Of a stretch of 48,872 nt of DNA, positions 1 to 48,872 are shown piece by piece. The stretch lies in NCBI GenBank assembly GCA_021371875.1, contig JAJFVH010000157.1:1-48872 (forward strand), read 5' to 3'. Under the pieces are notes generated by a model. The model was not told the origin of the DNA. It ran no database searches and saw only the letters and a program-made list of their open reading frames with translations. Source of the stretch: Bacteroidales bacterium. Lineage in GTDB: Bacteria; Bacteroidota; Bacteroidia; Bacteroidales; Paludibacteraceae. The position numbers were made by a program, and so were the translations under genes. Every line of letters begins with the position of its first letter. Within the stretch, counting starts at the first letter, position 1.

Positions 1-1140
1 GATCCGGCTCAGGAAGAACAAGGGTTGAACGCGGTTTTCAACACCGATGCCACCGTGAAGTTGGTCAGAAACTATGTTGCCAAAATTCAGAACAAGCCTG
101 TTTTGGTCGATGCCAACGCCACCGCCAAAACGCAGGCGTTATATCAACGCATGAAAAATAATCCGGGCAAAGGAATCATGCTCGGTCATCAGGACGATGC
201 GGCTTACGGACACGATTGGTACGGCGAAAAAGGCCGCTCCGACGTAAAAGAAACTGCCGGCGATTATCCGGCAGTAAACGGGTGGGAGCTCGGACATCTG
301 GAAATTGGAGCGGAATATAACCTTGATTCGGTTTACTTCACCGATATGAAGCGATTGATACGCGAGGTGTACGAACGGGGCGGCATCAACACCATCAGTT
401 GGCATAGCGATAATATTGCCACCGGTAAAACCGCCTGGGATTGTGCGCAGGACACTGTCGTCGGCAGCATTTTACCCGGAGGTTCAAATCATGCAGGGTT
501 CCTCTCCTACCTCGACCGGCTGGCTGACTTTTTCCTCGATTTAAAAGATAAAAATGGTGAATTGATTCCGGTTATTTTCCGCATGTACCACGAACATACA
601 GGCGGTTGGTTCTGGTGGGGAGCCAAACAATGCACACCCGGACAATACAACGATTTGTACCGCATGACGGTAAGCTATCTGCGCGATACAAAGAATGTTC
701 ACAACCTTTTGTATGCTTTCTCACCGGCCGATTTGCACAGTGAAAATGATTTCCTGTCCCGTTATCCCGGTGATGAGTGGGTGGATATTATCGGCTTCGA
801 CACCTATGCATCCGGTGAAAACACAACGGCTGCATTTGAGAATTATAAACAAAAAATGACCGCAGGACTCGATATTGTTACCAACTATGCGAAACGTACC
901 GGTAAAATTGCCATCATGGCCGAAACAGGAATGGAAAGTATAAAAGTAACTGATTATTTCACACGCATCCTGTTGCCGCTGATTGAGCCTTACGAAATAA
1001 GCTATGTCCTCCTCTGGCGGAATGCTCACGAACGTCCGCAACATTTTTACGTGCCTTATGCGGGACATCCGGCAGCCGGAGATTTTAAAAAATTCACCGA
1101 TAGTCCGAAGATATTGCTTAATAAAGATATTGCTCCCTAA
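1..1140 (+). CDS. manA: GH26 endo-beta-1,4-mannanase (5' partial)
   Basis: The enzyme hydrolyses internal beta-1,4-mannosidic bonds, releasing mannobiose and short manno-oligosaccharides. The frame is open from base 1, and the first possible start (TTG at 25) lies inside the conserved fold, so the true start and any signal peptide are upstream of the window. Counted from that TTG, the GH26 acid/base Glu is about residue 190 in FRMYHEHTGGWFWWG and the nucleophile Glu is about residue 300 in IAIMAETGME. The HQDD and WHSDN segments are also typical of the family. Gene order with the next genes matches the Bacteroides fragilis mannanase / mannosylglucose phosphorylase / transporter / epimerase cluster. 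The last codons and the stop (encoding IAP-stop) merge into a repeat that begins at the gene end. The family call is firm; cellular location cannot be judged from the visible part. Confidence 0.93.
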   Translation, partial: DPAQEEQGLNAVFNTDATVKLVRNYVAKIQNKPVLVDANATAKTQALYQRMKNNPGKGIMLGHQDDAAYGHDWYGEKGRSDVKETAGDYPAVNGWELGHLEIGAEYNLDSVYFTDMKRLIREVYERGGINTISWHSDNIATGKTAWDCAQDTVVGSILPGGSNHAGFLSYLDRLADFFLDLKDKNGELIPVIFRMYHEHTGGWFWWGAKQCTPGQYNDLYRMTVSYLRDTKNVHNLLYAFSPADLHSENDFLSRYPGDEWVDIIGFDTYASGENTTAAFENYKQKMTAGLDIVTNYAKRTGKIAIMAETGMESIKVTDYFTRILLPLIEPYEISYVLLWRNAHERPQHFYVPYAGHPAAGDFKKFTDSPKILLNKDIAP

Positions 1141-1142
1141 AA

Positions 1143-1234
1143 TTTCCCTCTCACCTCTCGCCTCTCGCCTCTCGCCTGAAGTCGAGTCAGGTAAAGTTGA
1201 GACACAAGTAAAGTCGAGAGACAGCAAAGGGAAA
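1143..1234. repeat. Composite intergenic repeat, copy 1 of 3
   Basis: Tandem CTCTCGCC units are followed by GTCGAG-type units separated by AGGTAAA, between flanks TTTCCCTC and AAAGGGAAAAATT that can pair. Copies at 2508-2588 and 9349-9420 have the same order of parts. It fills most of the 201-bp gap between the GH26 and GH130 genes. No ORF of substance is present in it. Function unknown. Confidence 0.8.
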
Positions 1235-1341
1235 AATTAAAAAAGAAAAATTAAAATAATAAAACAAAACAACATATAAACTAAGTCCTGAAATCCCACG
1301 CCAACCAGCGGAGATTCAGGGAACTTTGAGATTAAAAGCTT

Positions 1342-2508
1342 ATGACTGAGTTTAAAGCCGCTTTGAACAGACTCAAAGCACAACACGATGAATTTCTGGG
1401 AAAGAAAAACGAGAAAGCAGCGCACGGAAATGGCATTTACGACCGTTATGTAAACCCGATTATAACTGCCGAACATGCTCCGTTACATTGGCGCTACGAT
1501 TTCAATCCTGAAACCAATCCTTATCTGATGGAACGTATTGGTGTGAATGCTACCCTTAACTCCGGCGCCATGAAATGGAAGGGGAAATACATACTGGTTG
1601 TTCGCGTCGAAGGCAACGACCGCAAATCGTTTTTTGCCATAGCCGAAAGTCCCAATGGGATCGATAACTTCCGCTTTTGGGACGAGCCTGTAACGCTGCC
1701 CGAAACGGAAGAACCTGATATCAACGTATATGATATGCGCCTTACTGCCCATGAAGATGGCTGGATTTACGGCATTTTCTGCAGCGAACGCAAAGATCCG
1801 GAGGCTCCTGCAGGCGACCTGTCGGCCGCGGTGGCTGCCGCCGGAATTGTACGTACGAAAGATTTGCTCAGATGGGAACGTCTACCCGATTTGAAAACCA
1901 AAAGTCAGCAACGTAATGTGGTACTTCACCCCGAATTTGTGGATGGTAAATACGCACTCTATACCCGTCCGCAGGATGGATTTATCGATACCGGTAGTGG
2001 TGGCGGAATCGGCTGGGCATTGGTAGATGATATGACGAATGCAGAAGTAAAAGAAGAAAAAATTATCAATCACCGTTATTATCATACGATCAAGGAAATG
2101 AAAAACGGTGAAGGACCGCATCCAATCAAAACTGAAAAAGGATGGTTGCATTTGGCTCACGGAGTGCGTGGATGTGCTGCAGGATTACGTTATGTCTTGT
2201 ATCTTTATCTCACCGAGTTACAGGATCCAACAAAATTGCTTGCCGAACCGGCAGGCTTCTTCATGGCACCGCAAGGCGAAGAACGTGTGGGTGATGTCTC
2301 AAATGTATTATTTAGCAACGGTTGGATTGCCGACGAAGATGGAAAAGTATTTATTTACTATGCTTCATCGGATACTCGTATGCACGTGGCCACTTCTACC
2401 ATCGATAAGTTACTCGATTATTGCCTGAACACGCCTGCCGATGGTTATCGTTCGGCAAAATCAGTCGAAACGATCAAAGAACTGGTTGCAAAAAATAAAG
2501 CATTGTAG
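1342..2508 (+). CDS. mgp: GH130 4-O-beta-D-mannosyl-D-glucose phosphorylase
   Basis: A cytoplasmic inverting phosphorylase that converts mannosyl-beta-1,4-glucose plus phosphate to mannose 1-phosphate and glucose. The 388-residue length fits the family. Asp131, in the sequence NVYDMRLT, falls at the position I recall for the catalytic Asp of the characterised B. fragilis enzyme. Other supporting segments are the N-terminal [10 protein letters not shown] region, [16 protein letters not shown], and [18 protein letters not shown], where basic residues bind phosphate in this family. There is no signal peptide. It sits between GH26 and GH27 in the same direction; a few bases downstream the 2508-2588 repeat begins, and the TAG stop touches it. 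The cellobiose 2-epimerase encoded at 8161 would supply the substrate, as in the mannan pathway described in B. fragilis. Activity on longer manno-oligosaccharides is a less likely alternative. Confidence 0.93.
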
Positions 2509-2588
2509 CCTCCTAAATCCCCTCTCCCCTCTCGCCTCTCGCCTAAAGTCGAGACAGGTAAAGTCGAGACACAGCAAGGAGGACTTTA
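2508..2588. repeat. Composite intergenic repeat, copy 2 of 3
   Basis: The outer parts GCCTCCTAAATCCCC and AAGGAGGACTTT pair with each other and match the simple palindromic unit at 8050-8090. The place of that unit's short loop is taken by CTCTCGCC units and two GTCGAGAC units separated by AGGTAAA. It spans most of the 127-bp gap between GH130 and GH27. This looks like one repeat nested in the loop of another. Confidence 0.8.
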
Positions 2589-2635
2589 AGAGTTGGATGA
2601 ATTAAGTTTAATCAATTATAAAAAAACTGAATCAA

Positions 2636-3919
2636 ATGAAGAAGCTATTTTTAAATAAACGAGACACTATCATTGTTACAGCATTCTTAGCCCCCCTTCG
2701 GGGGGTTGGGGGGCTTTTGTTTCTTTTCCTTTCGTTGTCCGTTTCTGCCCAAAAATTTGAGGGTCTGGCTCAAACGCCGCCCATGGGTTGGAACAGCTGG
2801 AACAAATTTGCCTGCGACGTAAGCGAAGACCTGATTCGCCAAACTGCCGATGCCATGGTTTCGTCAGGAATGAAAGATGCAGGATACGAATACATTGTGA
2901 TCGACGATTGCTGGCAGGTGAGCCGCGACTCACTCGGTTTTATCGTCCCTGATCCCGTTCGTTTTCCATCCGGGATAAAAGCGTTGGCTGATTACATTCA
3001 CTCCAAAGGATTGAAATTCGGCATTTATTCCTGTGCCGGCGACAAAACCTGTGGAGGTCGTCCTGCCGGACGCGGACACGAATACCAGGATGCTATTTCG
3101 TACGCCCAATGGGGTGTCGATTACCTGAAATACGACTGGTGCAATACCGAGAAACTGAATGCCGAAGGCGCTTACATCACCATGCGCGACGCACTTTACA
3201 GCGCCGGACGTCCGATTGTTTTCAGCCTTTGCGAATGGGGCGACAACAAACCCTGGCTCTGGGCCAAAAATGTGGGACATCTTTGGCGTACAACCGGAGA
3301 TATTTACAATTGCTTCGATTGTGTCTACGATCACGGAACCTGGAAATCGTGGGGTGTTATGCAAATTCTCGATAAACAGGACGGACTGCGCCAGTATGCC
3401 GGACCTGGACATTGGAACGACCCCGACATGATGCAGGTAGGTAACGGAATGCCACTCAACGAACAACGTGCACACTTTACAATGTGGGCTATGATTAATG
3501 CTCCGTTGATTGCCGGAAACGATTTGAGAAACATGACAACCGAAACCCTGAACGTTTTGACTAACAAAGAAGTAATTGCTGTAAATCAGGATTCGTTGGG
3601 AATTCAGGGATTCAAATATGAAGTGAAAGACAGCGTGGAAATATGGATGAAACCTTTGAAAAACAATGAATGGGTCATTACCTATCTGAACCGCAGCGTT
3701 TCACCAAAAACCATCAGCCAGGATTGGAAAATATTCTCGGTAACCGATGAATTAACCGGCAGAAAACTGGATACTACTGGAAAAGAAGTGTTCATCCTTC
3801 GTGATTTATGGCTGCAAAAAGCCGTCGGAGATACACGCAAAGCGTTGAGTGCAGTTATTCCGGGTCATGATGTTTTGTGCCTGAAAGTATCAAAAAAACC
3901 TGTTAAATCACGAAAATAA
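2636..3919 (+). CDS. GH27 alpha-galactosidase, secreted
   Basis: Removes alpha-1,6-galactosyl side chains from galactomannan or its oligosaccharides. The mature part begins near residue 39 with KFEGLAQTPPMGWNSWN, the standard GH27 opening. The nucleophile is Asp167 in LKYDWC and the acid/base is Asp222 in WRTTGD; the GPGHWNDPDMM motif follows. The C-terminal beta-sandwich completes a normal 427-residue length. Residues 1-38 read as a signal peptide, but its hydrophobic part (about 19-28, APLRGVGGLL) is encoded by a GC-rich palindromic repeat at 2690-2719, so the export signal appears to have been rebuilt around an insertion. The likely site of action is the periplasm or cell surface, ahead of import by the transporter at 4074. 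The family is certain; export is inferred. Confidence 0.94.
   Translation: MKKLFLNKRDTIIVTAFLAPLRGVGGLLFLFLSLSVSAQKFEGLAQTPPMGWNSWNKFACDVSEDLIRQTADAMVSSGMKDAGYEYIVIDDCWQVSRDSLGFIVPDPVRFPSGIKALADYIHSKGLKFGIYSCAGDKTCGGRPAGRGHEYQDAISYAQWGVDYLKYDWCNTEKLNAEGAYITMRDALYSAGRPIVFSLCEWGDNKPWLWAKNVGHLWRTTGDIYNCFDCVYDHGTWKSWGVMQILDKQDGLRQYAGPGHWNDPDMMQVGNGMPLNEQRAHFTMWAMINAPLIAGNDLRNMTTETLNVLTNKEVIAVNQDSLGIQGFKYEVKDSVEIWMKPLKNNEWVITYLNRSVSPKTISQDWKIFSVTDELTGRKLDTTGKEVFILRDLWLQKAVGDTRKALSAVIPGHDVLCLKVSKKPVKSRK
2690..2719. repeat. GC-rich palindromic repeat inside the GH27 signal peptide
   Basis: A C6-TTC-G6 hairpin (2691-2705) is followed by TTGGGGGGCTTTT, the same layout as copies at 6932-6966 and 8127-8158. 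It is in frame with the GH27 gene and encodes small and hydrophobic residues in the leader. Confidence 0.8.
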
Positions 3920-3988
3920 TCCCTCTTTAGAAACATATCAGGACTATACTTTAAAAGGTAAACCGGTAATTTTGTATTGAATTAAAAA

Positions 3989-4048
3989 AACGCCCTAACC
4001 CTTCAAAAGGGAAACGATAAAGTCCCTTTGAAGGGGTTTGGGGTCTAA
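3989..4048. repeat. Inverted pair of palindromic repeat units
   Basis: A reverse unit (CGCCCTAACCCTTCAAAAGGG) faces a forward unit (GTCCCTTTGAAGGGGTTTGGGG) across about 8 bases. The pair can fold into one long hairpin. It lies in the gap between GH27 and the symporter and ends about 26 bases before the symporter ATG, so it overlaps an apparent TTG start at 4038 that is not the real one. Confidence 0.7.
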
Positions 4049-4073
4049 TTATTTAAAAATCACAATTAATAAA

Positions 4074-5507
4074 ATGAATCTTCAAAAAATCAGTTTAAAA
4101 GAAAAAATCGGTTACGGTTTTGGTGATGCCGCATCTTCCATGTTCTGGAAGATTTTCGGAATGTATTCTTTGTTTTTTTATACCGATGTTTTCGGTATTA
4201 CGGCAGCTGCAGCCGGAACGATGTTTCTGGTTGCTCGTTTGTGGGATTCTTTTTTCGATGTTTTTGTAGGAATAATCAGCGACCGTACTAAAAGCCGCTA
4301 CGGAAAATATCGTCCATACTTATTATGGTTTGCCATTCCATTTGCCGTAATGGGCGCCATAACATTTTTTACCCCTGATTTCGGTCAAACAGCCAAATTA
4401 GTGTACGCATACATTACTTACTCATTGATGATGGTTGTGTACTCATTAATTAATGTGCCGTATGCTTCTTTGCTGGGAGTCATTTCTCCCGATCCAATAG
4501 AAAGAAATTCGCTTTCTTCTTATCGCATGTCATTCGCTTTCATTGGGAGCTTTATAACATTCATGTTGCTGCAACCTCTGATTGACTTTTTTGCTAAAAC
4601 GTTTGATCCCGAAAGTGTTGCTCAAACGTCTAAGGCTGTGGAATCCACCGTTAGCACTTCACCGGTTGGTTGGGTTATGGGAGTAGGAGCGATAGGACTT
4701 ATCTGCGTTATTTTGTTTTTGTTGTGTTTTAGTTGGACAAAGGAAAGGGTTACACAAATTGAAAGCGAAAAAAATGTTTCTGTCAGGCAGGATTTAAAAA
4801 ATTTGTTACGCAATGCTCCATGGTGGATTTTAGTTGCAACGGGTCTGGCTTCTTTACTCTTCAATGCCGTACGCGATAGTGTTGCTATCTTCTTTTTCAG
4901 AGATTACGTGCAAGTAAACTATAAAATGGCAGGAACAGGCTGGGATCTGACGACTATTTATTTCCTTGTAGGTCAGGCAGCCAACTTAATAGGGGTAATG
5001 GCCGCGCCTTCTATCTCAGCAAAATATGGTAAGAGAAAAACGTATATGATTGCCAGTTTAATGGCCGGATTATTAAGCATAGCTTTTTATTTCATTCCGA
5101 ACAATATCACCTGGATTCTGATTTTCCAATTCATGATTTCTATCTTCGCAGGATATGTTCTGCCATTGTTGTGGTCTATGTTTGCCGACATTGTGGATCA
5201 TCAGGAATTGCTTACAGGACGTCGTGCAACCGGATTAATTTTCTCATCCTCTTCCATGTCCCAAAAATTGGGTTGGGCATTAGGTACGGCGCTTAGTGCA
5301 TGGATTCTTGCCCTGTTCAAATATGCTCCAGAATTAGCGGTACAAAGTCCACAAACTATTTTTGGCGAACATATTTCGGTCAGCTTAATACCTGCAGTGT
5401 GCTGTTTATTGGCTTTTGTAGGCATGTATTTTTATCCGCTTTCAGATAAAAAAGTAAAGGAAAACACGGAACAACTTGAAGTAAAAAGAGCTAATTCAAA
5501 AGCTTAA
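4074..5507 (+). CDS. GPH-family sugar:cation symporter
   Basis: A cytoplasmic-membrane permease of the glycoside-pentoside-hexuronide group in the major facilitator superfamily; context predicts import of mannobiose, cellobiose or mannosylglucose. About 12 hydrophobic helices are visible over 477 residues. Family signatures are the N-terminal KEKIGYGFGDAASSMFW and the DRTKSRYGKYRPYLLW loop after helix 2. The ATG at 4074 is chosen because the upstream in-frame TTG at 4038 lies in a repeat and would add residues ahead of the conserved opening. The gene stands between the exported hydrolases and the cytoplasmic phosphorylases, and a transporter holds the same place in the B. fragilis cluster. 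A 13-bp hairpin follows the stop codon. The exact sugar is not readable from sequence. Confidence 0.9.
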   Translation: MNLQKISLKEKIGYGFGDAASSMFWKIFGMYSLFFYTDVFGITAAAAGTMFLVARLWDSFFDVFVGIISDRTKSRYGKYRPYLLWFAIPFAVMGAITFFTPDFGQTAKLVYAYITYSLMMVVYSLINVPYASLLGVISPDPIERNSLSSYRMSFAFIGSFITFMLLQPLIDFFAKTFDPESVAQTSKAVESTVSTSPVGWVMGVGAIGLICVILFLLCFSWTKERVTQIESEKNVSVRQDLKNLLRNAPWWILVATGLASLLFNAVRDSVAIFFFRDYVQVNYKMAGTGWDLTTIYFLVGQAANLIGVMAAPSISAKYGKRKTYMIASLMAGLLSIAFYFIPNNITWILIFQFMISIFAGYVLPLLWSMFADIVDHQELLTGRRATGLIFSSSSMSQKLGWALGTALSAWILALFKYAPELAVQSPQTIFGEHISVSLIPAVCCLLAFVGMYFYPLSDKKVKENTEQLEVKRANSKA

Positions 5508-5522
5508 TAAATATTAACTACT

Positions 5523-5552
5523 CCTTCTCTCCGTCGGTTGACGGAGAGAAGG
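5523..5552 (+). terminator. Strong intercistronic hairpin (terminator or processing site)
   Basis: A perfect 13-bp stem (5523-5535 with 5540-5552), 4-base loop, then TTCTTT. It fills the 61-bp gap between the symporter and GH94. As the operon continues, it may attenuate or stabilise rather than fully terminate. Confidence 0.5.
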
Positions 5553-5568
5553 TTCTTTAAAATAGAAA

Positions 5569-8046
5569 ATGCAATACGGACATTTTGATGATGAAAGACG
5601 TGAATACGTCATTACCAACCCGCGTACGCCATGGCCCTGGATTAATTACCTCGGCAATGAAGATTTTTTCAGTTTAGTTTCCAATACCGGTGGTGGATAT
5701 TCTTTTTACAAAGATGCCAAGTTCCGCCGTATAACACGCTACCGGTATAACAATGTACCGATGGACAGCGGCGGAAAATACTTTTACATCAACGATGGGG
5801 AATCGGTTTGGAGTCCAGGCTGGAAACCCTGTAAAACCGAGTTGGACAGTTACGAATGTCGTCACGGGATGAATTACACCACCATCAAAGGGATGAAAAA
5901 CGGCATCGAAGCCGAAGCGTTGTATTTCGTTCCTTTGAAAACATGGGCTGAAGTACAGAAACTCACTTTGCGAAATACAACAAACGAAGTCAAAACGCTT
6001 AAAATATTTTCTTTCGTTGAATGGGCTTTGTGGAATGCCGTTACGGATATGGAAAATTTCCAGCGTAATTTCTCTACCGGCGAAGTAGAAATTGAAGATT
6101 CAGTGATATACCACAAAACCGAATACAAAGAACGTCGCAATCATTACGCGTATTACTCGGTAAACGTACCCATGCAAGGCTTCGAAACCGACCGTGAAAC
6201 TTTCTTCGGATTGTACAACGGATTTGATGAACCGCAGACCGTGCTCGAAGGAGCGCCCCGCAATTCCGTTGCTCACGGCTGGTCGCCCGTTGCTTCGCAT
6301 TATGTGGAAGTAACTCTGCAACCGGGCGAATCGAAGGATTTGGTGTACGTGTTGGGTTATGTTGAAAACGCTGATGACGAGAAATGGGAAAGCAAAAACA
6401 TAATCAATAAAGTCAAAGCGAAAGCCACCATTGCCCGTTTCGATACGGCTGCAAAGGTTGATGCTGCTTTGGCTGAATTACGAGTCTATTGGGATAACTT
6501 ATTGAATGTTTTTACCATTAAAACAGGCGAAGAAAAGCTCGACCGTATGGTGAATATCTGGAACCAGTACCAATGTATGATTACCTTCTGCTTCTCGCGT
6601 TCGGCTTCGTTTTTCGAAAGCGGCATCGGGCGTGGCATGGGTTTCCGCGATTCCAACCAGGATTTAGTAGGTTTTGTGCATCAGATTCCCGAACGCGCCC
6701 GCGAACGTATCATCGACATTGCTTCCACGCAATTTCCAGACGGCGGTTGCTATCATCAATATCAACCTTTGACTAAAAAAGGGAACAACGAAATCGGTCA
6801 GGGATTTAATGATGATCCGCTGTGGCTGATCCTCGGAACCGTAAGTTATATCAAGGAATCGGGCGATTTTACTATTTTGGATGAAAAAGTTTCATTCAAC
6901 GATACTCTTGGTGAAGACGAAAGTAATTTTACATCCCCTCCTTCGGAGGGGCTTGGGGAGGCTTCTCTTTTCGACCATTTAACTGTGTCATTCGACCATG
7001 TAATCAATAATCTCGGACCTCACGGACTGCCGTTGATTGGCCGTGCCGACTGGAACGACTGTCTGAACCTGAACTGTTTCTCGAATGATCCTAACGAAAG
7101 TTTCCAAACGACGGAAAATAAATCCGAAGGTTCGCAGGCGGAAAGTTTGATGATTGCCGGTATGTTTGTAATGTACGGTGCCGATTATGCCGAACTCTGC
7201 CTCAAACTGGGTAAAACTGAAGAAGCTGCACGTGCTCAGGAGCTCGTTGAACAAATGAGCGAAGCGGTGAAAAAATACGGCTGGGACGGTGAATGGTTTA
7301 TCCGTGCTTACGATTACTACGGACGGAAAGTCGGTTCGAATGAAAATGAAGAAGGCAAAATTTTTATCGAATCGAACGGCTGGTGCACTATGGCAGGCAT
7401 TGGACTCGAAGAAGGCCTGGTAAGCAAGGCCTTGGATGCAGTAAAAGAACGGCTCGATTGCGAACACGGTATCGTGCTCAACAACCCTGCATTCACCAAA
7501 TATTATATCGAATACGGCGAAATTTCGAGCTATCCTCCAGGTTACAAGGAAAATGCAGGTATTTTCTGCCACAACAATCCCTGGATTATGATCGGCGAGA
7601 CCGTTCAGGGTCGTGGGGATCGCGCATGGGAATATTTCCGTAAAATCTGTCCGTCGTACACCGAAGAAAAAAGCGAACTCCACAAAGTGGAACCTTACGT
7701 GTATGCGCAAATGATAGCCGGCAAAGATGCATTCCGCCCCGGCGAAGCCAAAAACTCATGGCTTACAGGGACAGCCGCCTGGAATTATTACGCCATTACA
7801 CAATATATTCTCGGAATCCGCCCTTCGTACGATGGATTACAGATCAATCCATGTATTGCTCCCGAATGGAAAGGTTTCAGCGTGAAACGTCAGTTTCGCG
7901 GGGCAACTTACGAAATAGAGGTGAAAAATCCGAAGGGAAAAATGAAAGGCCTTTCTTCCATCAAAATTGATGGGAACCCGATTGAAGGTAATATTATTCC
8001 GTTGATGCCTGCAGGTGGAACCTACAAGGTAGAAGTGCTGATGTAA
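5569..8046 (+). CDS. GH94 cellobiose-phosphorylase-like enzyme
   Basis: Predicted cytoplasmic inverting phosphorylase yielding glucose 1-phosphate and glucose from cellobiose, which would be released from glucomannan. The first 270 or so residues form the GH94 beta-sandwich ([27 protein letters not shown]); the (alpha/alpha)6 catalytic barrel follows. Conserved segments are [12 protein letters not shown], the ADWNDCLNL motif that holds the general acid Asp (D494 or D497), the C-terminal [10 protein letters not shown] and [20 protein letters not shown]. At 825 residues it is close to usual length. Residues about 455-467 ([11 protein letters not shown]) are encoded by a GC-rich palindromic repeat and appear to be an extra surface loop just before the catalytic segment. 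There is no signal peptide. Its position between transporter and epimerase supports a role on imported disaccharides. GH94 also covers cellodextrin, laminaribiose and chitobiose phosphorylases, so substrate is inferred from context. Confidence 0.87.
6932..6966. repeat. GC-rich palindromic repeat inside the GH94 coding sequence
   Basis: The hairpin CCCCTCCTTCGGAGGGG (6935-6951) is followed by CTTGGGGAGGCTT. It is in frame and adds roughly 11-12 residues to the enzyme without breaking it. Confidence 0.8.
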
Positions 8047-8049
8047 CAA

Positions 8050-8160
8050 GCCCCCTAAATCCCCCGAAGGGGGACTCTGTGGCTTAAATCAGATATTGAA
8101 ATTTAAAAATGTAACTAACTAAGTTCCCCCCCCCCTTGGGGGAATTTAAAGAGGGCTTAT
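8050..8160. repeat. Two palindromic repeat units between GH94 and the epimerase
   Basis: A reverse unit (8050-8090; core CCCCCGAAGGGGG flanked by GCCCCCTAAAT and ACT) and a forward unit (8125-8158; C-run, TTGGGGGAATTT, AAAGAGGGCTT) sit about 35 bases apart. Together they occupy nearly all of the 114-bp gap. The second ends directly at the ATG of the next gene, so it could affect translation initiation. Confidence 0.75.
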
Positions 8161-9357
8161 ATGAAATATGAACTTTTAGAACTCAAACAAGAACTCAAAG
8201 AAGAGTTGACGCACAATATCCTTCCGTTCTGGATAGAAAAAATGGTAGATGAAAAAAATGGCGGTTTTTACGGACAAATCACAGGGAAAGATATGATTGT
8301 GCCCGATGCGCCTAAAGGTGGTATCCTGAATGCCCGTATTCTCTGGACTTTTTCATCGGCAACTTTACATCTTAAAAATCAGTTATACCTGGAGTATGCC
8401 AAACGAGCAAAAGTTTACATATTCGATCATTTTTTCGATAAGGAAAATGGCGGAACTTATTGGATGCTGAATGCTGACGGAACTCCTGCCGATACTAAAA
8501 AGCAAATCTACAGTCAGGCATTTTTTATATATGCTTTGGTCGAGTATTATCGTGCAACCGGAGATAATACTTGTCTTGATAAAGCCAAGGAGCTATTTCT
8601 ATTGATAGAAAAACATAGTTTCGATAAAGAAAAGAATGGCTATTTCGAAGCATACAGCAAGGATTGGGTGTTGCTCGACGACTTGCGCCTGAGCGACAAA
8701 GATGCCAACGAAAAGAAAACCATGAACACACATCTCCACATTTTGGAAGCTTATACCAACTTGTACCGGATGTGGAAAGACGAAGAACTTAGAAAACAAC
8801 TTAAAAACCTCGTTGAGATATTTCTGGATAAAATTATTAATAAAGATACGCATCATCTCGATTTGTTTTTCGACGAAAACTGGACATGCAAATCTACCTT
8901 GTTTTCTTACGGACACGATATTGAGGCCGCCTGGTTGCTCGACGAAGCGGCTTTAGTGCTTGGCGATACCGAGGTATTGAAAAAGGTACGCAACGTGGTG
9001 GTCAAAGTTGCCAATGCGGCAGCCGAAGGGACTCGACCCAACGGTTCCATTATCAACGAGAAAAACTACGCCACGGGACACATTGATACCAGCTGCGACT
9101 GGTGGCCGCAAGCCGAAGCCATGGTCGGCTTTTTCAATATTTACGAATTGACTCACAACGAGCATTATGCGCAAAAAACATTAGAAGCCTGGGAATTTAT
9201 TAAAGAGCATATCATCGACAAACAAAACGGTGAATGGCACTGGGCGGTATCGGCTGATGGTACCATCGATACGCTGAACGACAAAGCCGGTTTTTGGAAA
9301 TGTCCCTATCACAACAGCCGTATGTGTCTGGAATTAATGGAGCGAATTGCCCCCTAA
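8161..9357 (+). CDS. ce: Cellobiose 2-epimerase (AGE superfamily)
   Basis: Cytoplasmic enzyme that epimerises the reducing-end sugar at C2, turning mannobiose into mannosyl-beta-1,4-glucose for the GH130 enzyme, and also acting on cellobiose. The 398 residues form an (alpha/alpha)6 barrel. The histidines expected for catalysis are visible in NTHLHILEAY (His191/193), YGHDIEAAW (His252) and CPYHNSRMCLE (His384); GFYGQI near the N terminus and DTSCDWWPQAEAM are also family features. The forward repeat abuts the start codon, so there is little room for a normal leader. The last codons (GCC CCC TAA) belong to the third composite repeat, giving an IAP C-terminus like that of the GH26 protein. The family assignment is strong; N-acylglucosamine epimerase is unlikely given the neighbours. 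Confidence 0.93.
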   Translation: MKYELLELKQELKEELTHNILPFWIEKMVDEKNGGFYGQITGKDMIVPDAPKGGILNARILWTFSSATLHLKNQLYLEYAKRAKVYIFDHFFDKENGGTYWMLNADGTPADTKKQIYSQAFFIYALVEYYRATGDNTCLDKAKELFLLIEKHSFDKEKNGYFEAYSKDWVLLDDLRLSDKDANEKKTMNTHLHILEAYTNLYRMWKDEELRKQLKNLVEIFLDKIINKDTHHLDLFFDENWTCKSTLFSYGHDIEAAWLLDEAALVLGDTEVLKKVRNVVVKVANAAAEGTRPNGSIINEKNYATGHIDTSCDWWPQAEAMVGFFNIYELTHNEHYAQKTLEAWEFIKEHIIDKQNGEWHWAVSADGTIDTLNDKAGFWKCPYHNSRMCLELMERIAP

Positions 9358-9420
9358 TCCCTCTCGCCTCTCGCCTGAAGTCGAGACAGGTAAAGTAGAG
9401 ACACGGCAGGGGGACTTAAG
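9349..9420. repeat. Composite intergenic repeat, copy 3 of 3
   Basis: The ends GCCCCCTAATCCC and GGGGGACTT enclose CTCTCGCC units and GTCGAGAC-AGGTAAA-GTAGAGAC. It begins inside the epimerase gene and supplies its stop codon. It occupies about half of the 134-bp gap before GH5. Confidence 0.8.
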
Positions 9421-9491
9421 ATAGTTTTGATATTTAGTGCTTAAAAGCAAATACTATTTACAATATTAATGTACAATAACATACAATCATT

Positions 9492-10508
9492 ATGAAATCA
9501 CAAAAACAAACATTTTTCAACTTCCCCATGGAGAAGTTAGGGGGCTTCTTTCGGAGCTTTATCCTCTCGATGCTTATTATCAGCTTGTTTTCCTCATTTA
9601 AAGCGCCAAAGAATTCGCCTGTGGCTTTAAATGGTAAACTACAAGTGGTTGGCACGCAACTCTCGAACCAAAAAGGGGAAGCGCTTATGTTGCGCGGAGC
9701 AAGTTTCGGGTGGCACAATCTGTGGCCGCGTTTTTATAACAAGCAAGCAGTGGCCTGGCTGGCTACCGACTGGAAATGTAATGTGGTACGTGCTTCGATG
9801 GGCGTTGGTCTCGACGATTCCTACCTCGAAAATCCTGAATATGCTTTAAAATGCGTTACCAATGTTGTTGATGGAGCTATCAAACAAGGGATTTATGTAT
9901 TGATTGATTTTCACAGCCATAAGTTGCATACCGCCGAAGCCAAAACATTCTTCACCCAAATGGCAACGAAATATAAGGACGCTCCTAACGTGATTTACGA
10001 AATCTGGAACGAACCCGATTACTACACATGGCCTGAGGTGAAAGCTTATTCTGAAGAGTTAATTAAAACGATTCGCGCTATTGATCCCGACAATATTATT
10101 TTGGTCGGCTCTCCACATTGGGACCAGGACATCCATTTGGTAGCCGAAGATCCTATTTTGAACCAGACCAATATCATGTACACCATGCACTTCTACGCCG
10201 GTACACACAAACAATGGTTGCGCGACCGGACGGATGCTGCCATAGCCAAAGGAATCCCCATTTTCGTTTCGGAATGTGCCGGCATGGAAGCCACAGGCGA
10301 CGGCCCGGTGGACCAAGCGGAATGGAAAGCTTTTCTCGACTGGATGGAAGCCGGTAAAATCAGCTGGATCGTGTGGTCGGTATCCGATAAAAACGAAACC
10401 TGCTCAATGTTGCTCCCACGGGCTTCGGCAAAGGGAAACTGGACCGATGACCTGCTTAAAAGCTGGGGAAAAATAAGCCGGGAAAGTATCAGAAAATTGA
10501 ATAAGTAA
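9492..10508 (+). CDS. GH5 endo-beta-glycanase (glucanase/mannanase), exported
   Basis: A retaining endo-hydrolase, probably cutting the beta-1,4 backbone of glucomannan. The catalytic domain runs from about residue 48 (LQVVGTQLSNQKGEALMLRG) to the end. The acid/base Glu174 is in VIYEIWNEP and the nucleophile Glu261 in PIFVSECAG; DFHSH and HFYAGTH are typical GH5 strands. The ATDWKCNVVRASMGV pattern suggests subfamily 2, mostly endoglucanases. An N-terminal leader with hydrophobic stretch FILSMLIISLF suggests export. Residues 10-20 before it come from a palindromic repeat at 9519-9551. It is the last enzyme gene of the operon, about 300 bp before the AraC-type regulator. Glucanase versus mannanase specificity is not settled by sequence. 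Confidence 0.88.
   Translation: MKSQKQTFFNFPMEKLGGFFRSFILSMLIISLFSSFKAPKNSPVALNGKLQVVGTQLSNQKGEALMLRGASFGWHNLWPRFYNKQAVAWLATDWKCNVVRASMGVGLDDSYLENPEYALKCVTNVVDGAIKQGIYVLIDFHSHKLHTAEAKTFFTQMATKYKDAPNVIYEIWNEPDYYTWPEVKAYSEELIKTIRAIDPDNIILVGSPHWDQDIHLVAEDPILNQTNIMYTMHFYAGTHKQWLRDRTDAAIAKGIPIFVSECAGMEATGDGPVDQAEWKAFLDWMEAGKISWIVWSVSDKNETCSMLLPRASAKGNWTDDLLKSWGKISRESIRKLNK
9519..9551. repeat. Palindromic repeat inside the GH5 leader sequence
   Basis: CTTCCCCATGGAGAAG is a near palindrome and is followed by TTAGGGGGCTTCTT, the layout of the other repeat copies. It is more diverged than those at 2690 and 6932. It is in frame and encodes NFPMEKLGGFF. Confidence 0.6.
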
Positions 10509-10808
10509 ATTGACAAAACAAGTTGGGTAAAATAACCTGGGGCATATTGGCTTTACATTTTATATAATCAACACAATAATATGTAAATACACATTGAAAG
10601 GATAAATCCGTCTGACTGCCTGAAACGGTCGGACGGGCTACCGCAGGCAACAATAATTTACAAGTAAAAGTTAATGCGTTTATTGATTAACTCAACCAAC
10701 TTAATTCACTTATTCTGTCCAGTTTACTCAATCATTCCGATTAACCCGATCATATTTGCATATTCAACCAATTATTTGTAAACTTGCGCTGTTAAACTTA
10801 TACTCCTT
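10509..10808. other. 300-bp gap between GH5 and the AraC-type gene
   Basis: AT-rich and without a credible ORF. The one structure seen is an imperfect inverted repeat at about 10607-10637 (CCGTCTGAC facing GTCGGACGG), which could be a weak terminator for the operon. No convincing TAnnTTTG promoter was found in front of the regulator. Confidence 0.5.
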
Positions 10809-11705
10809 ATGTCTATGCTTCTACAATTTCCCAATGTTTTTCGTGAAGTAACGCAACTTTCTTCTGAAGATTGTTTTGTTTTGGTAAGCCGCACTAAATC
10901 GGAGTTTACCTATCCGATACACATCCATCCTGAATACGAACTTAATTTTATCGAGAATGCTAAAGGTGCGCAACGGGTAATTGGCGATTCGATGGAAGAG
11001 ATTGATGATCTTGAACTTTGCCTGGTAGGCAGCGAAAGCCTGAGTCATGCATGGATGAACCATAATTGCGTATCGAGTGAAATCCATGAAATAACCATTC
11101 ATTTTCATAAAGCTATTTTCCTCGAAAGTTTGTTGAACAAACGCCAATTCCGTTCGATGGCTGTAATGCTCGAAAATGCTAAAAGAGGCATCGTTTTCTC
11201 GCGTCCTGTCATCGAAAAAGTAAAAGATAAATTGAACTCGCTTATCAACAAAGAAAATGGTTTTTATTCGGTCATCGATTTATTAACCATACTATACGAA
11301 CTTTCGGTTGATGAAAACTCGAGAATACTCTGTACAAGCACTTTCGTTAACCAGGATGATTCTTCCGAGAGCCGGCGCATTCAGAAAGTAATCAACTACC
11401 TGCACTCAAATTACCAGAATGAAATTCATTTGAGTGATGTGGCTAATTACGTCAATATGTCCGAAGTTTCGTTCAGCCGGTTTATGAAAAAGCGCACAGG
11501 CAAAAATTATATCGAATATCTGAACGATTTAAGGCTTGGCATCGCATCCCGTTATCTGGTCGACACCAACAAAACAATTGCCGAAATCAGTTATGAATGC
11601 GGTTTTAATAATTTATCCAATTTTAATCGGATATTCAAAAAACGCAAAGGCTATACCCCGAAAGAGTTTCGCGAAAATTATTCAAAAATGAGGATATTGA
11701 TTTAG
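10809..11705 (+). CDS. AraC-family transcriptional regulator
   Basis: Likely regulator of the upstream mannan operon. The 298-residue protein has an N-terminal cupin-like sensing half (HIHPEYELNFIENAKGAQRVIGD, about residues 35-60) and a C-terminal pair of helix-turn-helix motifs from about residue 195. The second contains the family signature TIAEISYECGFNNLSNFNRIFKKRKGYTPKEFRE. There is no membrane segment or signal peptide, so this is a soluble, cytoplasmic sugar-responsive type rather than an HTCS. It lies 300 bp downstream on the same strand and may have its own promoter. Its link to mannan is inferred from position; a related regulator near mannan genes is usual in Bacteroidota. Confidence 0.9.
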   Translation: MSMLLQFPNVFREVTQLSSEDCFVLVSRTKSEFTYPIHIHPEYELNFIENAKGAQRVIGDSMEEIDDLELCLVGSESLSHAWMNHNCVSSEIHEITIHFHKAIFLESLLNKRQFRSMAVMLENAKRGIVFSRPVIEKVKDKLNSLINKENGFYSVIDLLTILYELSVDENSRILCTSTFVNQDDSSESRRIQKVINYLHSNYQNEIHLSDVANYVNMSEVSFSRFMKKRTGKNYIEYLNDLRLGIASRYLVDTNKTIAEISYECGFNNLSNFNRIFKKRKGYTPKEFRENYSKMRILI

Positions 11706-11821
11706 GTCAATTCTTTGATTTTGGGTTAACATTTTTGTCTTAAAATCGGTTTACAATCAAAAAGATTATTAAGCCGGTAAAAAAGCTTAATCAATTAAAC
11801 CGCAAATCATTTCTTTTGATT

Positions 11822-11829
11822 TAACTTTG
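11822..11829 (+). promoter_or_regulatory. Candidate -7 promoter element (TAACTTTG)
   Basis: Fits the Bacteroidota TAnnTTTG consensus and lies 28 bases before the ATG at 11858, giving a leader of about 20 bases. No clear -33 box was seen. Confidence 0.5.
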
Positions 11830-11857
11830 TGGAGTCATCCCGAAAATTTTCATCCTT

Positions 11858-12601
11858 ATGAAAACCCGACTCACACTGGCCTTGTGTTTAATCATCGTTT
11901 TGGTTCTGCATGCCCAAAACAATTCGGAAATTGGCAGCAACCCACTGGCGTTCGATAAAAAATGGATCTTCAGCCAGGATTCGGTTTCGCCACGCATCTT
12001 TATGCCGGATTCTATTCCACGACCCACGTTAGCGGATATCAAACTCTCCACAGGCATCGACTTTGGCAAACCCCTGTTCAAGTCCGACATTATCAACCTC
12101 AAAATACCCCGGTTTGCACCCGTTTATGATTATTCTGCCAATATTTACAGTACTATTCCTATAAATTCCCAAAGCTGGCTTTCGACCACTCGCATCAACT
12201 CAAATTATATTGGTTTGGGAGGGTTGTCAAGTGCGGGAATGCAATACAATTTGCACATCAACGATTTTATGACTTACTCAGGTGGAGTAACGCTTTCTAA
12301 ATTCAACATCTACAACAACTTCAACAACAACATTAACCTGAACAGTAATTTCCGCTTCCAGATATCCGACCGGATATACGTTAATGTTTTCGGCAATTAT
12401 TCGTCGCCCGGCGATCAAAATACAAAATTATTCAGGTCATTGGACTCTTCAATGTTTCCACAGACGAATTATGGCGGTTCGTTCGAGTTTAAAGTTACCG
12501 ACAAATGGGGCATTATAACCGGAGCCGAACGCGAGTTTGATCCGTTCAGAGGGAAATGGATTACGCGGCCGTTTATTTTGCCGGTGTTTTACGGGCATTG
12601 A
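11858..12601 (+). CDS. Secreted protein of unknown function, possible beta-barrel
   Basis: I do not recognise this family. The 247-residue product has a clear signal peptide (MKTRLTLALCLIIVLVLHAQ). From about residue 105 it shows alternating short strands (YIGLGGLSSAGMQYNLHIND, MTYSGGVTLSKFNIYNNFNN, INLNSNFRFQISDRIYVNVFGNYSS) that resemble the hairpins of a small outer-membrane beta-barrel, and a Gly/Arg-rich end (RPFILPVFYGH). The middle mentions no catalytic motif. It has its own promoter-like element, points toward the UPF0104 gene with a 38-bp convergent gap, and has no obvious functional link to the regulator before it. Confidence 0.7.
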   Translation: MKTRLTLALCLIIVLVLHAQNNSEIGSNPLAFDKKWIFSQDSVSPRIFMPDSIPRPTLADIKLSTGIDFGKPLFKSDIINLKIPRFAPVYDYSANIYSTIPINSQSWLSTTRINSNYIGLGGLSSAGMQYNLHINDFMTYSGGVTLSKFNIYNNFNNNINLNSNFRFQISDRIYVNVFGNYSSPGDQNTKLFRSLDSSMFPQTNYGGSFEFKVTDKWGIITGAEREFDPFRGKWITRPFILPVFYGH

Positions 12602-12639
12602 TGTAAGTCATTCAAAACCTGACAAGAGCGATTGTTTGT

Positions 12640-13623
12640 TTACACCTGCTTTTTCGTTGCAATTACTGATCCGGCCATCATAGGAATTGCATAGTTTACA
12701 AACCATACTCCTACTCCTGCCAAAGCGATCCCTGCAACATCGGTCGAAAAACTATTGATAAAAAACACTGCATACGAACCTCGTATAGCCACTTCCGAAA
12801 ATGAAAATGATGGCGTTAACGTTACGAGTAAATAGCTGGAAGGTATCGAAATGGCTGCTTCCCAAGGTTGTAATTGAACTCCGAGAAAAAGCAGTATAAA
12901 ATAAAACTGCATCGCAAAAACTATGTAACGGATTAATGCTACCACAAGTATAAGCAATAAATCAGGAAACCGGAAAACCGATAAACAGGCAGTAAATGGG
13001 GATATTCGGGTGGAAAATTTTGCGCTGCCCAATTTACGACTGATGATTGGTAAAGTAAAATAAAGAGTTAGAAAAAATAGCATACTTAAAATAGCAAATT
13101 CCAAATAATGGGTATTTTCAGTATTCAAAAGATTGTTTTTGTATCTCCAAAAAATTACTATGGCAGGCAAACCGAATATAATCGTCGCCAGATTCTGTGT
13201 CAGGCTGTTCACAATACTTAAAGTTACGCCGGGTTTACGTTTTTCCGCATCTATAAACGCGACACGACCAACCAATTCGCCTACGCGGTTGGGGGTAAAA
13301 AATCCGGTATAAATGCCCGATAAAATCGATTTAAGAGAAGTGAGAATATCAATTTTTTGAATTTTAGAAACGAATAACTTCCATTTCAAAGCCTCTAATA
13401 ACAAATTAACCGGTATCAATATCAGCGTTATAACCAACCACCAGAGTTGAGAGCCTGACATCTGTTTCCAATGCGTGGCAAGTTCATCGTACTGATCGAA
13501 GGTTATGAGTTTATAAGCCAGATATGAATATGATACAATCAATATCAACCATTTAAGCACATTCACCCAATTTTTTAAAGGGGATTTTTTCCATTCTGGC
13601 GATAGTTGAGCTGTTTGATCCAT
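12640..13623 (-). CDS. UPF0104 / LPG-synthase transmembrane-region family protein
   Basis: A polytopic inner-membrane protein of about 327 residues with seven to eight hydrophobic helices. It matches the flippase-like transmembrane domain shared with the lysylphosphatidylglycerol synthase MprF but lacks that enzyme's C-terminal synthase domain. Visible features are LLLEALKWKLF, the conserved SGIYTGFFTPNRVGELVGRV loop and SFSFSEVAIRGSYAVFF near the C terminus, equivalent to the family's P-S-G-x-G-x-x-E region. It lies 36 bases after the GtrA-like gene on the same strand, so the two are probably co-transcribed; both belong to families associated with moving lipid-linked molecules across the membrane. 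The actual substrate is unknown. Confidence 0.82.
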   Translation of the reverse strand: MDQTAQLSPEWKKSPLKNWVNVLKWLILIVSYSYLAYKLITFDQYDELATHWKQMSGSQLWWLVITLILIPVNLLLEALKWKLFVSKIQKIDILTSLKSILSGIYTGFFTPNRVGELVGRVAFIDAEKRKPGVTLSIVNSLTQNLATIIFGLPAIVIFWRYKNNLLNTENTHYLEFAILSMLFFLTLYFTLPIISRKLGSAKFSTRISPFTACLSVFRFPDLLLILVVALIRYIVFAMQFYFILLFLGVQLQPWEAAISIPSSYLLVTLTPSFSFSEVAIRGSYAVFFINSFSTDVAGIALAGVGVWFVNYAIPMMAGSVIATKKQV

Positions 13624-13659
13624 TTGCTTGCAAATATTCGTTGTACACTTTCAATCCTT

Positions 13660-14166
13660 TCAGAGTTTTGGGGTAACAACTTTTTTAAAGGTGAATTTTT
13701 TTTGCGAAAAATAGCTGAACATGGTCGTAAAAATGGTAACGATCATTTTCGATGGCGTGGGGAAAACGTGCAGAAAATCGACCAGCAGCTTCAGTCCTAT
13801 ATAATTGAGCAACAAATTGGCAATCACTACGCTGAGATAACGCACAATCTGAACACGTCCACGAAGTTCGGACGAAGTGAAGGTTACGTATTTTTGCAAT
13901 AAAAAGCCGCTTATGAAAGTAATCGGGAAAACCAATACCATGGCTGCGATGTGCGAACTCAGGGTTACAAAACCCAAATGCAACATTTGCTTCTCGAGTA
14001 TAAAATGGAAGGTGATAAAATAAAGCACCCAATCGAAAGCCATATTGGCTGCGCCGGTTACTCCGTAACGAAAAAACTGTAAGGTCACGTACTTACGAAA
14101 CGGAGGATAGAAAAAATCGACCATAACCGTTATCCAGCCGCCAATAATTTCGAATAATTTTTTCAT
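13660..14166 (-). CDS. GtrA-like membrane protein
   Basis: A 168-residue protein with four predicted membrane helices arranged as in the GtrA family, whose members are thought to flip undecaprenyl-phosphate-linked sugars or otherwise serve cell-surface polysaccharide synthesis. The QFFRYGVTGAANMAFDWVLYF segment at about residues 30-50 is the standard opening helix, and the C-terminal FSYFSQKKFTFKK matches the family's end motif. It is the first gene of a two-gene minus-strand unit with the UPF0104 protein and is divergent from rsmA. No glycosyltransferase partner is visible nearby. Confidence 0.85.
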   Translation of the reverse strand: MKKLFEIIGGWITVMVDFFYPPFRKYVTLQFFRYGVTGAANMAFDWVLYFITFHFILEKQMLHLGFVTLSSHIAAMVLVFPITFISGFLLQKYVTFTSSELRGRVQIVRYLSVVIANLLLNYIGLKLLVDFLHVFPTPSKMIVTIFTTMFSYFSQKKFTFKKVVTPKL

Positions 14167-14321
14167 TTATGTCTCGCAAAGGCACTAAAACGCCAAATTA
14201 ATATTTTTAATTTATTTACTCCTGTCCGTTTTTAGTTCGTTTTTTTCTCGGCGACTTGGCATTTTAACGTGAGCTTTATTTTTTTGTTGCCGCCAAAGTA
14301 GGATAATCGAACAAAAATACG

Positions 14322-14329
14322 TACTTTTG
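14322..14329 (+). promoter_or_regulatory. Candidate -7 promoter element (TACTTTTG) for rsmA
   Basis: Fits TAnnTTTG in the 292-bp divergent gap between the GtrA-like gene and rsmA, leaving a leader of about 120 bases. The rest of that gap is AT-rich and shows no gene. Confidence 0.4.
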
Positions 14330-14458
14330 TGCACTCAATTGTGTAAGTTTTATTCTCTGCAAAGATAATATAACTAAACTTACATTCAACAGATTTAGAT
14401 TATTTCATTTTACATTATTTCATTTTAGGAATTTTTATGCCCGACGACTATCATAGTT

Positions 14459-15241
14459 ATGACTCAAGTACGTGCCAAAAAACACTTGGGACAGCACTTC
14501 CTCAAAGATTTGGAAGTAGCGCGTCGTATAGCTGCGAGCTTACCGCTCGACGGGCGAACCCCTGTACTTGAAATCGGTCCCGGTACCGGCATTCTTACCC
14601 AATTTCTCCTTCAAAACCCCGATATAGAGCTTACGGCTGTCGAACTCGATGGTGAGTCCGTTCAATATCTCAATAAAAACTATCCGCAACTTAAAGTTAT
14701 CGAAGCCGATTTTCTGAAAATGGATTTAAAATCTCTTTTCCAGGATAAATTTTTTATAATCGGCAATTTTCCTTATAATATTTCGAGCCAAATTTTTTTT
14801 AAAATGCTCGACAACAAGGAATCCATTCCCTGTCTGGTAGGCATGATACAAAAAGAAGTAGCCGAACGGATGGCGGCTAATGCCGGAAGTAAAACTTATG
14901 GGATTTTGAGCGTATTGATACAGGCTTATTACTCTATCGATTATCTTTTCACAGTGCACGAGCATGTTTTTGACCCTCCGCCGAAGGTCAAATCGGCTGT
15001 TATTCGCCTTACCCGTAATGATGTTTCGAAAATCGACTGCAACGAGCAGCTCTTCAAAACGGTGGTGAAAACAGCCTTCAATCAACGTCGTAAACAAATG
15101 CGCAATTCCCTTAAACCATTGGTGCCGAAAGAGAACCCAATGTTTGCCGATCCATTATTTGATAAACGTCCCGAACAATTGGATGTTGCCGCATTTATCG
15201 ACTTAACCAACAGGGTAGAGAAAGCTTTGCAAGAAAGCTGA
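14459..15241 (+). CDS. rsmA: 16S rRNA (adenine1518/1519-N6)-dimethyltransferase
   Basis: Dimethylates two adjacent adenosines in the 3' hairpin of 16S rRNA during small-subunit maturation, using S-adenosylmethionine. The 260-residue length is normal. Visible motifs are VRAKKHLGQHFL at the N terminus, the SAM-binding VLEIGPGTGILT (residues about 36-47), the acidic VELD and EADF turns, and the catalytic NFPYNIS at about residues 103-109. The C-terminal region with VKTAFNQRRKQMRNSLK is family-typical. The corA gene follows after 152 bp on the same strand. Confidence 0.97.
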   Translation: MTQVRAKKHLGQHFLKDLEVARRIAASLPLDGRTPVLEIGPGTGILTQFLLQNPDIELTAVELDGESVQYLNKNYPQLKVIEADFLKMDLKSLFQDKFFIIGNFPYNISSQIFFKMLDNKESIPCLVGMIQKEVAERMAANAGSKTYGILSVLIQAYYSIDYLFTVHEHVFDPPPKVKSAVIRLTRNDVSKIDCNEQLFKTVVKTAFNQRRKQMRNSLKPLVPKENPMFADPLFDKRPEQLDVAAFIDLTNRVEKALQES

Positions 15242-15393
15242 AAAAACTGTTGTGTTAGACCCTGAGAGTTTAAACTCACGTTAAAAAACCTTTAAGAACT
15301 TTTACCCCGGAATAAGTTCTTGCGATTGGAACAAAAAACGGCTCGTGATGAACCCATCTGCCAATCGGAAAACAACAGAAAGGAAACAAAAAC

Positions 15394-16341
15394 ATGTCCG
15401 AATTAAGATTGTTTTACCACGAAGATGGTAAACTTAAAATATCGAAAAATCTTGATACTTTGAAAAAAGTCGATCTGAAGGATCTCATCTGGATTGACTT
15501 AAACGATGTGCCCGACGCCATCGAAACCGAATTGGAACAATTCCTGAAAATTTACATCCAGGAAGATGAAGAAATTGAAGAAATCGAAATGAGTTCGCGC
15601 TACATGCAAACCGACGACAGCATTGTGGCTAACTCCAACTTTTTACTCGATAATTATACGCTCGAACCGGTCTCGTTTATTCTGAAAAACGGCATTCTGG
15701 TATCGGTGCGGAACACTGAATTAAAATCGTTCAACGAAACGGTAAAGAAAATTTACGCCAACACCAAGAATTTCCCGAGCGGATACCACGTGTTGGTTAC
15801 CTTGCTCGAAACCAGGGTTGAGTATGATGCGGATATGATAGAGGAAGTTACCGATCAGATTACAGGATTAAGTAAAACCTTGAATACCGAAGATGATCTG
15901 GATCAGGATATTTTGATTCGTATCAAGGATTTGCAGGAAAAGGTAATGATCATCCGGCAAAACATCATGGATAAACAACGGGTGGTGTCGAATATGTTGA
16001 AATGTGATTTTTTCCCGGGCGACTTGCTTCCCCGTTTAACAATGATTATCAAGGATATCAATTCGCTTTTTGAATACACGCGTTTCGGTTTCGACCGATT
16101 GGATTACCTCCAGGATACTTTCCTCGGGTTGGTAAATTTGCAACAGAATAAAATCATCAAGATATTTACTGTGGTTTCGGTAATTTTCACGCCACCCATG
16201 CTTATCGCCAGTATGTATGGCATGAACTTTAAGTTTATGCCCGAACTCAACTGGCAATTCGGTTACCCATTCTCCATAGGACTTATGGTGCTTTTTTCGG
16301 GCGGAGTTTTGATTTATTTCAGGAGAAAGAAATGGCTGTGA
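15394..16341 (+). CDS. corA: CorA-family magnesium/metal ion transporter
   Basis: A homopentameric inner-membrane channel for Mg2+ (possibly Co2+ or Ni2+). The 315 residues comprise an N-terminal cytoplasmic domain with acidic, charged helices (EDEEIEEIEMSSRYMQ), a long coiled-coil-like helix, and two C-terminal membrane helices. The signature SMYGMNF motif closes the first helix, followed by MPELNW and the second helix ending in a basic tail (YFRRKKWL). It follows rsmA by 152 bp, and a perfect 18-bp terminator lies after its stop codon. Confidence 0.95.
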   Translation: MSELRLFYHEDGKLKISKNLDTLKKVDLKDLIWIDLNDVPDAIETELEQFLKIYIQEDEEIEEIEMSSRYMQTDDSIVANSNFLLDNYTLEPVSFILKNGILVSVRNTELKSFNETVKKIYANTKNFPSGYHVLVTLLETRVEYDADMIEEVTDQITGLSKTLNTEDDLDQDILIRIKDLQEKVMIIRQNIMDKQRVVSNMLKCDFFPGDLLPRLTMIIKDINSLFEYTRFGFDRLDYLQDTFLGLVNLQQNKIIKIFTVVSVIFTPPMLIASMYGMNFKFMPELNWQFGYPFSIGLMVLFSGGVLIYFRRKKWL

Positions 16342-16359
16342 GCAATTGATACAATGACA

Positions 16360-16405
16360 CACTAAAAAAGCGATTGGAACTCTAAACCCAATCGCTTTTT
16401 TAGTG
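16360..16405 (+). terminator. Intrinsic terminator after corA
   Basis: A perfect 18-bp stem (16360-16377 with 16388-16405) around a 10-base loop. It contains CGATTGG/CCAATCG and A6/T6 runs, so it could act on both strands. Confidence 0.8.
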
Positions 16406-16854
16406 AAGCCGTCCCGCCTTATTTGAAAAATGATTCTAATTCGGATCACGCGAACCAACGGTCAACGACCAAAGGGAGTTAATTTTAAACCCGACAGACG
16501 GTTTAAAGCCCATCCGGTTTGTTTTTTTCTTCAGTCACCCTGAAGACCCATCTTCAGCTACCCTGAACAGAGGTGCTCAGACAGGCTGAGCACCCCTGTT
16601 CAGACAGGCTGAGCACCTCCGTTCAGGGTAGATAAAGATTATTTTAAAGCGAATTCGATATAAGCAAGCAAACATTATTTTCATAACCGAATGAATATCA
16701 CGGTGCGCTGCACCTTCTTGCTGTTTATCTAAAACTTAACTACAAATAGTATGGTGCGTTGCACCTATCTAAAGCCACAGATGGAACATTCCGGCTTGAC
16801 GGAAGTGGCGAATTCTATTTGTTGATTTGTGTTTTTCAGTAACCCCTAATTAAC
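16406..16854. repeat. Gene-free stretch with palindromic repeats
   Basis: No credible gene. At 16558-16631 lies a nested palindrome: 23-base arms (CTACCCTGAACAGAGGTGCT... and its complement, one mismatch) enclose an inner copy of CTGAGCACC..GTTCAGACAGG. Two short perfect or near-perfect palindromes, GGTGCGCTGCACC (16702-16714) and GGTGCGTTGCACC (16753-16765), lie further on. These look like intergenic repeat sequences rather than regulatory sites. Confidence 0.65.
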
Positions 16855-16995
16855 TTAAAAACCGCAAGACCCGAATAAAATCTGCAAAAACGGATGCAAA
16901 ACAACAATTAATGCTCCTACTGCTCCGTTAGAAACGACATTATTAAAAGTTAAAACTACTTCAGTATCTATCCCAAAGACATAATTATGATTCAT
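16855..16995 (-). CDS. Possible small hydrophobic peptide (46 aa)
   Basis: An ATG-started ORF beginning 11 bases after the PepSY stop codon on the same strand. The product has one hydrophobic stretch (GALIVVLHPFLQILFG) that could span a membrane and a single Cys near the end. I do not recognise it. Position in a metal-uptake transcript makes it worth noting, but a random ORF of this size is quite possible. Confidence 0.3.
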   Translation of the reverse strand: MNHNYVFGIDTEVVLTFNNVVSNGAVGALIVVLHPFLQILFGSCGF

Positions 16996-17006
16996 TTGCT
17001 TTGTTT

Positions 17007-18128
17007 TTAGGCTATCCGGCTATTTTTAATTCGGTTGTTCTTTTTTTTCGGTTTACCATTCATTTTCACAAACCAGATATAATAACCGGTTAATGGCAAA
17101 CTTCCGCCTATTATGGCAAAAATAAAAGTGAATATTTTTGAAAACATTCCCCAGTAATTTCCCACATGTAAATCATAAACCCAACCCCAAATCCTGCTCG
17201 ATTTTTCCTGGTCTTTATAAAGCGTAACTTTCGTTATTTCGCCTGTTTTGGTGTCGAACTCATACTTGTCGGTAGCTCTTGAGGTAGGTGCATTTCTTTG
17301 ATGTACAACTGCCGAACCGTTTTGGACACGAAGATATTCATAGTTTGGATTTTGTGCAGCTAATCCATCGGCAATTTCCTGCCACAAAGCGAAGGCTGGC
17401 GCATTCTTTTCGCCTTTTTTCACGTTTTTTTCCCCATCTTGTTTACGCGACTCTTCTTTTGGAATTTCAGCTCCGAAAAGTTTGAAAACTCCGTTTCGGT
17501 ACCAGTCGAACGACCACATGAGCCCGGTTACCGCGGAAATAAACAGTACCAGGCAAGCATAAGCCCCGAGCACATTGTGGAGATCGAAGAACAGCCGTTT
17601 ACGACCTTTTTTAAGTTCAACGGTGAATTTATTCCTTTTCATTTTTTTGGGAAACCAGATAACAAATCCGGTGACGAGTATAAATGCAAAAAGCAAGGTG
17701 GAAATCCCTACCGTGTATTTGCCCCAGGTGCGTGTATCATCGAGCATCCAGCGATGAAGCGACATGATCACAAAAAACGGACTGTCGCGATAAGCATAAA
17801 TGCCGGTTATTTCGCCGGTATACTGATTGACAAAAGCGGTTGTCCTGAATCCTTCGGCAAGTCCCAGCGCATAAGTTCGTTTCGGATCAGCCGGTATTTT
17901 TACATCTTTCACTTTGTTGTCTTTCAATCGGCTATTCACCATGGGAATGAGTTTATCAAGACTGAGCGGTCTTTTTTGTCCTTGTTCGACAAAATAACGT
18001 TCAGGGTGAGCCGCTTCCTGGATTTCGTCCTGAAAAACAAGCATTGCACCACTGAAGCAAATAACCGCAATGATTAATCCCACAGGTATTGAAAGCCACT
18101 TATGCAATTGAAAGAATAGTTTTCTCAT
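17007..18128 (-). CDS. PepSY-TM domain protein, iron-uptake associated
   Basis: Inner-membrane protein of the PepSY-associated TM family, often found beside siderophore receptors and proposed to help reduce or release iron in the periplasm. The 373 residues start with FFQLHKWLSIPVGLIIAVICFSGAMLVFQDEI, the family's first helix; further helices lie near residues 138-160, 185-207 and 335-357. Conserved His residues sit in LHKW, SLHRWM, DLHNVLG and YDLHVGNYWG. A Lys/Glu-rich linker (about 228-243) separates the halves. The upstream gene on the same strand is a siderophore receptor, 197 bp away. Enzymatic activity is not proven for this family. Confidence 0.86.
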   Translation of the reverse strand: MRKLFFQLHKWLSIPVGLIIAVICFSGAMLVFQDEIQEAAHPERYFVEQGQKRPLSLDKLIPMVNSRLKDNKVKDVKIPADPKRTYALGLAEGFRTTAFVNQYTGEITGIYAYRDSPFFVIMSLHRWMLDDTRTWGKYTVGISTLLFAFILVTGFVIWFPKKMKRNKFTVELKKGRKRLFFDLHNVLGAYACLVLFISAVTGLMWSFDWYRNGVFKLFGAEIPKEESRKQDGEKNVKKGEKNAPAFALWQEIADGLAAQNPNYEYLRVQNGSAVVHQRNAPTSRATDKYEFDTKTGEITKVTLYKDQEKSSRIWGWVYDLHVGNYWGMFSKIFTFIFAIIGGSLPLTGYYIWFVKMNGKPKKKNNRIKNSRIA

Positions 18129-18243
18129 GTTTGAAAAATTTAGCCCCTGCTCCCCGATTGGGAACTGAGCGAGTTTGACAATTTGAAGTTGATCCCCTGA
18201 AAATAAGCCGAACAGGTTAAATATGTTCCGTTCTATCCCTTAA

Positions 18244-18283
18244 AATCGGGTAATAAGTTGGCAAGCCAACTTGTTACCCGATT
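18244..18283. repeat. Strong hairpin between siderophore receptor and PepSY gene
   Basis: 19-base arms (18244-18262 and 18265-18283) pair with one mismatch around a 2-base loop. It lies just after the receptor gene in the direction of transcription and could reduce readthrough into the PepSY gene. The following T-run is short. Confidence 0.5.
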
Positions 18284-18325
18284 ATCTGATTGAACCATCC
18301 AAAAGTCCCTTCGCGAATTGGAATC

Positions 18326-20719
18326 TTAGAACCGATATGACAATACGGCGGCAAAGTTACGCGGATCGATCTGGTTGATATAACCGCCGCGGTAATATGA
18401 ATTATATCCTAAAGCATCAAAAAGATTGTTGGCAAAAACACGCGCTGTAAGCTTGTCGAATGTATAAGCCAATTGCAGGTTAACAGTTGTGTAAGCAGGC
18501 ATTTCGAAAGGTTTTACACCAACAGCAGTTCCATGACCATCAGGAGTCAGACTGAACTCGTTTACAGGACGTTCGCCTACATAATAAGTTCCGAGTCCTA
18601 CCGACAAACCTTTCAGGAAGCTTTTGTCAACAGTATAATAAATCCAGCCGTTGGCAGTGTGATCGGGAGCATTCATAGGTGCCGAACCATTTACATACGA
18701 AGGACTATTTTCGTAATGCGCATTCAGGTAAGCATATCCCAGCATAACCTGCAGGTTGGGCAACACACGGCCGTTCAGTTCTGCTTCCACACCACTACGC
18801 AATAAATCGCCGGCTTTAATATAATAACCTGTTACTGTGTTTGTACCGGGAACGTATTCTGTGTTCGACAGATTTTCAGTGATAATATCAAAATAAGTAA
18901 AATTGAAACGAAGGCGATTACTCAACCAGTCTGATTTAAACCCAACTTCCAATTGTCTGGTATCGGATGGCCCTATTTCCTCACCGTTCGACATTTTGTT
19001 GGATGCAGAGCGCAGGCTGGTTGTAGTAGTGTACGAACCGAATAAGTTCAGATTTTTGAGCGGTGAAATCATGATCCCGGCCATTGGATTCCACGCATCA
19101 GCGGCAATCGGTCCCACACTGGTGGCGTCCACGCTCGAACCGTAGCTGTAACGAAGTCCAAGGATAGCTTTCAGGTATTTGTTAATGGTCATCACTTCCT
19201 GAGCCATCACACCATAACCCGAACTGCCCGAAGCAACAGGCGCCGATGCTGTCAGTGTGATTTTTTTAGTAATAATATTTGGAACATCCTGTAAAACATC
19301 TATCGTATCAATTACAACCGTATTGTAGGCCGTTGTCGATAAGTTGGTCTGTTTAAAGTCAAAACCAAGCTGGAAAGTGTGTTTCACCGGACCTGTATAG
19401 ACATCGCGTCCCACTAAATCGAGTTGGAAAACAGAATTGTCATCATTGCGCAACGAACGGGAAGTGCTCCGTTTGCGCATATTATATTGTTCGGGATATT
19501 TATTTAACACGGTTGCCAGTGAAGTGGAAGTATTATCCAGATTATATGATGATCCGAAATACGAAGCTCTTAAACTGAATTTTTCCGAAAGCTGACGAGC
19601 GAAACGGGCTGCATACGTAGTAGTGATATTACTTGCGTTATCGGCAGTAAAACCAAGGAACTTGCTGTCAGGCATATCGTACAGGGCGTTCACCGAGTCG
19701 GCGCCTAAGTTTACCGTACTCGTGTATGGAGTTCGGTTATCGTTCAGGTAATCCATTTCCACGGTTACCACAGTTTTCTCATTCGGGCGCCATTCGAGCG
19801 AAGGATTCAGGTAAACGCGGTTCGAATTAATCACGGGACGATAATTCCCGCCACGTTCGAAAGCGCCGTTCAAACGGAAAGCAACTGTTTTTTCACGGTT
19901 TAATACGGTTTGCAAATCGAAGGTAGGACGAACATAACCCCAACTTCCGGCACGCAATGAGACTTCGCCGGTATTAATGAATTTTGGAGTCTTGGTAACC
20001 ACATTCACCACGCCACCCGGACTTCCCAGGTCGTTTCCTATGCCTTGTGTAATAGCCGCCGAACCTTTGATTACCTGAACGCTTTCAACTCCCTGCATCT
20101 CGGTCAATGCCGAAGCAGTACGGAAATCGGAATCGAGACGGACACCGTTTTTCACGATAGGAACACCACGGTAACCACGGGACGATAAGCTTTCGCGTAC
20201 GCCGCCATAGGAACCGAATAGAGTAAGACCAGGTACATTACGTACCGCATCGGTTACGGTAAGTATCCCCTGTTCGGCTATTGCTTTCTCGGAAATGATC
20301 GAAATACTCTGAATTTGCTCGGAAGGACGCAGGGGCATACGCGTAATAACATCGAGTTTTTCCGGTTGTTTATAACGTTCGCCAAAAACTTCCACATCTT
20401 TCAAATGTGTATTGGCTTTTAATTTTAAAACCAGCTCATCAGCATTATCGTTTGGTAAATCTACCTTCTGTATACAAGTTTCATGTCCGATAAAATTAGC
20501 AACCAAGGTCAATTGTTTGCCGGGCAGGTTTGTAAAACTAAAATAACCTTCCGTATCGGTTGTGGCTCCGGTTTTAAGTTCCGGGATGATTATTGATGCT
20601 GAAATTAATGGATTTCCTTCGGTATCGATAATTTTCCCTTTTATTGTTTCAGCAACAATCACATTAATACTCAGCATTAAATAGAATAAAACTAAAACTG
20701 ATTCTTTGAAATGTTTCAT
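18326..20719 (-). CDS. TonB-dependent siderophore receptor
   Basis: Outer-membrane gated channel for ferric siderophores. The 797-residue protein has a signal peptide (residues about 1-23), a carboxypeptidase-regulatory-like domain (about 24-108; IKGKIIDTEGNPLISASIIIPELKTGATTDTEGYF), a plug with LSSRGYRGVPIVKNGVRLD and GSAAITQGIGNDLGSPGGVVNVVTK, and a beta-barrel ending in the expected aromatic residue (LSYRF). The plug and barrel resemble the FhuA/FoxA siderophore group rather than SusC. It forms a minus-strand unit with the downstream PepSY-TM gene. No iron box was identified with confidence. The specific siderophore is unknown. Confidence 0.92.
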   Translation of the reverse strand: MKHFKESVLVLFYLMLSINVIVAETIKGKIIDTEGNPLISASIIIPELKTGATTDTEGYFSFTNLPGKQLTLVANFIGHETCIQKVDLPNDNADELVLKLKANTHLKDVEVFGERYKQPEKLDVITRMPLRPSEQIQSISIISEKAIAEQGILTVTDAVRNVPGLTLFGSYGGVRESLSSRGYRGVPIVKNGVRLDSDFRTASALTEMQGVESVQVIKGSAAITQGIGNDLGSPGGVVNVVTKTPKFINTGEVSLRAGSWGYVRPTFDLQTVLNREKTVAFRLNGAFERGGNYRPVINSNRVYLNPSLEWRPNEKTVVTVEMDYLNDNRTPYTSTVNLGADSVNALYDMPDSKFLGFTADNASNITTTYAARFARQLSEKFSLRASYFGSSYNLDNTSTSLATVLNKYPEQYNMRKRSTSRSLRNDDNSVFQLDLVGRDVYTGPVKHTFQLGFDFKQTNLSTTAYNTVVIDTIDVLQDVPNIITKKITLTASAPVASGSSGYGVMAQEVMTINKYLKAILGLRYSYGSSVDATSVGPIAADAWNPMAGIMISPLKNLNLFGSYTTTTSLRSASNKMSNGEEIGPSDTRQLEVGFKSDWLSNRLRFNFTYFDIITENLSNTEYVPGTNTVTGYYIKAGDLLRSGVEAELNGRVLPNLQVMLGYAYLNAHYENSPSYVNGSAPMNAPDHTANGWIYYTVDKSFLKGLSVGLGTYYVGERPVNEFSLTPDGHGTAVGVKPFEMPAYTTVNLQLAYTFDKLTARVFANNLFDALGYNSYYRGGYINQIDPRNFAAVLSYRF

Positions 20720-20970
20720 AATTTATTTTTATTATAGAATTTGTGCTGCAAAGGTCGTACAATACAAACCGGGCTACAATCACCATTAATAGTGATTTTT
20801 TCACCTGTATTGATTAAATATCATGATAAAACCGAGGGAGGAAGTACCTTTACCAACAATAAAAGCAAAAGCAGGTTCATCTCTCCACGATAAAGCATAT
20901 ATTTTGAATACGTTAGAATATTATTTAAAAAATTGCTATCATATTTTTTTAGTAATAAAATATTTGTGTT
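20720..20970. other. Divergent gap before the cobalamin riboswitch
   Basis: AT-rich divergent region between the siderophore receptor and the cobalamin uptake genes. It should hold the receptor's promoter on the minus strand; a weak -7-like match (GACCTTTG) is visible there. No credible gene. Confidence 0.5.
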
Positions 20971-20978
20971 TATCTTTG
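20971..20978 (+). promoter_or_regulatory. Candidate -7 promoter element (TATCTTTG) for the riboswitch transcript
   Basis: Fits TAnnTTTG and ends 5 bases before the first paired base of the riboswitch, which is where a transcription start would be expected. Confidence 0.6.
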
Positions 20979-20983
20979 TCCCC

Positions 20984-21254
20984 GCATTGGTTCACTTTCG
21001 TTTTCGACGAAAAGTGATTAAAAGGGAATCAGGTGTAAGTCCTGAACAGTCCCGCTGCTGTAAGCTCTAAGCTCCTCCAAACCTCCCCAATAGGGAGGCT
21101 TAAAGAGAGAAAACGTATTGAACAACACTTTGCCACTGAAGCCTCCCCAATCTATCCGGAAAAGGGGCTCTGTTTCTCCCCTTCGGGGAGATTAAGAGGG
21201 GCTTTCGGGAAGGCGTTCAAATACGGGAGTAAGTCAGAAGACCTACCAAGATGC
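20984..21254 (+). promoter_or_regulatory. Cobalamin riboswitch
   Basis: Recognised from the conserved core AAAGGGAATCAGGTG (21020-21034) through AGTCCTGAACAGTCCCGC to CTGCTGTAAGC, and from the B12 box AGTCAGAAGACCTACC (21232-21247). The outer stem is GCATTGGT (20984-20991) with ACCAAGATGC (21245-21254). A hairpin CACTTTCG/CGAAAAGTG follows the outer stem. The TGCCACTG and CGGGAAGGCG arms near 21131 and 21206 are also normal parts, but they are pushed apart by a repeat insertion. It controls the BtuB-like receptor at 21383. Adenosylcobalamin-type ligands are expected; on or off mechanism was not resolved. Confidence 0.9.
21071..21206. repeat. Palindromic repeat units inside the riboswitch periphery
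   Basis: A partial unit (ACCTCCCCAATAGGGAGGCTTAAAG, about 21080-21105) and an inverted pair (21139-21204: AAGCCTCCCCAAT..CCGGAAAAGGGG then CTCCCCTTCGGGGAG..GAGGGGCTT) match the units in the mannan operon. The inverted pair sits exactly between the TGCCACTG and CGGGAAGGCG riboswitch arms. Confidence 0.75.
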
Positions 21255-21382
21255 ATATCAATTTTCAGAAGCTTTCGAGGAAAAAGCGACGAAACATCAG
21301 CAAAAAATATCCTTTTGCCTTTGTTGGGTTTATTTCCGGAAGCTATTTGAACGGTTTATTCATCGTCAAATAGTTTACAACT

Positions 21383-23410
21383 GTGTTTAAAAAAATTCGT
21401 TCATCTTTTCATTTATTCAGGCCGGTACTGTTGCTACATGCGGTGTTGTTTTGCTCTGCGGCATATTCCCAGGAGCAAAAAACCGACACGCTGCGTAGTC
21501 GTACCCTCCGGGAAGTGGTTGTCACCGGCAGGCAACTGCAAATTGCACGCGCGTCGTTACCCGAACAAATAAAAACAACAAAAGAAATCCTGGCGCTCAA
21601 TGCCACCAATGTAGCCGATGTGGCCAAATATTTCTCGGGTGTAACGGTGAAGGATTATGGCGGCATCGGTGGTATGAAAACCGTTTCGCTCCGCGGCATG
21701 GGAGCACAACATACCGGAATTTGTTACGATGGTTTGATGTTGAGCGATATACAATCGGGCGAAGTTGACTTGGGACGATTCACCATCGACAATATTTCCG
21801 AAATCTCGTTGAACAACGGCCAACCCAACGACATTTTTCAATCTGCCCGCCTGTTTGCCTCTGCAGGAATATTAAGCTTTAAAACAAGACTCCCCGAAAA
21901 CAACGGAAATCAAAGATTAAGCGGCAAAACCACCGCCAAAACAGGTTCATTCGGGCTGTTGGAGGCAGGGATTTTTCTTATGCAGAATATCAGCAAGCAA
22001 TGGGCGTATAATTTCTCGGCCGATGCCCGGGTTGCCGATGGACAATATCATTTTATTCAGCATTATGGCACGTCGGATAATCTATCTGAAATATTGACCC
22101 GTGAAAACAGTGATATTCAATCTATTCGTTCGGAAGTGAATATTCAATACCGTCTCCGGGAAAAAGAAAACTTTACGCTGAAATCAAACTACTTCCAGTC
22201 GGAACGCGGGTTGCCAGGTGCAGTTACCTGGTATAACCCGTATAGCAAAGAACGTTTATGGGATAACGTTTTTTTCGCCCAAATCCATTACGAAAACCGC
22301 CTATCGGACAAACTTCAGTACCAATCGTTTGCCAAATTCAATAGTGCATGCAACCAATACAGGGATTTGAACGACGGGTATGAAAACGGAATGCTGGAAG
22401 AAAAATTTTTTCAAAAGGAATATTACCTGTCTTCCGGCCTGCGTTATCTTCCTTTCGACCAACTGCAACTTTCGGCATCTGCCGATTGGTGGTACAACGA
22501 TTTGCTGATTGAATCGACCATGCCTTTCGAGACCTTTCCCTACCCTACGCGTCATACGGGCCTGGTTAACCTAGCAGCTAAATACATTACCGAACGGTTT
22601 ACATTGAGCGCGAACGTGCTTTACACACTGACACGCGAGCAGGTCCGTACAGGCGAAGCTTCGCCCGACAGGAATAAACTCTCGCCAACCGTCAGCTTAT
22701 CATATAAAATGCTTGAAGATAAGGAAATCAGGATTCGGGTGTTTTATAAGAATATTTTTCGCGTACCTACTTTCAACGAATTATATTATCAGAGCCTGGG
22801 AAATCACAATCTTCGTCCCGAAAATGCAAACCAGTTCAATGTCGGGTTCACCTGGATGGAAACTAAAATTCCATTTTTACCGGAATTGGAATGCAGCGTG
22901 GACGGATACAGCAACCATGTTACCGATAAGATTGTAGCTACTCCCCGCGATTTATTCCACTGGAGCATGAGCAATAAAGGGGAAGTGGATATTAAAGGAC
23001 TGGACGCAAACCTCAAAATGGGTATCCCTGTCAAAGAGGTCGGTAAGCTTACAATTACAATCAACTACAGCTACCAGAGAGCCACCGATGTAACTGCCGG
23101 GAGCGCCAATTACGGCGAACAAATTCCCTATACCCCTTTCTTTTCCGGTTCGGGTTCCGCTTCGTACCGGCACGGGATATGGGAAGGCGGTTATAACCTG
23201 ATTTTCTCCGGAAAACGGTGGTACGGGCAAAATACGGTTGATACTAAGATTGATGCGTACAGGACACATTCGGTATTTGCAGCAGCGCACTACAAAACAT
23301 GGAAGCTGACCGGAGAAATTATCAATATTTTAAACAAGCAATATGAGATCATTAAATTTTATCCCATGCCGCGCAGGAATTTCAGGCTGACATTGTCAAA
23401 AGATTTTTAA
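21383..23410 (+). CDS. btuB: BtuB-like TonB-dependent cobalamin receptor
   Basis: Outer-membrane TonB-dependent channel for vitamin B12 or other corrinoids. The GTG at 21383 is the start: an in-frame TAG lies 12 bases upstream and no ATG precedes the signal peptide (residues about 1-30, LLLHAVLFCSAAYSQ). A TonB-box-like region TLREVVVTGRQ is followed by a plug (about 45-165) and a barrel that ends in Phe (LSKDF). At 675 residues it has no carboxypeptidase-like extension, in contrast to SusC. A cobalamin riboswitch in its 5' leader and the BtuG-like gene 28 bases downstream support the substrate. Sequence alone would only say TonB receptor. Confidence 0.9.
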   Translation: MFKKIRSSFHLFRPVLLLHAVLFCSAAYSQEQKTDTLRSRTLREVVVTGRQLQIARASLPEQIKTTKEILALNATNVADVAKYFSGVTVKDYGGIGGMKTVSLRGMGAQHTGICYDGLMLSDIQSGEVDLGRFTIDNISEISLNNGQPNDIFQSARLFASAGILSFKTRLPENNGNQRLSGKTTAKTGSFGLLEAGIFLMQNISKQWAYNFSADARVADGQYHFIQHYGTSDNLSEILTRENSDIQSIRSEVNIQYRLREKENFTLKSNYFQSERGLPGAVTWYNPYSKERLWDNVFFAQIHYENRLSDKLQYQSFAKFNSACNQYRDLNDGYENGMLEEKFFQKEYYLSSGLRYLPFDQLQLSASADWWYNDLLIESTMPFETFPYPTRHTGLVNLAAKYITERFTLSANVLYTLTREQVRTGEASPDRNKLSPTVSLSYKMLEDKEIRIRVFYKNIFRVPTFNELYYQSLGNHNLRPENANQFNVGFTWMETKIPFLPELECSVDGYSNHVTDKIVATPRDLFHWSMSNKGEVDIKGLDANLKMGIPVKEVGKLTITINYSYQRATDVTAGSANYGEQIPYTPFFSGSGSASYRHGIWEGGYNLIFSGKRWYGQNTVDTKIDAYRTHSVFAAAHYKTWKLTGEIINILNKQYEIIKFYPMPRRNFRLTLSKDF

Positions 23411-23438
23411 ACAAACAATTATATTTTTAATCCATTTT

Positions 23439-24527
23439 ATGAAAACGAACAAATTTTTCCTCGCCTTTTTATTGGCAACATCGACTGCCGGTTTATTCAC
23501 TTCGTGCGATCCTGCCGATGAACAACAAACAAATCCCGAAATCAGCACCGGATTATTCATCCTCAATCAGGGACAGTATGGATATAACAATGCCTCGCTT
23601 ACCTATTACGGCTTCTCGAACAACATAGCTACCACCGATGCATTTACAGTAAAAAACAATCGTGGATTGGGCGATTCAGGTCAGGACATTATGAAATACG
23701 GTTCGAGAGTCTATATCAGCATGTATAAATCGAGCCTGATTGAGGTGATTGATGCCAAAACGGGCATTTCGCAAAAATCGATATCCATGCTTAACGAATC
23801 GGGAAACCCGAGCTTGCCGCGCTCACTGGCTTCGTACAAAGGTAAAGTGTACGTTTCGCTTTACGACGGACATGTTGCCCAAATCGACACGGTTACATTG
23901 TCTGTGGAAAAAACGATAGCCGTCGGGAGCAATCCTGAAGGGATGGCTATTGCCAACAATAAACTGTACGTTGCGAACTCGGGTGGGATGAGCACAGTAA
24001 ACGACAGTACTGTTTCCGTCATTAATTTATCCACTTTTACCGAAGAAAAAAAGATCAAAGTAGTGATTAATCCTACTGTTGTACACGCCGACAGCGAAGG
24101 AGATGTTTATGTGCTTTCGATAGGAAATTACTATGATATACCTTACACGCTGCAACGCATCGAAGCCGGAACCGGCAAAGTTACTGCCATCAGCGATGTA
24201 AAAGCCTATAATTTCACCATTGACGGCGATTATGCGTATATCTACTATTTCGGATATGATGCCAACTCGACGGTCGTAGATAAAACATACACCGTTTACG
24301 ATGTGAAAAACGAAAGGATTTCAAAATCCAGTTTCATCGCATCGGATGCTGTTGAACGAATTCCTTACTCCATCGATGTGGATCCGATCAGCAAGGATAT
24401 TTACATCGGCGAAACCGATTATGTAAATGCCGGAAAAATGTATTGTTTTGATCAGGACGGAAAGCTGCAATATACTTTTGCAACCGGAGTAAATCCACTT
24501 AAAACGATATTTATAACCAATAAGTAA
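23439..24527 (+). CDS. btuG: BtuG-like surface lipoprotein (DUF5074, beta-propeller)
   Basis: Predicted cell-surface lipoprotein that captures cobalamin with high affinity and passes it to the BtuB-type receptor, as described for BtuG proteins of Bacteroides. The lipobox FTSC sets the lipidated Cys near residue 23. The rest (362 residues in all) is a YncE-like propeller with repeats such as GLFILNQGQYGYNNASLTYY, VYISMYKSSLIEVIDAKTG, VYVSLYDGHVAQIDTVTLS, and IAVGSNPEGMAIANNKLYVANS. It lies 28 bases after the receptor gene under the same riboswitch and is followed by a terminator hairpin. The function follows from family and context; the binding residues were not identified. Confidence 0.82.
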   Translation: MKTNKFFLAFLLATSTAGLFTSCDPADEQQTNPEISTGLFILNQGQYGYNNASLTYYGFSNNIATTDAFTVKNNRGLGDSGQDIMKYGSRVYISMYKSSLIEVIDAKTGISQKSISMLNESGNPSLPRSLASYKGKVYVSLYDGHVAQIDTVTLSVEKTIAVGSNPEGMAIANNKLYVANSGGMSTVNDSTVSVINLSTFTEEKKIKVVINPTVVHADSEGDVYVLSIGNYYDIPYTLQRIEAGTGKVTAISDVKAYNFTIDGDYAYIYYFGYDANSTVVDKTYTVYDVKNERISKSSFIASDAVERIPYSIDVDPISKDIYIGETDYVNAGKMYCFDQDGKLQYTFATGVNPLKTIFITNK

Positions 24528-24601
24528 TTCTTTAAAAAAGAATTATCACGCATTATTTGTGAAAATAATATTTTTTAATTTTCAAAATTTCTAAGCAAGG
24601 T

Positions 24602-24644
24602 ACTCATCCGTCAACTTCAGGTTGGCGGATGAGTCATTATTTTA
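24602..24644 (+). terminator. Terminator after the BtuG-like gene
   Basis: 14-bp stem (24602-24615 with 24621-24634, one wobble pair), 5-base loop, then CATTATTTTA. It separates the cobalamin uptake transcript from the thioredoxin gene. Confidence 0.65.
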
Positions 24645-24669
24645 GGGACAATACCTGAAAGTAAATTAT

Positions 24670-24677
24670 TACATTTG
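24670..24677 (+). promoter_or_regulatory. Candidate -7 promoter element (TACATTTG)
   Basis: Fits TAnnTTTG, lies after the terminator and 28 bases before the ATG at 24705. Confidence 0.6.
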
Positions 24678-24704
24678 TATCCAAATTCCAAAAACAAACT
24701 CACA

Positions 24705-25223
24705 ATGAAAAAACTAATTTTATTTTTTGCCATGATATGTTCGCTCGGCGGTTTCGCCCAGACTCCCGACGACCGCGGTTATATCGTCAAAGTGGGCGAT
24801 GCGGCTCCCGATTTCAGCATGAAACTTACCGATGGAAAGACAACCAGGATTTCAGAACTAAAAGGGAAAGTAATCATGTTGCAATTTACTGCCAGCTGGT
24901 GTAGCGTGTGCCGCAAGGAAATGCCTTTTATCGAAAGCGACATTTGGCAGAAACACAAAACAAACCCCAACTTTGCCCTGCTTGCTATCGACCGCGACGA
25001 ACCGCTCGAAACGGTACTGAAATTTGTGGAAAGCGCTAAAATAACCTACCCTGTCGGACTTGACCCGAAAGCCGACATCTTTGCACTGTATGCGCAACGC
25101 GAAGCCGGCATCACGAGGAATGTTATTATAGACAAAACCGGGAAAATTGTTATGCTTACCCGCTTGTACAACGTGGAAGAATTTCGTAAAATGACGCAGG
25201 TAATCGACGAGTTGTTGAAGTAA
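24705..25223 (+). CDS. TlpA-like periplasmic thioredoxin
   Basis: Membrane-exported thiol-disulfide oxidoreductase of the TlpA/ResA group. The 172 residues start with a signal peptide (MKKLILFFAMICSLGGFAQ); an earlier in-frame TTG at 24675 lies in the -7 promoter element and is rejected. The AhpC/TSA-type opening VGDAAPDFSMKLTDGKTTRISELKGKV is followed by the redox centre FTASWCSVCRKEM, and GITRNVIIDKTGKIV near the C terminus contains the conserved turn. It has its own promoter and comes after a terminator, so it probably is not part of the cobalamin unit. The natural partner is unknown. Confidence 0.9.
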   Translation: MKKLILFFAMICSLGGFAQTPDDRGYIVKVGDAAPDFSMKLTDGKTTRISELKGKVIMLQFTASWCSVCRKEMPFIESDIWQKHKTNPNFALLAIDRDEPLETVLKFVESAKITYPVGLDPKADIFALYAQREAGITRNVIIDKTGKIVMLTRLYNVEEFRKMTQVIDELLK

Positions 25224-25255
25224 GTTCTTAATTGTAGTTTCCTATCCTGTTTTTT

Positions 25256-25550
25256 AGCACATGACAAAAAATGTATTATGCAGGAAATTAAATAATTGCT
25301 ACAATAATTTGTAAGAATAGGAACGCGGATAAGTCGGATTAAACTGATTAGCGCGGTTGAAATATTCCGGATTCAATAACAGATTTAAACTTCACAAGCG
25401 AAGTCAGCTGATTTTCAACCGTGACCGATCATCCGTCATTTACATAGTAAATATAATCAGGATTTAATCCGTTTCATTGATAACTATAAATCAGCTAACA
25501 TCCGTGTTATCCGCTTTATCCGCGTTCCTATTATTTTTTTGTCATGTACT
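25256..25550. repeat. Inverted-repeat element, about 295 bp (MITE-like)
   Basis: Outer arms AGCACATGACAAAAAA (25256-25271) and TTTTTTGTCATGTACT (25535-25550) are complementary with one mismatch. Inner arms AATAGGAACGCGGATAA (25316-25332) and TTATCCGCGTTCCTATT (25516-25532) are perfectly complementary. The interior contains more CGGATTAA-like words in both orientations and no ORF. Mobility is not shown by this sequence. Confidence 0.6.
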
Positions 25551-25799
25551 TAGATCCTGCTTATAAACCTGTCATATTTTTGAAATCTGACAGGTTTGGA
25601 TGTGTAAAAGTTCAAAAAAAAACAAACCGAGAAAAGACGTACAATTTTGCGGATTCCGACCTGTCGGACTATAACATAAACATCTGAATACCAAACGGAA
25701 AACCGCCAGGATTCACCTCAACCGGCTGCAGTTTCGGTGTTCTTATACGGGGTTAGTATTAAAGTTCTGTGAAGTTAATGTTTTTTCAAACATATTCCT

Positions 25800-25807
25800 T
25801 ACATTTG
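25800..25807 (+). promoter_or_regulatory. Candidate -7 promoter element (TACATTTG)
   Basis: Fits TAnnTTTG, 28 bases before the ATG of the first endonuclease gene, so the leader is about 20 bases. Confidence 0.6.
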
Positions 25808-25835
25808 CAACCCTTCTTTTTATAAAACCGATCGA

Positions 25836-26897
25836 ATGAAAAAACTTTACTTATTATTGCTGCTTTTCCCATTACTGGTAGCGGCACAACCCAAAGCCGG
25901 ATATTACGATGCCGCTGTAGAAAAAACGGATGCTGCACTTCGTACTTCGCTGAAATCAATTATTACAAATGGTCAAAGTGTAACAAGCTACTCAGGTTTA
26001 TACACTGCCTATGGAACTACAGATATCAATCCTGCTACTGGAAAAATATGGGACATGTATTCCAATTGTAATTTTACTTTCTCGGTAGATGAAAACCATA
26101 GTGGAGGTAATCCTCCTGAATGCACCAATTATAACCGTGAACATACAACCCCCCAAAGTTGGTTTGGCGGAGCATCCCCAATGTACAGCGACCTTTTTAA
26201 TGTATATCCTACTGATACAAAAGTGAATGGCGAACGGGCAAATTATCCTTACGGGGAAGTTGCTTCGGCTACATATATTTCCGGCAATGGTAGCAAAAAG
26301 GGATCATCAAGTTTTTCAGGTTATTCGGGGATAGTTTTCGAACCGATAGATGAATTTAAGGGTGATTTTGCCCGTACCTACATGTATATGGCGACTTGCT
26401 ATGCCGGTTTATGCGAAAATTGGACCAGCGAAGGAACAGCTGTATACAGTTCTTCAAATCTAGGTTTTACCTCTTATGCAGTAGCATTGTTTCTAAAATG
26501 GAATAGACAGGATCCGGTAAGTTCAAAAGAGACCAACCGGAATAATGCGGTAGAAACCATTCAGAACAACCGTAATCCTTTTATTGACCATCCCGAATTG
26601 GCCGAATATATCTGGGGAACAAAAAAAGGAGAACCCTGGTCAATCACTTCGGGGATAGATGAGTTTAGTATTGAATTTTCGGTTTCGCCCAATCCCGTAC
26701 AAAACGAATTGAGAATCAATACGGAAGAGCGAAATATTACCTATACCGTATTTAATCTGAACGGACAGGTTTTAGCTAAAAATCAATTAAACATTTCCAA
26801 AACCGTATCGACCGAACAACTCCAAAACGGTATGTACCTGCTTCAATTAAGTACAGGCAACAAAAAAACAGTTCAGAAATTTGTAGTGAATAAATAA
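25836..26897 (+). CDS. Secreted endonuclease I with T9SS sorting domain
   Basis: A DNA endonuclease of the EndoI (PF04231-type, His-Me finger) family. Signal peptide at residues 1-17; the catalytic part covers about 18-270, with the active-site motif CTNYNREHTTPQSWF (His103) and DLFNVYPTDTKVNGERANYPYGEV. The C-terminal 75 residues form a type IX secretion sorting domain (FSVSPNPVQNELRI... TYTVFNLNGQVL... GMYLLQLSTGNKKTVQKFVV), so it should be exported to the surface or medium. A likely role is nutrient scavenging from extracellular DNA. A second endonuclease I gene follows after 27 bases, suggesting one transcript. Confidence 0.9.
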   Translation: MKKLYLLLLLFPLLVAAQPKAGYYDAAVEKTDAALRTSLKSIITNGQSVTSYSGLYTAYGTTDINPATGKIWDMYSNCNFTFSVDENHSGGNPPECTNYNREHTTPQSWFGGASPMYSDLFNVYPTDTKVNGERANYPYGEVASATYISGNGSKKGSSSFSGYSGIVFEPIDEFKGDFARTYMYMATCYAGLCENWTSEGTAVYSSSNLGFTSYAVALFLKWNRQDPVSSKETNRNNAVETIQNNRNPFIDHPELAEYIWGTKKGEPWSITSGIDEFSIEFSVSPNPVQNELRINTEERNITYTVFNLNGQVLAKNQLNISKTVSTEQLQNGMYLLQLSTGNKKTVQKFVVNK

Positions 26898-26924
26898 ATT
26901 GAAAATAATAATACTATATTAGCC

Positions 26925-29759
26925 ATGCCTGCAAGTCGGTTTAAAAAGTTCATCGGTTTGAGTATAGCTGTTTTTGCTTACTCACAGGTTTTTGCAACCA
27001 TCCCCTCCGGTTACTATTATTTTGCCAGAAACAAAAGCAAGGCGGAACTTAAAACGGCACTGCATGCTTACTGTGCGCCGTTGCATGTGCTCGATTATGG
27101 CGGGGGCACAGGTTTCACCTGGGAAGGTTTTTACTATACCGATCGAAATGCGGATGGTTCGGTGGTGGATATGTATTCTTCCACGGTACGCATGTTCAAT
27201 GGTTTTGCCGCGGTTAGCGGAATGCATATCGAGCATTCGTTGCCCAAAAGCTGGTGGGGAGCGCACGAAAACAATGCCTATAAAGACCTGTTTCATTTAT
27301 ATCCGGCCGATGGCGTTACCAATTCCACCAAGAACAACCTGCCGCTGGGCGAAGTTACCGGAACACCCTCGCTCGACAATGGGGTGAGCAAAGTTGGCAA
27401 AAACGGCTTTGGTACGGCATATACCGACGGTTGCTTCGAACCTGCCGATGAATACAAAGGCGATTTTGCCCGTTCGTATTTTTATATCGCTACGGTTTAC
27501 GAAAATCTGGCGCCGCTCTGGCAATCGCCTATGATGAACAACAATACTTATCCGGTGTGGAAATCCTGGGCGAAGGAATTGTTGCTGAAATGGCACCGCC
27601 AGGACCCGGTAAGCGCCAAGGAGCGTAACCGTATAGAAGCAGTTTACAATATTCAGGGCAATCGCAATCCTTTTATTGATTATCCCGACCTCGTGGAATA
27701 TATCTGGGGAGCTGATACTACCCGGGTATTTCCTTTTCCCGATGAAACCGAAGCCTTTTTGCTAACGCCCCGTCGTGGTGAAAGCATTGATTTCGGCGTG
27801 ATACTTCAAAACGATTCCCGTACACGCAACCTGCAAATCCAGGGGGTGAATATCAGCTCCGATGTATCGGCCAGGCTAAAAAACAACACAACGGCATTTT
27901 CCCTTTCCAGAACAAGCATTCCGGCAGCTGAGGTATTAAACGGGGCGAATGTATCACTCGGTTTTTCGCCTGCGATAAGCGGTTTCTTCCGCGATACGCT
28001 TATAATTGAAAACGGAGGACTCGTCCCGGCGCTTGAAATACCTTTAAAAGCCCTGGCTTCAGCCGATTTTATAACGCTCGAACCCGATGAAATCACACCG
28101 GTTGGCGGTAATTTGAAATGGATATCCGATCCGCAAGCCACCGGTTACCTGTTGAACCTTTATCAGGGAGATCAACAGGCAGGCGACTTGATTATCAGTT
28201 CTTACATGGAGGGAAGCAGTTGGAATAAAGCCATTGAATTATACAACGGAACGGGAAAATCGGTCGACTTATCGAAATACACTTTGCAAAAACAATCGAA
28301 CGGTGCCGGAGATTTCGGTTCGACACTCAAATTGAACGGAACGTTGGCAAATAACAGTACTTACGTTATCCGGCACAAAGATGCAACGAATACCACCCTG
28401 ATAGCCAAAAGCAATTTGTCGGTCGACTCCCTTTTACAATTTAACGGAAACGATGCCATTCAACTGGTGCGCAGCGGGGTAACCATCGATATGGCAGGAC
28501 ATGCCAATGCAGGGGCAGATGTAATCTGGGGACTGGACTTGACTCTGAAACGTAAACCGACAGTAACTCATCCGTTGAGTACTTTTAATCCTTTGGAATG
28601 GGAAAGCTATCCGGCAGATTATTTTGATAAAGCAGGAAGCCATTCGGTTAATTTTGAAGCATCGAGCGTTTATTTATTACAAAATTATTCTGCCGGAACC
28701 GCCACTTCTTACAATGCACAAAACCTTTTACCGGACAAAACCTACACTTACCGTGTCGAAGCCGTCCGCCCCGGCGGAAACACCACCGCCATCAATACCA
28801 TGCAGATTCATACATCAGGCCTGGATGCCCCGGTAGCTATGGAAGCAATGAATGTGAGTTCAAACAGCTTTATGGCCAACTGGGAAGATGCGCTTTACGC
28901 CACAGGTTATTTGCTCGATGTATTTACTTTAAGCGGACAAGCCGAGACCACCGAAACCGAAGAATTTACCGGTGTCAGTTCGGCAGGAACTCCTTTGCCA
29001 TCAGGATGGACAGGCACTGCAAGCGGCAATTATACCACTTCAACCAGCTCAGGAATAGCTCCTCCATCCGTTGCTTTAAAAAATAACGGGGAATGGCTTC
29101 AAACCAAAACCTATCCGGCGCCGGTTTCTAAACTGAGTTTTATGTATCGGTTTGCTTCGGTAGGAACCAACTCGCTGGGCGTTTATGGGCTGAGCAATGG
29201 CGTGTGGACACGGATTGACAGCATTATTTATGTGAATACAACAAAAGCATATCCCGTTCATACTTTTACAAAATCGCAGGCAATGAATGCTTTCCGGTTT
29301 ATTTACCATAAGTCTTCCGGCAATCTTGCCATAGATGATGTGGTAGCCACTTATGGAAGCCAGGATACGGTTTATGTGTATAAAAACGAAGCTGTTACAG
29401 GCAATCAATTCGAGGCGGCCGGATTAAATGAACAAACAGATTATTATTACAAGGTTCGCTCAACACTGGAAAGTTCTGTTTCGGGTTATTCCGAAACAAT
29501 TGATGTGCAAACCACTACGGGCACGGCATTAAAAACAACTCTTCAGCCCGGCATTCATCTTACGGTGAATAACGAAAACATACTGATTTGGGGGTTGAAA
29601 GGCAACGAAACCGTACGGATTTATACAAGTACCGGAGTTTGTATATATCAGCAAAATGCAAAAGGAGATCGCCTGAACCTGGACTTAGCCGGCAAAGGGG
29701 TATTTATCGTGAAAGTACAAAATAACGAATACCGCCACACAGCCAAATTCATAAGATAA
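26925..29759 (+). CDS. Multidomain endonuclease I with lamin-tail-like and Fn3-like domains
   Basis: A large (944-residue) relative of the preceding protein. After a signal peptide (about 1-25), residues 26-270 are an endonuclease I domain with GMHIEHSLPKSWWG (His104), DLFHLYPADGVTNSTKNNLPLGEV and EYKGDFARSYFYIATVY. An Ig-like part (about 280-385) follows. Around 395-560 comes a fold opening with LIISSYMEGSSWNKAIELYNGTGKSVDLSKY, typical of lamin-tail-like domains, and it is spliced within a fibronectin-like frame. Another Fn3-like segment starts at about 640 (DAPVAMEAMNVSSNSFMANWEDA). The last 70 residues (TVRIYTSTGVCIYQQ, GVFIVKVQNNEYRHTAKFIR) resemble a T9SS tail. The extra domains may bind DNA, wall or matrix; that is inference. 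Confidence 0.85.
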   Translation: MPASRFKKFIGLSIAVFAYSQVFATIPSGYYYFARNKSKAELKTALHAYCAPLHVLDYGGGTGFTWEGFYYTDRNADGSVVDMYSSTVRMFNGFAAVSGMHIEHSLPKSWWGAHENNAYKDLFHLYPADGVTNSTKNNLPLGEVTGTPSLDNGVSKVGKNGFGTAYTDGCFEPADEYKGDFARSYFYIATVYENLAPLWQSPMMNNNTYPVWKSWAKELLLKWHRQDPVSAKERNRIEAVYNIQGNRNPFIDYPDLVEYIWGADTTRVFPFPDETEAFLLTPRRGESIDFGVILQNDSRTRNLQIQGVNISSDVSARLKNNTTAFSLSRTSIPAAEVLNGANVSLGFSPAISGFFRDTLIIENGGLVPALEIPLKALASADFITLEPDEITPVGGNLKWISDPQATGYLLNLYQGDQQAGDLIISSYMEGSSWNKAIELYNGTGKSVDLSKYTLQKQSNGAGDFGSTLKLNGTLANNSTYVIRHKDATNTTLIAKSNLSVDSLLQFNGNDAIQLVRSGVTIDMAGHANAGADVIWGLDLTLKRKPTVTHPLSTFNPLEWESYPADYFDKAGSHSVNFEASSVYLLQNYSAGTATSYNAQNLLPDKTYTYRVEAVRPGGNTTAINTMQIHTSGLDAPVAMEAMNVSSNSFMANWEDALYATGYLLDVFTLSGQAETTETEEFTGVSSAGTPLPSGWTGTASGNYTTSTSSGIAPPSVALKNNGEWLQTKTYPAPVSKLSFMYRFASVGTNSLGVYGLSNGVWTRIDSIIYVNTTKAYPVHTFTKSQAMNAFRFIYHKSSGNLAIDDVVATYGSQDTVYVYKNEAVTGNQFEAAGLNEQTDYYYKVRSTLESSVSGYSETIDVQTTTGTALKTTLQPGIHLTVNNENILIWGLKGNETVRIYTSTGVCIYQQNAKGDRLNLDLAGKGVFIVKVQNNEYRHTAKFIR

Positions 29760-29767
29760 TAACCATT

Positions 29768-29794
29768 CCCCGTAACTTATATTGGTTTACGGGG
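29768..29794 (+). terminator. Hairpin after the second endonuclease gene
   Basis: CCCCGTAA (29768-29775) pairs with TTACGGGG (29787-29794); a T5 run follows after 7 bases. Probable terminator, but the T-run is displaced. Confidence 0.5.
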
Positions 29795-30026
29795 AGTGTC
29801 CTTTTTGGGGAGATGATGCAACAGCAGGCAAGGGTTTGTTTCCTTCTTATTTTTAAAAATTAAAAAAATAGCAAAAAGTTTTCACTCCGGCATATTCCGT
29901 TCAAATTATTTGTGTATTTTCAACACTTCAAAACAACGGCACAAAATAAGAGGAGGAGCGACAGATACAATTCACGGACTTTAGATTTTTTTGAGCCGAC
30001 TAATTAATCTTATTGACTTAAAAATC

Positions 30027-31331
30027 ATGGATATACTTAAAAAATGCGGATTTATAATTTGTCTGGCAGTTTGCTTTGCATTACAGGCTGTCGCACAACC
30101 TGAACTTATCCCTGTTGCCGACGGTTGGGCAAACAATTCGGTGAACGTGGTGGTTTTTCGGAAAAACTCATTAGTCAGCTCTAAAAACACGCAATTTATA
30201 GCATTCTACAATCCCGCAGGGAAAATGGTTTTAGGAAAACGAAAACTTTGTTCTGCAAAGTGGGAAATATCAGAGACCGCTTTTGGGGGAAATGTGAAAG
30301 ATGCGCATAATTCCATAAGTATCATGTCGGATGGCGGCGGGTATTTGCATGTAGCATGGGATCATCATGGCAATGCCTTGAATTATGCACGTTCCATAGC
30401 TCCTTTTTCGTTGGAATTGACTGATAAGATTTCCATGACAGGTTCGTATGAAACTAATGTAACGTATCCCGAATTTTACAAAATGCCGGATGGCGATTTG
30501 ATTTTTATGTATCGGGATGGGCGATCGGGGAAAGGGAATCTGGCTATTAACCGCTATGCCCTGAAAACAAAAACATGGTCGCAACTGCATGCCAATCTGA
30601 TTGACGGCGAAGGCCGGCAAAATGCCTACTGGCAAGCTTGCGTGGATAAAAACGGAACGATTCATGTATCGTGGGTATGGCGTTCGTCGCCCAATGTGGC
30701 CAGCAATCACGATATGTGTTACGCTCGTTCTACCGACGGTGGAAAAAGTTGGGAAAAATCGACCGGTGAAAAATACGTTTTACCTGTAAATGCATCTACT
30801 GCGGAATATGTCTGCCGCATTCCGCAAAACAGCGAGTTGATCAACCAAACTTCGATGACGACTGACGATAAAGGAAATCCTTTTATTGCCTCTTACTGGC
30901 GCGAAACGGGCTCGGAAATCCCCCAATACCATTTAATATACAAAGCCGGCGACGGGTGGAAAGTAATAAATACCAATTTCCGGCAAACGGCTTTTTCGTT
31001 AAGCGGCATGGGTACGAAGCGTATTCCGATTTCGCGCCCGCAGATATTGGTTGATGGAAAAGGAGAAAAAGCTTCGGTCCGCTTGTTGTTTCGCGACAGC
31101 GAACGGGACGAAAAAGTATCGATGGGATTTTGCGCCGACATATCCAAAAACAAATGGATAATTACCGATTTGACTGATTTCGGAGTCGGGGCATGGGAAC
31201 CTTCATTCGATACGGAATTGTGGAAAAACAAAAAACAATTGCATATCTTTGTCCAAAAAGCAGAACAACCGGATGCCGAAGGCGTCGCGCAATCAAACGC
31301 TCAAATGGTGTATGTCTTAGAAACAAAGTAA
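30027..31331 (+). CDS. Secreted BNR-4 repeat (beta-propeller) protein
   Basis: A 434-residue exported protein of the BNR-4 family. The ATG at 30027 gives a good signal peptide (MDILKKCGFIICLAVCFALQAVAQ); an earlier in-frame TTG at 29991 only adds a poor N-terminus. Asp-box-like repeats are seen, including IHVSWVWRSSPN...HDMCYARSTDGGKSWEKS. The early segments VKDAHNSISIMSDGGGYLHVAWDHHGN and YRDGRSGKGNLAINRY are highly characteristic of this family, some of whose members are polysaccharide lyases (ulvan or rhamnose-glucuronate types) while others are of unknown function. It has no lyase or hydrolase neighbour that would define a substrate. An orphan glycan-active or glycan-binding enzyme is the best guess. 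Confidence 0.8.
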   Translation: MDILKKCGFIICLAVCFALQAVAQPELIPVADGWANNSVNVVVFRKNSLVSSKNTQFIAFYNPAGKMVLGKRKLCSAKWEISETAFGGNVKDAHNSISIMSDGGGYLHVAWDHHGNALNYARSIAPFSLELTDKISMTGSYETNVTYPEFYKMPDGDLIFMYRDGRSGKGNLAINRYALKTKTWSQLHANLIDGEGRQNAYWQACVDKNGTIHVSWVWRSSPNVASNHDMCYARSTDGGKSWEKSTGEKYVLPVNASTAEYVCRIPQNSELINQTSMTTDDKGNPFIASYWRETGSEIPQYHLIYKAGDGWKVINTNFRQTAFSLSGMGTKRIPISRPQILVDGKGEKASVRLLFRDSERDEKVSMGFCADISKNKWIITDLTDFGVGAWEPSFDTELWKNKKQLHIFVQKAEQPDAEGVAQSNAQMVYVLETK

Positions 31332-31456
31332 CGAGTTGTGCCTATTATTACCTGGAAACTCTGAAAAGGTTTTCGGCATTAATAAAATAAGTGATCCGTT
31401 TTTTTGAAAAACAGAAAATTCAGCGAATTATAATTTTATATCCTGATTTAAAAATA

Positions 31457-31490
31457 AAACCCCGTCCGGTTTCACAACCGGATGGGGTTT
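31457..31490. terminator. Bidirectional terminator between BNR-4 and GH5 genes
   Basis: 15-base arms (AAACCCCGTCCGGTT with AACCGGATGGGGTTT, one mismatch) around a 4-base loop, placed between two convergent genes. Confidence 0.75.
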
Positions 31491-31570
31491 ATCGATCAAC
31501 GTAATACCTATTTTACTAAAAAACCTACAGAGAAAAAATCTTTAAAAAACTACGAAAAACACTTATCTTT

Positions 31571-33277
31571 TCAGAACGGGTATATGCCGGTTGCGGCGCC
31601 AGTAATAAGCCCGTTTAAAGCTTGTTGATCGAAAGTAGTTCCGTTGGAGCGGTTAAAGAGTGCGAATCCGTTATTTCCGGTTCCACCATTGTCCCAATAA
31701 AACGGAACCATGCCGTATTTCTTGGCTTGTTCGGTGACGTATTGATAATAAAAAGCACGTGAATCCAAGTGATGCGCGAGTGCATCGCCGGTGATTGACG
31801 AGCGGCGGATGGCGCCATATTCACCCAAAATAACCGGATAACCCTTGTCGACAAAACTGGTTTTCATTTTGGCAAACTGTGTTTTCACATAGCTTTCCTG
31901 TCCCCATGTAGATACTTTGCCATATTGAGCAAATTCAGCCCCCCACAGATAAATACCACTGCCTGAATCACCGCAAAAATCCCATGGATCGTAATAATGT
32001 ACCTCCACCATTAATCGATTGGCAATTTTGTCGGTGGCAATTTTGAGAAAGTTAACCGCATGGTCTATGTTGGTATTGTAAGCCTGGATAATCAGGTTAC
32101 GGTAAGCATTCCGTCCTCCTGTCGATCGAACGGCATCTACAAAAGTCTGGTTATACGATTGTTGCACCGTATTGTTTTCGGCAGTAGGCGTACCGTAACC
32201 GGCATGTACCTCATTTGTCCCTGCAAAAAGCAAATGTTCATCATAATTGCGGAAATACACGGCAATCTGTTCCCATAATGCTTTTTGTTTGGCATTCACT
32301 TCGGCCTGCTTGGCGTAGGTCGGATTTTCCTCTAGCCAGCCGCCATCCCAGTGAATGTTAAGAATGGCATACATGTTATTGTCAACACAATAATCCACCA
32401 CTTCTTTCACACGTGCCAACCAACTGTCCTTGATTTTGCAGGTAGTTTGATTTTCGATATAACTATCCCACGCACAGGGAATACGAACGGCATTGAAACC
32501 TGCTGCTTTTACAGCATCAATCAAAGTTTTTGTGATTTTAGGATTGCCCCAGGCGATTTCGCTGCCGGTCGCTTCGAGTGAATTTCCTACATTCCAACCT
32601 ATGTTCATTTTCTTTGCCAATACCAGCGCATCGCTTCCCATGCCGGTATTGTCAGCCGGAATGCCGATGGTTTTTGCTGCCTGACGAACTTTAATTGTTT
32701 CGCTCAATGTGCCGGAAGTAAAGGTGACGGCGCCTTCGCGGGATACCGTCGATGTGTTTTCGGCAATAGAAAAAGTGAGTGTCTTATTATCAACGGATGT
32801 TGATTTCAACGAGATCCAATCCGATTGGATTGCGCTTGTATAGGGCAAAACAGATTCAATATTCACAATGATTTCTGTTGCGGCGGATTCTAAATTATAT
32901 TCTTTTTGAGCGATAGTCAAAGTATTCGTTAATTCCTGTGTTACCTTCACTTGTTTTGTAAGTGAACCGGCAGTAATGCTAATGCTGGCTTCGCGTGCGG
33001 CATTTGTTGTGTTTTCGGTCACGGCCACCGTTATTTGTTTTGTACCTGCTTCTCCGTTTGCCGGTGAAAGAGTGCACCAACTTTGGGAACTGGCAGCTGT
33101 CCATGCTACGTTCGTTTTGATGGCCAGTATGGATGTCCCGCTCTCTTTATCAAAGCTTATTTCTTCTTTTGCCAATATGATTTCGGGTTCCAGTATGGGC
33201 TCGTTTTTACAAGAGGAAAAGAGAATCATCAAAAGCAGGATGACAACCGGAGACAAATATTTTTTAAAATTTTTCAT
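31571..33277 (-). CDS. BACON-BACON-GH5 endo-beta-1,4-glucanase lipoprotein (endo-xyloglucanase candidate)
   Basis: Predicted surface lipoprotein that makes the first cuts in a beta-1,4-glucan, here most likely xyloglucan. The ATG at 33277 is chosen over an upstream TTG (33289). Lipobox LFSSC puts the lipidated Cys at about residue 23. Two BACON domains (about 35-115 and 118-202) precede a GH5 subfamily-4-like catalytic domain from about 215 to the end. The acid/base is Glu356 in LLFAGTNEVHAG, where Val replaces the usual Pro of NEP, and the nucleophile is Glu486 in YPVILGEYGA. BACON plus GH5_4 beside GH31, SusC/D and HTCS is the arrangement of the Bacteroides ovatus xyloglucan locus. A -7 element 50 bases upstream suggests it has its own promoter. 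Mixed-linkage glucan is an alternative substrate. Confidence 0.88.
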   Translation of the reverse strand: MKNFKKYLSPVVILLLMILFSSCKNEPILEPEIILAKEEISFDKESGTSILAIKTNVAWTAASSQSWCTLSPANGEAGTKQITVAVTENTTNAAREASISITAGSLTKQVKVTQELTNTLTIAQKEYNLESAATEIIVNIESVLPYTSAIQSDWISLKSTSVDNKTLTFSIAENTSTVSREGAVTFTSGTLSETIKVRQAAKTIGIPADNTGMGSDALVLAKKMNIGWNVGNSLEATGSEIAWGNPKITKTLIDAVKAAGFNAVRIPCAWDSYIENQTTCKIKDSWLARVKEVVDYCVDNNMYAILNIHWDGGWLEENPTYAKQAEVNAKQKALWEQIAVYFRNYDEHLLFAGTNEVHAGYGTPTAENNTVQQSYNQTFVDAVRSTGGRNAYRNLIIQAYNTNIDHAVNFLKIATDKIANRLMVEVHYYDPWDFCGDSGSGIYLWGAEFAQYGKVSTWGQESYVKTQFAKMKTSFVDKGYPVILGEYGAIRRSSITGDALAHHLDSRAFYYQYVTEQAKKYGMVPFYWDNGGTGNNGFALFNRSNGTTFDQQALNGLITGAATGIYPF

Positions 33278-33326
33278 TTTTTGAACCAATATGTTTTCTG
33301 TGGATTATTGTCTGTTTATTGAAGTA

Positions 33327-33334
33327 CAAATCTA
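33327..33334 (-). promoter_or_regulatory. Candidate -7 promoter element (TAGATTTG on minus strand) for the BACON-GH5 gene
   Basis: Fits TAnnTTTG on the minus strand, 50 bases before the ATG, in the gap after the small lipoprotein gene. Confidence 0.5.
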
Positions 33335-33356
33335 TAAAAAAAGAAATAAGCCACTG

Positions 33357-33809
33357 TTACTGATGACATAATTCACTAAATTTTTCTTTCTCAAGCAGGG
33401 TTAAGTTTACTTTTTTCAAACTTTGCTGAAGCTCCCTCACCTTTGCGGCTTTAACCTGAACTTTCCCCATAAAAGAAGCATCCTTCGACAATTCAGGATG
33501 TTGTTTTAATTGATCCGTATATTGTTTCAACTTTTTCAGAGAAACCTCAAACTCCAGTAACATTTTTTCATTTTCATTCATATTGAAAGTCTTTTTTGAC
33601 ATTTCAATACTTGCATTCTCCATTTGAGAACGATATTCCTCTGAATTTGCAAAGCCGGAATCGGCAACTGCTTTCTCCTGAAGTTCTTGCGATGTATTAA
33701 AGGCATCCTCAAATTGTTCTGGTTTCTGCTCTTCCTGCGTTTGTTTATTGCAGGCGCTCATTGCCACAAAACAGAAAATTATAAAAAAGGGAAAAGGGAA
33801 ATATCTCAT
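33357..33809 (-). CDS. Small coiled-coil lipoprotein of unknown function
   Basis: I do not recognise this 150-residue protein. The N terminus is a lipoprotein signal peptide with lipobox VAMSAC (Cys20). The rest is highly charged and helical, with heptad-like spacing (MLLEFEVSLKKLKQYTDQLKQHPELSKD, VQVKAAKVRELQQSLKKVNLTLLEKEKF), so a coiled coil is likely. It has no carbohydrate-binding or enzymatic motif. It lies between the glycan-binding protein and the BACON-GH5 gene, on the same strand, but a terminator stands directly before it. It may be a periplasmic or surface scaffold, or an unrelated gene inserted into the locus. Confidence 0.75.
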   Translation of the reverse strand: MRYFPFPFFIIFCFVAMSACNKQTQEEQKPEQFEDAFNTSQELQEKAVADSGFANSEEYRSQMENASIEMSKKTFNMNENEKMLLEFEVSLKKLKQYTDQLKQHPELSKDASFMGKVQVKAAKVRELQQSLKKVNLTLLEKEKFSELCHQ

Positions 33810-33821
33810 AAAAGCTTTGTC

Positions 33822-33862
33822 AAAAAAGAGGGTGCCTGAATTTTCAAGGCAGCCTCTTTTTT
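33822..33862 (-). terminator. Terminator after the SGBP gene
   Basis: 16-base arms (33822-33837 with 33847-33862, one mismatch) including A6/T6 tracts and a 9-base loop. It starts 10 bases after the SGBP stop codon and could end transcription from GH31 through SGBP; its symmetry allows action on the other strand too. Confidence 0.8.
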
Positions 33863-33871
33863 GTTTATAAA

Positions 33872-35905
33872 TTAGTTAGCTAAAACAAAATGGAATCCTA
33901 ATACTTCATTCTTACTATCGCCGGCTCCTGTTGCATTAGAAACACATCCCAACCAGAATCCGTCAGTGTCAATGGTGCCAAGACTCGAACTTCCATGAGA
34001 CACAAAAATCCATTCGTTCAGCGTCAGGGGTGTTGTCCAGTTAGCTCCCTTAGGATTAGTCGTATTTAGCCACGATCCGGGACTGCCCGTATAATTAACA
34101 AGCGGGAATTCAAATGTGAGAGATGGGACATCGGGTTTAATGGTCACTTTACCGGAAACGGTATATCCGGCAGTAGTTACATTTCCACCTGCATCATATA
34201 AATCCTGTGTAAAAGTAGCTTTAATATCAGAGCCGCTTGCTTCAAATTTAATGCTTGCACTTTTGGCAATGTCGCTGGTTTTTTGAGTCCATACCCAACT
34301 GTTCGATGTGTAGTCGGTTCCAAAGGTGGTGGCGCTGGTCCATCCACCGCTCAAATCGAAATTCAACCAATCCACAAACCAGGCTATATCGGGCTTAAAG
34401 GTTTTACCAACCAATGCTTTTTTCCAAGCTGCCAATGGATCGACAGTTCCACCACCCAATTGAGGAATTAAATGATAAACCATATATTCAGGTTTAAGCG
34501 GATCGCGTTTACCAACCCACATACCAGAAACGGCGCCCGTCGGGTCTTTTTCAATTTTAGTGATACGCCATTGATTGGCATCTGTTGTTGCAAGGGTTAC
34601 CCAACCACCACAAATTACAAAGTTAGGTGTAATCCCGGCAAAGGTGTAGACTCCTTTATTATCCAATGTATAAGAACCTGTTGTAGATTTTCCGTCAGGA
34701 GCAACATAAACAGCCGTGTTAGTCTCAGAATTCAGTGTCAGAGAGAAGTTAGCAAAATTAGCAGCAGCAGCTGCATTATATCCTGTCCAGCTATCATATT
34801 TATCAGCAGATGTCCAGCCTGTGTTCATCAACGAACCATCCAAATTTGCCCAGTTAAACGGAGTTGAAGGCGAAAGTACCCATTTAACACTCTTCGAAAC
34901 AGTTTGGGAGATATCGGTTTGCCAACCATCAGGCAATGTAGGTTCAGGTTCTACAGTCACTGGAGGCGTCCAGCTGTCTTTATAATCTTTACTAATAAAG
35001 TTATAAACCAAAAGGCAAGCACCTTCGCCCGAGAGTGCAGCATCACGTAAAACGGCTAATTGCATAGTATTTTCAGTTAATGATAAAATTTTAATATCGC
35101 CCCAGTTCAAAACCACACCATTACGTCCACTGTCATGAAGAATGCCAGCATCCTGAATTTTCATTGAATAATTTTCGGTGTCAATTAAGTACTTGCCTGT
35201 TTGTGTACCAAGGCTTGGTATAGATGTATGTTCAACTACTACATTCGCACCGCCTTTCAGATTGAATGTCATTGAACCAAAATCCACAGCACTCATTAGC
35301 CATGAATTGCCTTTATAATCGGGATCCCAATGCCATGAGTCGGTAATACCTAATGTTTCTTTTACATAATCTCCAGACTTCCCTTCGGCATACAAGGCAG
35401 CACTCTTCCAGTTATCTTCTGTCCCATAGAAATAGAGTGGTCCTATAAAATACCTGCTTACCGCATTTGCATCCAAATCGAGGTACCATGTTTTTTCCTG
35501 TCCTGCACCACCCGAAATCAAAGTCCACATCGGGTCGCTTACGAATTCGGCATACATATTTTCAACATTAAAAGTCACTGTGTCGCCATATACAACTCCA
35601 CCACGGGTTTGAACGCCAAATTGCACATTGTAGGTTCCTGCAAAAGGCATTTTCAACGTGACCTTCTGTTCCTGACTACGTCCCTGTGGATGATTCCACA
35701 ACGGAGTATATTGAGTTCCCATCAAACTCGTCAGATAGACGATATTCGGATTGGTAGCATCATGCTCAATCTTGAAAGCAATGCCTTCTACCAAATCTTC
35801 CGACTTTACATCTTTTGTACCCAAAGCAAACTCTTCGGGCGAACAAGATGTAAACATTATTGCCACTATGGACAACAGAGAAAATAATTTAAATATCTTA
35901 TTCAT
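33872..35905 (-). CDS. Surface glycan-binding lipoprotein (SusE/F position)
   Basis: Probable outer-membrane lipoprotein that binds the target polysaccharide; it takes the place of SGBP-B or SusE/F after susD. ATG at 35905 is chosen because it gives a proper lipoprotein signal (MNKIFKLFSLLSIVAIMFTSC, Cys21). An N-terminal PKD-like domain (about 40-120) with a W-containing exposed region is followed by three Trp-rich beta modules: about 135-320 (EKTWYLDLDAN), about 335-490 (KSVKWVLSPSTPFNWANLDG...NTGWTSADKYDSW) and about 510-677 (PDIAWFVDWLNFDLSGGWTSATTFG...NSWVW). The last two look like a duplication. At 677 residues it is longer than a typical SGBP-B. The many surface-type Trp residues support glycan binding. 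I could not name the family precisely. Confidence 0.75.
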   Translation of the reverse strand: MNKIFKLFSLLSIVAIMFTSCSPEEFALGTKDVKSEDLVEGIAFKIEHDATNPNIVYLTSLMGTQYTPLWNHPQGRSQEQKVTLKMPFAGTYNVQFGVQTRGGVVYGDTVTFNVENMYAEFVSDPMWTLISGGAGQEKTWYLDLDANAVSRYFIGPLYFYGTEDNWKSAALYAEGKSGDYVKETLGITDSWHWDPDYKGNSWLMSAVDFGSMTFNLKGGANVVVEHTSIPSLGTQTGKYLIDTENYSMKIQDAGILHDSGRNGVVLNWGDIKILSLTENTMQLAVLRDAALSGEGACLLVYNFISKDYKDSWTPPVTVEPEPTLPDGWQTDISQTVSKSVKWVLSPSTPFNWANLDGSLMNTGWTSADKYDSWTGYNAAAAANFANFSLTLNSETNTAVYVAPDGKSTTGSYTLDNKGVYTFAGITPNFVICGGWVTLATTDANQWRITKIEKDPTGAVSGMWVGKRDPLKPEYMVYHLIPQLGGGTVDPLAAWKKALVGKTFKPDIAWFVDWLNFDLSGGWTSATTFGTDYTSNSWVWTQKTSDIAKSASIKFEASGSDIKATFTQDLYDAGGNVTTAGYTVSGKVTIKPDVPSLTFEFPLVNYTGSPGSWLNTTNPKGANWTTPLTLNEWIFVSHGSSSLGTIDTDGFWLGCVSNATGAGDSKNEVLGFHFVLAN

Positions 35906-35928
35906 AATATTGTCATTTTTAAAGTTTA

Positions 35929-37569
35929 TTACCAACCTGCATTTTGCACCAGCACACCATTGGAAAGTGTAATCTGGGTATTCGGAATTTGCATGAAACC
36001 CCTTGTTTTTGTAATATTACCAGCAGTAATAGTAACCACATCATTTGCTTTTCCGCTTAATACATTTTGGGTTTGGGCAATGGTAGAAGCTGCAGTGCTA
36101 AGTCCCTGGCGAAGCAAATCCCAGTAGCGAAGTCCTTCAAAAGCAAATTCAAACCGACGTTCATTCAAAATATCATCTTTAGTAACCGATGTTTTTTCTG
36201 TCAGTCCGGCACGGGTATGTACTGCATTATAATATGTAACTGCATTAGCCGATCCTAATTCGGCAGCCATCAACAATACATCGGCATAACGAATCACTAC
36301 GAAATCCTGATCCTGAGAAATCTGAAAGTCATTAGAGCCTCCGGTGTCGGATGTGCCATCGGGCAAAGCTGTCGGGGTATATTTTTTCACGGTATAACCG
36401 GTATATTCGCGCTGATCTTTAAAATCGAAAGTTTTGTCTATGCCTTCGCCGGCTATATCGATGATGGAAGCCACCTTGCGGGCATCGCCTGCTGCATAAG
36501 CTGTTACAAGCGACGGATTTACAGTACAAGCGCCCCAGCCTTTTCCATAAGGAGACCAGTTTGTGTTACGCATACCCATCATAACGAGCCAACGGTTACC
36601 ATCCATCATCCCATTATAATCCTGGGTATTATTAAACTTTTGGGCAAACACGGTTTCCTTGTTCCCCTTTCCGGCATAACCCGATTTATCCAAGGTGTTT
36701 TCCGTAGCATTAGCAACATAACTTGAGGCAGGCCAAAGAGATTTGTAATCTTCCAATAATTCAAACTCATGGCTTTCAATCACATCTTCCAATCCAGCCA
36801 GTACTTCTGCTTTAGTTACACCTAAATCATCTTTAGCATAATATCCTGTATAGAACAAGTAAACACGAGCCAGCATAGCTTTGGCAGCATAACTGGTAAC
36901 ACGACCGTCATTTGTTACAGCGTTAGCTTTCGGATAAGCAGTTGCAGGGATATTTGCAGCGGCAAATTTCAAATCTTCAACAATCAATTTATAGGTTTCA
37001 GCCGGATCGGCCTGGGCTACATTGTCAGTTGTAGGCTCTGTCAGCAACGGCACTTTCTCGAAAAGACGAACCAAATCAAAGTACATAATTGCACGCAGGA
37101 AACGCGTTTCGCCTTCGATGCGACTGCGGGTTGCAGTAATCACAGCCTCATCGGCAGAAGTCCATGAAGCAATATCGGGTAACTTCAGCAACAAGGTGTT
37201 GCATCTGAAAATACCTGCATAATAATCGCCCCACGTACCATTGAACAAGTTATTGTCCGAAGGTGATTGAGAAATATCAAAGCGGTCCAGAGCCTGATAA
37301 CCGCGGCCATCGGTATTTCCCGTTCCGCCGAAACAATTATCGGAAAGCACTTCAGAAATCACATAAAATGAAAGATTACCATTGGATGAAGTCCGTTGAT
37401 AACCATCATAGCATCCAACCAAAGCCATCTCGGCATCGGCTTCGGTTTTATAAAAGTTCTGATCAAGGATGGATGTCTGCGGTTCAACATCCAAAAAACT
37501 TTCGGAGCAAGAAGCAAAACTGATTATCATTGCCCCCAACACCAGTATATTTAATTTGAACTTATTCAT
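35929..37569 (-). CDS. susD: SusD-family glycan-binding lipoprotein
   Basis: Outer-membrane lipoprotein that caps the SusC-like channel and hands it oligosaccharides. The 546 residues start with a lipoprotein signal peptide (IISFASC, Cys21) and SESFLDVEPQTSILDQNFYKTEADAEMALVGCYDGY, the standard SusD opening. RFLRAIMYFDLVRLFEKVPL and AKAMLARVYLFYTGYY are TPR-like helices of the family, and the C-terminal ILNERRFEFAFEGLRYWDLLRQG is the RagB/SusD signature. It lies 18 bases after susC and 23 bases before the next gene, a close operon. Context indicates xyloglucan; the binding residues were not traced. Confidence 0.95.
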   Translation of the reverse strand: MNKFKLNILVLGAMIISFASCSESFLDVEPQTSILDQNFYKTEADAEMALVGCYDGYQRTSSNGNLSFYVISEVLSDNCFGGTGNTDGRGYQALDRFDISQSPSDNNLFNGTWGDYYAGIFRCNTLLLKLPDIASWTSADEAVITATRSRIEGETRFLRAIMYFDLVRLFEKVPLLTEPTTDNVAQADPAETYKLIVEDLKFAAANIPATAYPKANAVTNDGRVTSYAAKAMLARVYLFYTGYYAKDDLGVTKAEVLAGLEDVIESHEFELLEDYKSLWPASSYVANATENTLDKSGYAGKGNKETVFAQKFNNTQDYNGMMDGNRWLVMMGMRNTNWSPYGKGWGACTVNPSLVTAYAAGDARKVASIIDIAGEGIDKTFDFKDQREYTGYTVKKYTPTALPDGTSDTGGSNDFQISQDQDFVVIRYADVLLMAAELGSANAVTYYNAVHTRAGLTEKTSVTKDDILNERRFEFAFEGLRYWDLLRQGLSTAASTIAQTQNVLSGKANDVVTITAGNITKTRGFMQIPNTQITLSNGVLVQNAGW

Positions 37570-37587
37570 AATTCTTTGTTTTAAATA

Positions 37588-40500
37588 TTAGAATTTAAGA
37601 TTAACACCAACCAGATAAGTTGTAGGGCGTGGATAATAACCAAGGTCGATTCCCGATACCCATTTATCCGTTCCATAACCAATTTCAGGATCCATTCCGG
37701 TGTATTTGGTGAATGTAAATGCGTTCTGTACAGAACCATAAAGTCTACACTGGCTAATGTATTTGTTTTTGATCAACTTGGCAAAGTCGTAGCCCAACGT
37801 AATGTTGCTTATACGAAGAAAATCGCCATCCTGTAAGTAAAGATCTGAGAATTGCCAGTTTATATTACTTTCGGTTACACGAGGCGTTCTGTAAGAAGTA
37901 CCTTCACCTGTCCAACGATCAAGAATAGCAGTGGTGTAATTTGCCTGTTTGTTAGCATGGTTACGATAAGATTGAACAATCTTGTTTCCCATCACGCCAT
38001 TTGCATTAACTGCAAAATCAAATCCTTTGTAATCGAAGCCCAAGTTTAAGCCAAAAGTAAAGTCCGGCATTCCGTTACCTAAATCGGTTTTATCTTCAGC
38101 ATTTATCACACCGTCCTTCACTACATCTACATATTTAACATCGCCCGGTTTCACATTGGCTTGCAATATTCCATTTCCGGCGGCTTTCCAATCAGCAATT
38201 TCCTGTTCGCTTTGGAAAATACCGGCTGTTTTATATCCCCAGAAGTATCCGATAGCGTGTCCGTTCTCGGCACGATAAAACTCTTCCGAGTTATCGTAAA
38301 GCATATTGGTGGCGCCGTGAATGATCCCATCTTCAGTAGGTATATTGCCCACTTCATTTTTGTTATAAGCGCCATTAATACCAACATGATAATTGAATTT
38401 ATCGATATGGTCGTTCCAGTCCAAAGCCAATTCAACACCTGTATTCTTTACGTCTCCCCCATTAATATAAGGAGCGCCTGCCCCTGCTGTTGCCAGAATA
38501 GGCGCCTGTACCAACCAGTCTTTCGTCGCTTTTACATAGAAATCAGCATTCATTCCTAAGCGGTTTTTCAAGAATCGGGCATCAATACCAATATTGGTTT
38601 GCTCGGAAGTTTCCCACTTCAAATTTTCGTTCGATAAACGACTTGGATAAGCGCCAGCAACATTAGTTCCTTCAGTACCGAATACATAGTATGCGGCAGG
38701 ATTACTGCCACTGTAGCCTGTAGAAGTATTAATAGGAGAAGCATATTGGAAAGCATCAATATCCTGATTACCGACCTGACCCCAACTGGCACGGAACTTC
38801 AGGAAATCCAACCAACTTTTTGAGCTTTCCATAAAATCTTCATTAGTTATTACCCAACCGGCAGATAGTGATGGGAAATATCCCCAACGATGTCCCGCCG
38901 CAAATTTAGAAGAACCATCGGCACGAACAGTAGCATTCAGCATGTATTTTTCCAGATAGCTATATCCCAAACGACCGAAATAGGATACACGGCGGTATAT
39001 GGTTTCAGGCTTTCCATTCACTGTTCTGGTTTCCACTATATTTCCGTCTTCATCCTTGTATGCCTGGCCTGTAGTGTTATCAAGATACGCATGAGAGAAA
39101 TCGTTGAATTGAGATAACAGATTCCAGTTAGAAGCTGACAGATATGTTCCCTGATAACGAACAGATTCCATACCGATCAAGGCATTAAAAGCATGATCGT
39201 CGTTAATATTAAAATCATAACCGGCTGTGTTGGTCCACGTTATCGTATGGCCTTTACTCATATTCTGAGAAGTGGTCGTATGTTGTTTGTTATAAGAATA
39301 AATAGAAAGCTGATAAAGCGGACTGAAGCTGCGGTATTCCGAAGCATAATAATTAATCCCTAACGTAGATTTGATTTTCAGATTTTTGATCGGTTGTAAT
39401 TCCGCGTAAATATCGGCCATCAACTTCTGATTATCATTTGCATTATTTGTATTGGTCATCATCGATCCGTAAGGGTTACCGTCTCCTTTATACCATGTTG
39501 AGTTACTTGTATCATTGTATGGGCTGTCATAGATGTTATTGTCGCTGTAAACAGGAGAAAGCGGAGAAGTAGCAAATGCTCCACGAAGTGTATTGTTATA
39601 TTGATTGCCTACATTGACACCCGTATTTTTCATATAATTAAAATTCAGGTGTTCCCCAACTTTTAAAACATCCTTGTAAAGTCGGTGCTCTGTGTTGACA
39701 CGGAAACCATATCGTTCGTAATTAGAAACAGCAGAACCGCCCACGACACCTTCCTGCGAAGTATAGTTCAACGAAAGCGAATACACAGAAGCATCGGAGC
39801 CGCCATTAACATTTAATGAATAGTTTTCTGTTTTTGCATTGTCCTTAAACATCTGGCTAACCCAGTCGGTATCGGCCAAATCTCCCATTGAAGCCCAATC
39901 ATAAACAGAAGAACCGGAGTTAAGCGCTTGCTCATCCATAATTGTTTTATACTCTTCTGCATTCAACATATTGGCTTTGCGGTTCACATTCTGTACGCCG
40001 TAATAGGCATCGAACGATACTTGTCCTTTGCCGGCTTGCCCTTGTTTGGTAGTTACCAATACAACGCCGTTAGCTGCCTGGGCGCCATAGATGGCTGCCG
40101 AAGCAGCATCTTTCAATATGTCGATGGATTGGATGTCCGAAGCATTCAACACTGAAATATCTCCTTCTATACCATCAATAATATAAAGGGGGCCGGAATT
40201 TCCAACTGTACCAAGTCCACGAATAGTTACTTTCATGTCTGATCCCGGCTGGCCGGAAGTAGACGAAATGCTCACCCCAGGAGTTTTTCCCTGTAATGCC
40301 TGTAAAGGACTCATTGTGTTTAATTTTTGCAGTTCATCTCCTTTCACTTGTACAGTAGCACCGGTAACAAGTTTCTTTTTTTGAACTCCATAGCCTATAA
40401 CTATTACTTCGTCGAGGCTTTTTGAGTCTTCTACCAATCGGATAGTTAATTGCGAATCACTGATTGGCACGTTTTGGGTTATAAAGCCAACATACGAAAC

Positions 40501-40767
40501 AACAAGCGCTTCACCTTTTTTTGCTTTAAGCGAAAAAGCTCCGTTTAAATCGGTAATAGTTCCTTGTGTTGTCCCTTTCACCAAAACGCTAACGCCTATT
40601 AGCGGCTCACCGTCGGTATCGGACAAAACAATCCCTGAAACTTTCCCGTCAGAATTCTGAGCAGCAACCAGTCCAAACGAACATAGCATCACCGCAAAGA
40701 TTACATACTTGTTCAAAAGGCCTTTTTTTACCCTTCGAACACATTGAATCACGTGATTTTCATTCAT
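37588..40767 (-). CDS. susC: SusC-family TonB-dependent outer-membrane transporter
   Basis: Imports oligosaccharides across the outer membrane with energy from TonB. The 1059-residue protein has a signal peptide (about 13-36), a carboxypeptidase-regulatory-like domain (about 40-115; GIVLSDTDGEPLIGVSVLVKGTTQGTITDLNGAF), the TonB-box region LDEVIVIGYG, and a plug with the SusC/RagA signature GPLYIIDGIEGDISVLNASDIQSIDILKDAASAAIYGAQAANGVVLVTTK. The barrel follows and ends in an aromatic residue (VGVNLKF). It forms a pair with the adjacent susD, downstream of the GH31 gene by 122 bp. That gap has no clear -7 element, so transcription from GH31 is likely. Confidence 0.96.
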   Translation of the reverse strand: MNENHVIQCVRRVKKGLLNKYVIFAVMLCSFGLVAAQNSDGKVSGIVLSDTDGEPLIGVSVLVKGTTQGTITDLNGAFSLKAKKGEALVVSYVGFITQNVPISDSQLTIRLVEDSKSLDEVIVIGYGVQKKKLVTGATVQVKGDELQKLNTMSPLQALQGKTPGVSISSTSGQPGSDMKVTIRGLGTVGNSGPLYIIDGIEGDISVLNASDIQSIDILKDAASAAIYGAQAANGVVLVTTKQGQAGKGQVSFDAYYGVQNVNRKANMLNAEEYKTIMDEQALNSGSSVYDWASMGDLADTDWVSQMFKDNAKTENYSLNVNGGSDASVYSLSLNYTSQEGVVGGSAVSNYERYGFRVNTEHRLYKDVLKVGEHLNFNYMKNTGVNVGNQYNNTLRGAFATSPLSPVYSDNNIYDSPYNDTSNSTWYKGDGNPYGSMMTNTNNANDNQKLMADIYAELQPIKNLKIKSTLGINYYASEYRSFSPLYQLSIYSYNKQHTTTSQNMSKGHTITWTNTAGYDFNINDDHAFNALIGMESVRYQGTYLSASNWNLLSQFNDFSHAYLDNTTGQAYKDEDGNIVETRTVNGKPETIYRRVSYFGRLGYSYLEKYMLNATVRADGSSKFAAGHRWGYFPSLSAGWVITNEDFMESSKSWLDFLKFRASWGQVGNQDIDAFQYASPINTSTGYSGSNPAAYYVFGTEGTNVAGAYPSRLSNENLKWETSEQTNIGIDARFLKNRLGMNADFYVKATKDWLVQAPILATAGAGAPYINGGDVKNTGVELALDWNDHIDKFNYHVGINGAYNKNEVGNIPTEDGIIHGATNMLYDNSEEFYRAENGHAIGYFWGYKTAGIFQSEQEIADWKAAGNGILQANVKPGDVKYVDVVKDGVINAEDKTDLGNGMPDFTFGLNLGFDYKGFDFAVNANGVMGNKIVQSYRNHANKQANYTTAILDRWTGEGTSYRTPRVTESNINWQFSDLYLQDGDFLRISNITLGYDFAKLIKNKYISQCRLYGSVQNAFTFTKYTGMDPEIGYGTDKWVSGIDLGYYPRPTTYLVGVNLKF

Positions 40768-40889
40768 AATTGATATTAATTTAAAGTTAATAATTAGTGT
40801 TGATTTTTTATAATCTTATGTCGAATGTCCTAAGTACCAATGTCCCCTGTCTTTTTTATATCGCGAAGCGTATTTTTCGAATTCATATA

Positions 40890-43739
40890 TCATTGCAGGT
40901 TAATTTCTACTTTTGCACCACTATAATGTATGGTTTTTGCCTTTTTTGATGCGTTATCGATACCCGAAGGTTTTCCTTGTTCCACCAGGATAAGATTAAA
41001 ATCACGTTCCTTAATCATGCCGTTGAAATTACCTTTCCGGTTTCCGATAGTTAATGTTTTATCCCGATCGTTGTATGCAAATTCGATGGTTGAAAAAGCA
41101 TCTTTTTCATAATTGTAATTTATGTTTTCATCTTCGTACAATGAAAAAGTTCCGTTTTTACCGGCATAAATATAAATGGTCAGGTCGTTTTGGGTCTGCG
41201 TTGTGTTTTGAATCACATCTCCCAACGGCAAAATGCTTCCTGCAGCCACATATACCGGCATTCGGTCGTAAGGTGCAACCACATTTTGCTTTTGTCCTCC
41301 GGCAATGAATTTTCCATCATTCAGATTATACCAACCGGCACCTTCGGGGAAATACACTTCGCGTGTACGGGCTTTGTATTCGTAAACAGGGCAAACCATC
41401 AACCCGGAACCGAACATATACTGGTCGCCGATATTCAACACATTTTTATCCTGTGGAAAATCCATAACCAAACCGCGCATCAAAGTATAATCGTCGAAAT
41501 AACATTTCCCGGCCATGGAGTAAATGTAAGGCATCAAGCGATAACGAAGTTGAGTGTAATACAACATTGTTTTGTAGGCAGGATGTGTTTCCGGGGCAAT
41601 GTTCCATAGTTCGCGATAAGGGAATTGTCCGTGCGTACGAAACAGCGGAACAAAAGCGCCAAACTGATGCCAGCGAACGTTCAGCTCGCGCCATTCGTCG
41701 CGATCGGCTGAGCCTTCCGGTGCGCTTTCATAGCGTTTTTCGACACAGAAACCACCATTGTCCATTGTCCAGTAGGGAATTCCGCTCATCGAGAAATTGA
41801 TTCCTGCAGGAATCTGGGCTTTCATATCTTCCCAACGGGTGGCAATGTCGCCACTCCAGGTAGCAGTAGAATATCGTTGCAATCCGGCAAAACCCGAACG
41901 GGTAAGCAAAAATACACGTGTATTGTTATCTTCTTTTCTTTGTCCATCGTATATGGCTTCGGCATTCATCAGTGCATAAGCGTTGAAAAATTCAGTTGAA
42001 CTTCCAAGTGCTGTCGGTCCGCAAAGTGATTTGCGATAATCCATGTCCGTGCAATCGCGAACATTCGGTTCGCTGGCATCCATCCACCAGGCATCAATGC
42101 CAAGCGTGTAAAGATGATCTTTCATTTGTTTCCAGAAAAGTTTACGTGCTTCGGCCGAATATGCATCGTAGAAAGAACCTACATAACCCGGACCTACCCA
42201 GTCTTTGATACTGTCTTTTATTGCCTGCATGTACATCCAGCCTTTGTTCTTAAATTCCTTGAAATGTTCGGTGGTTTCGTAGAATTTAGGCCAGACTGAA
42301 ATCATAATTCGCGCATCCAAGGCATGAATGGAATCGACCATTCCTTTTGGGTCAGGGAAACGGTTTTTATCAAACTCGTGACTTCCCCAGGCATCTTCGG
42401 GCCAGTAATTCCAGTCAAGTACAATATTGTCGATCGGAATCTGGCGACGGCGGAATTCTTTCAACGCACCGAGTATTTCATCCTGCGTTTTGTAACGTTC
42501 GCGGCTTTGCCAAAAGCCCATGGCCCATTTAGGCATAATAGGAGCTTTACCCGTAACTATGCGATAGCCGCGGATAACTTCATCTGCATTATTCCCGCGG
42601 ATAAAATAATAATCCATTTGTTTTCCCATTTCCGACCACAAAGACAATTTGCCTTGTTCTTCGCTGGGAACGGGTGAAAGGGCTTTCAAACCAATATAAG
42701 ATACTCCTCCGTCGGGTTGCCATTCGATACGAATTTTATGACGTTTATTCTTGTCAAGTTGAGCTGAAAATTTGAAACTATTTGGATTCCATGCCGTTCT
42801 CCATCGTTCTTTTACTACCAGGCTGTCGTCGAGATAAACTTTAGTATAACCGGCATAATAGAGATTGAAGCGAAAAAGTCCGCTTTCTTTGGGTTGCAGT
42901 TCGCCTTCCCAGGTGATGGCGGCATTATTAAAAGGGAAATCTTGTGGAAAGTTTTTAATTGTCTGAAGGTTTTCGTAATCCACATTGGCTTCCTGTCTTT
43001 CAACAAAAACGTTTTTCGGATCTTTGTTTAGCATGTAAATGGCAGTTAGCCCACCTTCTTTACCGTTTTTATCAAATAATTTAAATTGATCGAGATTGGA
43101 GTAGGAACGTGGATCGCCAAAACGTGTGATAGAATAATTGTCCAAGAGAATGCCGTAGTTTTTATTGGAAATTACAAAGGGAACCGAAACTTTGGTGTTG
43201 TATTGAAAAAGCTCTTCGTTACGGCCTTTCCAGTTGAATTCGTCGGACTGGTGCTGCCCTAAACCGTAGAAAGCTTCGTCGGCAGGCGATTCAAAGACCT
43301 GACGGAAACTGTATCCTTTGGTTCCTTCCACTTCGATAGGAGCAAAAGTTTTACCACCGCCGCGTTGTTCCTGAAGGATAATATCTCCGTTGATGTCGGT
43401 AAATGAAACTTCGCCGCTGACAAGAGAAACAAGTGCTTTGACGTTGGCGGTTTGCAAAATAACTGAATCGCCTGATTGCTCTACATCCCACCCCGAAGTT
43501 TGCGTTTTGGTGTAAGAAGTAATCAGACTTTTTTGATCAATTATTTTATTGGTTGGAGTTGCAGTGACACGTATAATATTATCTGTAATTAATTGTAAAC
43601 GAATGGTTCGTACATCTCCGGGCGAAGATTGTTTGAGAGAAATGATAACTCCATCCGCTTTTTTCTGATAAGGGGCTCTGTTGCATCCTGCCAACGAAGC
43701 AACAATCAACAATAACACAATTAATCGATACCTGTTCAT
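40890..43739 (-). CDS. GH31 alpha-xylosidase with PA14 insert, lipoprotein
   Basis: Retaining exo-enzyme predicted to remove alpha-1,6-xylosyl units from xyloglucan oligosaccharides. Lipobox LAGC (Cys19) suggests anchoring to a membrane. After the N-terminal beta-sandwich, a PA14 domain is inserted at about residues 230-355 (FPFNNAAITWEGELQPKESGLFRFNLYYAGYTKVYLDDS). The barrel carries the nucleophile Asp554 in WWMDASEPN and the likely acid/base Asp631 in WSGDIATRW. The PA14 insert and 949-residue length are features shared with alpha-xylosidases such as CjXyl31A and BoGH31A. It is the first gene of the minus-strand unit, divergent from the HTCS. Alpha-glucosidase is possible but less likely. 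Confidence 0.9.
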   Translation of the reverse strand: MNRYRLIVLLLIVASLAGCNRAPYQKKADGVIISLKQSSPGDVRTIRLQLITDNIIRVTATPTNKIIDQKSLITSYTKTQTSGWDVEQSGDSVILQTANVKALVSLVSGEVSFTDINGDIILQEQRGGGKTFAPIEVEGTKGYSFRQVFESPADEAFYGLGQHQSDEFNWKGRNEELFQYNTKVSVPFVISNKNYGILLDNYSITRFGDPRSYSNLDQFKLFDKNGKEGGLTAIYMLNKDPKNVFVERQEANVDYENLQTIKNFPQDFPFNNAAITWEGELQPKESGLFRFNLYYAGYTKVYLDDSLVVKERWRTAWNPNSFKFSAQLDKNKRHKIRIEWQPDGGVSYIGLKALSPVPSEEQGKLSLWSEMGKQMDYYFIRGNNADEVIRGYRIVTGKAPIMPKWAMGFWQSRERYKTQDEILGALKEFRRRQIPIDNIVLDWNYWPEDAWGSHEFDKNRFPDPKGMVDSIHALDARIMISVWPKFYETTEHFKEFKNKGWMYMQAIKDSIKDWVGPGYVGSFYDAYSAEARKLFWKQMKDHLYTLGIDAWWMDASEPNVRDCTDMDYRKSLCGPTALGSSTEFFNAYALMNAEAIYDGQRKEDNNTRVFLLTRSGFAGLQRYSTATWSGDIATRWEDMKAQIPAGINFSMSGIPYWTMDNGGFCVEKRYESAPEGSADRDEWRELNVRWHQFGAFVPLFRTHGQFPYRELWNIAPETHPAYKTMLYYTQLRYRLMPYIYSMAGKCYFDDYTLMRGLVMDFPQDKNVLNIGDQYMFGSGLMVCPVYEYKARTREVYFPEGAGWYNLNDGKFIAGGQKQNVVAPYDRMPVYVAAGSILPLGDVIQNTTQTQNDLTIYIYAGKNGTFSLYEDENINYNYEKDAFSTIEFAYNDRDKTLTIGNRKGNFNGMIKERDFNLILVEQGKPSGIDNASKKAKTIHYSGAKVEINLQ

Positions 43740-43791
43740 GATTTTTTATAATATGTATATGTGGAAAATGAATTTAACTTTTAAGGCTTTA

Positions 43792-43799
43792 CAAAAATA
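43792..43799 (-). promoter_or_regulatory. Candidate -7 promoter element (TATTTTTG on minus strand) for the GH31-SusCD unit
   Basis: Fits TAnnTTTG on the minus strand, about 50 bases before the GH31 ATG; a TTG about 17 bases further upstream could be part of a -33 box. In the divergent gap where HTCS binding would be expected. Confidence 0.4.
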
Positions 43800-43938
43800 C
43801 AATACCAAATTCGTTTCAATAGGGGGGAATGTTTTTATCCCGGGCTGGATTTGATAACCGATGGGGGTGATTTGTTTTCTGTAAGGGCCCGAAATGATAA
43901 CAACGTGCATTATCTTTTTAGAACACACAATAATTTCA

Positions 43939-43946
43939 TACATTTG
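43939..43946 (+). promoter_or_regulatory. Candidate -7 promoter element (TACATTTG) for the HTCS
   Basis: Fits TAnnTTTG. Transcription would begin near 43953, after the upstream ATG at 43951, which supports the ATG at 43975 as the real start. Confidence 0.55.
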
Positions 43947-43974
43947 TGTTATGAACAAATACAAACTTTCTTTT

Positions 43975-46900
43975 ATGAAATACTCTTTGTTGGCTTTCGC
44001 TCTCTTCCTTTCTGTGGGTCTACGAGCCGAAACTTATAATTTTGCCAGATTAGATAATACGCATGGTTTGTCCAATAATCAGATTGAGTGTGTTTTTAAA
44101 GACAGCAGGGGTTTTGTGTGGATAGGTACAAACTTTGGACTGAACAGGTATGATGGCTATCATGTCAAGGTTTACAAGTCGATAAAAAACGACACGACCA
44201 GTTTAATATACAATTCCATTTCGGAGATACAAGAAGATAGAATGGGAAATCTATGGATAAAGAGTAATCCCAATTATGTGGTTTACGATGTGCGTACCGA
44301 GAAATTTATCCGCAACCTTTCACTTATACTTTCACCCCTGGGTATAAATTTCACTCCCACTTTGGTTCAAATTGACCATCGGAAGAATTATTACTTTTAC
44401 CATTCAGGCGATGGCGTGTATAAATACGACGTAACAAGCAAGAAACTCCGTCGGTTTAAACAATCTTCCGACCCCAATACGCTTAGCAGCGGGACAATTA
44501 ACAGCATCAGGGTGGAGCAGGACTTTTTCTGGGTTTTGTTCCAATCGGGTTTGCTGGAAAGGTTCAACGAAAAAACAAATACCGTGGATTTTCGGAATCA
44601 GTATGTAATGGATAAAGCCAAAGGTTCTACAATTGGCAAAAGCCTTTTTCTCGATTCCAACGGTTGTCCGTGGGTTTTCCCTGGCATAAGCGACAAGGGA
44701 ATTTTGTATTATGATATGACAAAATCGCGATGGATTTTCTTCGGAAATGATAAGAAAGAATTTAACGGGCCATTCGACCAGTTTATCAGTTCCAACTTTG
44801 TGCGCGATGTGGCTCAGGATCAAAACGGACGGATATGGATAGCTACCGACCACGGAGGAATCAATATTTTTGATAAAAAGACCAACGGAGTAACCGTGCT
44901 CCGCAACGACCCAATGAATCCGAACTCCCTCAGTCAAAATTCGGCTATCAGCTTATTTTGCGATAACACCGGCATCATGTGGGTGGGAACTTACAAAAAC
45001 GGAGTATCATATTATCATCCGGGAATGTTTAAATTCGATAAGTCGCCTTTGTTTTTTTATCATAATCCGAATTTGGAAACGAAAGATTGTAACTCGATTT
45101 ACGAAGACCGCGAGGGGAATTTATGGATAGGAACCAATGGAAGCGGCCTGTTGAAATGGGATAAAAAGAGCCAGAGTTTCCGGCTTTACCGGAATCAAAA
45201 GGATGATCCTGCGAGTATTTCATCCGATATTATAATTTCGATATTGGAGGATAAGAAAGGAACTTTATGGTTTGGAACTTTCCTGGGCGGGCTGAATCAG
45301 ATGGTTGGTGATCGGTTTAACCACTACGAACCCGATGTGAATAATCCCAATTCAATTTCTAATAAAAGCATTTACGGCTTGGTGGAAGATCATCAGCAAA
45401 ATCTCTGGATCGGAACTCTTGGAGGCGGTGTAGATCAGTTGGATGTTACGCGAAAAAACTTTCGCCGTCACGATACCGGCAATGTCCCCGGCATATCGTC
45501 AAACTACATTCTTTCCATGTACTCCAAGGATTCTACTTTGGTGTATTTATGTACATCGGCGGGAATTGATTTGCTTAACACGGAGACCAACACCATTATG
45601 CCCGTTTTCAAAGAGCAATCCCAACGGAATAAACTTTCCGATTTAATTATTTATAATACCCTTATCGACAGCCGGAACCAATTGTGGATAGCGACCGATA
45701 ACGGCATTAATATTTTCAATCCCGACCGGAATGCCATTAGCTACTTAAATATAAGCAGTGGATTACCGAGCGATCAGGTGGTGTCGTTAGTGGAAGATAA
45801 CAATGGAAACATCTGGGCAGGTACGCGTAACGGACTGGCATGTATCTATTGCACATTGGGAACATCGAGCCGCAAGTATGAATACACCATTGTATCGTTC
45901 GATGAAAACGATGGATTGCTTAGCTCTATTCTAAATCAGAATGCCGTATTCAAAAACAAACAAGGTAAAATCTATATTGGCTGCACGAAAGGATATACTG
46001 TTTTCGATCCGAAGGCCATCCGCTTTAATAATATCGTACCGCAACCACGCTTCACCGATTTAGTAATAAGTAATGAAGAAATACAACCAGGCGAAAAATA
46101 TAAAAATCGGGTTATTCTGGATAATTCTATCGCTCACAAGAACCGGATTGTATTACATTACGATGAGAAAAACTTTACCATCAATTTTTCGGCGCTCAGC
46201 TATATTCACTCTGAAAAGAACCGTTACCGTTACAAGTTGAAAGGCTTCGATGAGGACTGGAGCGAAACCAAAAGCGGTATCGGCTCGGCATCATATTCCA
46301 ACCTGAATCAAGGAACCTACGAACTGATAGTGTATGCCAGCAACAACGATAATGTATGGAGCGCCAAACCACTGGTTCTCGAAATTGTTATCCAGCCTCC
46401 GTTTTGGTTAACGTGGTGGTCTATTACCATTTATATAATTCTCGGATCGTTCCTTTTATGGTATATAATTAACTTTAACCTGCACAAACAAAAACGTGAA
46501 TTTGAAAATACCCAACGCATGCGCGAAGCCAGGCAGCTGCACGAGATGGATGAAATGAAATTCCGCTTTTTTACCAATATCAGTCATGAATTCCGGACAC
46601 CGCTTACCCTTATTATTTCGCCGGTCGAAAAACTGCTTCGCGAAACAAAATCGGAAGATGAAAAGACTTTGCTTTCCATTATTCAACGGAATGCCTACGG
46701 TTTGCTGGAACTGGTCAATCAACTGCTCGATTTCCGGAAACTGGATGTTCAGAAAGACACACTGAATATCTCGGTGGGCGATGTGGTGGCTTTTATCAAA
46801 GATATTTGCTATTCTTTTACTGAATTGGCCAACCGCAAATCAATTAATTTCTCATTTTCAACCTCCATAACTGAGTTACGTATGGAGTTTGATTCCGAAA

Positions 46901-48105
46901 AGATGAAAAAAATAGTGTTTAATCTGCTTTCCAACGCTTTTAAATTTACACCCAATGGCGGAAAGATTGATGTCAACCTGAGTTTGATTCAGCAACTGAA
47001 CGATGATAAAAAGCTATTAAAAATTACAGTTTCAGATAGCGGAATCGGAATCCCCGCAAAAGATCTGGATCGTATTTTTGAACGGTTTTACCGGGTGGAG
47101 AATCCGGAAAACGGACATCAAACAGGAACAGGCGTCGGGCTTCACATTGCGAGCGAATATGTTAAGTTACATCAGGGAGAAATCGTAGTGGAAAGCCAGT
47201 TAGGGAAAGGATCCGTGTTTACCGTTTTAATTCCGGCTTTACAACATATTCACGAAGAAATGATAGCACAAAATGGAACCCATGGGGATAAACCCGAAAT
47301 ACTGACACCCGAAGAAGAGGTATTAAACGAAGAACACAAGAGCAAATTGCCCCTTATGTTGGTGGTGGACGATAACGAAGATTTCCGCAATTTTATTTCC
47401 GCGTTATTTGCTGAAAGCTACCGTATTCTGAAAGCTGAAGATGGTGAAAAAGCATATCAAATCATTCTCGACAGGATGCCCGATTTGATTATTTGCGACG
47501 TAATGATGCCCAATATGGATGGTTTTGAACTTTGTAAACTGGTAAAACAAGATATACGCGTTTCGCACATTCCGATTATTCTACTCACAGCCAAGGCAGG
47601 AGACGAAAATAAATACCACGGGTTGGAACTTGGCGCCGAAGACTATATTGCCAAACCTTTCAATATGGAAATGCTCTCGCTGAAAGTTTCACGTATTATT
47701 GAACGGCAAAAGAAAACCCGCGAACAGTTTAAGCGAAAAGTGGATATTACCACAGGCGAAGTGGAAATTACTTCAATGGATGAGAAATTTGTAAAAAAAG
47801 CAGTTGCTCTTGTTGAAGCAAATATTGCCAACAGTAATTTCCTGGTAGAAGACCTTTGCCGTGAAATGGGAATGAGCCGGGTATATTTTTATAAAAAGAT
47901 TTTGTCGCTTACCGATAAAACGCCTTCGGAATTTATACGCTTTATCCGGCTGAAACGTGCAACCGATTTATTGGAAAAAAGCCAATTGTTTGTAAATGAA
48001 GTAGCTTATCAGGTAGGATTCAACGATCCGAAGTATTTCCGAAAATATTTTAAAGATGAATTTGGAATCAGTCCGAGTGAATACAAGAAAAAGTTTATAA
48101 ATTAA
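43975..48105 (+). CDS. Hybrid two-component system sensor/regulator (HTCS)
   Basis: A one-protein sensor and transcription factor that senses a specific oligosaccharide in the periplasm and switches on the adjacent PUL. ATG at 43975 gives a signal peptide (MKYSLLAFALFLSVGLRAE). The order is: two periplasmic propellers of Reg_prop repeats (about 25-725; many GNLWIGT, GLSNNQIECVFKDSRGFVWIGT, GLPSDQVVSLVEDNNGNIWAGT), Y_Y_Y domain (about 735-805), one membrane helix (about 813-835), histidine kinase with phospho-acceptor His871 in NISHEFRTPL and ATP-binding ISNAFKF..GTGVGL boxes, receiver domain with Asp1175 in DLIICDVMMPNMDG, and a C-terminal AraC-type HTH (FNDPKYFRKYFKDEFGISPSEYKKKF). All catalytic parts are intact in the 1376 residues. 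Xyloglucan oligosaccharide is the likely signal. Confidence 0.95.
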   Translation: MKYSLLAFALFLSVGLRAETYNFARLDNTHGLSNNQIECVFKDSRGFVWIGTNFGLNRYDGYHVKVYKSIKNDTTSLIYNSISEIQEDRMGNLWIKSNPNYVVYDVRTEKFIRNLSLILSPLGINFTPTLVQIDHRKNYYFYHSGDGVYKYDVTSKKLRRFKQSSDPNTLSSGTINSIRVEQDFFWVLFQSGLLERFNEKTNTVDFRNQYVMDKAKGSTIGKSLFLDSNGCPWVFPGISDKGILYYDMTKSRWIFFGNDKKEFNGPFDQFISSNFVRDVAQDQNGRIWIATDHGGINIFDKKTNGVTVLRNDPMNPNSLSQNSAISLFCDNTGIMWVGTYKNGVSYYHPGMFKFDKSPLFFYHNPNLETKDCNSIYEDREGNLWIGTNGSGLLKWDKKSQSFRLYRNQKDDPASISSDIIISILEDKKGTLWFGTFLGGLNQMVGDRFNHYEPDVNNPNSISNKSIYGLVEDHQQNLWIGTLGGGVDQLDVTRKNFRRHDTGNVPGISSNYILSMYSKDSTLVYLCTSAGIDLLNTETNTIMPVFKEQSQRNKLSDLIIYNTLIDSRNQLWIATDNGINIFNPDRNAISYLNISSGLPSDQVVSLVEDNNGNIWAGTRNGLACIYCTLGTSSRKYEYTIVSFDENDGLLSSILNQNAVFKNKQGKIYIGCTKGYTVFDPKAIRFNNIVPQPRFTDLVISNEEIQPGEKYKNRVILDNSIAHKNRIVLHYDEKNFTINFSALSYIHSEKNRYRYKLKGFDEDWSETKSGIGSASYSNLNQGTYELIVYASNNDNVWSAKPLVLEIVIQPPFWLTWWSITIYIILGSFLLWYIINFNLHKQKREFENTQRMREARQLHEMDEMKFRFFTNISHEFRTPLTLIISPVEKLLRETKSEDEKTLLSIIQRNAYGLLELVNQLLDFRKLDVQKDTLNISVGDVVAFIKDICYSFTELANRKSINFSFSTSITELRMEFDSEKMKKIVFNLLSNAFKFTPNGGKIDVNLSLIQQLNDDKKLLKITVSDSGIGIPAKDLDRIFERFYRVENPENGHQTGTGVGLHIASEYVKLHQGEIVVESQLGKGSVFTVLIPALQHIHEEMIAQNGTHGDKPEILTPEEEVLNEEHKSKLPLMLVVDDNEDFRNFISALFAESYRILKAEDGEKAYQIILDRMPDLIICDVMMPNMDGFELCKLVKQDIRVSHIPIILLTAKAGDENKYHGLELGAEDYIAKPFNMEMLSLKVSRIIERQKKTREQFKRKVDITTGEVEITSMDEKFVKKAVALVEANIANSNFLVEDLCREMGMSRVYFYKKILSLTDKTPSEFIRFIRLKRATDLLEKSQLFVNEVAYQVGFNDPKYFRKYFKDEFGISPSEYKKKFIN

Positions 48106-48272
48106 TTGGGCGTATATTGATAGGCAGTAATTTAAGTAAATGGTAGGCAGATAACATTTGAACCCCGAAATTGAATCATTCCGAACATGTCGGATCAATT
48201 TAAACATCATATTATAAAGATATTATACAGGCATTTCCCGTGAAAGTCAGTATTTTTACGTAATTAATAGTC

Positions 48273-48872
48273 ATGCAAATGAAGTATATACATTGGGTCA
48301 TACTGTTTTTCCCTTTAAATTTCGGGTTAATGGCTCAAACGGTTTATCCGTTTCAAGATAATTCGCTGTCCGACGATGCACGCCTTGACAACCTACTTTC
48401 GTTGATGACCATCGATGAAAAAGTAAATGCTCTTTCTACCAATCTGGGTGTTCCGCGCCTTGGCATTCGCAATACAGGTCATTCCGAAGGTTTGCACGGC
48501 ATGGCACTTGGCGGGCCGGGGAATTGGGGCGATTTTATCAACAAAGGAAATCCGAAGACCTATCCGACTACCATTTTCCCTCAAGCTTACGGACTGGGAG
48601 AAACCTGGGATCCGGATCTTATTCAAAAAGTGGCGGATATTGAAGCTACAGAAGTCCGTTATTATACTCAAAATCCTAATTTTCAGGTTGGAGGCATGGT
48701 GATGCGTGCACCTAATGCCGATCTGGCGCGCGACCCCCGCTGGGGACGCACCGAAGAAAGTTACGGGGAAGATGCGTTTCTGGGTTCGCGTCTGACCGTG
48801 GCCTTTGTCAAAGGATTGCAGGGAAACGACCCGCGATACTGGAAGTCGGCTTCGCTGATGAAACATTTCCTG
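48273..48872 (+). CDS. GH3 beta-glucosidase (3' partial)
   Basis: Exo-acting beta-glucosidase, expected to remove glucose from the non-reducing end of xyloglucan oligosaccharides once xylose has been removed. ATG at 48273 (or 48279) leads a signal peptide (YIHWVILFFPLNFGLMAQ). The frame stays open to the last base, 200 codons visible. The mature part shows the GH3 N-terminal domain: LDNLLSLMTIDEKVNAL, LGIRNTGHSEGLHGMA, FPQAYGLGETWDPDLI, and the family motif RAPNADLARDPRWGRTEESYGEDAFLGSRL, with ASLMKHFL running off the edge. The nucleophile Asp lies beyond the window. It follows the HTCS by 167 bp on the same strand. Beta-xylosidase or another GH3 activity is possible. Confidence 0.9.
   Translation, partial: MQMKYIHWVILFFPLNFGLMAQTVYPFQDNSLSDDARLDNLLSLMTIDEKVNALSTNLGVPRLGIRNTGHSEGLHGMALGGPGNWGDFINKGNPKTYPTTIFPQAYGLGETWDPDLIQKVADIEATEVRYYTQNPNFQVGGMVMRAPNADLARDPRWGRTEESYGEDAFLGSRLTVAFVKGLQGNDPRYWKSASLMKHFL

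Follow-up and report, generated by a model that had tools for sequence, protein, structure and literature searches.

Palindromic repeats within sugar-enzyme genes of a Bacteroidales genome as probable ends of in-frame, homing-like DUF559 nuclease elements

Inteins with homing endonucleases lie in frame at conserved sites of housekeeping genes, and their nucleases form lineages by site. Palindromes can be protein-coding as well, although we know of no mobiliser for those of Rickettsia. These Rickettsia palindromic elements (RPE) are described as units of ~150 bp that occur in frame in many unrelated genes (PMC10969869, citing Ogata 2000, 2002). Intragenic REPs are reported from several species (PMC3733652), and ShiLan is described as an unspliced homing insertion in a phage methylase (PMC11855218). 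A search covering open-access literature turned up no description of DUF559 elements that have palindromic ends, and the word "DUF" is absent from the main text of PMC3733652.

Here, we analyze a window of 48,872 nucleotides (i.e. the whole stretch of DNA under study, contig C51) from a Bacteroidales assembly of 2.97 Mb that is 88%-complete. A sequence-only reading of this DNA had placed copies of one palindrome in frame in three sugar-enzyme genes, and reading the sequence again locates all three copies, each in frame, where they had been described. Those of GH27 and GH5 are placed in export signals by inspection of the sequence. The genes and repeat copies of the window are as follows:

2636..3919, plus strand: GH27-type alpha-galactosidase gene (Melibiase_2, Pfam)
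2690..2719, plus strand: palindrome in the N-terminal signal region of GH27, residues APLRGVGGLL
5569..8046, plus strand: GH94 cellobiose-phosphorylase-type gene (Glyco_hydro_94, Pfam)
6931..6962, plus strand: 32-nt palindrome within a 42-nt insertion of GH94
8045..8081, minus strand: intergenic palindrome copy at the end of GH94
9344..9420, minus strand: copy with an expanded hairpin loop, after an epimerase gene (weak model match, 17.1 bits)
9492..10508, plus strand: GH5 cellulase-family gene (Pfam)
9519..9551, plus strand: diverged palindrome in the N-terminal region of GH5
21067..21205: inverted pair without nuclease (21067-21105, minus strand, 19.7 bits; 21169-21205, plus strand, 30.1 bits)

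A 61-nt repeat (CTCTCGCCTCTCGCC..GTCGAGACAGG), found at window positions 1152-1212, 2519-2579, and 9351-9411, resembles the palindrome with an expanded loop.

Comparison with orthologues suggests that the palindromes were inserted, which is well supported for GH94, fairly for GH27, and least for GH5. In GH94, the proposed insertion holds, with a length of 14 residues (42 nt) and not about 11 as first estimated. Orthologues keeping these residues with unrelated DNA would have argued against an insertion; the residues are unique to the window protein and missing in 13/13 orthologues aligned, which are the best matches with 32–39% paralogues left out (23/60 genomes, own included, have any match). 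The same stretch is the main insertion relative to PDB 3qde_A. One GH94 orthologue (L042, genome G033) has another insertion, of 32 residues near residue 551, without an obvious palindrome. In GH27, 38 residues precede QKF vs 20–22 in orthologues, i.e. about 16 extra N-terminal residues, as judged from the 5/12 orthologues with N-termini readable through to QK(F/Y) and with starts assigned by reading. The GH5 insertion is the least sure because the surplus before the first aligned residue is 11 residues over one orthologue (L094) and 7 over another (L091), and the copy itself is diverged (22.6 bits, E 0.03 over the whole genome). This GH5 palindrome holds an in-frame ATG (9528-9530) that might supply an alternative start.

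The repeat is dispersed, as had been suggested. A model, R1, was built from 16 alignment rows that represent 15 copies (the 8045-8081 copy was entered twice), and this alignment gives the consensus AAGTCCCCCTTCGGGGGATTTAGGGGGCTT, with variants. Because R1 was seeded with, among others, the GH27 and GH94 copies, the scores it gives these two are not independent evidence. The genome holds at least 148 matches at E up to 10, a lower bound because 150 of 662 first-look candidates were scored. Within 291,688 bases, i.e. the window and 60 stretches selected for holding hits, we find 162 matches at E up to 1, and 132 of them reach ≥20 bits. The repeat is also commoner than expected by chance: a loose pattern has 43 + 21 matches on the two strands, a count that includes several overlapping counts of one place, vs 2 + 0 for the reversed pattern. 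Many copies are paired in inverted orientation, with the minus copy first and some tens of bases between them, such that the family shares with REPs the character of a high-copy short hairpin found as singles and inverted pairs. One identical 24.4-bit copy sequence is present in 10 loci read (e.g. L175 82-117), mostly near contig ends. In L175 and L217, the identical copies lie within a common stretch that is followed by different sequence, which suggests that the repeated unit is longer and interrupts the assembly.

Many of the copies are coding. In the window and the 60 stretches, 26 copies lie within 15 ORFs, counting copies of ≥20 bits in mechanically defined ORFs of ≥375 aa and at ≥30 nt from either ORF end; 4 of these copies, including that of GH27, are within 70 nt of the assigned start. 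Twelve of the 15 ORFs (GH27 and GH94 included) were assigned to families, and 3 are unscanned. Hosts over curated NCBIfam cut-offs are IleRS, ValRS, AlaRS, LysRS, PurL, and MutS2, and further hosts include a CarA-CarB junction, a SpoIID protein, a BT4734-like protein, and an FAD/Fe-S oxidoreductase. As such, the repeat is not confined to catabolic enzyme genes, where the sequence-only reading had seen it. Two IleRS inserts coincide with gaps in the alignment to PDB 8c8w_A. In one locus of the same genome (L209 3-2786, contig C205), CarA and CarB domains share one open frame across palindrome peptides, and a subunit fusion through repeat insertion is possible. The likeness to Rickettsia palindromic elements that had been noted is borne out: the palindromes are in frame in unrelated protein genes, and orthologues without them exist for GH94 and ValRS.

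The same reading had the repeat spreading without a visible transposase, and in doing so overlooked that these palindromes also bracket a DUF559 endonuclease, a candidate for the enzyme. Specifically, IleRS and ValRS of this genome carry a DUF559 domain in the host frame that is enclosed by two inverted copies, while its MetH carries an in-frame DUF559 too, with ends of another palindrome type. In all three hosts, the insert is a near-complete PD-(D/E)xK-type endonuclease domain, and that of ValRS matches PDB 3hrl_A, an endonuclease-like protein, at E 1e-21.

The inserts of the window resemble the ends of these elements. The GH94 palindrome equals the right end of the ValRS DUF559 element of its own genome over 32/32 nt, and a 10-residue peptide is common to both; unlike the R1 score of the GH94 copy, this match to another gene is independent evidence. 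Over 29 nt, the intergenic copy at 8045-8081 matches exactly how the IleRS DUF559 element ends on its right side, and the GH27 palindrome is closest to the right end of a PurL-type element (22/23 nt), while the GH5 palindrome has no strong match to any DUF559-element end compared. Because of the GH94 identity and the family likeness of the others, the window inserts are best seen as solo ends, with good evidence for GH94 and by family likeness for GH27 and GH5. That they are ordinary variable protein loops or assembly artefacts is extremely improbable. The sites are indeed loops in alignments and several of the genomes are metagenome bins, but an identity of 32/32 nt between unrelated genes, and the presence of such inserts in isolate genomes, already contradict this reading.

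In-frame DUF559 inserts are also found well beyond this genome. The domain is present in 56/100 genomes searched (own included), and of the 110 matches listed at E ≤2.1e-21, 43 belong to frames at least 500 aa long and the other 67 to frames no longer than 250 aa. Three of the 43 long-frame inserts are from the genome of the window and 36 from other members of its genus. Together they occupy 42 ORFs, assigned to host families from sequence clusters and NCBIfam/Pfam scans, that include IleRS/ValRS (10), MetH (10), LeuRS (9), PurL (8), type ISP restriction-modification proteins (2), a DNA methylase, a DUF5107-TPR protein, and UvrA. Pfam DUF559 (PF04480) matched in frame in 42/42 host ORFs, and matches exceeded the model's cut-off in several of the scans. 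The catalytic-type residues are kept, with D42 and E53 in 43/43 inserts, D55 in 41/43, and H59 in 42/43; we take D42, E53, and D55 to be the metal site of the PD-(D/E)xK fold. Two type ISP restriction-modification proteins (L257 and L277) are packed with many palindrome-like peptides around the DUF559 insert.

Named genomes hold at least 574 confirmed DUF559 loci. Among the best 80, which were inspected, 68 embed DUF559 in a longer open frame, with >120 further residues to one or both sides (five of the 68 are N-terminal), a biased set because the query was built from inserts. Eight loci from isolate genomes were compared with NCBIfam; LeuRS (3), RecG (2), IleRS, and MetH are over cut-off, and the eighth, a RecB-like helicase, is below it. 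A viral-contig carrier was also considered: viral contigs gave a separate set of 80 loci, and in the nine of these that were read, the sole DUF559 in a frame of >1000 aa (L402) is probably host DNA, not viral, because its frame reads as ValRS.

In-frame nuclease domains at conserved sites of essential genes would also be seen with inteins, or with self-splicing introns, that carry an unusual nuclease. We regard this as very improbable, given that no intein domain is present in the full Pfam tables of 10/42 DUF559 hosts or among the 25 of 68 Pfam families inspected for all 42 hosts, and that no group I/II intron matched Rfam at gathering score in five loci. With no splicing domain and no intron found, the insert should stay in the protein. 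In 9/9 genomes picked from LeuRS carriers, all leuS matches lie in one ORF of 1074–1176 aa, with no second copy. An AlphaFold model of ValRS with its insert, based on a 5-row alignment of named loci, has a mean pLDDT of 47.7 and a pTM of 0.32, values too low for the model to be usable.

The distribution of the inserts among sites and genomes bears on whether they still move. The inserts could be mostly ancient and vertical, lost in some lineages, with a DUF559 that is tolerated or domesticated and no longer mobile. Consistent with this, DUF559 sequences group by host gene (10 site-label changes in the DUF559 tree, where the least possible is 9 and the shuffled mean 28.5), and LeuRS inserts keep profile position 233-234/238-240 in 8/9 genomes. 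In addition, insert similarity exceeds host similarity in only 6/121 within-site pairs, by 4.9 points at most in the ranked output, so that recent transfer is not the general pattern. Other findings argue against ancient insertion. At the ValRS site, 30 loci aligned show DUF559 in 3, palindrome-only "scars" in 3, and neither in 24, i.e. carriers are few and patchy, and solo ends occupy the very same site. The MetH proteins of genomes G000 and G024 are 96% identical over 879 residues and carry, at the same place, inserts that are 54% identical over 100 residues. Lastly, the DUF5107 insert and one LeuRS insert are nested in the MetH lineage. We consider mostly ancient insertion fairly unlikely, and not exclusive, as it is compatible with the best explanation for older copies.

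The ValRS tree allows either a separate gain or one gain with repeated loss: carrier G009 falls with non-carriers G005 and G007 (95/91 and 99/96), and carriers G000 and G024 fall together (100/99), apart from G009. No target-site duplication is visible at this site, where the empty sites are too diverged to recover an exact one. By reading, the inserts of ValRS, LeuRS, and the first of IleRS directly precede ATTRPET, FTTRADT, or TTTPWT motifs. The inserts thus share with homing elements the kept catalytic-type residues, a conserved site, and the coexistence of occupied and empty alleles.

Ends and nuclease are statistically associated. An inverted repeat from flank to flank with a score of ≥14 is present in 32/43 inserts, vs at most 12 in shuffles; in the other 11/43, one of which is masked, the stretch tested yields no strong repeat of this kind. 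End similarity tracks nuclease similarity between different genes (rho 0.42, 766 pairs; the maximum of 200 permutations is 0.105), and the same relation by site group has a rho of 0.66, with 0/5000 permutations as high.

These associations have to be weighed against a REP/REPIN family that is moved by RAYT, a Y1 tyrosine transposase, with DUF559 as a passenger between two REPs. Short palindromes and inverted pairs fit such a family, Y1 genes are present in 49/60 genomes (own included, with two), and known intragenic REPs include those in tRNA synthetases and uvrA, as described in PMC3733652. However, the hairpins immediately next to both Y1 genes of this genome are of other kinds, and one related palindrome lies ~1 kb from one of these genes. 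RAYT is not favoured as the mobiliser: by reading, the repeat of the window flanks 0/2 Y1 genes here, and 2/19 in the genus have C4..G4 palindromes on both sides. We judge the passenger scenario unlikely. The hairpins of the two Y1 genes (L132 1190-2140 and L133 390-1800) are their own, of the GGTGCGTAGCACC type and the CCCGAAGGG type.

By contrast, C4..G4 palindromes lie on both sides of 13/20 free-standing DUF559 genes, vs 2/19 Y1 genes (Fisher p 0.0008), based on 20 of 67 short-frame DUF559 genes and 19 usable Y1 genes from the same genus; 7/20 DUF559 genes are without them on both sides. When inverted repeats of every kind are counted, DUF559 and Y1 genes have them about equally often (11/20 and 11/19). 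Among 35 genus members, with 112 candidates per genome scored and genomes taken without kinship correction, genomes richer in DUF559 tend to hold more repeats (rho 0.55, p 0.0007), and no such trend is seen for Y1 (rho 0.22, p 0.21). The counts of DUF559 and Y1 are themselves correlated (rho 0.61), and the partial correlations with repeat number are 0.54 for DUF559 and −0.18 for Y1.

We therefore think it probable that the repeats are the ends, or solo or paired end derivatives, of palindrome-ended, non-splicing, homing-like nuclease elements. This explanation brings together the element structure and in-frame state, the ValRS site that is unoccupied in most relatives, the recurring sites, the lineages clustered by site, the ends that co-vary with the nuclease, and the kept catalytic-type residues. 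From the sites, lineages, and residues we infer homing-like copying, such that mobility and cutting activity of the DUF559 elements are predictions from sequence. A full element consists of a palindromic end (~30 nt), a linker, a DUF559 domain (~105 residues), and an inverted palindromic end, and its reading frame continues that of the host gene, such that the host protein has one more domain. The nuclease, acting from within the host protein or supplied by a free-standing gene, would cut either its own ends or alleles that lack an insert, and the element would be copied in during repair, while new genes would be reached by rare moves. Solo or paired ends as in GH94, GH27, and GH5 could arise where the nuclease is lost or a single end is captured, and selection would spare only in-frame, stop-free insertions in loops that tolerate them. 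The sequence-only reading as a whole is partly supported.

The chances are slightly better than even that this is a new class of mobile element in Bacteroidota, i.e. palindrome-ended DUF559 elements that invade essential genes in frame and persist as an unspliced permanent domain, with solo ends as peptide-coding parasites at >100 places of one genome. If so, essential enzymes (LeuRS, ValRS, IleRS, MetH, and RecG) can carry a selfish nuclease domain unspliced, and odd tails and loops in Bacteroidota protein annotations would be explained. A nuclease physically joined to comparable ends also represents a testable mobiliser for protein-coding palindromes.

Like RPE, the repeat is a palindromic unit found in frame across a genome in many genes that are unrelated to one another (PMC10969869). 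It differs from RPE, as compared by description only, in that it forms singles of ~30 nt and its ends bracket DUF559, whereas RPE are given as ~150 bp in PMC10969869, in a description that mentions no nuclease. With the REP/REPIN-RAYT system as described (PMC3733652, PMC6006769), it shares short hairpins, inverted pairs, some in-gene copies, and a repeat-flanked candidate enzyme gene. The enzyme here is, however, a PD-(D/E)xK-type nuclease and RAYT an HUH Y1 transposase, and most Y1 genes tested carry hairpins other than this repeat. As with inteins, the elements lie in frame at conserved sites of housekeeping genes and their nucleases form lineages by site, but no splicing domain was found here and the product should keep the insert. 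Finally, ShiLan as described (PMC11855218) is likewise an unspliced in-frame insertion with a homing-like distribution and a hidden endonuclease. That account gives it an HNH nuclease in another frame of a phage gene, and describes no palindromic ends, whereas here DUF559 is in the host frame of essential bacterial genes, between palindromic ends.
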